Shown in pieces: positions 1 through 56,271 of a stretch of DNA of 56,271 bases (its first letter is position 1; each line of letters begins with the position of its first letter). Where the stretch lies: contig JAKSIB010000022.1 of the NCBI GenBank assembly GCA_024399065.1, forward strand, positions 1-56,271, read 5' to 3'. Origin of the DNA: Fibrobacter sp. (lineage in GTDB: Bacteria; Fibrobacterota; Fibrobacteria; Fibrobacterales; Fibrobacteraceae). Under the pieces are notes generated by a model. The model saw only the letters and a list, made by a program, of their open reading frames with translations, searched no databases and was not told where the DNA came from. The position numbers and the translations under genes are program-made.

Positions 1-14
1 CATAGGCTTTTTAG

Positions 15-39
15 AACCACCGGCCTAGCCGGTGGTTTT
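15..39 (+). terminator. Rho-independent terminator of an upstream gene
   Basis: A perfect 10-bp stem (15-24 with 28-37) closes a 3-base loop and runs into TTTT. It reads on the plus strand and would end a gene that lies outside the window. Confidence 0.7.
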
Positions 40-48
40 CATATACCC

Positions 49-86
49 AAAAAAGCCCGCAGCGTTGAACTGCGGGCTGTTTTTTC
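49..86 (-). terminator. Terminator of lysC
   Basis: An 8-bp stem (55-62 with 70-77) is flanked by A6 on the left and T-rich sequence on the right, so it can act in both directions. It lies 14 bases past the lysC stop codon and should end that transcript. Confidence 0.85.
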
Positions 87-99
87 ACGCTACTAAGAG

Positions 100-1419
100 T
101 TACTTAGTGAATGCGTCGTAGATGGCCTTGATGGCCTTGTTCATGTCGTCTTCATCCACACCGGTGATGATGTTGATCTGGGAAGAACCCTGGTCGATGA
201 TTCGGACGTTGACGCTGTTTTCTGCAAGGGCGGTGAAGAGCTTTGCTGCAACACCGATCTTGTTGGTCATGCCATGGCCAACGGTAGCGATAAGGCTGAT
301 GCCCTTGAAGATCTTGATGCGGTCCGGATGCATCTGCTGAGTGATGTCTTCCATGACCACGTGCTCAACGGCTTCCAGCTTCTTGGTATCCACAACGATG
401 CTCATGGAGTCGATGGCGCTGGGGCACAGTTCGTAGGAAAGGCCTTCGCCTTCGAGAACGGCCAGCACGCGGCGGCCGAAACCAACTTCCTTGTTCATCA
501 TGGACTTTTCGATGTAGATCATGGAGAAGCCCTTACGGCCGGCAACGCCGGTGATGGGAAGCTTGGTGGATTCCGGAGTGGGGCCAATGATGGTGCCGGC
601 GTCTTCGGGGCGGTTGGTGTTGCGGATATTGATAGGAATCTTCTTGGCGCGGCAAGGAGCGATGGATTCGTCGTGAAGGACGCTTGCACCGGAGTAGGCC
701 AGTTCGCGGATTTCGCGGTAGGACACGTATTCGATGGGCAGCGGATTTTCGACGATGCGGGGGTCAGCCATCAGCATGCCGGAAACGTCGGTCCAGTTTT
801 CGTAGGTTTCGGCGTCGATTGCGTTGGCGAGAATTGCGCCGGTAATGTCGGAGCCGCCGCGGCTGAAGGTCTTCAGTTCGCCACGGGTGTTGGAACCGTA
901 GAAGCCCGGAAGAACATAGAGCTTGTTCTCGTCGGAAAGGGCCTTGGCGATGGTTTCGTAGCTGGAAGGCAGAATGCGGTACTTTTCATCGAAGGTGATG
1001 ATGGGGAAAGTATCCACGAATTCGGCACCCAGGTACACGGACATGACGCGAGCGCTCAGGTATTCACCGCGGCTCACCAGGTAATCGGTGGTGATGGATT
1101 CAACGTCGTCGCGGAGCTGCTTTTCCAGGATGTCCAGGTCTTCGGCAACCTTGGGTTCGATACCCAGGTCGGAGCAAATTTCGAGATAGCGGTTACGGAT
1201 CAAGTTCCAGGGTTCGGAGAAATCCAGGTGCTTGGAAGCCAGATCATAGGTGCTGTAGAGGAGGTCGGTCAGCTTGGTTTCCTTGGGATTGCGCTTGCCC
1301 GGAGCAGAGACCACAACCACCTTGCGCTTTGCATCGGAGGAAACGATGTTCTTGATTTTACGGAACTGACCAGCGTCGGCAACAGAGCTGCCGCCGAACT
1401 TACATACGATTCTAGACAT
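100..1419 (-). CDS. lysC: Aspartate kinase
   Basis: Aspartate kinase phosphorylates L-aspartate in the first step of lysine, methionine and threonine synthesis. The 439-residue product opens with the kinase motif KFGGSSVAD, has FSRGGSDITGAILA for nucleotide and aspartate binding, and ends with a two-ACT-domain region of the kind used for feedback inhibition by amino acids. The start chosen is the ATG at 1419, preceded by AAAGGAAAACAC, which contains a good ribosome binding site. An in-frame GTG-initiated extension reaches 1554 but is Arg/Gly/Pro-rich and unlike the family. No homoserine dehydrogenase domain is fused, so it is monofunctional. The gene stands alone, divergent from the sigma-54 activator. 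Confidence 0.95.
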   Translation of the reverse strand: MSRIVCKFGGSSVADAGQFRKIKNIVSSDAKRKVVVVSAPGKRNPKETKLTDLLYSTYDLASKHLDFSEPWNLIRNRYLEICSDLGIEPKVAEDLDILEKQLRDDVESITTDYLVSRGEYLSARVMSVYLGAEFVDTFPIITFDEKYRILPSSYETIAKALSDENKLYVLPGFYGSNTRGELKTFSRGGSDITGAILANAIDAETYENWTDVSGMLMADPRIVENPLPIEYVSYREIRELAYSGASVLHDESIAPCRAKKIPINIRNTNRPEDAGTIIGPTPESTKLPITGVAGRKGFSMIYIEKSMMNKEVGFGRRVLAVLEGEGLSYELCPSAIDSMSIVVDTKKLEAVEHVVMEDITQQMHPDRIKIFKGISLIATVGHGMTNKIGVAAKLFTALAENSVNVRIIDQGSSQINIITGVDEDDMNKAIKAIYDAFTK

Positions 1420-1571
1420 GTGTTTTCCTTTGGGCTGCCGGCCCCTGGGTCCCAAGCCTCGCGCCCCGTTCGGAGCGACAAACCTTCGACTCGGACCTAC
1501 TTGCCTAAGCCAGCCTCTTGTGAACACCCTGAAGCGTCTCCATTCTACGTACACGAATGTAAAATCTTCAA
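1420..1571 (-). promoter_or_regulatory. lysC promoter and structured 5' leader
   Basis: On the minus strand a -35 box TTGAAG (1566-1571), an 18-bp spacer and a -10 box TAGAAT (1542-1547) predict a start near 1535 and a leader of about 115 nt. The leader is GC-rich and foldable: it contains the tetraloop hairpin CGCTCC-GAAC-GGGGCG, and a CAGCC next to the ribosome binding site could pair with an upstream GGCTG. This could be a regulatory leader; it does not show the lysine-riboswitch core that I would recognise. Confidence 0.5.
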
Positions 1572-1642
1572 GGCGGGCGTAAAATTAACAAAAAAGGGTG
1601 CTCATTTAAAGGGAAAAAAGCGTGTATAGGGCGGGAGGAACT

Positions 1643-2644
1643 ATGATAATCAAAGAGAACATGCTAAAAATTGCCGCAAATTCCGATATTTCCGTACTTT
1701 TGCAGGGAGAATCGGGCTGCGGAAAAGAGGTGGCGGCACGCTATATCCACGGCAGAAGCGCCAGGTCCAGGGGGCCTTTCGTGGCGGTGAACTGCGGTGC
1801 CATTGCATCCAACTTGGCGGAAAGTATTTTGGAGGGTGCGAGAAAAGGTGCCTATACGGGGGCGAACTCGGAGCAAGTTGGCGTGGTACGAGCATCCAGC
1901 GGAGGAACTTTGTTCCTTGATGAAATTGGGGAAATGCCTATGGAACAGCAGTGCAAACTTCTGCGAATTCTGCAGGAGCGTTCCGTAATGCCCTTAGGCG
2001 CAACAACGAATATTCCCGTGGACTTCAGGTTGATTTGCGCCACCAACCGCAATCTTCGTGATGAAGTGGCGGCCGGCCGCTTCCGTGAGGATCTCTACTT
2101 CAGGCTGAACGTGTTCCCCATAAAACTTCCCGCCTTAAGGGACCGCAGCGACTTCGAGAATATCGCCCAGGAACTTTGGGCGGAAGCCAACATGTCACCG
2201 TCCAATCCGTTACCCGGCTACAGGGCGCTCCCGCTCTCCCCCGCGGAACTGTACAAACTTAAAATCCAGCGCTGGCCCGGCAATGTTCGGCAATTGAAGA
2301 ACGTGCTGCAGCGTTATGCTCTGCTCAAGCCCTACAGCGCATCCCTTCAGGAAATTCTAGACGAGGAATTCGCGAGTCCAGATTCTGCAACCGCAAGATC
2401 TGCAGCACTGGAAAGCGCTGCCCTGCCGCGGCTGTACGACCCCACAAGGCAATACATTCCCACGCGTCAAAACAACACCGCTCCGCACCGAGAAATTATC
2501 CTGGCGGAACTTCACAAAAATAACTGGAATAAAAGTGCCACCGCCCTAAAGCTCGGAATCAGCCGCGGCAGCCTCGCCTATCAAATCCGCAAGCACGGAC
2601 TAGAACTTCAGACCCAAGGAGATGTAATGGTCACCAGCCTGTAA
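1643..2644 (+). CDS. Sigma-54-dependent transcriptional activator without a sensor domain
   Basis: The 333-residue protein is an AAA+ enhancer-binding protein that would open sigma-54 promoters. Visible motifs are Walker A GESGCGKE (residues 22-29), a sigma-54 contact loop GAYTGA in place of the usual GAFTGA (69-74), Walker B GGTLFLDEIGE, the sensor motif in ICATNRNL, an arginine-finger region FREDLYFRLNVFPI, WPGNVRQLKN, and a C-terminal FIS-type helix-turn-helix (NKSATALKLGISRGSLAYQI). It starts directly with the AAA+ domain, with no receiver, GAF or PAS domain, as in PspF. The ATG at 1643 follows GGGAGGAACT; a GTG at 1622 is also in frame. Its last 45 bases overlap the 3' end of the convergent outer-membrane gene. 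Confidence 0.88.
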   Translation: MIIKENMLKIAANSDISVLLQGESGCGKEVAARYIHGRSARSRGPFVAVNCGAIASNLAESILEGARKGAYTGANSEQVGVVRASSGGTLFLDEIGEMPMEQQCKLLRILQERSVMPLGATTNIPVDFRLICATNRNLRDEVAAGRFREDLYFRLNVFPIKLPALRDRSDFENIAQELWAEANMSPSNPLPGYRALPLSPAELYKLKIQRWPGNVRQLKNVLQRYALLKPYSASLQEILDEEFASPDSATARSAALESAALPRLYDPTRQYIPTRQNNTAPHREIILAELHKNNWNKSATALKLGISRGSLAYQIRKHGLELQTQGDVMVTSL

Positions 2645-3532
2645 TGCAGGCTTCGGACTATAACCATAATCAAACACGATCATGCTGAAGGCAATACCAA
2701 GACCACAGCTGAGTGCGTTTCGGGTATTCGGTCGAATAGCGTAACCCATACGGAAAGACAAAGTTTTCAAGTAATTGACTTCACCACCAAAGAGCCAGTA
2801 GGCATCAGTATCTGCACGACGGTATGCGTCGGCAGAAACATGGGCATTCCACTTTTCCGCAATGGGGAAGAAACCGGAGACGCCGGCCTGCAAAGCCATA
2901 GGTTCCGCCTCATCCTCGCCATCATAATCACCCATAAAACCAAAGTTTGTCAGGGAAGCGGCGAAAGCGAAATACTTGTTCACCTTGAAGGAGCCCGCGA
3001 TGTCACCCAGGAAGGCAAGGGCAGATTCATCATCGATGGTCTGCTGTGCCAAACGTACATTCGCACCCCAGTTGAAAACTTCACCTTGGCTTCCGAGGCC
3101 AGCCTGAATGCTCCAGGCAAAAGCACCATATTCGGTAGTCAAGTTGCCGTATTCGTCACGGCCTTCGATGTTATCGTAACCGATGAAATCAATAGATGCC
3201 GATGCGGCAACCTTGTAATTCGAAATGGCAAAGGGAATGCCGTAGTAGGCGGAAACAAAATTATCCGCGCGGTTTTCACCAAAGATCAACTGGCTAACAC
3301 CAAATTCCGCATTCTTGATGGTGCTCATAGCCAACGGATTACGGGAAGCTTCAGAAGCTCTCGCAGGGTCGGCAACACCGGCGCCGGAAAGTGCAGCGGA
3401 ACGGGCAGCAACAGGCATGGAAAGGAACTTCATGGTCACGCCACCAAGATCAACATTCCAATGTTCGCCAGCAAAAGCAGACGAAGCAAAGGAGCCAACA
3501 AACAGGGCGGATGTAAGAAGTTTCTTGATCAT
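2600..3532 (-). CDS. PorV/PorQ-family outer-membrane protein
   Basis: The 310-residue protein has a signal peptide (MIKKLLTSALFVGSFASSAFA) and then the family-type start GVTMKFLSMPVAARSAALSG, which resembles the UPF0164/PorV/PorQ group of FadL-like barrels. It ends in HYISLGLKF, with a C-terminal aromatic residue typical of outer-membrane barrels. PorV and PorQ act as shuttle or anchoring proteins in type IX secretion; that role here is inferred from the family. The start is the ATG at 3532; a TTG nine bases upstream is possible. No strong ribosome binding site is visible. Confidence 0.7.
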   Translation of the reverse strand: MIKKLLTSALFVGSFASSAFAGEHWNVDLGGVTMKFLSMPVAARSAALSGAGVADPARASEASRNPLAMSTIKNAEFGVSQLIFGENRADNFVSAYYGIPFAISNYKVAASASIDFIGYDNIEGRDEYGNLTTEYGAFAWSIQAGLGSQGEVFNWGANVRLAQQTIDDESALAFLGDIAGSFKVNKYFAFAASLTNFGFMGDYDGEDEAEPMALQAGVSGFFPIAEKWNAHVSADAYRRADTDAYWLFGGEVNYLKTLSFRMGYAIRPNTRNALSCGLGIAFSMIVFDYGYSPKPALQAGDHYISLGLKF

Positions 3533-3590
3533 GCTATCCAAAATACAAAAAATTTAAACCTATGGTGATGCCGGCAGCGGAACACCAACG

Positions 3591-5126
3591 CTATTTACGC
3601 CAACCTTCCATGACCTTGAGGCAGTCAGCCAGCAATTCTGCGGAACGTTCCTTGCCTTCGGTTTCCACGTAGCAGCGGAATTCCGGAGCATTGCCACTGG
3701 GGCGCAGGTGAACGATATCGCCGGAATCAAATTCCATGCGGTAGCCGTCCACTTCATTCAGGCCCACCATCTTTCCGTGGAAAATGGGAGCAGGACCATC
3801 CTTGGGCTTGAACTTGCTAGGCTTTGCAGCAAACTTGCCGAACAACTTTTCACCAAGTTTCTGTTCGCGGATTTCAGCAAGCTTTGCCTTGGAAATTTCG
3901 GTGGGGAATTCCTTGAGACGGTCGCTCACAGTAAAGCGCTTGGGCAACTTGCGGAGCAAATCCACAACGCACATCTTCTGTTCACGGACCATGACCATCA
4001 CGGCAATCATGGGGAGCAAAGCATCACGGGTAGGCAAGGCCTTCAAGGTACGAGCCACACCATCGTAAGCGACGCGAGTCAAGTCCGTCTGCAGCAAGAA
4101 ACCACCGTTAGCTTCGTAACCGGCGACGGAACAATCTGCGGAACCAGCATCAACCAAGCTTTCCATGCCGGCGATTACATAAGGTGAACCGATGCGGGTG
4201 CGGCAAATCTTTTCGAAGCTGTTGCACTTTTCAAGAGAGGTATTGCAGCTCACCGGAGTAGCAATGCGCTTGATGCCGAGAGCCTGGGAAGCGAGAATGC
4301 CCAGCACATCACCGCGAAGCCACATGCCCACGTCGTCAGCCAAAAGCGGACGGTCGGAGTCGCCATCGGTACTAAACACAGCGTCCACATAATCCTTGTG
4401 GGTAAATTCGCGAGCCAGTTCTTCATCTTCGGGGCGGATAGCTTCGGTATCCACCGGAACAAAAACGTCGCTGCGGCCAAAGGGCTTTACGCAGGCGCCA
4501 AGACTTTCAAGAACACGGACAACAATGTCGCGACCTACGGCAGAGTGCTGATACACACCGATGGTAAGACCCTGGAGAGCCTTTTCACCAAAGAATGCGG
4601 GATAGCGCTTGCAGTAGTTTTCTTCAGCCTCGGTTTCAACAGCGGGAAGTTCAGGAGCAGCGACGAGCATGCCGTCGGCACCGAACATAGATTCATCGAA
4701 ATCCACAGACTGGGAAACGATGCCCTGTTCGTCAGCCTTGGTAATTTCACCGTTCGGGTGATTGAACTTGATGCCATTACGGTCAGCCGGAATATGAGAA
4801 CCGGTCACCATGATGGTAGGCAAATGCTTATCCAAGCCATAAAGGGCAATTGCCGGAGAAGGAATACGTCCGCAGTAAGTAACCTTCCAGCCAGCATCCT
4901 GACCAGCCTTCACCAGAGCCTGCAAAATGCGACCAGTACTAGGGCGAAGGTCGCCAGCAATAGCAATTTCCTTTTCGCACTTGTAGGAAACTTCGCAGTA
5001 CTTGATAAAGGAACGTGCGTAAACGTAGCACACGCGATCAGTCATGGCACTTACGAGACCGCGGGCACCGCTGGTACCGAAAGCTACGCCGGACTGTTTC
5101 ATTACATCTTGCATTGCAACGGACAT
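3591..5126 (-). CDS. Phosphoglucomutase/phosphomannomutase family protein
   Basis: This cytoplasmic enzyme of the alpha-D-phosphohexomutase family moves phosphate between C1 and C6 of a hexose. The 511-residue sequence has the N-terminal signature FGTSGARG (16-23), the phosphoserine loop TGSHIPADRNG with the catalytic Ser at about 110, the metal loop STDGDSDRP, the sugar-binding GYEANGG and the phosphate-binding RPSGNAPEFRCYVE. The loop is TGSHIP rather than TASHNP, a variant seen in many bacterial phosphomannomutases, so the exact hexose cannot be settled. The ATG at 5126 follows AGAGAGGTTTTT; an upstream in-frame ATG at 5177 lacks this. It stands alone downstream of the GH5 remnant. Confidence 0.88.
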   Translation of the reverse strand: MSVAMQDVMKQSGVAFGTSGARGLVSAMTDRVCYVYARSFIKYCEVSYKCEKEIAIAGDLRPSTGRILQALVKAGQDAGWKVTYCGRIPSPAIALYGLDKHLPTIMVTGSHIPADRNGIKFNHPNGEITKADEQGIVSQSVDFDESMFGADGMLVAAPELPAVETEAEENYCKRYPAFFGEKALQGLTIGVYQHSAVGRDIVVRVLESLGACVKPFGRSDVFVPVDTEAIRPEDEELAREFTHKDYVDAVFSTDGDSDRPLLADDVGMWLRGDVLGILASQALGIKRIATPVSCNTSLEKCNSFEKICRTRIGSPYVIAGMESLVDAGSADCSVAGYEANGGFLLQTDLTRVAYDGVARTLKALPTRDALLPMIAVMVMVREQKMCVVDLLRKLPKRFTVSDRLKEFPTEISKAKLAEIREQKLGEKLFGKFAAKPSKFKPKDGPAPIFHGKMVGLNEVDGYRMEFDSGDIVHLRPSGNAPEFRCYVETEGKERSAELLADCLKVMEGWRK

Positions 5127-5193
5127 AAAAACCTCTCTAAAATGCTTCGGGTCAAGCAAACACAAAACCCGAGCCAAAATTACATCAACAAAA

Positions 5194-5232
5194 TAAAAAA
5201 AGAACGAGGTTCACACATACCCCGTTCTTCAT
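5194..5232 (-). terminator. Terminator of the GH5 remnant
   Basis: On the minus strand a stem AAGAACG/CGTTCTT, extended by GG/CC with one bulge, runs into T7. It follows the stop codon of the GH5 remnant, so the dead gene has kept its own terminator. Confidence 0.7.
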
Positions 5233-5252
5233 TCAAAGCACCATTATTTTAC

Positions 5253-5507
5253 TTAGTAGCGCACTTCGTCAACCCAAGTCTGCCATTTATTATTGGCGGC
5301 AACACCGGGAGTGCCCTTGCCATCTGCGTTGCCAGTTCCCCATTCCGTAATAAATACAGAGTAGCCGGCCTTCATAGCTTCTTCCACATTCTTGCCTTCC
5401 TTATCGGCAGCATGGGTATTGGCGTAATAATGGAAAGTGTAGGCAACATTGGGATCGTCAATGGGAGCCTTAACCTCAAAATATTCAATTTCAAAACTAT
5501 TCCTTTT
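5253..5507 (-). pseudogene. Remnant of a GH5 endoglucanase (C-terminal part)
   Basis: An open frame of about 84 codons lacks any upstream start codon; a stop lies at 5508-5510. It encodes NVAYTFHYYANTHAADKEGK, then EEAMKAGYSVFITEWGTGNA, then a tryptophan-rich end WQTWVDEVRY. The HYY segment and the TEWGT strand match the C-terminal half of glycoside hydrolase family 5 cellulases, where the Glu of TEWG is the catalytic nucleophile. The acid/base Glu and the first half of the barrel are missing. Codon use still looks coding, so the deletion is probably recent. A functional short protein is unlikely. Confidence 0.72.
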
Positions 5508-5615
5508 TTAAAACAACATTTCAAAGCCGCCAGCACTTTTTTTACACAAGAAAAACCGCTATTATCAAAAGATTTTTTTTCATATTCTTGTTTCTTTATA
5601 TAAGTTTATAATGCT

Positions 5616-7223
5616 ATGAATTTGAAAACAAAGTTTATCGTCCTTACTGCAGGTCTCGCCGCATTTGCCCAGGCCCAAGACCCCCAAACCGCAAATACAG
5701 CTCCCGTAGACACGGCAACTGTTTCCGCAGTACCGGCAGAAACCGCGGTTGCCGATTCCGCAGCCACTGCAACTACCGAAGCAGTAGCAACTGCCGACAC
5801 TGTAGCAACCGCCGAACAGTCTTCCACAGAAATCGCTCAGCCGACCGATGCTGCAACAGACTCTACTACAACCGCAGAACCAGTCGTTCCTATTCCGCTT
5901 CCTGAACCGGCACCCGATAGTGCCGTCGCAAATGCAGAAGTTGTTAACGACTCCACAGCAAGCGCACCCGTAGCAACCGACTCTCTGGCACAAGGCACAG
6001 TCGCCACAGATTCTGCCGCTGTCGACACCTTGGCAAAAACAGACGCCTCCATCAAGGATTCCATCATTTCGGCAAACGTAAACGAATCCATTTCCGACGA
6101 CTCCCTTGCCAAGCTTCTTGCAGTCCATAAGGATTTAAACGTCCTTCACGGTAACGCCTACAACATTGTGGGCAACGAAGCCGCCGCCTCCACAATCGGT
6201 GGCGATCTTGCAATGCCTCATAAAATGCTGGGCCACAGACTGGGATACTTCGAACCGATCAATGGCTATGGTGTAGCCTCTTTCGGAAGCGACTCCCGCA
6301 CCTACTTCCTTGCCTTTGACAACAGCAACGACCTCGGCCTTGTTTCTGCCGGCGCAGCCTTTGGCAAAATAGGTGGTGCCTTAAGATTTGCAGTCGGCAA
6401 GAATTGGAGCACAACCAATGTCGATATAACCAACACCGAAGAAAAACTTAATGAAACATCCTCCGGAACCCTTTTTGGCGGTGTCGTTTCTGCAAACCTT
6501 CTCGGTTTCGACATGGGCTTGGACTTGCAATTCTCCAACCCGAGCGACCAGTTCTACGCAAGTAACGCCTTGGCCAAAGTAGACGTCAGCGTCTGGGATT
6601 TCGAAGGCAAGTTTACCCTTGCAAACTCCAACAACAGCAGATTTGCATGGGCATTTAACCTGTCCTTCCTGAGACACCAGCAAAAGACATCCACCACGCA
6701 GGTCAGCTACTTCGTGGGTGCCGATGGCAAGATTTATAAGTCTACCATCAGGACCGTCGAAACAGACACCAGTTCCTGCGTCGCCGTGGTTCCTGAATTC
6801 AACTTCGGCAGCACCGTTCTTGAATCAGAAAAGTCCCGACTCTATGTCGGCTTGAATACCGCCGTGCCTATGGTAGCCTACGACAGAATTTTAGGTGTGG
6901 TCAGCCGTCATAACGAATACGGTGTGGAACTCGCACCCAACATTCTCGGTGAAGTCGTTCTCGGTAAGTACGTCATGGCCTTCGGTAGCGCAAGCTACCA
7001 GTGGAACGCCGTAGAAATTTCCGACGCATACAAGGTCAATGCCGGCACCAAGAAATACAGCACAAAGTCTGGTACCACCACTGCAAATCTCGGTATGAGA
7101 CTTCACACCGACTACGCAGCCCTCGAAATGGTTTTCACAAATCAGTTCGTGAAGAATCCGTTTAGCTCTTTCAGCAACTCGGATGAAATCGGATTCTCCA
7201 TCGGCGCTTTCATTAACTTCTAA
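5616..7223 (+). CDS. Secreted or outer-membrane protein with a low-complexity Ala/Thr/Val region
   Basis: I do not recognise a named family. Residues 1-20 form a signal peptide ending AAFAQAQ. Residues of about 22-165 are a low-complexity stretch rich in Ala, Thr, Val, Asp and Ser with recurring ATDS-like units, probably a disordered linker in the periplasm. From about 175 to 535 the protein alternates short hydrophobic and polar strands and ends FSIGAFINF, consistent with a beta-barrel in the outer membrane. The start is the ATG at 5616; no ribosome binding site is visible and AT-rich promoter-like sequence lies just upstream. The stop overlaps the convergent ThiN gene by 4 bases. Confidence 0.7.
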   Translation: MNLKTKFIVLTAGLAAFAQAQDPQTANTAPVDTATVSAVPAETAVADSAATATTEAVATADTVATAEQSSTEIAQPTDAATDSTTTAEPVVPIPLPEPAPDSAVANAEVVNDSTASAPVATDSLAQGTVATDSAAVDTLAKTDASIKDSIISANVNESISDDSLAKLLAVHKDLNVLHGNAYNIVGNEAAASTIGGDLAMPHKMLGHRLGYFEPINGYGVASFGSDSRTYFLAFDNSNDLGLVSAGAAFGKIGGALRFAVGKNWSTTNVDITNTEEKLNETSSGTLFGGVVSANLLGFDMGLDLQFSNPSDQFYASNALAKVDVSVWDFEGKFTLANSNNSRFAWAFNLSFLRHQQKTSTTQVSYFVGADGKIYKSTIRTVETDTSSCVAVVPEFNFGSTVLESEKSRLYVGLNTAVPMVAYDRILGVVSRHNEYGVELAPNILGEVVLGKYVMAFGSASYQWNAVEISDAYKVNAGTKKYSTKSGTTTANLGMRLHTDYAALEMVFTNQFVKNPFSSFSNSDEIGFSIGAFINF

Positions 7224-7759
7224 ACCATAGAATTTAATGCAAGAACCTTGTCTGCAAAATCCTCAAGATCTGCAGACACCACAAGAATCAATTTTTCCAG
7301 ATTGATTCTATCGGGAATGGTAATCACATCAGGGAGGTCGTCGCATTCAGCGATGACCTTTTCTAAATCCACAAAGTAGTCGTTCCCAAGCTGCCAATAG
7401 CCGGGAGGCGTGGGCATGTCAACCATGACAAAGTCAAGTTCCCTACAAGCGGCTAAAATCTTTTCACTACTGCGGAGGTTGGCAACGCACTGGGCCTGAG
7501 GAAACTTCTTGCGAATAGCGAGAAGCGTTTGTGCCATGTAGACACTACCTCCCATCTTGGGTTCACGAACATAGCAACAGTCATTTTCCACACGTCGAAT
7601 TCGACCAGGGATATCGCAAACTTCCACCGCAGAGTTCCCGTCCACAGTATAGCCGATGTTCATCCCAATTTCAGGAAGAACCTTGTAAATGTTTGCGGAC
7701 ACAAAACGGTCGGCGCAAGCTTTCAAATTTTCGCAGAGGAATTTTTCTTGTTCGTTCAC
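7220..7759 (-). CDS. ThiN-like (thiamine-phosphate synthase domain) protein
   Basis: The 179-residue protein matches the pattern of the ThiN domain: LPEIGMNIGYTVDG, a VCDIPGRIRRVE segment, a glycine-containing MGGSVYMAQTLLAIRK helix, CVANLRSSEKILAACRELDF, and the C-terminal PDVITIPDRINLEKLILVVS. ThiN makes thiamine phosphate in archaea and some bacteria, usually fused to ThiD, and it also occurs as a ligand-sensing domain. Here it is free-standing with no thiamine gene beside it, so a sensing or alternative role is as likely as synthesis. It starts with GTG at 7759, only 32 bases from the divergent patatin gene. Confidence 0.65.
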   Translation of the reverse strand: MNEQEKFLCENLKACADRFVSANIYKVLPEIGMNIGYTVDGNSAVEVCDIPGRIRRVENDCCYVREPKMGGSVYMAQTLLAIRKKFPQAQCVANLRSSEKILAACRELDFVMVDMPTPPGYWQLGNDYFVDLEKVIAECDDLPDVITIPDRINLEKLILVVSADLEDFADKVLALNSMV

Positions 7760-7791
7760 AGAACTTAATTTAAAAATTTAGATTTAAAGCG

Positions 7792-8661
7792 ATGTTCAAG
7801 TTTTTTGTAAAAGATGTAGCTCTGGTTCTTGAAGGCGGCGGAATGCGCGGAGCCTATTCTGCAGGCGTTCTTGACGCCCTTTACGATGAAGGCATAAAGT
7901 TTGGCGGTTATGCCGGAACTTCTGCAGGAGCAACGCATCTCTGCAATTACCTTTCTGAACAACGTGATAGGAATTTCCGTCTGGATACCATCTATTCCCA
8001 GGACAAACGCTACATGAGTCTTGGTAACTGGCTACGCACCGGAAACTATTTCGACCTGAAATTCTGCTACCATACCGTTCCCGAAAAACTCGATCCATTC
8101 GATTACGAGACCTTCGCAAGGAACGCTGCAGAAACCCCTTTCTACGCCGCAGCAAGCAATGTGGAAACCGGAGGATCGGAACATTTTATCGTCCACGATT
8201 TACGCACCGACATGGATGCCATCCGCAGTTCATCTTCGCTACCGCTCATGAGCAGCATCGTCCATTACCAAGGCAAAAAAATGATGGACGGTAACGTTGC
8301 CGATAGCATCCCCTTTGAATTCATGGACAGCATCGGGTACAAAAAGCAAGTCGTCATCACCGCCCGTCACAAAGGCTATAAGAAAGAAGCTAATTCCCTG
8401 TTGCCGATTTACAAGCTGGTATACCGCAAGTATCCCAAGTTCGTAGAAGCCGTTGGTGACCGCCACATTCGTTACAACAAGTGCCTCGCCACCCTCGCCG
8501 ACTGGGAAAAGCAGGGAAAATCATTCGTATTCCGCCCCAGCGTGAATATGAAAATCGGCCGCGTCGAAAAGGACGCCGCAAAGATTACCGCCCTCTACGC
8601 CTTAGGCTTCAAGGACGCCCGCGAAAACATGGACGCCCTCAAGAAATTCCTGGGCATCTAA
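7792..8661 (+). CDS. Patatin-like phospholipase
   Basis: The 289-residue protein is a patatin-family serine lipase that would hydrolyse acyl esters of membrane lipids. It has the oxyanion-hole motif EGGGMRG (14-20), the nucleophile elbow GTSAG (Ser44) and the catalytic Asp in MMDGN (Asp166; the usual DG[GA] is DGN here). The arrangement and length resemble the YjjU-type bacterial subgroup, with a C-terminal extension after the catalytic domain. No signal peptide or membrane segment is seen, so it is probably cytoplasmic. The ATG at 7792 lacks a clear ribosome binding site. Confidence 0.85.
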   Translation: MFKFFVKDVALVLEGGGMRGAYSAGVLDALYDEGIKFGGYAGTSAGATHLCNYLSEQRDRNFRLDTIYSQDKRYMSLGNWLRTGNYFDLKFCYHTVPEKLDPFDYETFARNAAETPFYAAASNVETGGSEHFIVHDLRTDMDAIRSSSSLPLMSSIVHYQGKKMMDGNVADSIPFEFMDSIGYKKQVVITARHKGYKKEANSLLPIYKLVYRKYPKFVEAVGDRHIRYNKCLATLADWEKQGKSFVFRPSVNMKIGRVEKDAAKITALYALGFKDARENMDALKKFLGI

Positions 8662-8728
8662 TTTCGCACCGACTTGTTTTCGTACAAATCTAAAACGCGG
8701 CGTCCACAATATTTCTACATTTCAAAAT

Positions 8729-9508
8729 ATGGATAGAGCTCGTCGTCGTAAATTTGGCCAAAACTTTCTGGATGTCCCCACCGCCATCGCAATCGCAGGT
8801 GATCTGCCCGCAAACGAGGGCGAAGCCGTTCTGGAAATCGGTCCGGGCCACGGCGCCCTTACGGAACATTTGCTGAACCGCGGCGTCGACCTCACTGCTG
8901 TAGAAATTGACGAGCAATGCGTCGAAGTGCTCAATGGGAAATTCGGCGACCGCAAGAATTTCCATATTACCAACATCGACTTCCTGAAATTTGACTTGGA
9001 AGGCTTCCTGAACTCCCACGAAAAACCCTGGGTCACCGGCAACCTTCCCTACAACGTTTCCACTGCAATTATCGCAGGGCTCATGCCCCGTCTCCATTTG
9101 ACCAAGGGCTTCATGGGCATGGTTCAGTTGGAAGTTGCAGAACGCATTTGCGCAGCCCCCTGCAGCAGCAATTACGGCAGCCTCTCCGTTCTGGTTTCCG
9201 CCTTTGCGAACACCCAGATCCTCCGCAAGATCGGTCCGGAACATTTCACTCCGAAGCCCAACGTAGACAGCGCCACCATGCTGCTCACCCCCCGCACAAA
9301 CGCCCTGGTCGCACCCGAAGGTTTCTTCGATTTTGTCCGCGCCGCATTCACACAAAAGCGCAAGACCCTTTCCAACTCTTTTGGAAAGGCCTACGATAAA
9401 AAGAAAATCCAGGAAGCCATAGAGGTCCTGGGTTATCCCGCCACTGTCCGCGCTGAAGAACTCAGCCCTGAACAGTTCCTTGAATTCTACAACGTGATTG
9501 TCAAATAG
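8729..9508 (+). CDS. rsmA: 16S rRNA (adenine1518-N6/adenine1519-N6)-dimethyltransferase
   Basis: RsmA (KsgA) dimethylates two adjacent adenosines in the loop of helix 45 of 16S rRNA, using S-adenosylmethionine, late in small-subunit assembly. The 259-residue sequence opens with RRRKFGQNFLD, has the SAM-binding motif EIGPGHGALTEHLL and the catalytic motif NLPYNVSTAII, and ends with the family's small C-terminal domain (FTQKRKTLSN). The start is the ATG at 8729, without a Shine-Dalgarno. It lies 67 bases after the patatin gene on the same strand. Confidence 0.95.
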   Translation: MDRARRRKFGQNFLDVPTAIAIAGDLPANEGEAVLEIGPGHGALTEHLLNRGVDLTAVEIDEQCVEVLNGKFGDRKNFHITNIDFLKFDLEGFLNSHEKPWVTGNLPYNVSTAIIAGLMPRLHLTKGFMGMVQLEVAERICAAPCSSNYGSLSVLVSAFANTQILRKIGPEHFTPKPNVDSATMLLTPRTNALVAPEGFFDFVRAAFTQKRKTLSNSFGKAYDKKKIQEAIEVLGYPATVRAEELSPEQFLEFYNVIVK

Positions 9509-9516
9509 TCACTTGA

Positions 9517-9740
9517 TGTCACCCTAGAGGCAAAGCCGATAGGGTCCATTATTCCTTACAAGCCGTATACAACGAGGAAACCGCCGGCGATAAAATCAAG
9601 GAAAAGCATCAAGGCATTTGCCCCGACGGATGGCATGTTCCGAGCATCGATGACTGGGAAGAACTCAAGAGCTTCATCGGCGAAAACAACGATGGCGAAG
9701 GTGTCGGCGTAAGCTTGAAATCTACCGAAATGTGGCAACA
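9517..9740 (+). pseudogene. FISUMP-domain remnant
   Basis: An open frame with no start codon encodes YSLQAVYNEETAGDKIKEKH followed by QGICPDGWHVPSIDDWEELK, the signature of the FISUMP domain (Fibrobacter succinogenes major paralogous domain). The frame then runs into a terminator hairpin. Only the middle of the domain is left. Its 5' edge at 9517-9549 is a GTCA-type palindromic repeat, so the break may coincide with insertion or recombination at that repeat. Confidence 0.7.
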
Positions 9741-9772
9741 AAAAAAGGCCTGGGTAAACCCAGGTCTTTTTA
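9741..9772. terminator. Bidirectional terminator between the FISUMP remnant and perR
   Basis: The stem CCTGGG/CCCAGG with a TAAA loop extends through GG/TC into A6 on the left and T5 on the right. It can end transcripts from both sides, including the rubrerythrin-perR operon. Confidence 0.85.
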
Positions 9773-9812
9773 AATTTCAGCATTTTGTTTTTGCGGATTC
9801 ACATCGCACAAG

Positions 9813-10220
9813 CTAAGCTTTCTTGCTGCAAGTTGCACAAGTTCCAAAAAGCTTCAACTGCACACCCTTCAGCCTAAAACCTCTAGGGAGCATGGAGCCG
9901 CATTCGGGAGGTGCATCCATGATGTCAAAAACCTTCCTGCAGCCATCGCAAATGAAATGGCAGTGAGGAGAGCAGTCGGCATCATAGCGCAGGAAACCTT
10001 CGCCAAAATCCAAGGTCAGCACAAGGCCGTTATCACTGAGAAGCTCTAGCGTGTTATAGACCGTGGTCCTGGAAAGGGACGGATTATCAGGCAGCAGGGC
10101 CTGGTAAATTTCGTCCACCGTAGGGTGGGTCTTTACGCCACGCAGATAGTGGAGCACAGTCGTCCTCTGGATGGAAGGGCGAATTCCATGCTGCGATAAG
10201 AATTCTGCGGTAGCTCTCAT
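9813..10220 (-). CDS. perR: Fur-family peroxide regulator (PerR-like)
   Basis: This 135-residue Fur-family repressor has the winged-helix segments HPTVDEIYQALL and SRTTVYNTLELL, followed by a dimerisation domain with two CxxC pairs (C91/C94 and C128/C131) that hold structural zinc. The ligands HPT, PHCHF and the nearby aspartates fit a PerR-type regulatory metal site. The gene lies 36 bases downstream of reverse rubrerythrin in the same orientation, so the two probably form an operon with auto-repression through the inverted repeats upstream of rubrerythrin. The ATG at 10220 follows GAGGTTACA. Fur or Zur function is less likely given the partner gene. Confidence 0.82.
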   Translation of the reverse strand: MRATAEFLSQHGIRPSIQRTTVLHYLRGVKTHPTVDEIYQALLPDNPSLSRTTVYNTLELLSDNGLVLTLDFGEGFLRYDADCSPHCHFICDGCRKVFDIMDAPPECGSMLPRGFRLKGVQLKLFGTCATCSKKA

Positions 10221-10256
10221 TGTAACCTCGACGAAGGATTTTGAGTAATTATAGAA

Positions 10257-10841
10257 TTACTTGTTGAAGTAACGGTTCAGGAGGCCTTCGAAGGCGCCAC
10301 CGTGACGGGCTTCATCCTTGCACATTTCGTGGACGGTGTCGTGGATAGCGTCGTAGTTCAGTTCCTTGGCGCGCTTAGCAAGAGCAAGCTTGCCTTCGGT
10401 AGCGCCAGCTTCGGCTGCCACGCGGAGCTGGAGGTTCAGCTTGGTGTCGGCATGGACCACTTCACCCAGGAGTTCAGCAAACTTTGCGGCATGTTCAGCT
10501 TCTTCGAAAGCGATGCGCTTGTAGGCTTCGGCAACTTCCGGGTAGCCTTCGCGGTCGGCCTGACGGCTCATGGCAAGGTACATACCCACTTCGCAGCATT
10601 CACCGTTGAAGTTTTCGCGGAGGCCCTGGACCACTTCCGGATCGAGGCCCTGGGCAATGCCCACCTTGTGTTCGTCGGCGAAGACGGTCTTAACAGCCTT
10701 TGCACCGGCAGCAGCTGCAGCGGGAGCAGATTCACCTTCGCAAACAAATGCAGCCTTCTTAGCCTTGCAGAGAGGGCAAACTTCCGGAGCTTCTTCGCCC
10801 ATGTGGATGTAACCGCAAACCTTGCACTTCCAAACCTTCAT
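10257..10841 (-). CDS. Reverse rubrerythrin (N-terminal rubredoxin domain)
   Basis: Rubrerythrin reduces hydrogen peroxide to water at a di-iron centre and protects anaerobes in the cytoplasm. The 194-residue protein has a rubredoxin-like iron site first ([12 protein letters not shown] and VCPLCKAKK, residues 5-30) and then the ferritin-like four-helix domain with [24 protein letters not shown] and [11 protein letters not shown], which supply the di-iron ligands. This domain order is reversed relative to classical rubrerythrin and matches the clostridial revRbr type, which PerR controls. The ATG at 10841 follows AAAGGAGACATATT. An in-frame upstream extension overlaps the promoter and is not credible. 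Confidence 0.92.
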
Positions 10842-10908
10842 AATATGTCTCCTTTCGCCTTTGGCGAATTTTAAGTTTTGAGCGTTTTTATTTGTCTCAC
10901 GCTTCATT

Positions 10909-10987
10909 TTTGTAACGATTACAAATATATAATCATTCCAATCTCTTGTCAAGACTTTGTGCAAAAATATTTGTAATAATTACAAAT
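10909..10987 (-). promoter_or_regulatory. Rubrerythrin-perR promoter with two PerR-type operators
   Basis: On the minus strand -35 TTGACA (10947-10952) and -10 TATATT (10924-10929) are 17 bp apart. An inverted repeat TTTGTAA-CGA-TTACAAA covers 10909-10925, overlapping the -10 box and the predicted start. A second, ATTTGTAA-TAA-TTACAAAT, covers 10969-10987, just upstream of the -35 box. Both have the 7-3-7 or longer layout of Fur/PerR boxes. Confidence 0.85.
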
Positions 10988-11015
10988 TTTCTCTTTTGAA
11001 TAATTTTTCACTCCA

Positions 11016-11048
11016 AAACAAAAAACGCACATTTTACAATGTGCATTT
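11016..11048 (-). terminator. Terminator after the serine-rich fragment
   Basis: On the minus strand the stem GCACATT/AATGTGC with a 4-base loop (11027-11044) is followed by a T-rich run. Confidence 0.7.
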
Positions 11049-11073
11049 TTTGAACTATAGCTGACAAGGGCTT

Positions 11074-11532
11074 TTATTTCACATTCACGCGCTGCATCAA
11101 ATGATCCTGCTTGACCAAGTAAGCGCCAGACTTGCGGAAACGAGTCTTCAAAACTTCATTCAAGGATTCGCCATTCTTGACCTCAATTTTACCTAGGAAT
11201 TTTCCCTGCATATCGAAGACAAGTAAATCGCGTTCTGATATTTGCAAGTGAATCTTGGCAATGGCCGCAGCAACCACAGAAGAGGAAGACGGGAGCAAGG
11301 ATTCCATGCTAGAGGATGTTTCCGCAATGACTACGTCACTGGATGAGCTCTCAGGGATTACAATTTCATCGGAGGAAGAAGTCGGCGGAAGAACCATCTG
11401 GCTAGAGGAACTTTCCGTAATCATCTCGCTAGAAGAAGTTTCCGGCACAATCACTTCACTGGAGGAACTCGCAGGAGTTGCAATTTCGCTGGAACTGCTC
11501 AGAGGCAGTACACTGGAAGAGCTGACTTTCAT
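11074..11532 (-). CDS. C-terminal fragment of a secreted protein with serine-rich repeats
   Basis: The first 90 or so residues are about eight degenerate repeats with a core of SSSSE followed by I, V or M, of the sort that separate domains in Fibrobacter secreted proteins. The last 60 residues (LLVFDMQGKFLGKIEVKNG to YLVKQDHLMQRVNVK) resemble the C-terminal sorting domains of type IX-like secreted proteins. There is no signal peptide and no catalytic domain, and a terminator hairpin sits immediately upstream, so this is probably the tail of a larger gene that has been lost. The start taken is the ATG at 11532; a GTG at 11547 is alternative. Confidence 0.5.
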   Translation of the reverse strand: MKVSSSSVLPLSSSSEIATPASSSSEVIVPETSSSEMITESSSSQMVLPPTSSSDEIVIPESSSSDVVIAETSSSMESLLPSSSSVVAAAIAKIHLQISERDLLVFDMQGKFLGKIEVKNGESLNEVLKTRFRKSGAYLVKQDHLMQRVNVK

Positions 11533-11551
11533 TTTTGTTAAAAACACAACT

Positions 11552-11578
11552 AAAAAAGCCCCTAAGAAATTTTAGGGG
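11552..11578 (-). terminator. Terminator of the LlaJI-like operon
   Basis: On the minus strand the stem CCCCTAA/TTAGGGG with a 6-base loop runs into T6 (11552-11557), shortly after the nuclease stop codon. Confidence 0.85.
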
Positions 11579-11605
11579 TAAAAAGGTCCAAGAAATTAAA
11601 CCTTT

Positions 11606-12847
11606 TTATTGCGACAACAATAAAATCGCCAATTCTGTCTGGCCGATTGTATTCTTATTGTAATTCTGCATTACAGATTTTACGTCAAGCAAAACACCAT
11701 GAATTTTGTGATATGGTCTAGCAACACAATTTGCAGCATCACATTTTTTCCAATCACTATAGGCGTAACCTAGATACTTCATTTTAAATGGAAGTGAAGA
11801 ATCTACACCTTCTGCATTATACGGCATAATGAAAGCATTGTAAGTAGTCTTTTGCGTATTCTGTTCGGCAAATTCAGCATAAGCCAGCTGCTTCGTTATG
11901 GATTCAGACTGCGGCAGCGTTCCACCATCAACACCGTACGTATAGAACTTGGAATCCAAAACAAAAATTGAATCATCCACCTGCATGATCGTATCAGGAC
12001 GCATTTCAACTTCAGCTTTATTTACACCATCAATTACCCAGCCACATTTCGGATAATAATCCTCTCTACGCTCCGTTCCAAAGATGCGTTCAATCATTGC
12101 CTCCCAAACAGGAGCGAAAGTATTCACCCCGAAATAGAATTCATCCGGAACAACATTCTCTTCGGATACATTCTTTCCAAGATATTCAACAATGCGAACC
12201 ATATCATGAAACAATTCCAAGGAGCGGTCATTAAATGTCCTTGAGACCTTCCCCATAAGTACTGAAGAAAACATCTCGTAATCAAAATCAAGTGATGGAG
12301 GTTCCTGAATATCAATGCCGAAAATGAATCCGATTCTTTTTGACGCATCCCAAACGCAGTACTTATGGATGAGAGAAACTAGCTCGCGCTCATTATTATT
12401 CGTATGACGGGTAACAGGGTTCAAGTAGACAACGTTTTCATCAACAACATCCAGACGCAAAGTCCTTATAGTTCGATTCCAGTCAACCTTACCATTGCCA
12501 CCTTGTTTGAATACAATCTCCTGTTCAGAATAGTAACCATACTCAATAAAATTTCTAAGCAGGTTAACGTAGGCGCGCATTGGAAAATCCGATAACTTGG
12601 AGTCAGAATCTTTGCCAATAATACTTGAATTTTCATGCGCATCCGTTAGTTCCGAATCGGAAAGTACATCAAACAAATGCATCACTTCTTGACGGAGCTC
12701 ATCTTCATTGATATTAGCAATCGCTACATCATTCTTGAAGTAGCCCAGCGGAAAACATATCTGCAAACATCCGTTATTACGAATGCCAACGAACTCATCG
12801 TTATGCAGCTTTGCTTCGCAAGTACAATAGTCATTCAGTCTAGGCAT
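11606..12847 (-). CDS. LlaJI-family restriction endonuclease subunit
   Basis: The 413-residue protein resembles the R2 (nuclease) subunit of LlaJI-type, McrBC-like restriction systems. A PD-(D/E)xK-like core is visible near residues 285-310: MRPDTIMQVDDSIFVLDSKF, with the Asp of RPD and the D-S-K triad as likely metal and catalytic residues. The partner McrB-like NTPase and C5 methyltransferase lie upstream in the same direction. Its ATG at 12847 overlaps the end of the UPF0175 gene by 8 bases, so translation is probably coupled. It would cut DNA only with the NTPase and spare sites protected by the methyltransferase. Confidence 0.75.
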   Translation of the reverse strand: MPRLNDYCTCEAKLHNDEFVGIRNNGCLQICFPLGYFKNDVAIANINEDELRQEVMHLFDVLSDSELTDAHENSSIIGKDSDSKLSDFPMRAYVNLLRNFIEYGYYSEQEIVFKQGGNGKVDWNRTIRTLRLDVVDENVVYLNPVTRHTNNNERELVSLIHKYCVWDASKRIGFIFGIDIQEPPSLDFDYEMFSSVLMGKVSRTFNDRSLELFHDMVRIVEYLGKNVSEENVVPDEFYFGVNTFAPVWEAMIERIFGTERREDYYPKCGWVIDGVNKAEVEMRPDTIMQVDDSIFVLDSKFYTYGVDGGTLPQSESITKQLAYAEFAEQNTQKTTYNAFIMPYNAEGVDSSLPFKMKYLGYAYSDWKKCDAANCVARPYHKIHGVLLDVKSVMQNYNKNTIGQTELAILLLSQ

Positions 12848-13094
12848 TTTTCATCTCTTCCATAAACTCATTTGCATCATCAAAATGGAATATGGAAATG
12901 CCTTGAGTCCCAAGGAACTTTATAAAGTCCTCCTCGGCCATCCCCGCAATTTCAGCGCAGTACCCAACAGGAACTCCATGATTCTTGTAGAATTCAAGTG
13001 CTACAACACGCTTAGCTAAGGAAAGCACACTTTCCTTAGCCATATGCGTATCAAACAGCACTTCTTCTGGAATGTCTATGGATAACTGGCACAC
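12840..13094 (-). CDS. UPF0175-family antitoxin-like protein
   Basis: The 84-residue protein has the UPF0175 pattern: VLSLAKRVVALEFYKNHG, then VGYCAEIAGMAEEDFIKFLG as a helix-turn-helix, then a C-terminal GISIFHFDDANEFMEEM. Members are often antitoxins or small DNA-binding regulators beside PIN-like toxins, but no PIN gene is adjacent. It starts with GTG at 13094 and its stop overlaps the nuclease start. It may be the last gene of the cassette that interrupts the restriction operon. Confidence 0.6.
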   Translation of the reverse strand: MCQLSIDIPEEVLFDTHMAKESVLSLAKRVVALEFYKNHGVPVGYCAEIAGMAEEDFIKFLGTQGISIFHFDDANEFMEEMKNA

Positions 13095-13107
13095 GGACTT
13101 TTCCCAG

Positions 13108-13284
13108 CTAATGCATAAATTGCTGCACTTCTTCTGTAGTCAGGGGACGGCCCAGCTTCTTTATGAGAGCAATAGCATCATGCAAACGAATAACAGGCTT
13201 TCCCCATGGATCAACCAATCGACCGTCCGGCGCAAAGGAGTCTATGTCCGGCAACTGAATTTTATTCTTCTTATTTTCAGGCAT
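13108..13284 (-). CDS. Small protein coupled to a GNAT-like protein (possible antitoxin)
   Basis: The 58-residue product has charged ends and a core GRLVDPWGKPVIRLHDAIAL followed by a short helical tail. I do not recognise a named family. The ATG at 13284 is 10 bases after the stop of the GNAT-like gene, with AGGAG in between, and the next gene (UPF0175) follows 13 bases after its stop. Small size and tight coupling to an acetyltransferase-like gene suggest an antitoxin or accessory role; this is inference. Confidence 0.6.
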   Translation of the reverse strand: MPENKKNKIQLPDIDSFAPDGRLVDPWGKPVIRLHDAIALIKKLGRPLTTEEVQQFMH

Positions 13285-13294
13285 GAAAGTACTC

Positions 13295-13819
13295 CTATGG
13301 ATAATACCGGGCAACAAGTTTTGTCGCGCCGCATGTATCAATATACATTTTTTGACCATCAATAGAAAGAGCATAAATATTCTTTGTGTAGTATTCTATC
13401 AAGTCCGTTTTTGCAACAAATTGAACAAAGCCAGCATTACCAACTTCAAAGCTCAACTTACATGCAAAAGCAAAAAGTTGACCACCAACACCTATGTATT
13501 CCTTATCAGCGCCCCTGTTAATTGGGGCAGATTCAACAAGTTTTACATGGGTAAATAAATTCTGGCACTCGTGTTTCAACGCAATTCTTCCTTGAACTCG
13601 ACTATCATTCACAGCGAACAAATCGTAAATTTCAAAACCATTTTTTTGGGGGATACTCCAATCAAAAAGCCAACCATTCGCAAGCCATTTCTTCGCGGTT
13701 TGTTTTGATATTTTATTAGAATGTAACTGGAATTCAGTTTGGACAATTTCGCCAGACAATCTGTGGACAAGGCACTGAGTAAGAGCATCTATTTCAATGC
13801 CAATTGCAACATCATTCAT
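13295..13819 (-). CDS. GNAT-like protein, possible toxin of a toxin-antitoxin cassette
   Basis: The 174-residue protein has an N-terminal strand-rich part (IEIDALTQCLVHRLSGEIVQ, KGWLFDWS-like segment) and a C-terminal GNAT-like core: LVESAPINRG, KEYIGVGGQLFAFACKLSFE as the likely acetyl-CoA loop and helix, GFVQFVAKTDLIEYYTKN and KMYIDTCGATKLV. Similar two-part proteins, encoded with a short partner gene, occur widely in Bacteroidetes. The ATG at 13819 follows GAAGGAGTTAAG, and the gene has its own consensus promoter. Toxin activity is inferred from the layout, not seen. Confidence 0.6.
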   Translation of the reverse strand: MNDVAIGIEIDALTQCLVHRLSGEIVQTEFQLHSNKISKQTAKKWLANGWLFDWSIPQKNGFEIYDLFAVNDSRVQGRIALKHECQNLFTHVKLVESAPINRGADKEYIGVGGQLFAFACKLSFEVGNAGFVQFVAKTDLIEYYTKNIYALSIDGQKMYIDTCGATKLVARYYP

Positions 13820-13872
13820 CTTAACTCCTTCCTCGCAGACAAGCGTAAATATGCGAAGACAAAAATATTTTT

Positions 13873-13919
13873 GCTCGTTTGAGCACCTAAAATATAGGTT
13901 GCAATTTCACCATTGTCAA
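13873..13919 (-). promoter_or_regulatory. Promoter of the cassette inside the restriction operon
   Basis: On the minus strand -35 TTGACA (13914-13919) and -10 TATATT (13891-13896) are 17 bp apart, right behind the stop codon of the McrB-like gene. The inverted repeat GCTC-GTTT-GAGC (13873-13884) sits at the predicted start and could be an operator. Confidence 0.8.
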
Positions 13920-13922
13920 TAG

Positions 13923-15413
13923 TTAATTCCCAAAATTTTTGAACACGCCAAACTTTACTTCATGGAATTTGGAAATCAAATTTTCAAGCGTGTCGCAGCC
14001 GTCAATAAAAATCTGAGGGCGTTTGAACTTGAAGGCATCATCCCACAAGTACTTCAGAACTTTTTCGGCAAAAATCTTTTCAGAAATTTCACCATTTACG
14101 TTACACACGAACCACACGCCAAGCCGCTTGTCTTCGGTACTAGAAAGTCCCTTGAGAAGGATCGTCATTTTGCGATTTGCCCATTCCCAGAATTCGCTCC
14201 AGGAAGTTTCTGTACCAGCAATCTTTGCATCGTGTTGAATACAAACAGCTTCCGTCTTAAAATTACCTGCGTCGTCCTTTGCAAATTCATTGCGAACTAA
14301 TTCCATATCAAAGCGGCGCTGGAAAGCATTATCCAAGGTGAACACATTCTGATCCGAAGTATTCATGGTCGCAAGGATGGAGAGGTTAGGCGGAAGACGA
14401 ATCGGGGTAATTTCCGAAAAATGTAATTTTCCAGTTTCACCAAAACCAGGCCAGTTGATATCTATCGATTTATAAGCCGAGACCTCGCCTCTTCCATCCT
14501 CAGGAGTATACTCAACAGGAGTTTCACAACCATCATGATTTTCTTTTAGATAGCTACTAATACTTCGTATGTAGTCATTCATATCATCATGATCAATACC
14601 ATAAACACTCCAGCCAGCTCCATAACCAAATTCGTCCTTATCATCATTTGGTTTTATTCGATCGCACAGTTGGAAAACTTCGCCTAAGATCGCTGATGCC
14701 TGACCTCGGTTGATTTCATCAATTACGAGGTAGAAATTTTGATTTGGATTCAGGTATGCGCGTCGTAGAATTTTCGCAAATGGACCCGGTGTAAATTCGT
14801 AGCTTACACTGTGATTTTTTAACTTCGGTTTAATCTGTCCGATAAATTCCGCATTCGTATAATCAGGGTGAAAGACAACTGAAATTTTGTTGAAGTCAGG
14901 AACATTCTTCAATTGTTCTTTGATTGTATTACTTTTCCCGCATCCTGGAACTCCGTAATAGATGATTTGGGAATGCAATTGCATTTCCTGTTTTTTTTCT
15001 TCAGCAGCTTTAGAGGGGATGTTTTTATTTTGATTAGCAAGATGTCTTTTAACTAGAAACATTTCAAGAGAAATTTTCTTTTGAATTAGCTTCATCATCC
15101 CATTAAAATTAAATCCCTGATAAACATTCCACAAAGACTCTTCCGGGTATTGTTGAACCAAAACATATTGATCATCTCGTAACTTTGAAATGCCACTAAA
15201 AATAGCGTCATTTAGATGATCTTCATTACTAATTGGATTTAAAAGAACTACACACTCATTTCTTAAAATTCCACTATTTAGGCGGTTTCGACTAGCAGCA
15301 ATATACTGAGACGAATCCAAAACCTTTGATGTTCCAATAATTGTTTCATCAGCCTTAGCTTCGCTAAAACCATTCTTTTGTAGAAAGTTCTCTACATAAT
15401 ATCTAGAATCCAT
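13923..15413 (-). CDS. McrB-like AAA+ NTPase of a restriction system
   Basis: The 496-residue protein is the NTP-driven DNA translocase subunit of an LlaJI/McrBC-like restriction complex. It has a Walker A motif GVPGCGKSNT, Walker B in FYLVIDEINRGQASAILGEV and the McrB-type sensor MNTSDQNVFTLDNAFQRRFD. About 140 residues precede the AAA+ domain and may read the DNA site. The start is the ATG at 15413, two bases after the methyltransferase stop; a GTG at 15428 overlapping that gene is also in frame. It requires the nuclease encoded at 11606-12847, from which it is separated by the small cassette. Confidence 0.85.
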   Translation of the reverse strand: MDSRYYVENFLQKNGFSEAKADETIIGTSKVLDSSQYIAASRNRLNSGILRNECVVLLNPISNEDHLNDAIFSGISKLRDDQYVLVQQYPEESLWNVYQGFNFNGMMKLIQKKISLEMFLVKRHLANQNKNIPSKAAEEKKQEMQLHSQIIYYGVPGCGKSNTIKEQLKNVPDFNKISVVFHPDYTNAEFIGQIKPKLKNHSVSYEFTPGPFAKILRRAYLNPNQNFYLVIDEINRGQASAILGEVFQLCDRIKPNDDKDEFGYGAGWSVYGIDHDDMNDYIRSISSYLKENHDGCETPVEYTPEDGRGEVSAYKSIDINWPGFGETGKLHFSEITPIRLPPNLSILATMNTSDQNVFTLDNAFQRRFDMELVRNEFAKDDAGNFKTEAVCIQHDAKIAGTETSWSEFWEWANRKMTILLKGLSSTEDKRLGVWFVCNVNGEISEKIFAEKVLKYLWDDAFKFKRPQIFIDGCDTLENLISKFHEVKFGVFKNFGN

Positions 15414-15415
15414 AA

Positions 15416-16426
15416 TCACACACCCCACTTCTTAAAGTTGTTCTTCTTCTGTGCTTCCGGAGAACTTGCACCAAGTGGGAAACCCATGAGGTATTCTGCA
15501 TTTTTAGGAGCAGGGCGTTCAAACACTTTTTTGAAGTTACGGCACCCTTGATGCTTCATCATAGAAGGCGCAGAATAATTCGCCATCGTTGTGGGAGTAT
15601 GAACCAATCCCAGTTCTTCACCAAAGGTTTGCTTAATCCATGTTTTTTGAATTTCAAATACCTTTGCAATTTCATCATCAGAAACGACTTCTGTGTATTC
15701 ACCGTCTTCAATATGACGATTCACAAGAATTCTAAATGCAGACGCAGCAACAAAAGGAGATTGCGCGTTACCAACACCCTTCAATTGTTCTCGACGATTA
15801 ACAACAGAAACATCGTCGCCAAGATCATCGGGATTTTTGCTCCAGTATACACCCTTAAATTTCGGCAATGACGTGATATGATTTTTTATGTTTTCAAATA
15901 CTTTTTCGTCTTTCACAGCTAAAAGCCAAAAACGATTTCTTTGATGATCTGCTCCTAAATCAGAGCAGCTCAATCTACAGAATTTAACCTTATAACCAAC
16001 AGATTCTAAATCCGACTTAGCCTTGCTTATGGCGCGCAATACAACATTTTCACCAAAGACAATCGGAGCCTCAGACTCTTTTACAAACCTAAACATCTCA
16101 TCCCAAAGATTTTTCTCTGCAATGTTTTTACCATGAGCTGCAGTGCTGAAAGCTTGGCAAGGAAATCCTCCACACAATACATCAAACTGATTTTTAAAAT
16201 CAGCGCCATTCAAAGCACGAAGATCCCCATAGATTTCAAATTCATCCATCCAGCCATCTTTTTGGCGCTGTTTCAAAACCTGCTGACAAAATTCATTGAT
16301 TTCAACTCCGGCACAACATTGATGTCCAAGAAGTTCTCCACCATAAATTCCACCGCCAATCCCCGCAAACAAATGAAATTCTTTGATACATTGCTGTTCA
16401 GCAACTACAGTCTTCTTTCCAGCCAT
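15416..16426 (-). CDS. DNA (cytosine-5-)-methyltransferase
   Basis: The enzyme transfers a methyl group to C5 of cytosine, protecting host DNA. The 336-residue sequence has motif I FHLFAGIGGG (18-26), motif IV GGFPCQAFS with the catalytic Cys90, motif VI GENV (125-128), motif VIII QRNRFWLLA, and motif X GVGNAQSPFVA. The region between VIII and X, which reads the target, is short. It is the first gene of the operon and has AGCGAGAGGA before its ATG. LlaJI systems usually carry two such methyltransferases; only one is here. Confidence 0.92.
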   Translation of the reverse strand: MAGKKTVVAEQQCIKEFHLFAGIGGGIYGGELLGHQCCAGVEINEFCQQVLKQRQKDGWMDEFEIYGDLRALNGADFKNQFDVLCGGFPCQAFSTAAHGKNIAEKNLWDEMFRFVKESEAPIVFGENVVLRAISKAKSDLESVGYKVKFCRLSCSDLGADHQRNRFWLLAVKDEKVFENIKNHITSLPKFKGVYWSKNPDDLGDDVSVVNRREQLKGVGNAQSPFVAASAFRILVNRHIEDGEYTEVVSDDEIAKVFEIQKTWIKQTFGEELGLVHTPTTMANYSAPSMMKHQGCRNFKKVFERPAPKNAEYLMGFPLGASSPEAQKKNNFKKWGV

Positions 16427-16771
16427 TCCTCTCGCTCCTCGAGTTGAAAGTGAACGAGTCCCCCTCTCGTTCCGGAGCGATGATCCTGGCCAATTTCTGC
16501 AGCAGTCTTAAGTAGAGCGACTATCCGTACACGGTTCCATTCCGCGATTGCAGATGCACAAAAAATGGCGAGGAGCATTGCTGCTTCCCGCCTAAATGCG
16601 ACGACTAATCCCTACAATTCAAAAACAAAACTCGCCTAGCCCACCTGCGAAAACAAAATGGGCGTACGCCAAAACGCCTTGGCGCGCATGCACGAAAGCG
16701 AGGGTCTAAACCACTGGGTACACGACCCCCAGGGTGCAACACGCCCAAACATTTTGGGCATTCCGAGATTT

Positions 16772-16830
16772 GTCTTATTCTTGGTTCAAGAAAGTGTCTA
16801 AGTTTCAGATACGGAACAAGAGCAAAACTC
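16772..16830. repeat. Direct repeat, copy 1
   Basis: This 59-base copy differs from 17051-17108 at about four positions, including a 1-base indel. The two copies are 279 bases apart in the same orientation. Confidence 0.85.
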
Positions 16831-17050
16831 ACCAAGAGCTTTGCTCGTTCCACATTCCCCGACACGATTTAAATGAAAAAGGGCGGAGGGGTTAATGCAT
16901 TTATCTATCTGAGGCCTTAGACTGCCGGAACCAATAAACACAGAAACCCACGCCCCATAAAGGCCGCATTGCAAGCGCATATTCAATGAATAGAATATGC
17001 ACACCACAAAACGTTGCCGACAAGTATAACTTACCGACAGACGTGAGTCC

Positions 17051-17108
17051 GTCTCATTCCTGGTTCAGAAAGTGTCTAAGTTTCAGATACGGAACGAGAG
17101 CAAAACTC
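17051..17108. repeat. Direct repeat, copy 2
   Basis: Second copy of the 16772-16830 repeat. Neither copy lies in a recognisable gene. Confidence 0.85.
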
Positions 17109-17181
17109 TCTATTTACGTTGAATATAGAATTAAAATCCGTTTCAGGTCAATAGAGCGCTGTGTTTATTTAATCGTTTTGG

Positions 17182-18651
17182 CTATACCTCCTTATCCAAA
17201 CCTGCAAGCACCTGTTTGCCAAGTTCCGTTAGACGATACTTTTGAGTACGGCTGTTTGGCTTATCTGGAACTGTCTGTTCTACATAGCCTAAAGCAAGTG
17301 CGGGAAGCAAATATTTCCAACTAAAATTGTTCCTATCCTTTAAATACAGCCTTCGCATCAATTCACGGCGCCCCATCTCCCCATCTAAATGTTTCAACAA
17401 CGCCCACACATACCCATCAACTTGCTGGGTGACTTGCTGGGTGACTTGCTGGGTATCATGGGGGGCATCATGGGGGGTGCCGTTCAACGGAAGCGTCAAC
17501 TTAAAGCCATATTTCGTTTCTTCAAAGATTGGCAACGCTCCCTTCGCGTAAATGGGCAAGTATTTCCAGGTATTACGCACACCGGAGCCGAGGCGTTCAA
17601 AACGGCCCATCTGGACCATAAAATTGCAGATGGTCGGGTTACGTGCAAAAGGTTCCAAGTTTGCAGGGGTAATCCTATCGATGTAATACTGAACGCAGGG
17701 ATTGGTGAATTCCACGCGGTCCTTGTAAATCATGATTCGACCAGGCGAACCATGCATATACTCTCTGTGAGAAATAATGTTTGAAACAGCCTCACGGAAA
17801 ATCTTGCCTCGCAAACTGATGCGCTGATCTCCCTCCAAATAGAACGGATCCGGCAGATACTTCGCAATAAAATTCATCACCTGCTCGTAGGTGTCAATCA
17901 AGTTGGTTCGAATCATCTCTCGATCATCATAACGGATTTCGTCTTCACGACGCAACAAGCAGTCGAAAAGTAACGCAGGATCTGCCCTGAAAATAGCTTC
18001 ATCCGTTCCGAACATTAGAACAGCAGCCAGATTCAAGCAACGTTCATTGGTATTACGATCCACCGTATAGAAACCGCCATACTGCAAAAGTTCCTCAAAG
18101 GATAAATTCGCCCACGGATGGTTATTGAAAGTTACCGCCATCAAGTTTTGAGCCTTACGGCAAAGTTCCGGGCGCAAGTCCGCCATAGTAAATCCGTGCA
18201 TGGGGCGCTTCTCTGTAAAAAGCCCAAGCTTACGGGTCAGCACTCCCGAAAGCACGTTGGTATTGCGAGTTACAAAATCCCCATCGTCACTGCGCAAGTA
18301 AACTTCCCCATCACAGCGATGGATTTCGGAACTTTCCTGAACCTGGCAAACAATGATTGTCTTGCCATCAATTTCACACTCCTCAGGATAAAGATTGCAG
18401 GCGGGATTTATTTTCGTAGGGTTATGAGCAAGGCTTGCCAAATCTTTTTTCATTTGGGGAACTGCCTGTGGATTCACACCCACAATGGTTCCATCGTCAT
18501 CAACTCCTAAAAAAATGAAACCGCCCGTTGCGTTGAGAAAGGCACAGACCGTCTCAAAAATATTGTTTGGCAGCTTGTCTTTCGCCTTCTTGAATTCCAC
18601 ACGCAAGCCTTCGCCTGCACGGAGCATTTCCATTACATGTTCATTAATCAT
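17182..18651 (-). CDS. AlbA_2 (Schlafen-like) domain regulator with C-terminal winged helix
   Basis: The 489-residue protein belongs to the group often annotated as AlbA_2 or divergent AAA-4 transcriptional regulators. The AlbA_2 domain spans about residues 10-120 (GLRVEFKKAKDKLPNNI, FLNATGGFIFLGVDDDG). A middle domain has REAVSNIISHREYMHGSPGR, a GHKL-like helix. The C-terminal part is a winged helix (RRELMRRLYLKDRNNFSW to QKYRLTELG). Between them lies a repeated linker, HDAPHD and three TQQV units. The ATG at 18651 overlaps the stop of a possible zinc-ribbon gene. The role is probably regulatory or defensive; the ligand is unknown. Confidence 0.78.
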   Translation of the reverse strand: MINEHVMEMLRAGEGLRVEFKKAKDKLPNNIFETVCAFLNATGGFIFLGVDDDGTIVGVNPQAVPQMKKDLASLAHNPTKINPACNLYPEECEIDGKTIIVCQVQESSEIHRCDGEVYLRSDDGDFVTRNTNVLSGVLTRKLGLFTEKRPMHGFTMADLRPELCRKAQNLMAVTFNNHPWANLSFEELLQYGGFYTVDRNTNERCLNLAAVLMFGTDEAIFRADPALLFDCLLRREDEIRYDDREMIRTNLIDTYEQVMNFIAKYLPDPFYLEGDQRISLRGKIFREAVSNIISHREYMHGSPGRIMIYKDRVEFTNPCVQYYIDRITPANLEPFARNPTICNFMVQMGRFERLGSGVRNTWKYLPIYAKGALPIFEETKYGFKLTLPLNGTPHDAPHDTQQVTQQVTQQVDGYVWALLKHLDGEMGRRELMRRLYLKDRNNFSWKYLLPALALGYVEQTVPDKPNSRTQKYRLTELGKQVLAGLDKEV

Positions 18652-18799
18652 ACACAATCCTTGACGATACCTCGCCACAACCGCAGCGAGGATATTTTTC
18701 AACAAGGCAGGCACCGCACTTACGGCACACGCCCATTACTTCTGTTTCATGTCTTGGATGTTTTTGCGATTTCTTGTAGGCGAGGGTATTCCCCGGCAT
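18644..18799 (-). CDS. Possible small zinc-ribbon protein
   Basis: A 51-residue frame encodes VCRKCGACLVEKYPRCGCGE, with CxxCxxC and CxC spacing suited to a zinc ribbon, after a basic N-terminal half. The stop overlaps the AlbA_2 start codon, which suggests coupled translation. There is no clear ribosome binding site; the ATG at 18799 and a TTG at 18826 are both possible starts. It could be a chance frame. Confidence 0.42.
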   Translation of the reverse strand: MPGNTLAYKKSQKHPRHETEVMGVCRKCGACLVEKYPRCGCGEVSSRIVYD

Positions 18800-19016
18800 T
18801 ACCTGGCGCGATTCGACACATCGCAATCGCGTACTCGAGCAGGCTGCGTCTCCTGCCAGCTATCCTACAAGTCCACAAAATGTGAACGGGCCCGCCCGTG
18901 GATGCCTCGGAACCTTTCTTCAAAAGTTCGCTCGCCTCAGTCAGCGGGATTATAAAAACTCTTTTTTGCCCCACGGTCAAAGCACTTGGCATTCGCCATG
19001 GCGGCTTTTGCGAAAT

Positions 19017-19520
19017 CTACTTGCCACCTCTCGCTTTACGGTGCAACTTCGGCGCACCAGCCAGATTTGCCGATCTCGGCCACTTTGACTTTTTTAAATC
19101 AAGGGCATAGGGGTAGCGCTGTTCGCGGACCACCTGTCGCAGGAACATGTTGACACCTGTGGCCAAGTCAAAACCAAGGGATTCAAATACGCGCTCGGCG
19201 CCCTTCGCCACTTCGGCATCCACCTTTACAGTGGCCTGGTAGTCGGCGGCAGGTTCGGCGGCCACCTTGACGGAAGAACCCGCAATCAAGTTCTCGGCAG
19301 TAGTAATCTGCAAATCAAGCAACTCCTGCTGCAGGGCCTTGCGCTGCTCAATCTGGGCAGCAAGCTCAGGCAATTCCGCAACCTTTACATAGCGGCTCTT
19401 TACCTTGTCGCCTTCTCGCCATTGCAAGTAATATCGATCCTTGCCCTGGATACACTTTTTGGTGATAGAGCCTTTAGGCAGAGACTCGATTTGCGCCTTG
19501 ATTTGTTCTTCGCTTTTCAT
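19017..19520 (-). CDS. Fusion of a DUF6788-like domain and a RelB/DinJ-like antitoxin domain
   Basis: Residues 13-45 (GSITKKCIQGKDRYYLQWRE) look like the DUF6788 sheet often found next to transposases and mobile genes. Residues 95-150 (ATVKVDAEVAKGAERVFESL, GFDLATGVNMFLRQVVRE, PYAL) match the ribbon-helix-helix antitoxins RelB/DinJ, which repress their own promoter. No YafQ or RelE toxin is found on either side, so it is an orphan antitoxin or a stand-alone repressor. The ATG at 19520 lies only 7 bases from the -10 box, so the mRNA is probably leaderless. Confidence 0.68.
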   Translation of the reverse strand: MKSEEQIKAQIESLPKGSITKKCIQGKDRYYLQWREGDKVKSRYVKVAELPELAAQIEQRKALQQELLDLQITTAENLIAGSSVKVAAEPAADYQATVKVDAEVAKGAERVFESLGFDLATGVNMFLRQVVREQRYPYALDLKKSKWPRSANLAGAPKLHRKARGGK

Positions 19521-19570
19521 AACCTACAATATAAACTACTATTTAAAAAACGTCAATAGACGTAGGTTAT
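19519..19570 (-). promoter_or_regulatory. Promoter of the antitoxin-like gene inside a 9-bp inverted repeat
   Basis: On the minus strand -35 TTGACG (19551-19556) and -10 TATATT (19528-19533) are 17 bp apart. A perfect 9-bp inverted repeat, ATAACCTAC/GTAGGTTAT, brackets it: one arm just upstream of the -35 box (19562-19570), the other between the -10 box and the ATG (19519-19527). Confidence 0.75.
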
Positions 19571-19579
19571 TTTTTGTAC

Positions 19580-19613
19580 AAAAAAAGCTCGCAGCCATAG
19601 GGTTGCAAGCTTT
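19580..19613 (-). terminator. Terminator of the three-domain lipoprotein
   Basis: On the minus strand an imperfect stem of about 13 bp (AAAGCTtGCAaCC with GGcTGCgAGCTTT) runs into T7. Confidence 0.75.
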
Positions 19614-19646
19614 ATAATGTCAGTTTAGCAAAAAGACAAATATCAC

Positions 19647-21842
19647 TTAATTCACGGAAGAAACGGCCATGATGTTGAAGTTGCCAGCAAGTCCAGAAGC
19701 ACCCTGGATCTTGAACCTCACAGCTACAAGCTTTGCTGCGGCTTCTTCACCGGAAATTCTGCTTGCGCCGAAACCAGCCTGTTTGAACTGAGACCAGTTA
19801 AAGCACTTTGTTGCTCCATTTGGAGACTTCGGCAAAGATACAAACGGAAGATCCTGACCAAGTTCCTCGTCAACAATATCACCCAGGCCCATTTCAATGG
19901 TCATGGCGTTATCCGCAGCATAAGTCACACAAACGCCACCCCAACTGGATACATCTACAGCGACAGAAATGCCAGATTCAGCATCTTCACCACCGATATT
20001 GAAACCCACACCCATAAACGGATTATAGTCTAGAGTGCCCTTGTCTAGATAGTAAGTTCCACACAGACCTACACAATATTCAATAACCGGATCCAATTGA
20101 CTCATGGAATAGTCGTTGCCCAGTTCTAGCGGCCATGTAATTTGAGATGCTCCACCATCAGCATCATCACCGAATACATACCAGTAGCCGGAAGTTTCCG
20201 TTCCAACATCATGCCCCGTTTCAATTCGGGAAGTTTCTTCATCGCCACACCATTTCATCATGGTGCCCGTCATAGAATCATTGCACCCTGTACCAATTAC
20301 GTGACCAGAAACAATAGTAGTTGAACTGGAGCTTGCCGTGGAAGAACTGGATTTCACAGGAGTGCCGTCGGTAAGTTCATTGGAGGAAACACCTAAGATG
20401 TTGAACGCACCCGTGGTTCCAGTTTTACTCTGGATTTTAAAATGCAAGGCCACAAGTTTCTCGGCAGCAGTGGTGCCGGAATTGGCACCCCAACCACTAC
20501 TGAACTGGGACCATTTATAGCACTTGGCAACAGCCGTTTCAGATTTCGGCATAGTCACGTAAGGGAAATCATAACCGATTTCGGCATTTACAGCATCACC
20601 TAGACTCATTTCAACTTTTATTGGAGAATCAGAGGTATAGGCCACGCAAACGCCATTCCATGCGGATGCATCAACAACAGCGAGAAATCCTGAGTCATCT
20701 TCGCCACCCACATTGAAACCCACACCTACATACGGGTCATACGTGAAGGTTCCCCTATCCAAGATATAGGTTCCGCACAAACCACCACAGTAGTCGACAA
20801 CTGGGTCAATAGCTTTTTCATAAAGATCATTACCCAGTTTAACCGGCCATTCAATCTTAGATTTACCACCATCACTATCATCTGAATACGAGAACCAGTA
20901 ACCAGAAGTATTAGTACCTACGTCAAGGCCTGTCTCCACATGATAATCCCCGTCAGCGCCAACCCAGCGCATAAGGCGACCATTCAGTCCATCAATTGCA
21001 GAAACCTGCGTTTCAGAGGAACTTGAGGATGTTACGGAAGAAGAAGACTTGGGAGAAGTCGCGTCCGGATCAATGTAGGAGGCGATAGCCTTGATATTGA
21101 AGGTACCGACGTTATCACCATTCGACACATTGAAATTGACCTGCACTCTAGCCAAGTTCTTGGTGAAATCTTCGCCAGTATTAGCAGCAATTCGTGTCTT
21201 CTTGGCAACAAGGTTGCCCTGACTGAAATGAGACCAGTTAAAGCACCTACCAACGGCAGAAGAAGCCTTTGGTAACTTGGCTGCAGGCTGATAGCCAGCA
21301 ACGTTCCCGTTTACCAGTTCATCAGAAACAAGGCTGATACTTCCATCGTGATCAGATTCATAGACAATGCAAATGCCACCCCATTCAGAAACATCTGCTG
21401 CAACGACCTTTCCATTTTCATCATTACCCACAATGTTGAAGAAAGCGCCATTGACTACAGTACCGGAATAGTTCTTAGGAACTTCAAACGTTCCGCAAAC
21501 GCCACCGCACTTCTTTAATGCGGTTTCAATATCAGCATCTTTTTCGCCACCAATACCCCAGGAAATCTTGACTTGTTCTGAGGATTCGGGCAACTGCCAA
21601 AGACCTGCAGTTTCAGAATTGTTTTCGAAACCGGTCGTTACTTGCGGAAGACCCGAAGTATATTTCCAGTTCATAGGAATATCCGACAAGTCAGCGGCCA
21701 ACAAACCATTCGCTTCTGTAGTGTAGCCGTCAGCAAAATCATCACCAGGATTTATGCCTGTGCCTGGATCTATTCCCTGAGGTCCACATCCTATCAAGAA
21801 GAATGGTGTTGCCGTTAGCACGGCGTGCAGTTTTTTGTTCAT
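19647..21842 (-). CDS. Lipoprotein with three similar carbohydrate-binding-like domains
   Basis: The 731-residue protein has a lipoprotein signal with the lipobox LIGC (Cys at about 19), so it should sit on a membrane, probably facing out. Three homologous domains of about 200 residues follow, separated by serine-rich linkers (SSSSVTSSSSS and SSSSTASSSS). Each carries a CGxCGTxxx motif, an acidic SxWGGxCVxY strand and a KCFNWSQF-type end. Four conserved cysteines per domain suggest disulfides. The layout resembles tandem jelly-roll binding modules of Fibrobacter surface proteins; sugar binding is inference. It lies 16 bases after the TIGR02147 gene in the same operon. Confidence 0.7.
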   Translation of the reverse strand: MNKKLHAVLTATPFFLIGCGPQGIDPGTGINPGDDFADGYTTEANGLLAADLSDIPMNWKYTSGLPQVTTGFENNSETAGLWQLPESSEQVKISWGIGGEKDADIETALKKCGGVCGTFEVPKNYSGTVVNGAFFNIVGNDENGKVVAADVSEWGGICIVYESDHDGSISLVSDELVNGNVAGYQPAAKLPKASSAVGRCFNWSHFSQGNLVAKKTRIAANTGEDFTKNLARVQVNFNVSNGDNVGTFNIKAIASYIDPDATSPKSSSSVTSSSSSETQVSAIDGLNGRLMRWVGADGDYHVETGLDVGTNTSGYWFSYSDDSDGGKSKIEWPVKLGNDLYEKAIDPVVDYCGGLCGTYILDRGTFTYDPYVGVGFNVGGEDDSGFLAVVDASAWNGVCVAYTSDSPIKVEMSLGDAVNAEIGYDFPYVTMPKSETAVAKCYKWSQFSSGWGANSGTTAAEKLVALHFKIQSKTGTTGAFNILGVSSNELTDGTPVKSSSSTASSSSTTIVSGHVIGTGCNDSMTGTMMKWCGDEETSRIETGHDVGTETSGYWYVFGDDADGGASQITWPLELGNDYSMSQLDPVIEYCVGLCGTYYLDKGTLDYNPFMGVGFNIGGEDAESGISVAVDVSSWGGVCVTYAADNAMTIEMGLGDIVDEELGQDLPFVSLPKSPNGATKCFNWSQFKQAGFGASRISGEEAAAKLVAVRFKIQGASGLAGNFNIMAVSSVN

Positions 21843-21858
21843 AAGTTCCTCCTAACCC

Positions 21859-22668
21859 CTATTTTGTAATAGGAAATAACTGTAAATTCATTCGATAGAC
21901 TTGCTCGCAGTTTTCGTCATCTGCGATGATGCTTAAAAGCTTCTTGCGGAAGTCTTCCATTTCTTGGGTAATGCGCTCGTATGTTTTGCGGGAAACACCC
22001 ATGGTGATTCCATTAGCGAAACGTTCCGTGGAAGGAAGTTCCTTGATAGCATCAACGGCCAACTTACCCATCTGATAATGCATTCCGCGAATCGCCATGG
22101 GAATTGCCTTGCTAGAGCCCACAATTCCTTTTTCAGTTTGCCTATAAACGCCCTCTTCGACCTTCTGCAAAAAACCTGCATGAACCAAAAAATTCATGGA
22201 GTTGCGAACGTCTGCTGCCGTAATTTCAGGATAGAAACGTTTAGCGATGTCCAGGGGTTTTGCGTGGGGCATTTGCGGGGCCAGTTCGCGAATGACCGGG
22301 TTCCACCATTTTTCATAATATTCCAGCGCGTCGGAATCTACTACGCGGACTTGGTTTTCCTTGATAATTTCACGCAGCTTTTCCTGAAGCTTCAACTTCT
22401 TTGTTTCATCAGCTTCGTCGCAAAGCCTGACCAGCGTTTCGAAGTATATGACTCGAAAGCCGGTCAGACCCATTGCCTCTACTACCTTGCTAACCCCCAC
22501 CATACTCAGGCGAGTTTTTCCCTCACAAACAAGGCGTAGATAAGACGGCGACGCAAATCCAGCCAACCTTGAGAAAGCTCTCCACGAAAAGTCCGAAGTC
22601 CTTTTCCTTTCCTCAAAGAAGTCTCGCATATAACTGCGGTAGTCCTGATATTCTACAATATCTCTCAT
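21859..22668 (-). CDS. TIGR02147 family protein
   Basis: This 269-residue protein matches the TIGR02147 family, largely restricted to Fibrobacter and relatives: MRDIVEYQDYRSYMRDFFEE, SWRAFSRLAGFASPSYLRLV as a helix-turn-helix and the C-terminal GITMGVSRKTYERITQEM. The helix-turn-helix suggests a transcription factor, often encoded next to a secreted protein. The start is the ATG at 22668, inside a perfect palindrome and only 8 bases from a TATATT -10 box. An in-frame upstream extension would cover the promoter. It probably controls the downstream lipoprotein gene. Confidence 0.85.
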   Translation of the reverse strand: MRDIVEYQDYRSYMRDFFEERKRTSDFSWRAFSRLAGFASPSYLRLVCEGKTRLSMVGVSKVVEAMGLTGFRVIYFETLVRLCDEADETKKLKLQEKLREIIKENQVRVVDSDALEYYEKWWNPVIRELAPQMPHAKPLDIAKRFYPEITAADVRNSMNFLVHAGFLQKVEEGVYRQTEKGIVGSSKAIPMAIRGMHYQMGKLAVDAIKELPSTERFANGITMGVSRKTYERITQEMEDFRKKLLSIIADDENCEQVYRMNLQLFPITK

Positions 22669-22706
22669 ATTCAATGAATATATGATTTTTATGATACGAT
22701 ATTCAA
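22666..22706 (-). promoter_or_regulatory. Promoter of the TIGR02147 operon with start-site palindrome
   Basis: On the minus strand -35 TTGAAT (22701-22706) and -10 TATATT (22677-22682) are 18 bp apart. A perfect palindrome ATATTCA-A-TGAATAT (22667-22681) covers the -10 box and the start codon and could be an operator for the regulator itself. Confidence 0.65.
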
Positions 22707-22824
22707 CAAAAATCACCTAAAAATCAAAGTTTATAACAAAAATTTAAATTTCATAATTCTATATGTATCACCATTGAATCGTATATAGGAATAAAGATCT
22801 ATTTATTAAGCTATTTTTGTCGCA

Positions 22825-24192
22825 ATGAAACTACTTTTGATTTACTTTCTGGTCCTTGGATTTATTTGCGTCAGGGACTGGTTCAAGGTGAAGAACTTTG
22901 ACGACTATGTGGTGGCAGGCCGTAAGCAGACTGCGCCCTTCGTGTTCATGAGCCTAATGGCCACTGTTCTCGGGGCGTCTGCAACAGTGGGCATCGCAGC
23001 CCGTGCTGAAAACATAGGCTTTGCCGCATTCTGGTGGTTGGGCGTTGGCGCTATCGGCTTCTGGTTCCAGGCAGCATTCCTGAGTAAACCCATCCACGAT
23101 CTTGATGTGCGCACGCTCCCGGAACTTGCAGAAAAGACTGTGGGCAAAGTGGGCCGCAAGCTGGTGGGCTTCATTATTGCAGTTTCATGGATCGGAATTA
23201 TCGCGGCACAGTTTGCTGCCGTGGCAGGATTCATCGGGCTCGTTCTCGGCCATGATGCAGGAACCATGTCCGTAGTGATTACCGCCGCCATCGTCATCGT
23301 TTACACTTTGCTTGGCGGGCAACTTTCTGTGGTGAGAACAGATGCGCTGCAATTTGGAATTTTGACAGTAGGGTTTGCGGCAGCCGCAATTTACTGCATG
23401 GTGGCTGGGAATGAGGCTACTTTGATAGAGACCGCCGCGGAGAATGCTGCCAGCACCGTCGCAAGCCTCGGAGATTTTTCCCTGCTGAATGAAAAATTCG
23501 GTATCGCAGATTTAGCCATGATGCTGTTCACCGTGGGCGGCGCATACTTCCTCGGGCCCGACGTGATTTCCAGAAACCTTGTGGCAAAAAACGCCTCCGC
23601 AGCAAAGAAGGCGGTAATCGTCGGAAGCTTCGCCATTCTCATTTTCAGCGTCATCATCGTTTATCTCGGGATGTGGGCACACGCCTATGCTCCCGCGGAA
23701 GGTGTAAACCCTCTATTCCGCTTAGCTTCAAATGTTTTGCCGCTGCCGCTTGCGGCATTGCTTTCCGTGGGCTTGCTTTCCGCATTGCTGTCGTCTGCGG
23801 ACACCTGCTTGATTAACTCCGCGGCAATTTTCGGCAGTGACATTCTCGGCACGAAGCGTATTGCAGTGGTGAGGATTCTTGTTGTTATCATCGGTATAAT
23901 TGCCATGATTCTCGCCCTAGGCGGTAAGGATATCATTGCACTCCTGACGATGGCATATTCCGTTTATACCCCAGGTATTGTGGCTCCTTTGGCTGTAGCT
24001 ATCATCGCCCACAAGAAATTCGCCATCAAGAAGAACTTGTGGTACGCAGGGGTTTGCCTCGGCGGCCTCTTCGGCCTGGTCCCCGCCATTTTATCTACTG
24101 CAAAAGTCAGCACCCCCGATTACATGCCTCACATCGGTATTGCTATTTCATTGATCTTCGCACTCGCAAGCTTAAGAAAGAAATCTTGCTAA
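22825..24192 (+). CDS. Sodium:solute symporter family (SSS) transporter
   Basis: The 455-residue membrane protein has about 13 hydrophobic segments and SSS features: an N-terminal helix ending FDDYVVAGRK, LMATVLGASATVGIAARAE, ITAAIVIVYTLLGGQLSVVR with the following TDALQFG, and LSALLSSADTCLINSAAIFG. These proteins take up small organic solutes with sodium; the substrate cannot be read. The start is the ATG at 22825. A small membrane protein follows 9 bases downstream, suggesting one transcript. Confidence 0.9.
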   Translation: MKLLLIYFLVLGFICVRDWFKVKNFDDYVVAGRKQTAPFVFMSLMATVLGASATVGIAARAENIGFAAFWWLGVGAIGFWFQAAFLSKPIHDLDVRTLPELAEKTVGKVGRKLVGFIIAVSWIGIIAAQFAAVAGFIGLVLGHDAGTMSVVITAAIVIVYTLLGGQLSVVRTDALQFGILTVGFAAAAIYCMVAGNEATLIETAAENAASTVASLGDFSLLNEKFGIADLAMMLFTVGGAYFLGPDVISRNLVAKNASAAKKAVIVGSFAILIFSVIIVYLGMWAHAYAPAEGVNPLFRLASNVLPLPLAALLSVGLLSALLSSADTCLINSAAIFGSDILGTKRIAVVRILVVIIGIIAMILALGGKDIIALLTMAYSVYTPGIVAPLAVAIIAHKKFAIKKNLWYAGVCLGGLFGLVPAILSTAKVSTPDYMPHIGIAISLIFALASLRKKSC

Positions 24193-24201
24193 AGGAATTT
24201 T

Positions 24202-24705
24202 ATGGATATCAATTGGGTTATTTACATCATCGAGATTATAGTCATGACCATTGCATTCACCTGCATGATCATAATTCCCCTGTGCAAAAATCCACTTTGG
24301 TGGATTCATGACTATCCCAAGGATATTCAAGAAAAATATTTCGAAAACCACGAACGCGTTCCCACCGAACTGTTCACCCCCACCGTGGCCTTAAAGAAGG
24401 GATGCGCTATTTTATTTGCCCTAGCCTTGCTAACAGGCCTCGTTGTACTTGTGGGCGCCAGAGATTTTACCTCAGCCTTTTTACTGGGTTACGGAATCTG
24501 GTTTGTAATTGACTGGTATGACTGTTTCTTTTTGGACTGGGTTCTATTCGCAAACATGAAGAGAATTCGCTTGCCGGGAACAGAGGACATGGACAAGGAA
24601 TACCATCAAAAGAAATATCATTTTGTACAATCCATGATTGGCATGGGACTGGGCCTAATTCCTAGCCTGCTGTGTGGTGTAATCGTGATGGTTATCTTTG
24701 GATAA
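24202..24705 (+). CDS. Membrane protein of unknown function
   Basis: The 167-residue protein has about four hydrophobic segments (near residues 4-26, 68-86, 91-108 and 145-165) and a conserved-looking loop ANMKRIRLPGTEDMDKEYHQ. I recognise no named family. The ATG follows AAAGGAATTTT. It lies between the SSS transporter and an MBL-fold hydrolase with very short gaps, so the three are probably co-transcribed. Confidence 0.7.
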   Translation: MDINWVIYIIEIIVMTIAFTCMIIIPLCKNPLWWIHDYPKDIQEKYFENHERVPTELFTPTVALKKGCAILFALALLTGLVVLVGARDFTSAFLLGYGIWFVIDWYDCFFLDWVLFANMKRIRLPGTEDMDKEYHQKKYHFVQSMIGMGLGLIPSLLCGVIVMVIFG

Positions 24706-24709
24706 AACA

Positions 24710-25600
24710 ATGAAAGTCCAAATTCTTATTGATAACATCGAGGGTGAAGTTTGTAACTGCGAAGGCAGTAAGGTAAAGTTGTGCCCGGAATGGGGGCTTG
24801 CCGCTCACATCGATTTTAATGGTCACAAGATTCTATTGGACACAGGGGCTTCCGCTCAATTCACAAAAAATGCTGACGCTATGGGAGTGGATTTGACGAA
24901 AGTGGAATGCGGCGTTTTGAGTCACGCCCACTTTGATCACGCCGACGGCCTGGAAGCTTTTTTCAAGGCGAACGGCCGCGCCAAATTTTATTTGCGGGAA
25001 GGCGCCAGCGAAAACTGCTACAGCACCCGCAAGTTTCTGAAATTCTTTACCCGCCATAAGTACATAGGCATACACCGCGGATGGCTCGAGCGCTACAGTC
25101 ACCGCATTGAATTTGTGGGCGGTTCCGCAAACTCCGCCGGCAGTCCCGTAGAAATTTTGCCAGGTGTATTTCTGGTAGGCCATTCCGACGCGGTTTTAAA
25201 CGCTGCAGGACGCGCCGCCATCGGAAAATCCGTAGGGCAGTTTGTCAAGGAAAATGGAAAGTTCCGCCCCGACAGTTATGACCACGAACAAAGTCTGGTA
25301 TTCGATACACCCAAGGGTCTGTTCATCATGAACAGTTGCAGCCATGGCGGCGCAGACAATATCATCAAGGAAGTGATGGCCGCCTTTCCCGGCAAAAACA
25401 TTTATGCAATGCTGGGCGGATTTCATTTGTTCAAATCTCCCGACGAAAAAGTCCGCGCCTTCGCCGAACGACTTTACGAACTGAACGTCCAGAAAATTTA
25501 CACAGGCCACTGCACCGGAACGCGCGCCTTTGAAATTCTAAAAGACGTTCTTGGCGACCGCGCAGAACAAATGCATACCGGCATGGAAATCGAAGTTTAA
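24710..25600 (+). CDS. MBL-fold metallo-hydrolase
   Basis: The 296-residue enzyme has the metallo-beta-lactamase metal motif SHAHFDHADGL (HxHxDH), further ligand histidines in NSCSHGGADN and GGFH, and TGHCTGT near the end. The pattern fits the COG1237 group of metal-dependent hydrolases. The substrate is unknown. The ATG at 24710 was preferred; a TTG at 24698 overlaps the previous gene. It is predicted cytoplasmic and is in tandem with the transporter genes. Confidence 0.82.
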   Translation: MKVQILIDNIEGEVCNCEGSKVKLCPEWGLAAHIDFNGHKILLDTGASAQFTKNADAMGVDLTKVECGVLSHAHFDHADGLEAFFKANGRAKFYLREGASENCYSTRKFLKFFTRHKYIGIHRGWLERYSHRIEFVGGSANSAGSPVEILPGVFLVGHSDAVLNAAGRAAIGKSVGQFVKENGKFRPDSYDHEQSLVFDTPKGLFIMNSCSHGGADNIIKEVMAAFPGKNIYAMLGGFHLFKSPDEKVRAFAERLYELNVQKIYTGHCTGTRAFEILKDVLGDRAEQMHTGMEIEV

Positions 25601-25639
25601 CTCAAAATCTTTCGCAAAGTCCTTATTATCTTTTAGCTT

Positions 25640-27019
25640 ATGAAGAACGAAAATATCTCTCTCGAAAATCTTGACCACATCAAGGGCAATCCCAAGGCCC
25701 TCCTCCCCATCGCCGTATTCCTGGTGCTTTACCTGGGCATGGGCATTTCCTTTGAATACGTCCTGAAGATTCCCATGGGGTTCTACAACATTCCCATTGT
25801 GGCAGCATTCCTGGTGGCCATCTTCGTCGCTTGCATCCAGAATCGCAAACTGAATTTCGACAAGAAGATGAACGTGATGGCAGGCGCCATCGGCGACCGC
25901 AACATCTTCCTCATGATTCTGGTATTCCTCTGCGCAGGCATCTTCGCGGGAATCCTGGGGCGTTCAAGTGCAAGCGCTGCCGCCTACCTCTTGCTGGATT
26001 TCATCCCGGCGCAGTTTGCAGTTGTCGTCTTGTTTGTCGTGGCCGCCTTCGTCTCTACCGCCATGGGAACTTCCGTAGGTACCATCGCGGTGGTTTCGCC
26101 CATCGCCATTGAAGTTGCAGGCGCCGCAGGATTCGGCATTCCTTTCTGCGTCGCTTCCGTTATTGGCGGCGCCATGTTCGGCGACAACCTTTCGTTCATT
26201 TCCGATACGACAATCGCAGCCACCTCCACACAGGGCTGCGCCATGAAGGACAAGTTCCGCGTGAACTTCGGAATTGCCCTTCCCGCAGCCATCGCCGCGG
26301 TAATAATCATCGCATTGATTTCCTTCGCCACAGACGCCCACGAAGTCGTTGCTGCCGATTACAATCTGGTGCAGCTCATCCCCTACGTGTTGGTACTGGT
26401 TCTCGCACTCACCGGCATTAACGTTTTTACCGTATTGCTGGTGGGCATTGTCGCCGCAGCCATCATCATGGTAGGGAGCGGTGAACTTGATTTCGTCGGA
26501 CTTCTGGGACACATCGGCAACGGTATTTCCGGAATGTACGAAACCATCATGGTGGCCGTTCTCGTAAGCGCTCTCTGCGGCCTCATCCGCATTCACGGCG
26601 GTTTCGCTGCGCTTCTGGATTTCATCCACAAGGTCTTTAAAGGCCACAAGAGCGGTCAGCTGGGCGTAGGCCTCTTGGTAAGCGCTATGGACGTGGCTAC
26701 CGCAAACAACACCGTGGCTATCGTCATGGCAGCTCCCATCGCAAAGCAGATGGGCGACGAATACAGAATCTCCCCGCAGAAGACCGCTTCCCTCCTGGAT
26801 ATTTTCGGATGTATCGTGCAAGGCCTGCTCCCCTATGGCGCACAGATGCTGGTGGCACTTTCTGCCATCGCTACCGCAAGCGCCGCCGCAGTAGCCAACG
26901 GTGCCGAAGCCGTAAACGTCAGCGCCTTCGACATCATTCCCTACATGTTCTATCCCTTCCTCCTCCTGGTCAGCGTACTGATCTTCATCGCTGTCTCGCC
27001 CAAGAGAAAGAAAGCATAA
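25640..27019 (+). CDS. NhaC-type Na+/H+ antiporter family protein
   Basis: The 459-residue protein has about 11 hydrophobic segments and family marks STAMGTSVGTIAVVSPIAIE, GGAMFGDNLSFISDTTIAAT and ATANNTVAIVMAAPIAKQMG. NhaC-type proteins exchange sodium or organic ions for protons at the inner membrane. The start is the ATG at 25640. It follows the MBL gene by 39 bases and ends before a strong terminator. Confidence 0.87.
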   Translation: MKNENISLENLDHIKGNPKALLPIAVFLVLYLGMGISFEYVLKIPMGFYNIPIVAAFLVAIFVACIQNRKLNFDKKMNVMAGAIGDRNIFLMILVFLCAGIFAGILGRSSASAAAYLLLDFIPAQFAVVVLFVVAAFVSTAMGTSVGTIAVVSPIAIEVAGAAGFGIPFCVASVIGGAMFGDNLSFISDTTIAATSTQGCAMKDKFRVNFGIALPAAIAAVIIIALISFATDAHEVVAADYNLVQLIPYVLVLVLALTGINVFTVLLVGIVAAAIIMVGSGELDFVGLLGHIGNGISGMYETIMVAVLVSALCGLIRIHGGFAALLDFIHKVFKGHKSGQLGVGLLVSAMDVATANNTVAIVMAAPIAKQMGDEYRISPQKTASLLDIFGCIVQGLLPYGAQMLVALSAIATASAAAVANGAEAVNVSAFDIIPYMFYPFLLLVSVLIFIAVSPKRKKA

Positions 27020-27022
27020 CCT

Positions 27023-27055
27023 GATTCTATCGGGCCAACAGCCCTCCAGAATGAC
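27023..27055 (-). repeat. GTCAT-type palindromic repeat
   Basis: On the minus strand this reads GTCATTCTGGAGGGC, then CGATAGAATC, the pattern of short intergenic palindromic repeats. It resembles the copies at 9517-9549 and 33165-33191. Confidence 0.55.
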
Positions 27056-27075
27056 GGTTCTGGAAGACAAAAAAT

Positions 27076-27112
27076 TAAAGCGTAGCTACTCAAGGTAGTT
27101 ACGCTTTTTTAT
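27076..27112. terminator. Terminator between nhaC-like and outer-membrane genes
   Basis: A stem AAAGCGTAgCTAC/GTAGtTACGCTTT with T6 on the right and A-rich sequence on the left can serve both converging genes. Confidence 0.85.
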
Positions 27113-27140
27113 TGGTTAATGTTACGCTCTGTTTTTTTGC

Positions 27141-27761
27141 TTACTTATGCATGGCAACAAAATTGAGGCCAATGGTATAGCCGCTCATGTCTCTCAAAGA
27201 ACCACGCAGGAAAGAGTCATCATCAAACGGATACATATGATAATCAAAGGTGGCTTCTACACCAAGATCAATGATTTTGGTAATAGACCAGGTGTGACCA
27301 ACTTTAAGACCCATGTTAAGGCGCCATTCGTCGTCAAGGTAGTTGATCTTGGAAGTTCCCACTTCATATTCATCTGCACCAAATTCAACGCCAACGAAAG
27401 CGCCCTTCAATGCAGATGCCTGATCGAAAGGAAAGCCCATGCAACCAATGTGGAAACCAGTTGCAAAGTAGTCTACATCCTTTGTGCCAATATCGAGATC
27501 CATATCGCCACCACCAACAGAAATGTCGGCACCAAGATAAGCTTGAACACGGTGGGAGAAACTCATACCTGCGTCTATGCCAAAGGATGCTGCAGCGTTA
27601 TCAGCACTGACCTTGCCGCCATAAGCGGACATCTTACCTTCAACAGAATTATATGCAGCGCCAGCACTGCCCTTAAGGAACAAACTATTGGATGACTCGG
27701 CAAAAGCCGCCTGAGATAGAGCAGCAAGGGATACTGCGAAAATTGAAAATGCCTTTTTCAT
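27141..27761 (-). CDS. Outer-membrane beta-barrel protein
   Basis: The 206-residue protein has a signal peptide (MKKAFSIFAVSLAALSQAAF, cut near AFAES) and alternating strands such as GAFVGVEFGADEYEV and TWSITKIIDLGVEATFDYHM. It ends in YTIGLNFVAMHK. It looks like a small barrel of the OmpW/OmpX size class without a recognised family. The ATG follows AAAGGAGGAAAT, the strongest ribosome binding site in this part of the window. Confidence 0.72.
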   Translation of the reverse strand: MKKAFSIFAVSLAALSQAAFAESSNSLFLKGSAGAAYNSVEGKMSAYGGKVSADNAAASFGIDAGMSFSHRVQAYLGADISVGGGDMDLDIGTKDVDYFATGFHIGCMGFPFDQASALKGAFVGVEFGADEYEVGTSKINYLDDEWRLNMGLKVGHTWSITKIIDLGVEATFDYHMYPFDDDSFLRGSLRDMSGYTIGLNFVAMHK

Positions 27762-27892
27762 ATTTCCTCCTTTGTCCTCAAAAAGTACAAAAAACTTACG
27801 CAGAATAGTTGTTTTTGAGAATATTTCAATTTTTTTTGTTCAAAAAAGTCTCCAAAGTTCCACATTGGAATAGTGATTTAGCGGTCCGGGTC

Positions 27893-27921
27893 TTGACCGC
27901 AGGCACTTGGAGCCGTATATT
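27893..27921 (+). promoter_or_regulatory. Promoter of a candidate small RNA
   Basis: A -35 box TTGACC (27893-27898) and a -10 box TATATT (27916-27921) are 17 bp apart on the plus strand. No start codon with a ribosome binding site follows. Confidence 0.7.
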
Positions 27922-27927
27922 ATTGAC

Positions 27928-28012
27928 ATAGACCGGATGTAAACCGGAACGCGGGCCTACGGGCACTGCAACAATAGAAATGGGTCGGCCCTTCGGCGCC
28001 GACCCGTTTTTT
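27928..28012 (+). ncRNA. Candidate small RNA of about 85 nt
   Basis: A near-consensus promoter and a strong terminator enclose about 85 bases with no credible reading frame. The stretch can fold into short hairpins (ACCGG-7 nt-CCGGA, a GC-rich GCGGGCC/GGGC element) before the terminator stem. Neighbouring genes on both sides lie on the minus strand, so this is a free-standing plus-strand unit. I could not match it to 6S RNA, SRP RNA or tmRNA. Confidence 0.62.
27982..28012 (+). terminator. Terminator of the candidate small RNA
   Basis: The stem GGGTCGGC/GCCGACCC (27982-27989 with 27998-28005) with a TTCG-containing loop runs into T6. No matching T-run exists on the other side, so it works for the plus strand only. 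Confidence 0.88.
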
Positions 28013-28032
28013 ATACCCGCGATAAAAGCAGA

Positions 28033-29010
28033 TTATTTTTTCTTGCGTTCTTTCTTGACTGCGTCTACAGCAGCTTTAAGAGCTTCCTTCTCGGCAGCCT
28101 TCTCCTCTGGAGTAGGCTTGGTATCTTCAAGAAGGCGATCAGCCCATTCGTCCCAGAAGCGGCAGCGTTCACCGTCCAGCTTCATCTTGGCGAACTTGAC
28201 AGGTTCCGTTTCTACCGCCAGCGTCACCACAGATTCCTTGTAAGCCTGCGGGAGGCCAGTAACGTGAGCCATACGCTGCTTCAGTTCTGCAACGGTAGCA
28301 TCCAGGATTTCAACATCAAAACGACGCTGGATATAACGGCGGGTGATGAAACCCATGGACATGAAGTAGTCGCCTTGATTGCCTTCGGCAAGGTAATTGC
28401 GGACGCGCAAATCCTTAAGTGCCAGCACCGCTTCCTCATAAGGAGGCAAGCGCGGGGCTTCACCCGGCTTACGGAATTTCTTGTGCAGGAGCCAGCCCAG
28501 AAGAACCAGCACAACACCACCCAAGACACACAGGGCAATAATCAGCCACTGAGGCAGACGGGGATCGGCCATAGGTTCTTCAACATCGAGAATATCATCT
28601 TCTTCGCCGGTGGTGCGGTTTGCAACCTTCACGGCAACCGGGTCGGTACTTGTCTTGACGGTATCCTTGTCCACAATGGCCACAATCTGCTGCGGAGCAA
28701 TCATGAAGTCGCCACTGACAAAAGTATTGAGAGTTGCCTGCCAAGTGAACTTTGCGGTACCCTTGGGCATACCTTCAGTAACGCGTTCATTCTTCATTTC
28801 CTTGACTTCGAAACTGCCAAGGTTACCCACAAAACTGGGCAAGTCCACAATGGCATTTTCGGGTGCGGTCACGGCGATTTCATAATTGAACATGTCGCCG
28901 ATAAAAACCTGAGCGTTATCTACGTTAGCCTTGACACTTACGTCAAAGGCAAATGCCGGCAGCGCACAAACGGCAGCCAAAACACACAAGCGAGAAAAAA
29001 ACTTATTCAT
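28033..29010 (-). CDS. BatD-like protein (one membrane anchor)
   Basis: The 325-residue protein has a signal peptide ending ALPAFAF, an N-terminal beta-sandwich typical of BatD proteins (VDNAQVFIGDMFNYEIAVTA), a transmembrane helix near residues 185-206 (LIIALCVLGGVVLVLLGWLL) and a cytoplasmic helical tail. The tail (YEEAVLALKDLRVRNYLAEG, YIQRRFDVEILDATVAELKQ) resembles DUF4381-type ends of Bat-operon proteins. Bat proteins act with MoxR ATPases in the envelope, but no MoxR or BatA/B gene is in this window. The ATG at 29010 lacks a Shine-Dalgarno and is about 9 bases after a TATATT box, so the leader is very short. Confidence 0.68.
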   Translation of the reverse strand: MNKFFSRLCVLAAVCALPAFAFDVSVKANVDNAQVFIGDMFNYEIAVTAPENAIVDLPSFVGNLGSFEVKEMKNERVTEGMPKGTAKFTWQATLNTFVSGDFMIAPQQIVAIVDKDTVKTSTDPVAVKVANRTTGEEDDILDVEEPMADPRLPQWLIIALCVLGGVVLVLLGWLLHKKFRKPGEAPRLPPYEEAVLALKDLRVRNYLAEGNQGDYFMSMGFITRRYIQRRFDVEILDATVAELKQRMAHVTGLPQAYKESVVTLAVETEPVKFAKMKLDGERCRFWDEWADRLLEDTKPTPEEKAAEKEALKAAVDAVKKERKKK

Positions 29011-29026
29011 ACAGGAGAGAATATAC

Positions 29027-29186
29027 AAAAAGGCGAGAGCAGCGACAAAAACATATATGTTTTTGGCATTGCCGAGCCGAAGTATATGCATGCGAAGCAT
29101 GCAATATCAAAAAAGGCGAGAGCAGTGGCCAAGTTTACTTGGACATTGCCGAGCCGAATGTATAGCGCATGAAATGCGCCATATAC
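29027..29186. repeat. Tandem pair of hairpin repeat units
   Basis: Two units of about 80 bp each have the fixed parts AAAAGGCGAGAGCAG and CATTGCCGAGCCGAA, with variable but perfectly self-complementary hairpins between them. Hairpin bases change on both arms together between units (a CAAAAACAT palindrome versus CCAAGT/ACTTGG; GCATGC/GCATGC versus GCGCAT/ATGCGC). The unit next to the BatD-like gene also provides its -35/-10 region. Confidence 0.75.
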
Positions 29187-29216
29187 AAATTTAAACTCTG
29201 AAAATACATTCTATTA

Positions 29217-29248
29217 GATTGCCACGTCGCTCCGCTCCTCGCAATGAC
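29217..29248 (-). repeat. GTCATTGCGAG-type palindromic repeat
   Basis: On the minus strand the 32-base element begins GTCATTGCGAGGAGCGGAGC and ends GACGTGGCAATC, a widespread type of short intergenic repeat. Confidence 0.6.
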
Positions 29249-29274
29249 ATTGGAGGTAAACAACGATAAACAAG

Positions 29275-29826
29275 CTATTTGCCCAACAGCTTTTTACGGC
29301 GGAGAGCCGCAGTGGGATGCTCACGGTAAATCAAGGCGAATATGGGAGTGTAGGGAATTTCGCATTCCACCAAGTTGCGCAGCGCATTCTTGGCGATATT
29401 CTTTTCCACATGCTCAAAGGCATACTGATCCGCTTCAAATTCCTGGCCCCAGCAATAGGTGTGGAAAATGACGCGACCGGGAATGGCGACAAGATGAAGC
29501 CAAAGAATAGCGACCCAGAAAGGCATTCCGTAACGGCCAATCACCAAGGCGATAACACCTAGCGAAAGCAGAAGCATAATGACCTTCACCAAGTTGCGAA
29601 GAGCCGCATGGTGCAACTTCTTGTGGCCTTCTTCGTGGGCGGAAACAAACTTGCCCACCTCAGGTTCCTTACGGTTTTCCGGGAGAGGGAAAAAGTCGTT
29701 TACCAACGGAATCACACGAAGGATTGCAAGAAATCCGCCAGGCATCTGAGTGGCACGGCGTTCACGAATCTCCAGCACAATGCGGAGAATCACTTCCATA
29801 ATCAGCAAGGTGATAAGCCAAATCAC
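29275..29826 (-). CDS. M48-like membrane zinc peptidase
   Basis: The 183-residue protein has the zinc motif HEEGH (SAHEEGHKKL, residues 63-72) and a downstream EFEAD motif with the third ligand Glu, the arrangement of M48 peptidases. Hydrophobic segments flank the site (about 1-18, 80-95, 101-118). It is shorter than HtpX. It starts with GTG at 29826 after AGGA, 16 bases from the DUF4954 gene, so the two are likely co-transcribed. Confidence 0.72.
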   Translation of the reverse strand: MIWLITLLIMEVILRIVLEIRERRATQMPGGFLAILRVIPLVNDFFPLPENRKEPEVGKFVSAHEEGHKKLHHAALRNLVKVIMLLLSLGVIALVIGRYGMPFWVAILWLHLVAIPGRVIFHTYCWGQEFEADQYAFEHVEKNIAKNALRNLVECEIPYTPIFALIYREHPTAALRRKKLLGK

Positions 29827-29842
29827 GTTAGTCCTGCAGCGC

Positions 29843-31723
29843 TTAAAGTTCCGGCTTGGAAAGCTTCACGATGGAACTGAGACGGCGGAGCTTTTCTTCC
29901 ACGCGGGTCTTTTCCCATTCCGTAAAGCCCTTGTCCACCGGATGAGCATCGTCGTAATCGTCGAAGATTTCGCGACCGCGTTCGTTGTCCTTGTCCAGAC
30001 CATGGGACACTCTTTCAAACCAATCCTTTTCCAACTGACGGTAACGCTTGATGAGTTCTTCAAAAGTTTCCGGCAGCGGAACCACACGGACAATATCCTT
30101 GTTGGATTCCGTAGTGATCATGCGACGAAGTTCCTTCACCGGCTGGTTCTGCAAGCTGCTGTCGTTCACCACCAAAGTGATGATGGTTTCAAGAACGTAG
30201 CGTTCCATATACTCGGCGTAAGTATGCAAGGCCTGCTGGCGCACACGTTCGCGGAGGAAGTTTTCACCAAGGCCATCGATGTGTTCCTTGGTATAGACGT
30301 CACGGATGGTGGCCACCTGCAAACGGCAGTAAGCGTCAAAAACGGCACGCACTGTTTCAGCATTAAAGATACTGCAGAAAGTAGCGGGCACAACACCCTT
30401 ACCGCGAATGGAATACTTGTAGGCGTTGCGATCCAAGGCGTAGGCGTTGCGGGCATAGTTCCAGCCTGGAACAATTTCGTTCAACTTGGCAGGAACACCG
30501 TTCAGTTGCGGATCACCCGGACGAATCAGGGAGAAGGGGAACTTGAGACGCTGGGGCAAAGTGGTTACGCCACTAGCAATCAAGGTGAACGGAGCTTCAC
30601 GGTAGTTGGCCGGGAACTTGATGTTCACACCAAGGCCAAAGAACAAGCCCTGTCCCGGCATCACTTCCTGGTCCGGCATACGACCGGTGTGGTTACTACC
30701 TACGTTGGCTCCATAGCCAAGATTACCGCAGCCTTCAGGCCACAAAGCGGCAATCAAGAGAGAATGGTGATGCATCTGGGTCATGGGGCCCATATAAGAA
30801 CTGTTGACTTCACCTTCTTCAATATGGCAGCACGGTGCAATAATCGAAGACTTCACGATGGCCTTGCAGGCCACCTTGGTACGGTTCATCAAAATAGATC
30901 CCTGAACCTCGGCACCCGTATGGACGGTAACGCCCATCTGCACGTCGGAGTTTTCAAGAATCACAGAATCATAAATGTGGCTGGATTCTTCGAGGGAACT
31001 GAGAATCACGGAGTTGCGGATCTTGGCCGCACCTTCGATGCGGGCATGGGCTCCAATCCAGCTATTGCGAATGATGTTGGTGTTGGAAATGACAGCACCC
31101 TTTCCCACCACGCCGAAAGGCAAGGCGGTTTCGTCGCGATAAGCCTGCAACTGTTCAGCAAAAGCCTTGGCCACCTCGGCCTCGGGTTTATGGAACAACT
31201 GGGCGTCCACCAGGTCGGTAGAAATTTCGGGGAACACCAACAGGCGACGGCCGCCCATTTCGTTACCCACGCTCATGGAAGTTCCAATCATGTAGTTGAT
31301 CTTACCACTGCTCACCAGGGAGCCCACATTTTCCACAACGGCACCCACGCGAATCAGTTCGTTGGACAACATGGCCACACGGTAAATCAAAGCATTTTCG
31401 ATAATGCAGTTATGGACAAAACTATCGTAGATACCGGTCGGGTAGGAAATGTCGCCCGGCAAAAGTAAAGTACCAAAGAAGCGGGGCAGGTAAACTTCGC
31501 CTGCAAAAGTGGAGCCGTGAATGCGGGTCGGATCGAAATCGGGATCCACCATGACCTTGGCCCAGGATTCGGAGCGGTTGCCATTTTTGACAAGCACCTG
31601 GATTTCAGCTTCGGTCAAAGCACGACATTTGGCGGTTGCAGCCTTGATTCCCTTGAAATTTTCAACGGCGGCGGCAAAAACACTGTTCTTAAGGACTTTT
31701 TTCAATTTCAACAATCGTTGCAT
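29843..31723 (-). CDS. DUF4954 family protein (left-handed beta-helix)
   Basis: The 626-residue protein resembles the DUF4954 family known from Bacteroidetes. Its first two thirds contain hexapeptide-like turns (GVVGKGAVISNTNIIRNSWI, ARIEGAAKIRNSVILSSLEE, DVQMGVTVHTGAEVQGSILM) of a left-handed beta-helix as in sugar acyl- and nucleotidyltransferases, but no nucleotidyl site is visible. The last 150 residues are helical and charged. The function is unknown; a role in nucleotide-sugar or envelope metabolism is only a guess from the fold. The start codon lies 31 bases from that of the divergent gene. Confidence 0.75.
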   Translation of the reverse strand: MQRLLKLKKVLKNSVFAAAVENFKGIKAATAKCRALTEAEIQVLVKNGNRSESWAKVMVDPDFDPTRIHGSTFAGEVYLPRFFGTLLLPGDISYPTGIYDSFVHNCIIENALIYRVAMLSNELIRVGAVVENVGSLVSSGKINYMIGTSMSVGNEMGGRRLLVFPEISTDLVDAQLFHKPEAEVAKAFAEQLQAYRDETALPFGVVGKGAVISNTNIIRNSWIGAHARIEGAAKIRNSVILSSLEESSHIYDSVILENSDVQMGVTVHTGAEVQGSILMNRTKVACKAIVKSSIIAPCCHIEEGEVNSSYMGPMTQMHHHSLLIAALWPEGCGNLGYGANVGSNHTGRMPDQEVMPGQGLFFGLGVNIKFPANYREAPFTLIASGVTTLPQRLKFPFSLIRPGDPQLNGVPAKLNEIVPGWNYARNAYALDRNAYKYSIRGKGVVPATFCSIFNAETVRAVFDAYCRLQVATIRDVYTKEHIDGLGENFLRERVRQQALHTYAEYMERYVLETIITLVVNDSSLQNQPVKELRRMITTESNKDIVRVVPLPETFEELIKRYRQLEKDWFERVSHGLDKDNERGREIFDDYDDAHPVDKGFTEWEKTRVEEKLRRLSSIVKLSKPEL

Positions 31724-31754
31724 GGTTAAAAAATAGTCTAAATTCTACCCACTG

Positions 31755-32252
31755 ATGAAAGACTTGCTTTTTAATTTGATTGGAAAACACAAGTATGATA
31801 TTTCTATCTACACAGAAGAAATATTTGAACGTCGTTGCCAAGAGGAAATCATCCGCAGCGATGAGGACCATAGCTCCTTTGTCTACATTGAATTTGACTT
31901 CGAAAATGTGAAAAAGCAGCTGGAAAACGAAGAAAGCAACAATACCTTCTGGGAAATGTTCCTAGCCTCCCTCCACAAGAGCAACCGTGGCAGCGATATT
32001 ATCGGCTTCCTGGAACATGAATCCGGCATCGGCATGCTTTTGCTGGACTCCAAGATCGAAGGCTGGAACCGTGTGAAGGGACGTATTGAACAGATGTCCT
32101 CTAGCCAAGGTTTCGACTTGGCCAAGAAGGTTTTGGAAGGCGCAGTCCGCCCCATTGTCTATCCGGCATGTATCCAAGATCCTGCAGCACCTGCTGATAA
32201 TGCAATGGGTAATGCCGCCAATACTGCAGCAAACACTGCCGCAGCTTTGTAA
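31755..32252 (+). CDS. Small protein with a GGDEF-like pattern
   Basis: The 165-residue protein has VYIEFDFENVKKQLE, then RGSDIIGFLEHESGIGMLLL and EGWNRVKGRIEQM, a pattern like a degenerate GGDEF or nucleotide-cyclase-like fold without the GGDEF residues. The tail is Ala/Asn-rich. I do not recognise a family. No ribosome binding site precedes the ATG. The following glycosyltransferase gene starts 35 bases downstream in the same direction. Confidence 0.55.
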   Translation: MKDLLFNLIGKHKYDISIYTEEIFERRCQEEIIRSDEDHSSFVYIEFDFENVKKQLENEESNNTFWEMFLASLHKSNRGSDIIGFLEHESGIGMLLLDSKIEGWNRVKGRIEQMSSSQGFDLAKKVLEGAVRPIVYPACIQDPAAPADNAMGNAANTAANTAAAL

Positions 32253-32287
32253 AAATTTCTGTCGACGGTTCTACCGCCTTGTAACTT

Positions 32288-33595
32288 ATGGTTCAAAAAG
32301 TTTTAGTTATCGGGTCCGTGTATCCGCGTTTTCATGAAGACGCAGAAGTGCCTTGGCTTCGCGCCTCTGTCGCACACTTGCGTAACGCCGGTGTGGACGT
32401 TCAAGTTCTGGCTCCCACTTACAAAGGCCTGAAGAGCCACGAAATCGATGGCGTGCCTGTCAATCGTTTCCGCTATGCTCCGAAGGATTGGGAAATGCTG
32501 ACCCACGAGGAAGGCGCCCCCAGCAAGATGGCAAGCAAGCCCTGGTTGCAGCTTTTGGCAATTCCCTACATCATCAGCGGTTTCTTCCGTTGCCTCTCCC
32601 TTTGCCGCAAGTGGAAGCCCGACGTGATTCACGCCCACTGGCCCTTCCCCCATGCGTTCATTGCATTGGGCGCCGCAAAGCTTTTCCGCATTCCGTTGGT
32701 CCTGAATTTCCACGGTGCAGAACTGCTGCTGATTCGCAAGAAGAAATGGGTGAAGCCATTCCTGAAGTTCGCCATCAGTCAGGCACAGGCTGTATTTGCA
32801 AACTCCAGCTTTACCGCCAGCAAGATCAAGGCTCTCCGTAACGTAGAAGTGGAATGGAGCCCCTATGGAACTACATTAGGAAGCGAGGCTCCAGGCCCCA
32901 GGTGCGAGGAAAGCGCCGACGCTTCGGGTATGAACGGTGCCGCGCATCCCGTAAATGGCAAGTTCAAGATTCTCTTCGTAGGCCGTCACATTGAACGCAA
33001 GGGCATCTGCTACCTGATTGAAGCCGCCAAGTACCTGCCCAAGGACAAGTTTGAAATTCGCATCGTCGGCGTCGGTGACCTGACCGAAGAATTGAAGAAG
33101 CAGGCGAAGGAATTAGGCTCCAGGCGCGAGGTTCGAGGCTCGAGGGATGTACAGCATACTGAGTGTCATCCTGAGCAAAGCGAAGGATCTAGCATCAATC
33201 CCTGCGATATCATCTTCACAGGAAAGCTTTCTCCTGCAGAACTTGAAAACGAATACCGCACCGCCAACGTCTTTACGCTGCCTGCCATCGTGGATAGCAA
33301 GGGCGATACCGAAGGTCTGGGCGTTGTTCTGATCGAAGCCATGGAATTGAATTTACCCATCGTGGCAAGTAACGTTGGCGGCATCCCCGACGTGGTTGTA
33401 GACAACGTAAGCGGCCTGCTTGTTCCCGAAAAAAATCCCGAGGCCTTGGCAGACGCCTACAAGCGTTTGGCCTGCGACCCCGCCCTCGTCGCAAACCTTC
33501 TCTCCGGTGCCCGCAAACGCATCAACGATTGCTTCACCTGGGATGGCATCATCCAGCGACAAATCGCAGTCTATAACAAGGTTTGCAAGAAGTAA
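32288..33595 (+). CDS. Glycosyltransferase family 4 protein with repeat-derived insertions
   Basis: This GT-B enzyme would move a sugar from a nucleotide donor, probably for surface polysaccharide. The 435-residue sequence has the N-terminal domain (VLVIGSVYPRFHEDAEVPWL, DVIHAHWPFPHAF), the donor domain start FKILFVGRHIERKG and the E-x7-E motif EGLGVVLIE. Two low-complexity stretches interrupt the family pattern: residues 200-225 (GSEAPGPRCEESADASGMNG) and 276-304 (GSRREVRGSRDVQHTECHPE). Both stay in frame and lie in surface loops of the fold, so the enzyme is probably active. Confidence 0.85.
   Translation: MVQKVLVIGSVYPRFHEDAEVPWLRASVAHLRNAGVDVQVLAPTYKGLKSHEIDGVPVNRFRYAPKDWEMLTHEEGAPSKMASKPWLQLLAIPYIISGFFRCLSLCRKWKPDVIHAHWPFPHAFIALGAAKLFRIPLVLNFHGAELLLIRKKKWVKPFLKFAISQAQAVFANSSFTASKIKALRNVEVEWSPYGTTLGSEAPGPRCEESADASGMNGAAHPVNGKFKILFVGRHIERKGICYLIEAAKYLPKDKFEIRIVGVGDLTEELKKQAKELGSRREVRGSRDVQHTECHPEQSEGSSINPCDIIFTGKLSPAELENEYRTANVFTLPAIVDSKGDTEGLGVVLIEAMELNLPIVASNVGGIPDVVVDNVSGLLVPEKNPEALADAYKRLACDPALVANLLSGARKRINDCFTWDGIIQRQIAVYNKVCKK
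32887..32909 (+). repeat. Short GGCTCCAGG repeat inside the glycosyltransferase gene
   Basis: A 23-base stretch begins GGCTCCAGGCCCCAGG and ends GCGAGG. Similar stretches lie at 33116-33146 and 37681-37710. Confidence 0.5.
33116..33146 (+). repeat. Second GGCTCCAGG repeat inside the glycosyltransferase gene
   Basis: This 31-base copy begins GGCTCCAGGCGCGAGG and contains two more CGAGG units. It is read in frame. Confidence 0.5.
33165..33191 (+). repeat. GTCAT-type repeat read in frame
   Basis: The 27-base element runs GTCATCCTGAGCAAAGCGAA and ends GGATCTA; it encodes part of HTECHPEQSEGSS. The same kind of element is intergenic elsewhere in the window. Confidence 0.7.
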
Positions 33596-33603
33596 TTAAA
33601 AAA

Positions 33604-33632
33604 CTCATCGGCGAACCGGCGAGCTTTATTTT
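33604..33632 (+). terminator. Terminator of the glycosyltransferase
   Basis: The stem CTCATCGG/CCGGCGAG (one mismatch and one wobble) with a CGAA loop is followed by a T-rich run. Confidence 0.65.
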
Positions 33633-33639
33633 CGAATTC

Positions 33640-33815
33640 GAAGATTAATGCGGAATCAAGGACAAGTTCTTTTGGACATAATCCTGATTTATTTCGGGCA
33701 GCAACAACTATTACATTCTTTTCCGTATCTTCACCAGCATTAGGGATGAGAACAATTTCAAAACACCCAAATAATATTTAAAGCCCTGCATTTCATAATC
33801 AAAGAAGTTACCTTG
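33640..33815 (-). pseudogene. Frameshifted remnant of an unknown protein
   Basis: On the minus strand one frame reads GNFFDYEMQGFKYYLGV and then, after a one-base shift, EIVLIPNAGEDTEKNVIVVA followed by ARNKSGLCPKELVLDSALIF. Codon use looks coding but there is no start and no intact frame. I do not recognise the family. The remaining frame runs into the glycosyltransferase terminator. Confidence 0.45.
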
Positions 33816-33829
33816 TTTCAAATATAATA

Positions 33830-33852
33830 GAAAAGCCGAACAAAGTTCGGCC
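33830..33852 (-). terminator. Terminator of the FGE-like gene
   Basis: On the minus strand the stem GCCGAAC/GTTCGGC with an AAA loop (plus-strand 33835-33851) is followed by TTTTC. Confidence 0.75.
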
Positions 33853-33859
33853 ATTACAA

Positions 33860-35239
33860 TTACTTAATTTCTCTCACTAAACGCAAGCCTTGGAAAGGCT
33901 TGTAGTTAACGCCATCATCACCACAACGGGTATACTTGTTTATATCTTCACGAGGCGACGTTAAGGAACCACCCTTGCATATAGAAGTTTCCCCATTGAA
34001 AATACTTTTGCCAGGCAACATGGTTCTCTCGCAAACAAGTCCAAAAATATCATATAATCCATAACCATTGGGCTTTAACAATCCAACAGGGCGAGATTTC
34101 TGCCGCCATTGACAGCAAGAGTGTTCTAAAGACATCCGATCATCATATTTATTCTTATCAAGTTTCGTCCAAACATCATTGCTATCAACTACGCCAAACC
34201 ATGCAATTGAAGCGGTTCTTGAAGAATCATCCTTAAGAGACGCATCATCTAAGCGTCCCGTATAAGCACTCGCAAGAGCCATCCACTCATCATAATACGG
34301 CAAGCGATAGCCATCCGCTTCTTTATCGACATTCACATGAACAGACCCTACAGAAAACCTATCAACAACAGAAAACCTTTCATTTCGCACCCCAAACGAG
34401 CCATCTTCCCTAAAACTGTAAAATCTCTTTTCGGCAATCACAAGAGAATAGACAGGTTTAAAGCCGTCCCGTAAACTACGAAGGTTCGCATAAGCCATTG
34501 CATAATAAAAATCGACACGAACAGCGGCCGAATCATGAGCATAGCAAGTTTCCCCCTTTCGCATCATTTTTTTCTTTTCTATCCAAAAATTCTTGTTATC
34601 GCTCAACATTTCATTTGCTTGTGCAGGAATGGAATCCCACAACATTTGAACAAATTCACATTCAGTCACCTTATACTTATCTACCGCAAGAATTTTATTC
34701 ATTTCCTCGGACCTTATAGGATCTCGATAAAGACGTCTACCCTTACTATCATATGGCGCTTCAAACACAGTTTCCGTTCCTAGACTATGTTTCTTTGCAG
34801 TCAAGTCAATATATTTCATCCCGACAAGGAGATTGAACGTAACCACATGGCCGATTTGAGTCACGTACTGGATTTTCCCGTTTTTCACGTAGTTGCCGGA
34901 ATTCAGTTGAATGCAGTCGCCCACTTTTTCGTAAGAGAAGTCCTTGACCTTCCAAAGTCCCTTATCGCTGCCATCAACACAGATGGTGTAATCTGTGTTT
35001 TTCTCCATCTCGAGCCAAGCAACAGAATCTTTCAGCGGAACGCTGATGGAGTCTTGTGCTGTATATATATTATTTTCAGCAGTTTTCCTAGATAAGGGAT
35101 TAGATGTTTTTTCAAACAAAGCCTTTGGCCCTTTAGTCCGATTAGCACCACTTGTTTCAGCCCCATTAACCTCATACAAATGCGTATTTGCCGCAAACGC
35201 AACAGATGCAATAAATACTAAAAAAATTTTCATTTTCAT
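33860..35239 (-). CDS. Secreted formylglycine-generating-enzyme-like (SUMF1) protein
   Basis: The 459-residue protein has a signal peptide (MKMKIFLVFIASVAFA), about 150 residues of unknown N-terminal domain, and a C-terminal FGE/SUMF1 fold: the early KYKVTECEFVQMLWD, YRLPYYDEWMALASAY, RPVGLLKPNGYGLYDIFGLV, CKGGSLTSP and FQGLRLVREIK. The catalytic cysteines of true FGE are not evident, so it may bind or display rather than oxidise. Such proteins are expanded in Fibrobacter. The ATG at 35239 follows AAAAGGGTTTTAAAT. A truncated peptidase gene lies just upstream in the same direction. Confidence 0.75.
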   Translation of the reverse strand: MKMKIFLVFIASVAFAANTHLYEVNGAETSGANRTKGPKALFEKTSNPLSRKTAENNIYTAQDSISVPLKDSVAWLEMEKNTDYTICVDGSDKGLWKVKDFSYEKVGDCIQLNSGNYVKNGKIQYVTQIGHVVTFNLLVGMKYIDLTAKKHSLGTETVFEAPYDSKGRRLYRDPIRSEEMNKILAVDKYKVTECEFVQMLWDSIPAQANEMLSDNKNFWIEKKKMMRKGETCYAHDSAAVRVDFYYAMAYANLRSLRDGFKPVYSLVIAEKRFYSFREDGSFGVRNERFSVVDRFSVGSVHVNVDKEADGYRLPYYDEWMALASAYTGRLDDASLKDDSSRTASIAWFGVVDSNDVWTKLDKNKYDDRMSLEHSCCQWRQKSRPVGLLKPNGYGLYDIFGLVCERTMLPGKSIFNGETSICKGGSLTSPREDINKYTRCGDDGVNYKPFQGLRLVREIK

Positions 35240-35267
35240 ATTTAAAACCCTTTTTATAATAAAATAC

Positions 35268-35702
35268 CTACTTTCCCTTATCTTCAACTATACATTTTTT
35301 TATAAAACAAGCACTACTTGAGCGGATACAATCCCATTGATTTTCTATACCATAAACCTTATTTCCTTCAGAATCCTTCCCCAAATAACACCTATCATTG
35401 GATCCCGTTTCAACAACAAACAATGGTCTATAACGAAGCCTATAACCAGAATCATCTTTCCATCCCATCAAATTGGTTTCATCAAAAGCAAAAGAAGGAA
35501 TCGCGTCAATAGGATTTTCCAGGTCTTTTACATATCGTGCATAATTGCTAGGATAAGAAAGATCGTCATCTGCAATAAACAAATCTGTAAGTCCAAACGA
35601 ATGTCCAATTTCATGGACTATTGTATTTAATGAAGCGTCCCCCACCAAGTGCCCTCCCCAAACAATTCCTCCCGTTACAGGATTCCAGCCTCGTTTTATA
35701 CA
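35268..35702 (-). pseudogene. Truncated metzincin-like metalloprotease
   Basis: The frame encodes the zinc motif HEIGHSFGLTD (HExxHxxGxxD) and, further on, NLMGW as a likely Met-turn, the layout of metzincin-type secreted peptidases with Asp as third ligand. The N-terminal part, including any signal peptide, is gone: the frame can only start within the terminator of the neighbouring symporter gene. The C-terminal end contains several cysteines. It is probably dead, though the active site itself is intact. Confidence 0.65.
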
Positions 35703-35739
35703 AAAAAAACTCGTCGGCAAAACCGGCGAGTTTTAATTT
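35702..35739 (-). terminator. Terminator of the symporter operon
   Basis: On the minus strand the stem CTCGCCGG/CCGACGAG (plus-strand 35710-35730, one wobble) runs into T8 (35702-35709). Confidence 0.85.
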
Positions 35740-35799
35740 TTTGCGAATTGATTTTCCGCGGAGGTGTTTTGCAGCGACATTTCGTCGCAATCGTTTCAA

Positions 35800-37035
35800 T
35801 TACTTAGCGGACTTTTCCAGGTCCTTATTGGTCATGGCGCAGACGCAGGAATCAGACCAGACGTTTTCTGCAGTCTCGATCATATCGATGATTGCGTACA
35901 GCGGAAGGATCACGCCCATAACGCCGATGTTTGCGTTCATGCCCACCATGAGGGAAAGGGTCAGGAAGTAGCAGCCCATAGGCACGCCTGCGTTACCCAC
36001 AGCGCTAACCACGGAAATCAGAACCCACATGAGCATGGTGCCGATGGAAAGCTCGATGCCGCTATTCTGCATCACAAAGAGGCTGGTCACCAGAATGAAG
36101 GCTGCGCAACCGTTCATGTTGATGGTGGTGCAGATGGGGAGCACAAAGCGGGACACTTCAGGATTCACCTTCAGGTTGTCTTCGGCAGACTGCATAGTCA
36201 CAGGAAGAGTAGCAGCGGAGCTCTTGGTGAAGAAAGCCATCATCACAGCGGGGCTCATCTTCTTCAGAACATGGAGCGGGTTGAGGCCGCGAGCCAAGAG
36301 GAACAGCGGAAGCACAATGCAGAACTGAAGAACGTTACCGCCCATCACCACAGCGAGGTACTTACCCAAGGAACCCACAACCACGCCAGCATTCACCTGA
36401 GCGGAAAGCTGAGCAGCAAAGGCAACAACGCCAAGAGGCAAAGCCCAAACGAGAGCGCGAATCAAAGTGAAGAGGAGTTCACGAAGACCAAGAATCACCT
36501 TCAGCAAAGCGGACTTGTTTTCAGAATCCGGCATGAAAGCAAGGCCAAGGCCAACAGCGGCAGCAACCATCAAGATACCGAGAACGTTACCACTCAAGAA
36601 CGGCTGCACCATATTGTTGGGCACCACGCTCAAGAAGTGGTCATAGTAGCTCATGGCACTCAGGTTCTGAGGCACGTCGCCAGCGGCGCCGCTCACCACA
36701 TCCATGGGCAAGTTACCCGGAGCAATGATCAGGTAAAGAATCAGGCCAACTGCAGCGGCAGCGAAAGTGGTAAGGAGGGTGTAAATGATAGTGCGGCCAA
36801 AAATGCGGCCAGTGTTCTTCTTGACACCGAGAGCAGAAAGGGTGGTCATCAAAGCGAGAGCGATGGTGGGAACCGCCACAAACTGGAAAAGGCGAGTGTA
36901 GACAGAAGCGATGAAGTTGATCAGGTTGGTGAGACCTTCGCACTTGATGAGGCCCAGAAGGGCGCCAACGACGAGAGCCACGATCCAAATGATGATTTGC
37001 TTCTTGGGGAAAGATTTTACTTTAGGAGTTGTCAT
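35800..37035 (-). CDS. Dicarboxylate/amino acid:cation symporter (DAACS family)
   Basis: The 411-residue inner-membrane protein has the family marks FFTKSSAATLPVTMQSAE (serine-rich hairpin loop), ICTTINMNGCAAFILVTSLF (NMDGT-like substrate motif, here NMNGC) and NAGVPMGCYF. It takes up glutamate, aspartate or dicarboxylates, or serine, with Na+ or H+; the change in the NMDGT motif leaves the substrate open. The ATG follows AGAGGAAACA and lies 9 bases from the chromate-transporter stop, so it is the last gene of that operon. Confidence 0.88.
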   Translation of the reverse strand: MTTPKVKSFPKKQIIIWIVALVVGALLGLIKCEGLTNLINFIASVYTRLFQFVAVPTIALALMTTLSALGVKKNTGRIFGRTIIYTLLTTFAAAAVGLILYLIIAPGNLPMDVVSGAAGDVPQNLSAMSYYDHFLSVVPNNMVQPFLSGNVLGILMVAAAVGLGLAFMPDSENKSALLKVILGLRELLFTLIRALVWALPLGVVAFAAQLSAQVNAGVVVGSLGKYLAVVMGGNVLQFCIVLPLFLLARGLNPLHVLKKMSPAVMMAFFTKSSAATLPVTMQSAEDNLKVNPEVSRFVLPICTTINMNGCAAFILVTSLFVMQNSGIELSIGTMLMWVLISVVSAVGNAGVPMGCYFLTLSLMVGMNANIGVMGVILPLYAIIDMIETAENVWSDSCVCAMTNKDLEKSAK

Positions 37036-37044
37036 TGTTTCCTC

Positions 37045-37674
37045 TTATAATAAGACGCAGCCAATGGCGGCCGCAACCACAATCATTTTGATAGGACTAA
37101 TTTTAATTTTAAAAGGTCCAACCGTAAAGCCCTTGGTCAGGACAAAAGTCAAAACAAACAGCGAAATGCTCACTGCGAAATGGAAAGTGTCATTGGGATC
37201 GCCACCCATGGGCTTTCCAAAAAGTTCCGTGAAAGGATTTCCGAAGTTTTCGGCGGTCATAAGCATCAAGGTAGCCGCAAGTAAAAGTCCTACTACCGTG
37301 GGGCGCAAACCCTTGAAAACGGATTGCACTGCAGGATGGTTCATGTGCTTCATAAAGAAGCGGCTAATGAGGAGCATCAAAATCAGGGAGGGCAGCACCA
37401 CGGAGAAGGTGGCAACGCAACTTCCCAAAACGCAAACCCAGGGCTCTGCCCCAGAATTCTGCAAAGCCGTGTATCCCGCAAAAGTCGCAGAGTTGATTCC
37501 GATGGGGCCCGGCGTCATCTGGCTAATAGCCACAATGTCCGTAAAGTCGGCAGCGCTCATCCAACTGTGATTATAAACCACCTCGCGCTGGATCAGCGAA
37601 AGCATGCCATAGCCGCCGCCAAATCCGAAAAGGCCAATCTGGAAGAACGTATAGAACAGCTGGAGGAAAATCAT
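37045..37674 (-). CDS. Chromate transporter family protein, subunit 2
   Basis: The 209-residue membrane protein is a short-chain CHR transporter: FFQIGLFGFGGGYGMLSLIQ, ISQMTPGPIGINSATFAGY. Short CHR proteins work in pairs of opposite topology to export chromate or move other anions. The partner gene is 55 bases upstream. The start is the ATG at 37674. Confidence 0.88.
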   Translation of the reverse strand: MIFLQLFYTFFQIGLFGFGGGYGMLSLIQREVVYNHSWMSAADFTDIVAISQMTPGPIGINSATFAGYTALQNSGAEPWVCVLGSCVATFSVVLPSLILMLLISRFFMKHMNHPAVQSVFKGLRPTVVGLLLAATLMLMTAENFGNPFTELFGKPMGGDPNDTFHFAVSISLFVLTFVLTKGFTVGPFKIKISPIKMIVVAAAIGCVLL

Positions 37675-37680
37675 GAATTA

Positions 37681-37710
37681 GGCTCCAGGTTACAGGCTAC
37701 AGGTATGAGG
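37681..37710 (-). repeat. GGCTCCAGG repeat between chromate-transporter genes
   Basis: The plus strand begins GGCTCCAGGTTACAGGC and ends TATGAGG. It resembles the two repeats within the glycosyltransferase gene and fills much of the 55-base gap. Confidence 0.5.
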
Positions 37711-37729
37711 AAAAATGCACATGTATTCA

Positions 37730-38287
37730 TTATGCATCTTTCCTTTTGAAACGGCCCACAAGGTAGCCGCCAACGCCAGCAGCCAAAATAATCAAAATCG
37801 GGGACACGCCCAAAAACCAAATTAACAGAGCGCTTGCAATAGGAATCCAGAAGGTAAAGCGATTCAGCTTCGCTTTCTTCGCTAGGTTAAAGGTGGGCAC
37901 CGCAATCAATGCCACCACGGCAGGGCGAATTCCGCGGAACGCCGCGGCCACCATCTGGTTGTCCTTAAACTGATGGAAGAAAAGCGCAATCAGCAAAATG
38001 ATGATGAAGGATGGGAGCGCGGTCCCGATGCAGCTCACAAGCGCCCCCTTCACACGCCTCAGGCGATACCCGATAAAGATGGCGATGTTCACCGCAAAAA
38101 TCCCCGGGCAGCTCTGTGCAATGGCCATCAGGTCCAGAAATTCTTCCTTGCCTACCCACTTCTTCTTCTCGATGATTTCCGATTCAATCAGCGGAATCAT
38201 GGCGTAGCCCCCGCCAATAGTAAACAAGCCGATCTTGAAGAACGTCAAGAAAGCATCAAGATAAATATTGCGGAATTTTTCGGACAT
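37730..38287 (-). CDS. Chromate transporter family protein, subunit 1
   Basis: The 185-residue short-chain CHR protein has LTFFKIGLFTIGGGYAMIPL, MAIAQSCPGIFAVNIAIFIG and three to five further hydrophobic segments. It is the first gene of an operon with subunit 2 and the DAACS symporter. The ATG at 38287 has no clear ribosome binding site. Confidence 0.88.
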   Translation of the reverse strand: MSEKFRNIYLDAFLTFFKIGLFTIGGGYAMIPLIESEIIEKKKWVGKEEFLDLMAIAQSCPGIFAVNIAIFIGYRLRRVKGALVSCIGTALPSFIIILLIALFFHQFKDNQMVAAAFRGIRPAVVALIAVPTFNLAKKAKLNRFTFWIPIASALLIWFLGVSPILIILAAGVGGYLVGRFKRKDA

Positions 38288-38454
38288 GAGACAAATTTAA
38301 CAAAACATGGCGTGTTCAAATCCACAAACCACTTTTTTCTTTTTTTGTTTTACAAATAATTTCTCACCCGCGATAAGAGAATGTAGGGCAAAGGACGTTC
38401 CTATTTGAGATCTTTAAATATACGTCCCGCCCATTTTTTTATTCGAGGGTTATT

Positions 38455-38616
38455 ATGTTCGAAGCACTCATTGACCATTTCCATGTTGCTCGCCAAATCA
38501 TCAATCGCGAAAGCAGCCCAAAACCCGTAAACGTCTATAAGGTCAATGAGATAGCCTATCGTCTTGTCAGCTACCCATTTTCACCAATCTTCAAAGGGAT
38601 ACAATTACCAATCTGA
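38455..38616 (+). CDS. Small unknown protein
   Basis: A 53-residue frame begins MFEALIDHFHVARQIINRES and ends IFKGIQLPI. Codon use looks coding, and the ATG has GAGGGTTATT upstream. I recognise no family. It opens the accessory island after the chromate-transporter genes. Confidence 0.5.
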   Translation: MFEALIDHFHVARQIINRESSPKPVNVYKVNEIAYRLVSYPFSPIFKGIQLPI

Positions 38617-38681
38617 TGGTGGCATAGGGAAATAAATTTCTATCATTATGCAAAGAACCAAACATTGGAACATTTGCAAAT

Positions 38682-39056
38682 ATGAGCCGCGAAACAATAT
38701 CCTTCTTTGTTCCCTCGGAATTTACTCTAGAGAATATCTTTACCACGGTCATTATTATTGGATTGACGATTGCCTTGATAACTTATGTTATAAAGTATCT
38801 TGATCTCAAAAAAAATTTTGATAAAAAAGTCGAAGTCGTCCGTTTACATTACGATGAACTTTTGGCTATAGAGCAAAGAAAGATTGCCAACCATTACGAT
38901 GAATTATTAGCTGTGGAACAAAAAAAGATTGCAAGCATTCCTGGTCACGTTTCAGAACTGAAACGAATTGCATCTGAAATTTCAAAGTGCTGCGAAACTG
39001 ATGATGCTGAACATCAGGAATATCAACCTGACGACCAGACACAAAACCCTCAGTAA
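38682..39056 (+). CDS. Membrane-anchored coiled-coil protein
   Basis: The 124-residue protein has one transmembrane helix (about residues 19-39, IFTTVIIIGLTIALITYVIK) followed by a charged helix containing a duplicated 15-residue unit, HYDELLAIEQRKIA and HYDELLAVEQKKIA. The acidic tail looks disordered. The function is unknown. Its stop is 3 bases from the end of the convergent gene. Confidence 0.55.
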   Translation: MSRETISFFVPSEFTLENIFTTVIIIGLTIALITYVIKYLDLKKNFDKKVEVVRLHYDELLAIEQRKIANHYDELLAVEQKKIASIPGHVSELKRIASEISKCCETDDAEHQEYQPDDQTQNPQ

Positions 39057-39059
39057 GGA

Positions 39060-39512
39060 CTATCGTTTCTTTTCTACGTCCGCGATATTCTTATCCATTT
39101 CCTGAGATACCTTACGAAGCATTCGGACTAGTGCAGAAGACTTTAATGGATGATTATCTGCAGGCAGCAATTTTTGGGCAGGCACGACCTGCCCTTTTAA
39201 CGTTAATAGGAAGGAATAGAAATCCTTCAGTTGTGCTATAGAATTTTCGGAACAACGAATTCGATATTTCTTGAATCGTTCAACCGTTTTGTCTTGATCA
39301 GTCACCAACGATTCTCTTTCATTTCTATTGACTTTGGAATCGGAATGGCAACGCTCCTTAACATATTTTCTAACAAGAATGGTAAAGCCCTCTTGCTTTC
39401 GAGAGCGGCTTTCCATATCCAAGTCGCCATAATCAGCAATGAACTCGTCAATTTTCTTGACAAGTTCATTGAACTCTCCTTTCAGTTCTGAATTTTCAGA
39501 AGCTTTCGCCAT
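39060..39512 (-). CDS. Helical protein of unknown function
   Basis: The 150-residue product is highly charged and mostly helical (ENSELKGEFNELVKKIDEFI, CSENSIAQLKDFYSFLLTLK). No signal or membrane segment is seen. Its ATG shares one base with the stop codon of the upstream gene (TAATG), so translation is coupled. Confidence 0.6.
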   Translation of the reverse strand: MAKASENSELKGEFNELVKKIDEFIADYGDLDMESRSRKQEGFTILVRKYVKERCHSDSKVNRNERESLVTDQDKTVERFKKYRIRCSENSIAQLKDFYSFLLTLKGQVVPAQKLLPADNHPLKSSALVRMLRKVSQEMDKNIADVEKKR

Positions 39513-39844
39513 TACTTACTTTTCTCAAAGCACTTGTTGGCTAATTTCGTAGCCTTCTCACGAGCCTTTTCTAATTCATCGCTAGATGCCTTTTCCAGCT
39601 TTTCAGGATCCTTGCCGAAATAGCATGCCAATGCCCCCACATAGCAAGCACTCCACGTCACCCTATCATTGTATCCGGAAACAGGGATGTTTTGAGAATA
39701 CCCTTCCACCAGCTCCTTCATAATCATATAATCATAGGCCTTACCGAAGCCATCCTTCTTCGCATCCCCAACATCACAAACACCAGGAATCCAAGCATAA
39801 GCAGCGGTTGCACATAAAATAGCCATTGCAAAAAACTTCTTCAT
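39512..39844 (-). CDS. Small secreted or periplasmic protein
   Basis: The 110-residue protein has a signal peptide (MKKFFAMAILCATAAYA), then CDVGDAKKDG and a helical tail with two cysteines near VTWSACYVGALACYFG. I recognise no family. The ATG at 39844 follows AAAGGAGAAAATA and a good promoter; longer in-frame starts would remove the signal peptide position. Confidence 0.65.
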   Translation of the reverse strand: MKKFFAMAILCATAAYAWIPGVCDVGDAKKDGFGKAYDYMIMKELVEGYSQNIPVSGYNDRVTWSACYVGALACYFGKDPEKLEKASSDELEKAREKATKLANKCFEKSK

Positions 39845-39863
39845 TATTTTCTCCTTTTTTGTT

Positions 39864-39892
39864 AATATAATTGAATAAGGTAGAAATGTAAA
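39864..39892 (-). promoter_or_regulatory. Promoter of the small secreted protein operon
   Basis: On the minus strand -35 TTTACA (39887-39892) and -10 TATATT (39864-39869) are 17 bp apart, 19 bases before the start codon. Confidence 0.7.
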
Positions 39893-39920
39893 CACTTTAT
39901 AGCAGAAATTTCAAAAAACA

Positions 39921-42272
39921 ATGCAAACCTTGACCTATGACGAATTCCTTAACGATCCCCTAAAACTGGAGGAGCGCTATCCTACTATTGAAGAATTCGC
40001 ACTTGCCTTTGACGACTTCTTCACGTTAAGGGATGATATTAACCGGTCCGATTATGAGGATATTTACAACAAAGTAAGAGATGGTTCCCGATCAAAGACT
40101 CACCGTACAATCGTAAATAAGGATACAATCAAAAAATACATTGAGTGTTTTGATCTTGGAAATAATACAGCATCCGTAGATCAGATTATTAGTTGGTATA
40201 TCAAAGCAATCAATAAACAAATGGTCATGGGTTCTACCAAGAATTCATACATTCGTCAATGGTTCCGCTTTTTCTTTTGTAAAGCCTTTGGTTTTAGGGA
40301 ATCTACCACTAATATTTCATGGATAGACAATGTTCCTAACTCCGAAACAGGGAAAGATTTCTTCATCTATTTGAATTGCCTTGATGATGAAAAAATTTTG
40401 CACCACCTCACAGATGAAGCGAATAAAAAGAACTATCAAAACTGGAAAAAATTTTCCAACAATTCCTTCAACTCTATCAAAATCAAATCAATTATATCCT
40501 TTTTAAGGGATGTAAATTCTAGCGAGGAAACAGTTGACAAGAGAGGCTTTTTAATTAACTGGTTTTATTCTAAATGCGAAAAAGACTTTCCCTTTGACGA
40601 AAAAATTTTTAGAGATTATGATCCCCGAAATCCCTTGCGAAGAGATGAAAGTCCTTATACAGATCAACTTAATAAATTGAATGAAAAAATAGATGGTCCT
40701 AAAGGGGAAAATACCAAAGAGGAAATTATTCAGGAAATTTCTTTCCTAAAAAAGAATGTACCGCCTACAGATTATCCAGTTTTACTTTTTGCAGAATACC
40801 GTCACGCCGTTTATCAAGAAAAAAATGATGAAGCCATAGAGCTCGGGAAAATTATATCCGATATTTTTTTCTACGTAGGTTCAGGGGGACTTGGTTTCAT
40901 TGATAAAACTCCATCCCTATGGTTTAACAATATGGCACCATTCGTTGCACACATTGCCATGGAGGATTCTATTGGAAAATTAAAGTCTTCCGCCTCAAAA
41001 CTATATACCCGCTTATGTAATTACTCTTACCTAGTCAACTTTGACCTTGATCCTTTTGATCTAAAGAATCTGCAAAATTTTGATTTTTCAAATAGCGATG
41101 ATCTAAACAGCCTTAAGAAAACATCAAATGTTTTATTTCAAAATGTATTCCTACCCAGTTCTTTTTATAACAAGAGGGAACTATCCCTTGACTTAAAATA
41201 TGATGATGCAAAACTAAACCAAAAAGAGATTACCTTCGGGAATATTTCTGGCTATGCCATTGAAATTGCGGCACAAATAAATGATGTACATAGTTTCAAG
41301 GATATCCTATCTAAAGGTGGTGATGTTACTAAGACAAAGAACGACCATAAAAACGCATTGTATTGGTCTATTCACAATATGATGATTAATTTACCAATCG
41401 GATTTTGGCGATCTGAAATATTTCCCCATTCTGGAGAACACATGTATGATGAGCGAATTGTCAACTTCATTTTTCCTGGGGGTAAGAAAACCATTAGTTC
41501 ACTTAAAGAGTATCACCAGGTTCATGCCGAAGAACTAAAAAAAGGACGCGAGATTTTTGATTTAGTCATTTCAAAATATGTAGAATCAAAAAGAATTCCT
41601 GAACAATTAACATTCTTTAATGATAAAGATATTCTTTATGCAGCAATCGCACGTATTGGAGATGTTCAAGTTGTTGAAAAAATTCTAAACGGTTTTGGCA
41701 TTGACGTATTTAAGAACAAAAATGAAAATTATTTTGAGGCCGCACTGGGTTTATATAGTAATGTTTTTATGTATAGAAACGGGATTCAACGTGATCCAAA
41801 CCTTGATCCATTTCGTAAAATAAAATCCACTTACAAAGAACTCATAAACAATCCAGAATACGAATCTGCCCGAAAAGTAAACGAAGGATGCCTATTATTT
41901 TCAGAATTGACCATGCCTGAATATAATTTTGAAAGTTCCTGTCAACTTATTTATGAACAGGATCTTTTAAGCATCATAAAGCTGCTCATCGCGAATCATT
42001 TCAATCCTTGCCTAAACGCAGAGGAACCTCAGGATTACCCACAGGAATTGAAACCTTATGACAGCATCATGTACGCCATAGAACTAGGATGGACACCTTG
42101 TGTCGAATTGCTGTGCAAGTATATTAAATCGGAATTCAAGGAACACTGGGAACACCGCAAAGAAAAATATCTCTACTATGCGAACATATTCACTAAAAAA
42201 CAACATACTCCATACCCACCCATGCAAATTAGACAAGATTTATTCCGGAAAATAGTCCGATTATCCCGTTAA
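39921..42272 (+). CDS. Large orphan protein with ankyrin-like C-terminal half
   Basis: The 783-residue protein has no signal peptide and an unrecognised helical N-terminal half rich in Asn, Lys and Phe. From about residue 440 it shows ankyrin-like spacing (GYAIEIAAQINDVHSFKDIL, DILYAAIARIGDVQVVEKIL, SCQLIYEQDLLSIIKLLIAN, IMYAIELGWTPCVELLCKYI). The gene is clearly more AT-rich than its neighbours, which suggests transfer. The ATG lacks a Shine-Dalgarno. A strong terminator follows. A role in defence or host interaction is possible but not shown. Confidence 0.6.
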   Translation: MQTLTYDEFLNDPLKLEERYPTIEEFALAFDDFFTLRDDINRSDYEDIYNKVRDGSRSKTHRTIVNKDTIKKYIECFDLGNNTASVDQIISWYIKAINKQMVMGSTKNSYIRQWFRFFFCKAFGFRESTTNISWIDNVPNSETGKDFFIYLNCLDDEKILHHLTDEANKKNYQNWKKFSNNSFNSIKIKSIISFLRDVNSSEETVDKRGFLINWFYSKCEKDFPFDEKIFRDYDPRNPLRRDESPYTDQLNKLNEKIDGPKGENTKEEIIQEISFLKKNVPPTDYPVLLFAEYRHAVYQEKNDEAIELGKIISDIFFYVGSGGLGFIDKTPSLWFNNMAPFVAHIAMEDSIGKLKSSASKLYTRLCNYSYLVNFDLDPFDLKNLQNFDFSNSDDLNSLKKTSNVLFQNVFLPSSFYNKRELSLDLKYDDAKLNQKEITFGNISGYAIEIAAQINDVHSFKDILSKGGDVTKTKNDHKNALYWSIHNMMINLPIGFWRSEIFPHSGEHMYDERIVNFIFPGGKKTISSLKEYHQVHAEELKKGREIFDLVISKYVESKRIPEQLTFFNDKDILYAAIARIGDVQVVEKILNGFGIDVFKNKNENYFEAALGLYSNVFMYRNGIQRDPNLDPFRKIKSTYKELINNPEYESARKVNEGCLLFSELTMPEYNFESSCQLIYEQDLLSIIKLLIANHFNPCLNAEEPQDYPQELKPYDSIMYAIELGWTPCVELLCKYIKSEFKEHWEHRKEKYLYYANIFTKKQHTPYPPMQIRQDLFRKIVRLSR

Positions 42273-42287
42273 AAAACTCAGCCATTT

Positions 42288-42318
42288 TCCCCCGAGCATT
42301 TCTCGGGGGATTTTTTTT
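42288..42318 (+). terminator. Terminator of the large orphan gene
   Basis: The stem TCCCCCGAG/CTCGGGGGA with a 5-base loop runs into T8. Confidence 0.92.
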
Positions 42319-42627
42319 GTTTATGGACATCACTTCAAGCAAAGAGTCCATCATGCATTCATTCCACTAAATTTCACACTTTTTGGCCTTTTTGAGTCAA
42401 AATCGCCACTTTTCAGGCTACAAGAAACTTGTCCCGATTTGTCTTAGAACGCAAATCTAAATCTGTAAACGTAAGCGGCTGAGCCGCTTAGACAAAAAAA
42501 ATCACGCAGTAGCGACACACCCTCATTTGCCAAACCACCGAGTTTGTGCAGCAGATTGACATCACCGGCATTTGGGCCTTTTTCAAATATAACACCAAAT
42601 CAACCCATTTCAAAAAAGGAGTCAATT
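42319..42627. other. Intergenic stretch upstream of the helicase operon
   Basis: No gene is seen. It contains a TGGAC/GTCCA hairpin (42334-42360 area) and AAGCGGC-TGA-GCCGCTT near 42473. A TTGACA at 42556 and a TATAAC at 42588 are 26 bp apart, too far for a normal promoter. The promoter of the helicase operon should lie here but is not clear. Confidence 0.5.
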
Positions 42628-42858
42628 ATGACAACAACACCAAATTACGAGATCGTAACCGAGGGAAACGTTCCAGACAAAATTTATCAAAAAGCACGGG
42701 ACATTGTCCGCAAGCCATTCAAGTGGAGAAAAACCAAAAGGAAACACAATCTTCTTTCCTATCGCATCACACAATGTTTTCGACTAGTGAAGATTGGAAA
42801 CACATCCATCCTCCGACTAATGGATCACAAGCATTACGATCACTACCTCACCCTTTAA
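42628..42858 (+). CDS. Small ParE/RelE-like protein, first gene of the helicase operon
   Basis: The 76-residue protein has a basic middle (KPFKWRKTKRKHNLLSYRIT) and ends with SILRLMDHKHYDHYL. The RYRL-like CFRLVKIGN strand and the HYDHYL end recall the last two strands of RelE/ParE-type folds, but the similarity is short. The ATG at 42628 follows AAAAAGGAGTCAATT. The helicase gene begins 14 bases downstream. It may be a regulator or effector of the operon. Confidence 0.55.
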   Translation: MTTTPNYEIVTEGNVPDKIYQKARDIVRKPFKWRKTKRKHNLLSYRITQCFRLVKIGNTSILRLMDHKHYDHYLTL

Positions 42859-42872
42859 AAAGGAAATAAACC

Positions 42873-45431
42873 ATGTGTACCACAAAAAATTACCTTCACG
42901 CCCTTGATAAAGGAATCCTTCTCCGTTTAAACGGATCCCAAAGCGGACTCGCTGCCGTTGAATTCATCTCCAAGGATGAAAAAGGATATAAGTACCAGCT
43001 CATTGAAACACCCCGTACCAACGCAAAGTTCGATGATATCGCCTTCAATATCATGAACTGCGCTAAAAAGAATTGTGCCTGTTACCAGGTGCCTGAAAGC
43101 GAAGTACCTCGTACAAAACTCACCCCCGACAACCGCATTGAAATTAAACACGTCTTCACACAAATCGATAAATACACAAAGGAAAAAACATACTACATCT
43201 GGGTTGCCGACAAAATCAAGGACGGCCATTTGCTTTGCATTCCTCCAAGTACCATCCAGATTGCTGCCGAAATCGCCGTGATGGAACACATCAGCGGCCA
43301 TAAAGGAAATCTTAGCAAAGAAACCCAAGCCGAAGTTGAGAACTTTAATCAGTATTTCGCTTTGCCTACAGTTATTCCGAAAGCTCTTTCCAGCCTGATG
43401 CAGACTACCGAATTGAATCTCCCTTCCTTCAAGGTCAAAGAAATCCCCGAAAAAGATTACGTCATTTTGAAAGACAATAACCGCCCGGGAAACAGCGAAC
43501 AGCGTGCTTTTGTATGCAATGCCCTGTCCACCACTGATTTTACTATCAAGGTGGGCCCTCCCGGATCCGGGAAAACAACCTCTGTAGTGGAATTGATTAT
43601 TCAGTTGGTAAAACGCGGCAAGCGCGTTCTACTGGTAGCCTCCACCAATGTAGCCATTGATAACATTCTGGAAAAACTGAAGGAGCACCTGGACCTCGTC
43701 TGCGTCAAACGCTATGGAAACGAAGACAGCGACAAGATCAGTAACGAGGCAAAGAAGTTTATCGTAGAAAAGCCTTTCAAGAAAACGGAAGCTACAGCCT
43801 TAAAGACACGTTTGGAATGTATTCCTGAAAATGTACGCTCCACCATACAACAGGAACTTCTTGAAAATTGCGATACCAAGAATAATGAACTTCTCTATGA
43901 AATCATTCAGGAGAACGCACCTATCGTTGCCGGCACCACTTTTGGAGCAGCATTGGCAGAAATGCGAAAGATGCACGATAAGGGCGAAACAGAACCTCCC
44001 TTTGACTATCTGATTCTTGATGAATCCTCAAAGACCACTATCCAGGAATTCTTGGTTCCAGCCTGCCTTTGCAAGCACTGGATTGTGGTTGGCGATATCA
44101 TGCAGTTGCCGCCCTATGTAAGCGACGATGACATGGCTGAAAACCTCCAGATTTGCTACCCCGATAATCAGGACAAGGAACGCGAATACACAGTTGCCGC
44201 GGATACACTTTTGGCCGCCTCAGGAAACAAAAATCACCAAACGGTCTTGCTGGTAGAAAAGGAATCCGAAATGGACGCCTACTTGTACAAGAAATATGCC
44301 ACCGAAAACAACGTCCTTTTTGCTGATGCTGACAAGAAGGAATATAAGGACATCCTGCCCTACGCAACAATTATCGTAGGTTCCCATGAATCCTTCAAGA
44401 AGAATTGTTCCATGATCGCACCGCGTATTACAACCGTACGCCTTGCACGTGATAAACAAACTTGCCGCGTTCTTCATGAAGACGAGATGCAGGAATGGGT
44501 GAGCATTGCCCGCTACAATCGTGAACAGTTGTTTGGACGCTTCGACGAGAACAAGCCCAAGGAATGGCACGATGAAGTGGCATGGCGCTTGATCCGCATG
44601 TTTGAACAGCGCGATAACGACGTCAACGCAGACCGTAGCACATTGGCTCGCCTCGCAAGCGAATTGGAAGCACTGATTCCTACCGGAGACAAGGAAGCCT
44701 GTATGAAGAGCATCCGCATCTTTGAACAAATTTACCTGCCTTCCTACATGGAACTTCTGCTTCGTGGCTTTGGCGAATACAAGGACTTGGCTCTCTTCCG
44801 TGGCATTCCCCAGAAGATGTTGGACGAGCGCCTCATCAAGCTCTCCTACCAGCATCGCAGCGATCCGGAAATTGCACAGCTCGCCTCTGAAGAATTTTAT
44901 GACGGAAAGGCGATGCGTTCTGAACACATGGTCGGAAAACGCGAATGGAACTACCACCGTTTCAAGCATCACAACCATTGGGAGAACATCAAGGGCAGTT
45001 GCGATATCAAGAACCGCAACAAGAAGGAACAAAAGTGGATTGAACAGGAATTAATCAAGTTCCGCGATTTCACTAAGGTCAATCCCAAGAAGGAAGGCAA
45101 GTGGACAGTCGCCGTACTTTCCTTCTACAAGGAACAGGCAGATGAACTGAATAAGTCCTGCAAGAAGATCTTTGCCAAGTGCGAAAAGTTCGTGGAATTC
45201 AGCGCAGGTTCTGTAGACTCGTTCCAAGGACACGAAGCAGACATCATCTTCCTTAGCTATAGCAACCAGGTTCCCACCTGTTTCATTGGCGCCCCCAACC
45301 GCTTGAATGTGGCTATCACCCGCGCACGCTATATGATGGTTCACGTCGGCAACTGGAACGCCATGAGCAAGGGCCAGGGCGCAATCGGACGCATCACCCA
45401 GAAACTCAAGCCCGTAACCCACAACTCTTAA
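42873..45431 (+). CDS. UPF1-like superfamily 1 helicase
   Basis: The 852-residue protein is a superfamily 1B-type nucleic-acid helicase. It has an N-terminal domain of about 220 residues, then Walker A GPPGSGKTTSVVELI (about 228-240), a motif II DESSKTTIQEF (about 383), VVGDIMQLPPYV (motif III), and the C-terminal motifs SAGSVDSFQGHEADIIFLSY (V) and RLNVAITRARYMM (VI). The usual DEAA/DEAS box is DESS here. No nuclease motif is visible in the remainder. It is the largest gene of a four-gene operon with strong ribosome binding sites; AAAAGGAAATAAACC precedes this ATG. Confidence 0.85.
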   Translation: MCTTKNYLHALDKGILLRLNGSQSGLAAVEFISKDEKGYKYQLIETPRTNAKFDDIAFNIMNCAKKNCACYQVPESEVPRTKLTPDNRIEIKHVFTQIDKYTKEKTYYIWVADKIKDGHLLCIPPSTIQIAAEIAVMEHISGHKGNLSKETQAEVENFNQYFALPTVIPKALSSLMQTTELNLPSFKVKEIPEKDYVILKDNNRPGNSEQRAFVCNALSTTDFTIKVGPPGSGKTTSVVELIIQLVKRGKRVLLVASTNVAIDNILEKLKEHLDLVCVKRYGNEDSDKISNEAKKFIVEKPFKKTEATALKTRLECIPENVRSTIQQELLENCDTKNNELLYEIIQENAPIVAGTTFGAALAEMRKMHDKGETEPPFDYLILDESSKTTIQEFLVPACLCKHWIVVGDIMQLPPYVSDDDMAENLQICYPDNQDKEREYTVAADTLLAASGNKNHQTVLLVEKESEMDAYLYKKYATENNVLFADADKKEYKDILPYATIIVGSHESFKKNCSMIAPRITTVRLARDKQTCRVLHEDEMQEWVSIARYNREQLFGRFDENKPKEWHDEVAWRLIRMFEQRDNDVNADRSTLARLASELEALIPTGDKEACMKSIRIFEQIYLPSYMELLLRGFGEYKDLALFRGIPQKMLDERLIKLSYQHRSDPEIAQLASEEFYDGKAMRSEHMVGKREWNYHRFKHHNHWENIKGSCDIKNRNKKEQKWIEQELIKFRDFTKVNPKKEGKWTVAVLSFYKEQADELNKSCKKIFAKCEKFVEFSAGSVDSFQGHEADIIFLSYSNQVPTCFIGAPNRLNVAITRARYMMVHVGNWNAMSKGQGAIGRITQKLKPVTHNS

Positions 45432-45463
45432 CATACAGAACAACACTAAAAGGAGACTTCATT

Positions 45464-46120
45464 ATGGAACTCTACATCGACAATGAAATTAAAAACTACC
45501 TGGTCAAGGGCGAAATTAAAATCAAGCGTAAGAATCCCTGGGTTCTCCCTTTCCTGCGCTATATCGAGGAACACCCTCACACAAACGAAGAAGGCATCAG
45601 CCGTGATTTGTTCTGCGATAACGGAGCAGCACGCAAGTCGGCCGTAAAGAACATCCTGTTTTTCTTTAAGCAGCAAGGCCTTATTTCCTACGACAATGTA
45701 AACGGTTATTCGCTCACGGAAACCGGCAATGATGTTTTCTTGACGTCTTCCATTTGGCTGGGCATGAAGGGCGCATTTGATATTACATTGTGGCAGCCCT
45801 ATGGTAGCCAGGTTCCGTTTATTCTGAACGTACAACCGGTTCCTGAACACTGGTACGATAATGGTAAGAACGGTTTGGAAGATATTCCCGAAGAATACGG
45901 AACGAATCTGGAGAATCTGATTCTCTGCAGCGACTCCGTTAAGCTTGATTCCATCGGCAAGTACTACCGTCCCACCCACATCAATACCGATTTTTCCGCC
46001 CAGGTAAATTCCAAGCGCCAGGTCAATATCAAGGCCAATCCCAAAGTAGATGGCATGGATTCCTACGAACTTAATTTCACCATCAATGAAGATACCTACG
46101 CATCCATCATTGACGGCTAA
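45464..46120 (+). CDS. Winged-helix protein of the helicase operon
   Basis: Residues of about 25-95 (NPWVLPFLRYIEEHPHTNEE, SAVKNILFFFKQQGLISYDN, GYSLTETGNDVF) look like a winged helix-turn-helix. The remaining 120 residues have strands (WLGMKGAFDITLWQPYGSQV) and a PVPEHWYDNGKNGLED loop; I recognise no family. It may bind DNA for the helicase or regulate the operon. The ATG follows AAAAGGAGACTTCATT, 32 bases after the helicase stop. Confidence 0.68.
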   Translation: MELYIDNEIKNYLVKGEIKIKRKNPWVLPFLRYIEEHPHTNEEGISRDLFCDNGAARKSAVKNILFFFKQQGLISYDNVNGYSLTETGNDVFLTSSIWLGMKGAFDITLWQPYGSQVPFILNVQPVPEHWYDNGKNGLEDIPEEYGTNLENLILCSDSVKLDSIGKYYRPTHINTDFSAQVNSKRQVNIKANPKVDGMDSYELNFTINEDTYASIIDG

Positions 46121-46151
46121 CTCACAAACCCCAACCCCAAAGGAGACTTCT

Positions 46152-46307
46152 ATGTCCAAGCAGACCAACCTCAACAATCACGCAAACCAGCTGAACGCAA
46201 ACAAGGGCACAAGCGGTTTCAACAAGGCTTATACCGCTGCCGTGAATAACCGCGCAAACCAGCTGAACCCTAACAACAAGCTTTACAAGGGAGGCCGTGG
46301 TAAATAA
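46152..46307 (+). CDS. Mini-protein with NNxANQLNPNN motif
   Basis: The 51-residue protein repeats a motif: NNHANQLNANKG near the start and NNRANQLNPNN near the end, followed by KLYKGGRGK. It is rich in Asn with a basic tail. Short proteins with an N-x-A-N-Q-x-N-P-N-N motif are widespread in bacteria and, as far as I know, uncharacterised. The ATG follows CAAAGGAGACTTCT, nearly the same leader as the upstream gene, 31 bases after its stop. It is probably an expressed member of the operon. Confidence 0.72.
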   Translation: MSKQTNLNNHANQLNANKGTSGFNKAYTAAVNNRANQLNPNNKLYKGGRGK

Positions 46308-46350
46308 GCCGTTTTCCAACGAAAGCACGAGTGCTCTCGCAGATGATTCC

Positions 46351-46405
46351 TGCAAACAATTGTTTGCAAAATGAAGGCAAGGGCGAAAAAAACCTTGCCT
46401 TTTTC
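46351..46405 (+). terminator. Compound terminator of the helicase operon
   Basis: A perfect 18-bp palindrome TGCAAACAATTGTTTGCA (46351-46368) is followed by the terminator stem AGGCAAGG/CCTTGCCT and T5. The same two-part unit ends the next gene at 48154-48211. Confidence 0.8.
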
Positions 46406-46485
46406 TTTCAACAGAATAAATTTTCACCCAAAATTTATTACGGCTGTGCCAACTTTTTTCATTATGGCATTTGTATTTTAATTCT

Positions 46486-47979
46486 ATGACTCTGACTCTA
46501 GTTTCACATTTCTCTGCACGCCCAACAACTGCCGATGTTCTTAAGCAGTGTTTGCTTTCATGGGAAGATGGTGTAAGGCGTTTATCGGATATCAGCATTG
46601 TCGAGGCTGCACAAAGATTCATTTCTTCGGACGGCGATCTCAGTAGTCCCTGTATCGAAGGAATCATAAGTGACGAATTCATCAATGGAAGCCGAAAGAT
46701 GCTAGGCCTCCTCTTTGAAGGAACCTTGCTTCTGCAGGGCGATTGCGCAGTAAAAACAAAGATGGTCATGCGCTTCGGTGACTCAGAATTCACAGGCGAA
46801 ATCTACGTAACAATGTTGAACTTTCCGCAAGGCAAGCCCATAGAGAAAAAATTCTTCTCTCTATGGAGCATACTGTACGGAAACATAATCAAGGAAAGCA
46901 CTCCTTTCACGTGGACATCATCTGCTCCGCGAATTCTGCTGGACCAGACTCCTCTCCACTGGATTTTAAGAATTATCAACTATCAACGAAAGTTTCTCCA
47001 TGTAGATACCATGGAAGTGCGATCCGCCGAAAACGCGGTTACCGAGGCCGTGAACGAAGCTGCGCCAAACGCAGAGACCGCGGTTATTGAAACCTCGACA
47101 AACGTCGAAGCTGACAGCCCTGAAGCTGAATCATCAACAGCTACAGAGTCCGAAACCTCCCAGGACATTGCAAAACTCCAAGAACAACTGGAAAAATACA
47201 AAAGCGAGAACGAGGAACTGTCCGAAAAGAACGAGCAGCTCACAAATATCAATCGCGACTTAAAGAAGAACCAGAAAACCTACATCCAAAATATCGAAGA
47301 GCAAAAGAAACGTCTCAGGGTACTAAAGAAGCGTGCCGATAGCGCCGAAGCCCGCGCAAAGGAAGCCGCCAGAGGCGATGTCAAGGAATTCTGCGAACAC
47401 TTTGACCAAGAGCTGGAAAGGCTCGAAACGGAAGCCACAGAAAAGAACGAACGTATAAATCAACTGACGCTCGATCTTGACACGGCTAACGGGAAAATCA
47501 CCTCCCTCAAGGGCAGACTCAATAAGCAAAACATGGGCAATGGAATCTACGGACTTTTGGCAGCGCCGGAAAATGAAGGTGAAAAATACGAGAATGAATT
47601 TGGCATCGCGATTTTAAGCGCCCTGCACAAGGCCATCGACAAGACGCCCACAAAAAACAACTCTCCCCACACGCGAAGCATTGACGTGTGGCAAGCCATC
47701 ATCGACGCCAATCCTGATCTTGAGAAGGCTTTTGAACAATATTGCAACGATACGAAAGCCCTGAAGAACGCTACTGTCGGTGGTGAACTTGACAAGAAAA
47801 AACACCTTCTGAAGCCATTCAACCTGGATTTTAACGACCACCACAATAATCACGGCAGAATTTCCTTTGGCAGCGACGACCGTTATATCGCCAGCACCGC
47901 CTCCACTGCCAGCGAAACCGCTTCCGGATTCAGTAACTGTGCAAAGGACCTACGAAACACCTTCCTATTCCCCACGTAG
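46486..47979 (+). CDS. Coiled-coil protein of unknown function
   Basis: The 497-residue protein has an N-terminal domain of about 165 residues, an Ala/Glu/Thr-rich linker, a coiled coil (about 230-345, DIAKLQEQLEKYKSENEELS onwards) and a C-terminal domain with FGIAILSALHKAID, DVWQAIIDANPDLEKAFEQY and DFNDHHNNHGRISFGSDDRY. I recognise no family; the HGRISF-DDRY end looks conserved. The ATG at 46486 lies a few bases after a TATTTT box, suggesting a very short leader. It has its own terminator, so it is transcribed apart from the helicase operon. Confidence 0.65.
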   Translation: MTLTLVSHFSARPTTADVLKQCLLSWEDGVRRLSDISIVEAAQRFISSDGDLSSPCIEGIISDEFINGSRKMLGLLFEGTLLLQGDCAVKTKMVMRFGDSEFTGEIYVTMLNFPQGKPIEKKFFSLWSILYGNIIKESTPFTWTSSAPRILLDQTPLHWILRIINYQRKFLHVDTMEVRSAENAVTEAVNEAAPNAETAVIETSTNVEADSPEAESSTATESETSQDIAKLQEQLEKYKSENEELSEKNEQLTNINRDLKKNQKTYIQNIEEQKKRLRVLKKRADSAEARAKEAARGDVKEFCEHFDQELERLETEATEKNERINQLTLDLDTANGKITSLKGRLNKQNMGNGIYGLLAAPENEGEKYENEFGIAILSALHKAIDKTPTKNNSPHTRSIDVWQAIIDANPDLEKAFEQYCNDTKALKNATVGGELDKKKHLLKPFNLDFNDHHNNHGRISFGSDDRYIASTASTASETASGFSNCAKDLRNTFLFPT

Positions 47980-47992
47980 CGTTGGTTTGCCA

Positions 47993-48179
47993 CGCTCTCG
48001 CTATCAAATTTTGCAAGCAAATGTAAGCCGAATGCTGCGGAAGCAAGTTTACTTGCTTACATTGCTGAGGCGAAGTTTGCTCTGCAAACAATGGGCCCAA
48101 AGGGCCTTTGCGCTGCAATTTGCTAATGAGAGCATAAACGCTCTCGCTATCAAATTTTGCAAACAATTGTTTGCAAAAT
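47993..48179. repeat. Hairpin-cluster repeat
   Basis: Two copies of CGCTCTCGCTATCAAATT (extending to TTGCAA; 47993-48016 and 48139-48162) bracket a chain of stem-loops: AAGCAAGTTTACTTGCTT (48041-48058), the core CATTGCTGAGGCGAA (48060-48074), GTTTGC/GCAAAC (48075-48089) and GGCCC/GGGCC. The core and its flanking hairpins repeat the layout seen at 29027-29186. A 26-bp palindrome closes the cluster at 48154-48179. Confidence 0.75.
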
Positions 48180-48182
48180 GAA

Positions 48183-48211
48183 GGCAAGGGAAGAAAAACC
48201 CTTGCCGTTTT
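48183..48211 (+). terminator. Terminator of the coiled-coil gene
   Basis: The stem GGCAAGGG/CCCTTGCC is followed by GTTTTC. It is the second copy of the compound terminator at 46351-46405. Confidence 0.75.
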
Positions 48212-48257
48212 CGTTTCGTATATTAAATTATCTGCACAACTTTTTTTGGAGGTTAAG

Positions 48258-49178
48258 ATGAACAAGATAAAGCTCTTGCCGTTTCTCGGCATGGCCATTC
48301 TCGCTGCATGCACCAGTGAAGAATCCATTAGCAACCCGAATGGCGAATCTAAATGGAACTCGCAATTTCCCATCAGCATAGACCAAAGTGAAAATTCCTT
48401 GACTATGCAGATTGATTACTACTACAACGCCTGCCAACTTATTAAAGATGGTGAAAAATATTCCACAAAGTGGGATACTATGTCATTGCAGTTTACCTTG
48501 GAAATGCAGTACACACTCACGGCGAATAAACTTACCATGTGGCAAAAGGAAGAGGGACCTTCCAGCGCCCTCACATATACCAAGGTTGGCGGCGACAATT
48601 CTCTTTACGGTACCTGGAATTACGACAGCAGTGAAGACGTAATGGAGATTACCGACAAATTTATCTACACCACGGAACAGTCAAACGCCGACAATTCTGA
48701 ACAGGAGCCTGTTGAATCGGAAATTGATCTCGCCAATTCCTATTTCATTTATGATCTGTACAGTTGCGGTGCCGAAGGGTACAACTGCAATTTCGGGCAT
48801 TGGCATTTTACTAAGAAGGCGCCCGATTTTCTGGAAGACATGATTTATAGGCAGGGCATCGTAATTCACGAAAGTACCGACCGTTTCCAGAGACTTTCCT
48901 TCAAGGGAAAAGAAATCACAGTAAATGTAGAACACGTGCAGCTAGATTCATTGAATGACGGAAATGCGCTGATTTCAGCCACCATTCAAATCCAAGGCGA
49001 CACATGTAATTTTAGACATGCCGATTTAGCCCCCACAAAGGAACTGTGCAAAGCCGAAAATGCAGAAGATTTGGCAACATTCGCCTATAGCGATGAGGAC
49101 GGCAAAATCTACTCAACTTCGTATGTAATCGACAATAGCGACGAATTCGCCTTGTGCGTCTCGAGACTGCTGAACTAG
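48258..49178 (+). CDS. Lipoprotein of unknown function
   Basis: The 306-residue protein has a lipoprotein signal peptide with lipobox LAAC (Cys18) and mixed strands with several cysteines (YYYNACQLI, DLYSCGAEGYNCNFGHWHFT, GDTCNFRHADL). I recognise no family; Fibrobacter genomes carry many such paralogues. The ATG at 48258 follows GGAGGTTAAG. Its stop codon overlaps the convergent sbcC stop by 4 bases. Confidence 0.72.
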   Translation: MNKIKLLPFLGMAILAACTSEESISNPNGESKWNSQFPISIDQSENSLTMQIDYYYNACQLIKDGEKYSTKWDTMSLQFTLEMQYTLTANKLTMWQKEEGPSSALTYTKVGGDNSLYGTWNYDSSEDVMEITDKFIYTTEQSNADNSEQEPVESEIDLANSYFIYDLYSCGAEGYNCNFGHWHFTKKAPDFLEDMIYRQGIVIHESTDRFQRLSFKGKEITVNVEHVQLDSLNDGNALISATIQIQGDTCNFRHADLAPTKELCKAENAEDLATFAYSDEDGKIYSTSYVIDNSDEFALCVSRLLN

Positions 49179-51994
49179 CATTCTATCTGAACACGACTGA
49201 TTTTGTTCTCGTCCTTCGTGACGCGAACAATCTTCTCGATTTTGTTTTCAAGTTCGTTCACATGGCTGATGATACCTACCAAGCGGTGATCGCCGGCAAG
49301 ATTCTGAAGTACATTGATGGCGGACTTGAGACTTTCATCGTCTAGGGAACCGAAGCCTTCGTCCACGAACATGGTGTCCAGTTGGATGCCACCGGCGGAA
49401 CTTTGTACTTCGTCGGCAAGGCCCAAGGCAAGCGATAGAGACGCAAGGAAACTTTCGCCACCGCTCAAAGTTTTCACTTCACGTTGCTTACCGCTGACAT
49501 GGTCAATAACGTTCAAGTCGAGACCGCTTTGGCTCCTGTTATTGGAAGCTTCCTCACGGCGAATCAATTCGTACTGGCCGTTGGACAAAAGATGGAAGCG
49601 TCTGTTGGCATGACGGATAATACGGTCAAAATAGGAAGTCTGTACGTAAGTTTCCAGCATCAGCTTTTCACGGCCGCTGAGGCCGCCATTTGCCGTGTCT
49701 GCAAGATTCTTGAGCCATTGACGTTTCTTGCTGGCATCACCCAAGTCAGCAGCAAGCTTCTGGATATTTTCCAGAGTTTTCATATTCTGCTTCACGCGTC
49801 CGGAGGCGATATTCCACACATTAATTTTCTTTTGCTGTAAATCCTTCAACGCTTGGCTTGCAGTTTCTAGCGAAGACAAGTCATATTCCGGTGCGCCTTC
49901 CAAAGATTTTTTCAGACCATCGATTTGGCCGTTCAAAGCCTTGACTTCACCTACACAATCATTGTAGGCAGCTACTGCAGATTCCAGCGCCTTGCTGGAT
50001 GCATTCAAAGATGTCTGTAACTTCTGAATTTCGCTGAAGGCGAGAGCCCTACTTTCAAAAGCAAGTCCCTTAAGCAAATCTTCAATAGCAATCTTCAGAC
50101 TTTCAATTTCCTGATCAGCAGCAGCATTCTTGCGGCCAAGTTCTTCATTGGCGGAACGCTTCTTTTCCAGAATATTTTCCTTGGCAGGGATTCCTGCTTC
50201 CAGATTTTCCAGTTCCTGCTTGCGAGCAACCTTCTGTGTTTCTGTAGCCAGCTCACCATTGAGACGCTGCAACGCGTCGCGATTTTTCAAAAACTCTTCG
50301 TTGCCACGTTCCTTTGCATCTTCAATAGCGCATTCCCCGAAGAGACTATTCAATTCTTCCTGAAGTGCAGTTTTCAGGACATCGCACTTTTCCTTCAACT
50401 TGGCAGCATCTTCACTTTTAGCGTTACGATTTTTTTCCGCAACAGACACGCGGTCCTTCAAAATTTCAAGTTCTGCCTGAGTAGGAGCCTCCATGGACTT
50501 GCAGGCTTTATGAGGATGATGAGTAGAGCCGCAAACCGGACATTCACAGCCTTCTTCCAAGGCGTCCGCAAGGATGCCTGCCTGTTCATTCAAGAAAGCA
50601 CGATGCTTATTTTCGTACTCGTCATGAAATGCACTGTAACTAGATTCAGCCTTAAGGAATTCGCCTTGAGCCTTCTTTAATTTGTCCAATTCCTCATTAT
50701 ATGCTTTCTGCTGAACTGCAACACATTTAATATCGTCCTGGCGTTTTTCCAGATCCTTGATATCGGTTTCCAGCTTGACCTTGTTTGCGCCTGCATTGGA
50801 AAGTGTGGAAAGTTCAATCTTCAATTTCTGAATTTCAGTTTCCAGTGCCTTAACTGCTGCACTTTCCAAATTGAATTTTTCTAGGCCGGATTTTAGTGCA
50901 GCTTCCTTCTGCTTCAACTCAGTACGCTTCTGTTCCAGACCATCGTACTGCGGCAAAGAATTTGTGATGGTGGTAATCTGCTTCTGCAGTTCATCACGTT
51001 CAGGCTGTTTCTGTTCCTGAGCAGTCTTGGCATCAAGTTTTTCTTTTAGTTCAGCTTCTTTTTGAGGAAGCTTTTCCTGGGCACTCTTCAATTCGCCACG
51101 GCTCTTTACGACACCACTAGCCTTGCCAAGTTCCTTGTCCTGTTCGGAAATTTTATCCTTAAGATTTTCCAGTTCCTTTTCAGAAGCCTTTACAACAACA
51201 TCGTCTTCGGTGACAAGCTTCTTCAAAAGTTCGCAGACTTCATCCCAGTCACCGATGCACATACCCTTGGCCATCTTGACCTGTTCAGATACATCTTCGG
51301 TATAATTCGACTGCTCGCCACACTGAATGCCAGAAACATAAGTGCAAGCCGTCTGTACCAAGGTATCGCAAGTCTTGCCAAACTTGGCAGACTCTTCGCT
51401 CAACTTCCTCTGAAGTTTTTCAAAGTTATCTGTCTTGAAAATCTTGCGGAAAATTTCCTTTCGCTTATCCGTTTTTTCCAGGAGGAGGCTCATAAAATCG
51501 CCCTGAGCGATCATAGCGATTTGCGTAAACTGATCACGATCCAAACCACCCATGACAGCCTTTACGGCTTCAGCGACATCCTTGTCCTTGGAAACAGAGC
51601 GGCTCGTCGCAGTCACCTTGCCACTTTCATCGGGATAAAAGAAGGTAACGGAAGCGGCTTCCTTTGTCATCCCCTCGCCACGAGTTTTAGGGCGTTCATA
51701 TTCCGGATTTCGACAAATGCGGTATTCCTTGCAATCGTATGCGAAAGTCAATTCCACTTCGGTGCGTGTTTCCGGCTTGGCGTTCAAACAACGGAAAAGT
51801 TTGGCATCATCACGATTATTGCCGCTTGCCTTTCCAAACAAAGCATAGGTCACAGCGTCAAAAATGGTAGTCTTGCCGGCACCAGTATCGCCGCTAATCA
51901 AGTAGAGGCCATGCGTACCCAACTTTTCAAAATCAATTTCAGTACGTTCGGCATAGGGGCCAAAACCAGTGATAACAAGTTTCAAAGGTCTCAT
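49175..51994 (-). CDS. sbcC: Exonuclease subunit SbcC (Rad50-like ATPase)
   Basis: With SbcD this ATPase opens and trims hairpin and blocked DNA ends. The 939-residue protein has an N-terminal Walker A (GDTGAGKTTIFDAVTYALFG), a Q-loop MIAQGDFMSLL, long coiled coils with a central zinc hook CPVCGSTHHPH, a signature motif LSGGESFLASLSLALGLA and Walker B MFVDEGFGSLDDESL. The ATG at 51994 shares a base with the sbcD stop (TAATG) and follows GGAAGGGGGAAAAC, so the two are co-translated. Confidence 0.95.
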   Translation of the reverse strand: MRPLKLVITGFGPYAERTEIDFEKLGTHGLYLISGDTGAGKTTIFDAVTYALFGKASGNNRDDAKLFRCLNAKPETRTEVELTFAYDCKEYRICRNPEYERPKTRGEGMTKEAASVTFFYPDESGKVTATSRSVSKDKDVAEAVKAVMGGLDRDQFTQIAMIAQGDFMSLLLEKTDKRKEIFRKIFKTDNFEKLQRKLSEESAKFGKTCDTLVQTACTYVSGIQCGEQSNYTEDVSEQVKMAKGMCIGDWDEVCELLKKLVTEDDVVVKASEKELENLKDKISEQDKELGKASGVVKSRGELKSAQEKLPQKEAELKEKLDAKTAQEQKQPERDELQKQITTITNSLPQYDGLEQKRTELKQKEAALKSGLEKFNLESAAVKALETEIQKLKIELSTLSNAGANKVKLETDIKDLEKRQDDIKCVAVQQKAYNEELDKLKKAQGEFLKAESSYSAFHDEYENKHRAFLNEQAGILADALEEGCECPVCGSTHHPHKACKSMEAPTQAELEILKDRVSVAEKNRNAKSEDAAKLKEKCDVLKTALQEELNSLFGECAIEDAKERGNEEFLKNRDALQRLNGELATETQKVARKQELENLEAGIPAKENILEKKRSANEELGRKNAAADQEIESLKIAIEDLLKGLAFESRALAFSEIQKLQTSLNASSKALESAVAAYNDCVGEVKALNGQIDGLKKSLEGAPEYDLSSLETASQALKDLQQKKINVWNIASGRVKQNMKTLENIQKLAADLGDASKKRQWLKNLADTANGGLSGREKLMLETYVQTSYFDRIIRHANRRFHLLSNGQYELIRREEASNNRSQSGLDLNVIDHVSGKQREVKTLSGGESFLASLSLALGLADEVQSSAGGIQLDTMFVDEGFGSLDDESLKSAINVLQNLAGDHRLVGIISHVNELENKIEKIVRVTKDENKISRVQIEC

Positions 51995-53205
51995 TAGTTT
52001 TCCCCCTTCCAAATATCCTGAACCAAAGAATTGACAAAATTACTTTCGTCCTCATCCATTTCTCGATTATTCATCTCCTTGAAAAAATCGCTGAACACTT
52101 CCATGGGAGACTTTTGATCTACATTTTCAAAATCAAGATTCGCGACACTTCTGGTGCGGGAATTGTTATAGGACAATGCCATCAAATTGGGATAATAGGC
52201 GCGCAACTTGGATGCTGCATCGGAAACATCATTTTCATCCGTTAGAACGCAGTAGACATAGTCGGAAAGGCTCTTGCCACCGCGAACCTGGGCGTCACGG
52301 AATCCAGCAGAAACCAATTCAGCAAACTCACCTTCAATCTTGCGGACATCACGCATAGGCGTGAGAGGGACTTCGCGTATTTGCAACTCTGCTAGTTCCT
52401 CTGCGGTGGAACCCACATTTCCAAGTTCCACAATAGTCACAGACTTTACATGGGATGCCTCGGAAAGGGAATACTTGAGCGGGGTTCCGCTGTAGCGGAT
52501 TCGACCGACACCATTTCCATCCTTTACCACATTCTGGCTACGGTGTATATGTCCCAGGGCCACATAGTCAAAACCATTGAATGCATAGGCTTCCACATTA
52601 TCCAAGCCACCAACGAATTCTTCGGATCCACCTTCATCAACCTGTGCACCTGTCACAAACTGGTGGGCAACCAAAACATTGCGGCGACCGGCTGTACGTT
52701 GCATTTTCGAGACAGCCTTTTGAATTGCGCTGGTATAGTCTGTAACTTCTTCACGTTCTACATCCGCCTCGGAACCCATTCCCAGACCAGCACGCACATT
52801 TGCCGGACGGACAAAGGGAAGCATCCACACATCAACTTCGCCAAATTCATCCTTCAGGGTAACGGGTTCAAACCTGCCGGAATAAACCGGGGACATGAAC
52901 ACGTTACGGCCAGCCATAAGGCGGCCGCCGAACGCGATTCGTTCTGCGGAATCATGATTGCCGCTCAATACAAAAGTCTTGGTGCCAGTCGCAGACAAGT
53001 TCACCAGGAAATCATCCAGTACATCCACCGCCTCGGCGCTGGGAACGGACTTGTCATAGACATCTCCGGCAATAAGGACTGCATCGGGATTCTCGACTTC
53101 TACAATCTTGAGAATTTCACCAAGAATATACTTCTGGTCTTCTATCAAGGAATGTTCGCATACTCGCTTACCGATATGCAAGTCAGCCAAATGCAGAAAC
53201 TTCAT
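51994..53205 (-). CDS. sbcD: Exonuclease subunit SbcD (Mre11-like nuclease)
   Basis: The 403-residue protein is the manganese nuclease of SbcCD. It has the five phosphoesterase motifs: HLADLHIGK, IAGDVYDKS, LSGNHDSAE, LVAHQF and ALGHIHRSQ. The C-terminal third is the capping and SbcC-binding region. The ATG follows AGGAGTCTTAAAAC. It is the first gene of the sbcDC operon. Confidence 0.95.
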   Translation of the reverse strand: MKFLHLADLHIGKRVCEHSLIEDQKYILGEILKIVEVENPDAVLIAGDVYDKSVPSAEAVDVLDDFLVNLSATGTKTFVLSGNHDSAERIAFGGRLMAGRNVFMSPVYSGRFEPVTLKDEFGEVDVWMLPFVRPANVRAGLGMGSEADVEREEVTDYTSAIQKAVSKMQRTAGRRNVLVAHQFVTGAQVDEGGSEEFVGGLDNVEAYAFNGFDYVALGHIHRSQNVVKDGNGVGRIRYSGTPLKYSLSEASHVKSVTIVELGNVGSTAEELAELQIREVPLTPMRDVRKIEGEFAELVSAGFRDAQVRGGKSLSDYVYCVLTDENDVSDAASKLRAYYPNLMALSYNNSRTRSVANLDFENVDQKSPMEVFSDFFKEMNNREMDEDESNFVNSLVQDIWKGEN

Positions 53206-53397
53206 GTTTTAAGACTCCTATTCAAGAAGACGCACAATCAAACCGTCTGTCGTACAAATATAGTATCGCCAGAACGTCATAAAATGTCAAAAATGGCCGT
53301 TTTTCCCATGGGTGGCCGGCGGGTAATCACAAAAAATTCTATTTATACACCTATCGGGGCGTTTGTCTCAAGAATCTTTTTTATTGAGGGTATTTAT

Positions 53398-54396
53398 ATG
53401 GAAACCGCAGCAGTCATTAGCTACTACAGTCGTCTGGTCATGGCAAAGAACCAAGGTCATTTCGCCATCGCCAAGGCCCTCCTCGCCCTCATGGAAAGCG
53501 CAACGGACCTGGACTCCGCAGCCCCCGACTACCGCAAGGCCATGGACAAGATCGCCCAGGCCAAGGGCCACGCCGCAGCCATTGCCGCAGGTGCTGAATC
53601 TGACGCTGTGCCGCCCGCAGGTGAAGCCGCAGACTGGCAGAACTATGTGCTGGAAAATCCGCCCTACACCCGCAAGCTTTCCCTTGCCCTTGCCGCCTAC
53701 TTCGTAAAGGCAGGCCTTCTGGATGCCGCCTACGAAATGTACCTCTCCGCAAGCGAACTTGATGAAGACGGCAGCTCCGCCGAAGAACTGGCCGCCATCT
53801 CCGCTGCAGAATCCGGCAACATGGCAAACGATTTCGGCAAGAAGTGCGAAGCCGCAGGCGACTACGCCAAGGCCGCTATCTGGTTCAAGAAGGCTAAGGA
53901 CGCAGGCCTCGCCGATGCAAACGCTGCACTTGCCCGCATGCAGTCCTTCCACGGTGTCACCCGCTACATGGCCCCCTGGCTTGAAATCGCAAAGAAGACT
54001 GGCCGTAAGGAACTTGCAGAATCCATCGTCGCCATCGCAGAAGCCGCCAAGGCCGGCAACATGGACGCCGTGACCATCGCTGAAACCGTGGTACCGCCTT
54101 GCTACGAAGAAGTGGACTTCTGGGAAAGCGAACTGGATGCGTACCACAAGTTCTCCGGTGACGACAGCGCCGCATTCGGTAGCGCCTACATCGCCGTGGG
54201 CAAAATCCTGGAACGCGCAAAGATGTACAACATCGCCCTTCGCTGGTACAAGAAGGCTGTCGAATTCAATAGTGCCGCCAACGCAGACGCTCACCGCATG
54301 CTTCCTCTCAAGAGCAAGTCCGTGCCCATGCGCGAAGCCGAGGATATCTACGACAGCGCAAGCCCCATTCCCGCCCTCTGGAAGGTGAACGGCTAA
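53398..54396 (+). CDS. TPR/Sel1-like helical repeat protein
   Basis: The 332-residue protein is Ala-rich and helical, with repeat-like segments YFVKAGLLDAAYEMYLSASE, KKCEAAGDYAKAAIWFKKAK and AYIAVGKILERAKMYNIALR followed by WYKKAVEF. These fit TPR or Sel1 repeats that bind other proteins. No signal peptide is seen. The ATG at 53398 follows GAGGGTATTTAT; a longer in-frame extension runs into the sbcD promoter and is not credible. A partner cannot be named. Confidence 0.7.
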   Translation: METAAVISYYSRLVMAKNQGHFAIAKALLALMESATDLDSAAPDYRKAMDKIAQAKGHAAAIAAGAESDAVPPAGEAADWQNYVLENPPYTRKLSLALAAYFVKAGLLDAAYEMYLSASELDEDGSSAEELAAISAAESGNMANDFGKKCEAAGDYAKAAIWFKKAKDAGLADANAALARMQSFHGVTRYMAPWLEIAKKTGRKELAESIVAIAEAAKAGNMDAVTIAETVVPPCYEEVDFWESELDAYHKFSGDDSAAFGSAYIAVGKILERAKMYNIALRWYKKAVEFNSAANADAHRMLPLKSKSVPMREAEDIYDSASPIPALWKVNG

Positions 54397-54538
54397 GCTG
54401 CTAAAACCTCGCGGCTTCGAATCATTTTTCGCGGTTGTGAGCCATACAACAAAAAACAACACTATTTGAAATGCGGAAAAAAATTTTCCCGCATTCTTTT
54501 TATACATTTCTTTTGGTGAATATGAAGGGAGGTTAAGT

Positions 54539-55543
54539 ATGAATATTCGCAAATGTTGGAAAAACGTTATGTTAGCCACCGCGGCAATCCTCTGGGCAGG
54601 CTGCGGAGAAGACAAGGGCAACGCTGTTTCCCCCGACACTAATAATCCGGAAAGTTCCGCATCCATCGAATCTGGAGATGAACCGTCATCTTCCAGTGAA
54701 GAAGCCTTGCCCGAGCCGGAAAGCTCCAGCTCCTACCAGAGTGTGGAAGAAGCCTGCAAGGACACTGAAACATTCAACTTGGCGGTGGAAAATTCCGACC
54801 TACGTTGCGCCGGCGGAAAAATGGACACGCTGTACACCTGTTGCGACGGCTCTCAGATCCCATCACCCAAAAAGATTTATACAAACTGCCCCAGCAGCTA
54901 TTTTGAAACTCCCACCGATCCTGACACCCTTCCTTCCCACTGGGTACACGATACCCTTTATACAAAAAAGGGATTGAACGAACGTAACAGCCGAGTGGTT
55001 GCAGAAAGTGCTCGCCTAAGCAAAGAATACGAAGCAGGGATTATCGACAGCCTGAACAAGACTACCACCTATTGCGATGATCACGGCGGAATCAAGAGTC
55101 GAGACACATACAATAAAGACTATTACGCCATTTCAGAATCTGAGTGTGAAAAATTGTCCAACCAAGCTTCAGAGGATCTTTATAATGAAATAGAAAAAGA
55201 TCCCACGATTTTGGATATTGTCAAAAGTTGCATTAAAGATGAATTGCATTATATTCTAAATCCGGAACAGCCGCTGTATGGCATAGTAAGCATTGTAGGA
55301 CCTATGAATCAATGTTCTGGAGCTACGACAATTTCTTATCCCAAGACCATCGAGAAGAGCGGGAAGAACGCAAAATTTGTATGCGTCGATGGAACCGTAG
55401 AGGAAACCGAGGAATACGCAGCAGACGTCAAGGCCCGCGATGAAAAGGAAGCCCAGTGCAAATCTACAGTCCGCGAAGAATTTCTCGAAGGCATTGAACG
55501 CTGCAAGGAAGTATACGGCGGGAATCAAGCTTCCGATAACTAA
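54539..55543 (+). CDS. Lipoprotein with serine-rich linker
   Basis: The 334-residue protein has a lipoprotein signal with lipobox LWAGC (Cys21), an Asp/Glu/Ser-rich linker (SSSSEEALPEPESSSS) and a cysteine-containing domain (DLRCAGGKMDTLYTCCDGSQ, SCIKDELHYI, ERCKEVYGG). I recognise no family. The ATG follows GGGAGGTTAAGT. The serine linker is typical of Fibrobacter envelope proteins. Confidence 0.75.
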   Translation: MNIRKCWKNVMLATAAILWAGCGEDKGNAVSPDTNNPESSASIESGDEPSSSSEEALPEPESSSSYQSVEEACKDTETFNLAVENSDLRCAGGKMDTLYTCCDGSQIPSPKKIYTNCPSSYFETPTDPDTLPSHWVHDTLYTKKGLNERNSRVVAESARLSKEYEAGIIDSLNKTTTYCDDHGGIKSRDTYNKDYYAISESECEKLSNQASEDLYNEIEKDPTILDIVKSCIKDELHYILNPEQPLYGIVSIVGPMNQCSGATTISYPKTIEKSGKNAKFVCVDGTVEETEEYAADVKARDEKEAQCKSTVREEFLEGIERCKEVYGGNQASDN

Positions 55544-55689
55544 ATCTTGACGGTTGGAATTTCTGTTCCTATATTTCGAATATCGGAGAAGTTCTTCTGG
55601 ATTTTGTTCCGATTGACAAATGTCGTTTTATAAAAAAATAATCTCCCGGCGGGCTCTATAAAAACCCACGGATTGTTTTGATCAAAAAT

Positions 55690-55746
55690 CGCTAGCAATA
55701 ATTGTATCCATCGCGCAAAGCGAGTTTTCGCCGATGGATTCTAGCG
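55690..55746 (+). promoter_or_regulatory. Structured 5' leader hairpin
   Basis: Two nested perfect stems, CGCTAG/CTAGCG (outer) and ATCCATCG/CGATGGAT (inner), form a long hairpin with one large bulge, ending 31 bases before the next gene. A TTGACA at about 55614 followed at 18 bp by AATAAT could be the promoter, so the hairpin would lie in the leader. Confidence 0.5.
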
Positions 55747-55777
55747 AAACATGACAATCCTAAAAAGGGAGATTTTT

Positions 55778-56146
55778 ATGAAAAACTACTACCAGCTGAA
55801 AAACGAAAAGAACAAGCTCATTAAACGTCTGAACTTCGCTGAGCATCGCCTCGAGAAGTATGGATTCGCCCTGAGCGATCAGGACGTGCAGGCTCTGCAG
55901 CAGCGCATTGCCGCCACCAGCGAGCAACTTGCCGATGTAAACGACAAACTCTCCGACCTGGAAGACGGACTCGCTGTAGACGGCAACGCTAGTGGCGCTT
56001 ATAGGGCAGCTTTTGGAGCCGCTGGAGGTGCCGCCGCGGCAGCCATCCCCCAGAAGTGGGTCGGCAACGCCTCCCAGGCCCTCATGGACGCCAGCCGCGC
56101 CGAAAGCCAGGCGGCATTCGCTGCCTACCAGGCCAAACACCGCTAA
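55778..56146 (+). CDS. Helical protein with Ala-rich C-terminal part
   Basis: The 122-residue protein has a basic coiled-coil first half (YYQLKNEKNKLIKRLNFAEH, DVQALQQRIAATSEQLADVN) and an Ala/Gly-rich second half with GAYRAAFGAAGGAAAAAIPQ. I recognise no family. The ATG at 55778 follows AAAAGGGAGATTTTT. A terminator follows directly. Confidence 0.6.
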   Translation: MKNYYQLKNEKNKLIKRLNFAEHRLEKYGFALSDQDVQALQQRIAATSEQLADVNDKLSDLEDGLAVDGNASGAYRAAFGAAGGAAAAAIPQKWVGNASQALMDASRAESQAAFAAYQAKHR

Positions 56147-56168
56147 CCCTTACCTTAGCCACAAACAG

Positions 56169-56199
56169 AAAAGGCGACAGCTCAACGCTGCCGCCTTTT
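56169..56199 (+). terminator. Terminator of the last plus-strand gene
   Basis: The stem AAAAGGCGaCAGC/GCTGcCGCCTTTT with a 5-base loop ends in TTTT. Confidence 0.8.
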
Positions 56200-56213
56200 G
56201 CCAACCAGAGGAT

Positions 56214-56250
56214 AAAAAAAGCCCCCCTTGAGGTTTACCTCGAGGGGGGC
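56214..56250 (-). terminator. Terminator of a minus-strand gene beyond the window
   Basis: The 13-bp stem GCCCCCCTTGAGG/CCTCGAGGGGGGC (one wobble) with a TTTA loop runs into T7 on the minus strand. Confidence 0.88.
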
Positions 56251-56271
56251 GTGAATCCAGCAGCGACCTAC

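What the first reader, a model, noticed from the sequence alone, without database searches (positions are those of the whole stretch)
27893..28012. Free-standing candidate small RNA with consensus promoter and strong terminator
A TTGACC-N17-TATATT promoter and a GC-rich, TTCG-loop terminator frame about 85 bases without a reading frame, and both neighbours are on the other strand. It does not resemble 6S, SRP or tmRNA as far as I can see.
Basis: partly seen in the sequence, partly recalled or inferred. Interest (0 to 1): 0.6.

Follow-up and report, generated by a model that had tools for sequence, protein, structure and literature searches.

The report
Conserved Fibrobacter small RNA gene
This is very probably a real, free-standing gene for an ~85-base regulatory RNA that no database lists; it is kept in one branch of the gut bacterium Fibrobacter and appears to be switched by a regulatory protein (PadR type) that controls several genes, though what the RNA acts on is still unknown.

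Summary
TTGACC-N17-TATATT (27893-27921), about 85 nt without an ORF, and a UUCG-capped terminator (ending 28012) lie between two minus-strand genes. The promoter match alone is no better than chance. Comparative evidence decides it: the block occurs beside the same batD-like gene in six Fibrobacter genomes of one clade. Its 5' segment ACATAGACCGGATGTWAACCGGAACGC is 25-26/26 identical to homologues whose neighbouring batD gene is only 41-55% identical at four-fold sites. All five distinct RNAs fold alone into the same three-hairpin shape. Rfam has no match; there is no conserved ORF and no adjacent gene it could lead into.

The unit starts further upstream than reported. An operator-like palindrome TTCCA-N3-TGGAA (27858-27870) sits exactly 52 bp before the -10 in all five loci. 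TATTCCANNNTGGAATA occurs in all 80 genus genomes examined, almost never in the reversed control, and stands before the padR gene in 30 of 30 orthologues. The sRNA is therefore probably a member of an autoregulated PadR regulon, whose other sites precede hpf, spoT, rbsD and EAL genes. CsrA and Hfq are not detected. Targets are unknown. New sRNA family of a known kind; no transcript evidence.

The parts
27856..27872 (.). predicted PadR operator AGTTCCACATTGGAATA (palindrome TTCCA-CAT-TGGAA at 27858-27870)
   Evidence: conserved exactly 52 bp (centre to -10) upstream in all 5 distinct loci; best match to the operator in the window; 22 matches to TTCCANNNTGGAATA in own genome against 0 control
27893..27898 (+). 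-35 hexamer TTGACC
   Evidence: identical in 4 of 5 distinct loci, TTGCGT in G105
27916..27921 (+). -10 hexamer TATATT
   Evidence: invariant within GTATATTAT in all loci
27928..28012 (+). sRNA (start inferred from the -10; about 85 nt)
27926..27951 (+). near-invariant 5' segment with hairpin H1 (CCGG-AUGUWAA-CCGG)
   Evidence: 25-26 of 26 identical to G000 in every homologue
27951..27969 (+). hairpin H2, GC-rich stem with UACG tetraloop (UGCG, UUCG, CACG in homologues)
   Evidence: same fold in 5 sequences; two pairs with changes on both sides, not significant in shuffles
27977..28012 (+). intrinsic terminator with UUCG loop and U tract
   Evidence: also kept without the RNA body at the same place in G054 and G009
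27141..27761 (-). divergent neighbour, outer-membrane beta-barrel-like protein (not part of the unit; other carriers read have other genes here)
   Evidence: PF13505 below its cut-off
28033..29100 (-). convergent neighbour, BatD-like protein (syntenic marker)
   Evidence: PF13584 slightly below its cut-off

Best explanation
27893-28012 is a stand-alone gene for a ~85-nt noncoding RNA, transcribed on + from a sigma-70-type promoter and ended by an intrinsic terminator. (Shown by conservation and folding; transcription itself is inferred.) Transcription is controlled by an autoregulated PadR-family protein binding the palindrome at 27856-27872, whose place near -64 suggests activation from upstream. 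(Operator conservation shown; the protein-DNA contact and its sign are inferred.) The RNA then acts in trans through its near-invariant 5' segment AUAGACCGGAUGUWAACCGGAACGC, most likely by short loop-initiated pairing with mRNAs without Hfq, with H2 and the terminator as stabilising ends. (Inferred; targets unknown.)
For: Homologues in G025, G024, G036, G040 and G105, all near the batD-like gene. Promoter, body and terminator are conserved: 5' segment 25-26/26 identical while batD four-fold sites are 41-55% identical. All five RNAs fold alike; z -4.3. A 1-nt indel in H2 and absence of a shared ORF speak against coding. Exact genome-collection hits are Fibrobacter only. Carriers fall in one clade with support 92. 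The operator is at constant distance in all loci; 80/80 genomes have the motif with about no control matches; it is upstream of padR in 30/30 orthologues. In G000, spacings from palindrome to the nearest -10-like hexamer include 40, 50, 52, 62 and 82 bp, roughly helical phasing.
Against: No transcript data. Covariation is not significant with five sequences. The 10-nt complement of the H1 segment is rare (11 matches outside the sRNA gene in five genomes, control 66) with no evident shared target, and a duplex scan of window and regulon start regions found nothing convincing, so base pairing is unproven. The operator copy in this genome has 2 mismatches to TATTCCANNNTGGAATA, and the one in G024 is degenerate. 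PadR proteins are mostly repressors (own knowledge). Four of ten genomes in the clade lack the RNA, so it is dispensable.
Confidence: 0.72

Rival explanations
1. The RNA works by binding a protein (titration or assembly) through the repeated CCGGA of H1 rather than by pairing with mRNAs.
For: Both arms and most of the loop of H1 are invariant; two CCGGA copies; perfect complements are rare and not evidently shared.
Against: The best-known partner of GGA motifs, CsrA, is not detected in this genome; the GG of each motif lies in a stem rather than in a loop.
Confidence: 0.25
2. Only the terminator is functional: it ends batD and/or the + strand gene upstream, and promoter and RNA body are incidental.
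For: G054 and G009 keep the terminator at this place without promoter and body.
Against: The 5' segment and -10, not needed for termination, are the best conserved parts; in G024, G036 and G105 the terminator is hundreds of bases from batD.
Confidence: 0.07
3. Leader, attenuator or riboswitch of a downstream gene (weak Thr_leader match).
For: Thr_leader RF00506 at 33.4 bits, E 1e-4, in a small search.
Against: Below the gathering score of 55; absent from the homologues and from the body alone; the next gene downstream is on the opposite strand in the window.
Confidence: 0.02
4. The RNA is antisense to the 3' end of the batD mRNA and regulates it in cis.
For: Convergent arrangement 20 bp from the batD stop in the window.
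Against: In G024, G036 and G105 some 300-1350 bp of other DNA lie between them while the RNA is conserved.
Confidence: 0.04
5. It encodes a small protein.
For: The near-invariant segment contains ATG.
Against: ATG is followed at once by TAA in G000, G036 and G040; frames differ between homologues and H2 carries a 1-nt indel.
Confidence: 0.02

Closest known systems
Bacterial intergenic trans-acting sRNAs with own promoter and Rho-independent terminator (general class)
   Same: size, own promoter, intrinsic terminator, no ORF, transcription-factor site upstream
   Different: no Rfam family matches; Hfq is not detected in this genome; targets unknown
CsrB/RsmZ-type protein-titrating RNAs
   Same: repeated GGA within a hairpin
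   Different: only two motifs, not exposed in loops; CsrA not detected
6S RNA (RF00013)
   Same: free-standing noncoding RNA gene
   Different: no long hairpin with central bubble; about 85 nt; no RF00013 match anywhere in the genome
PadR-family regulons (for example cdPadR1 of Clostridioides difficile, PMC5050560)
   Same: autoregulation through an inverted repeat just upstream of the own gene, and many further motif copies in the genome
   Different: half-sites here TATTCCA/TGGAATA with N3; an sRNA among the putative targets; no paper found linking PadR to an sRNA promoter in the held library

Membership tests
Bacterial small regulatory RNA (general kind) | own promoter conserved with the RNA | tested here: met
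   -10 invariant, -35 in 4 of 5
Bacterial small regulatory RNA (general kind) | intrinsic terminator at the 3' end | tested here: met
Bacterial small regulatory RNA (general kind) | no conserved reading frame | tested here: met
Bacterial small regulatory RNA (general kind) | a discrete transcript exists | not testable with these tools
   no expression data
Bacterial small regulatory RNA (general kind) | regulates target genes | tested here: inconclusive
   no convincing target
Hfq-dependent sRNA | Hfq encoded in the genome | tested here: not met
   PF17209 no match, control genomes ring
CsrB/RsmZ-like titrating RNA | CsrA encoded in the genome | tested here: not met
6S RNA | match to the RF00013 covariance model | tested here: not met
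Thr_leader (RF00506) | gathering score 55 bits | tested here: not met
   one search gives 33.4 bits; none in homologues
Any Rfam 15 family | match at gathering score | tested here: not met
PadR regulon of Fibrobacter (defined here) | operator TATTCCANNNTGGAATA near the promoter | tested here: met
   palindrome core TTCCA-N3-TGGAA in 4 of 5 loci with 2 mismatches in the outer bases here, degenerate in G024
PadR regulon of Fibrobacter (defined here) | PadR binds the site and changes transcription | not testable with these tools
   needs EMSA and expression data

The most novel reading that the evidence does not exclude
A clade-specific sRNA is the noncoding arm of a genus-wide, autoregulated PadR regulon that also includes ribosome hibernation (hpf) and (p)ppGpp (spoT) genes, and it acts through an invariant CCGGAUGUWAACCGG hairpin in a bacterium without detected Hfq or CsrA, through a mode not yet described.
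Probability: 0.3. Interest if true: 0.62.

Novelty: new member of a known kind. Interest (0 to 1): 0.5.

Why it matters
Few sRNAs are annotated in the whole Fibrobacteres-Chlorobi-Bacteroidetes group (16 in the table of PMC9029176). This gives a defined, testable sRNA gene in a fibre-degrading gut genus, with boundaries, a conserved motif, and a predicted regulator with a genome-wide operator. The PadR operator itself allows a global regulon of Fibrobacter to be tested directly.

Tried and rejected
Rfam at gathering score and at relaxed E-value: only a Thr_leader match that disappears in homologues. 6S: not in the genome. CsrA and Hfq as partners: not detected. The weaker model matches that were read out in other genomes (about 22-33 bits) share only a terminator hairpin. 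Target search by perfect 10-nt complement and by duplex energy against start regions of window and regulon genes: nothing convincing. Viral contigs, phages, plasmids: no match. An inverted repeat around the -35 (perfect in G024 and G036 with one compensatory change) was considered as part of a longer RNA; it is not kept in G000 or G105, so it was not adopted.

Full report
What was checked. The window is contig C22 of a Fibrobacter-like genome, G000; exact matches of the RNA in the genome collection are Fibrobacter MAGs from horse faeces. TTGACC (27893-27898), 17 nt, TATATT (27916-27921), and a GC-rich hairpin with UUCG loop followed by TTTTTT ending at 28012 are present as described. Neighbours are on the minus strand. 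The promoter match by itself is at chance level (4 found against 3.5 in shuffles). The fold of 27920-28020 is far more stable than shuffles (z -4.3), much of it from the terminator.

Is it real? A DNA search over 100 related genomes found homologues in G025 (100%), G024 (87%), G036 (80%) and G040 (81%). A covariance model built from four distinct sequences added G105 at 106 bits. The alignment shows an invariant GTATATTAT at -10, TTGACC in four of five distinct loci, and a near-invariant ACATAGACCGGATGTWAACCGGAACGC. In 27926-27951, 25-26 of 26 bases are identical to G000 in each homologue, while four-fold degenerate sites of the neighbouring batD gene are only 41-55% identical. Sequence outside the block from the palindrome to the terminator could not be aligned well between most species. 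This is strong evidence of purifying selection on a discrete unit.

Shape. All five distinct RNAs, folded singly, give the same structure: five free bases, hairpin H1 (CCGG, loop AUGUWAA, CCGG), hairpin H2 (7-8 bp, tetraloop UACG, UGCG, UUCG or CACG), an A-rich linker, and the terminator. H2 has two adjacent pairs with changes on both sides, but with five sequences this does not exceed shuffles, so covariation is suggestive only. H1 never varies, which says nothing about pairing but implies recognition by sequence. There is no shared ORF: the ATG is followed at once by TAA in three of the five, and H2 has a 1-nt indel.

Distribution. In 75 of 80 genomes of the genus the batD-like gene is found. 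The RNA is present in 6 of 80, each time on the 3' side of batD, directly or a few hundred bases away. On a batD tree of 30 genomes all carriers fall into one clade of ten (support 92). Two non-carriers in that clade (G054, G009) keep only the terminator at the same place, which points to loss. Two others (G041, G057) have no copy but are incomplete genomes. The simplest history is one gain at the base of the clade and several losses. Nothing convincing was found in other genera of the class, in viral contigs, phages or plasmids.

The control element. In all five distinct loci a palindrome TTCCA-N3-TGGAA (one half degenerate in G024) stands exactly 52 bp upstream of the -10, centred near -64. 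In G000, TTCCANNNTGGAATA occurs 22 times by strand against 0 for the reversed pattern. TATTCCANNNTGGAATA is found in 80 of 80 genus genomes at 2-20 sites each, with essentially no control matches. One site lies between the promoter and the start of a PadR-family gene (PF03551, E 3e-14). That protein is found in 39 of 40 good genomes. In 30 of 30 orthologues read, the palindrome lies upstream of its start (29 perfect, 1 with one mismatch) although the flanks have diverged. Autoregulation through an inverted repeat is known for PadR proteins (cdPadR1, PMC5050560). The inference is that this PadR binds the palindrome and that the sRNA is in its regulon. Other sites in G000 precede hpf, spoT, rbsD, a response regulator with HD domain, EAL, patatin and trmO. 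Among 30 sites taken from other genomes, some again precede padR, hpf, response regulator-HD and the sugar transporter. Spacings from palindrome to the nearest -10-like hexamer of 40, 50, 52, 62 and 82 bp (46 for patatin) are close to steps of a helical turn, as expected for an upstream activator; the -10 assignments are by eye from hexamer matches. G105, which has lost the -35 consensus, keeps the palindrome core intact. The sign of regulation remains inferred.

Mechanism. CsrA and Hfq are not detected in this 99%-complete genome, so CsrB-like titration of CsrA and Hfq-assisted pairing are disfavoured. The 10-nt complement of the H1 segment is rare in five carrier genomes (11 sites outside the gene, 66 for the reversed pattern) and absent elsewhere in G024, so no target with a perfect 10-nt complement is shared by all carriers. 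A duplex scan against start regions of window and regulon genes gave no convincing outlier (best z -3.0 among 53). The preferred reading is a trans-acting riboregulator that pairs through short stretches of the 5' segment; a protein-binding RNA is the main rival.

Known kinds. Rfam has no family at threshold. The weak Thr_leader match is not repeated in homologues or for the body alone. It works like an ordinary intergenic sRNA and is filed as a new family of that kind, with the transcript itself still to be shown.

Noticed in passing
G000 whole genome; L119-L138; L169-L198: A genus-wide operator TATTCCAAnTTGGAATA, present before padR in 30 of 30 orthologues and before hpf, spoT, rbsD, EAL, RR-HD, patatin and trmO genes in G000: an apparently undescribed global PadR regulon of Fibrobacter.
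   Followed up: partly
L098:200-480 (G105): Downstream of the sRNA in G105 several copies of a palindromic GGTTACTAAA...TTTAGTAACC element lie between the sRNA and the batD-like gene.
   Followed up: no
L096:290-350 and L097:315-370: The sRNA terminator is retained without promoter and body at the same site in G054 and G009, next to different upstream genes.
   Followed up: yes
L100:510-560 and L101:1830-1880: Perfect 9-bp inverted repeat ACGGYTCAA...TTGARCCGT around the -35 in G024 and G036 with one compensatory change; not kept in G000 or G105.
   Followed up: partly
whole genomes of five carriers: The complement of the sRNA 5' segment (ACATCCGGTC) is about six times rarer than the same pattern reversed; could be codon bias or avoidance of off-target pairing.
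   Followed up: no
window 27077-27107: Long hairpin with T tract after the NhaC-like antiporter gene (25640-27019), a second clear terminator next to the region.
   Followed up: no
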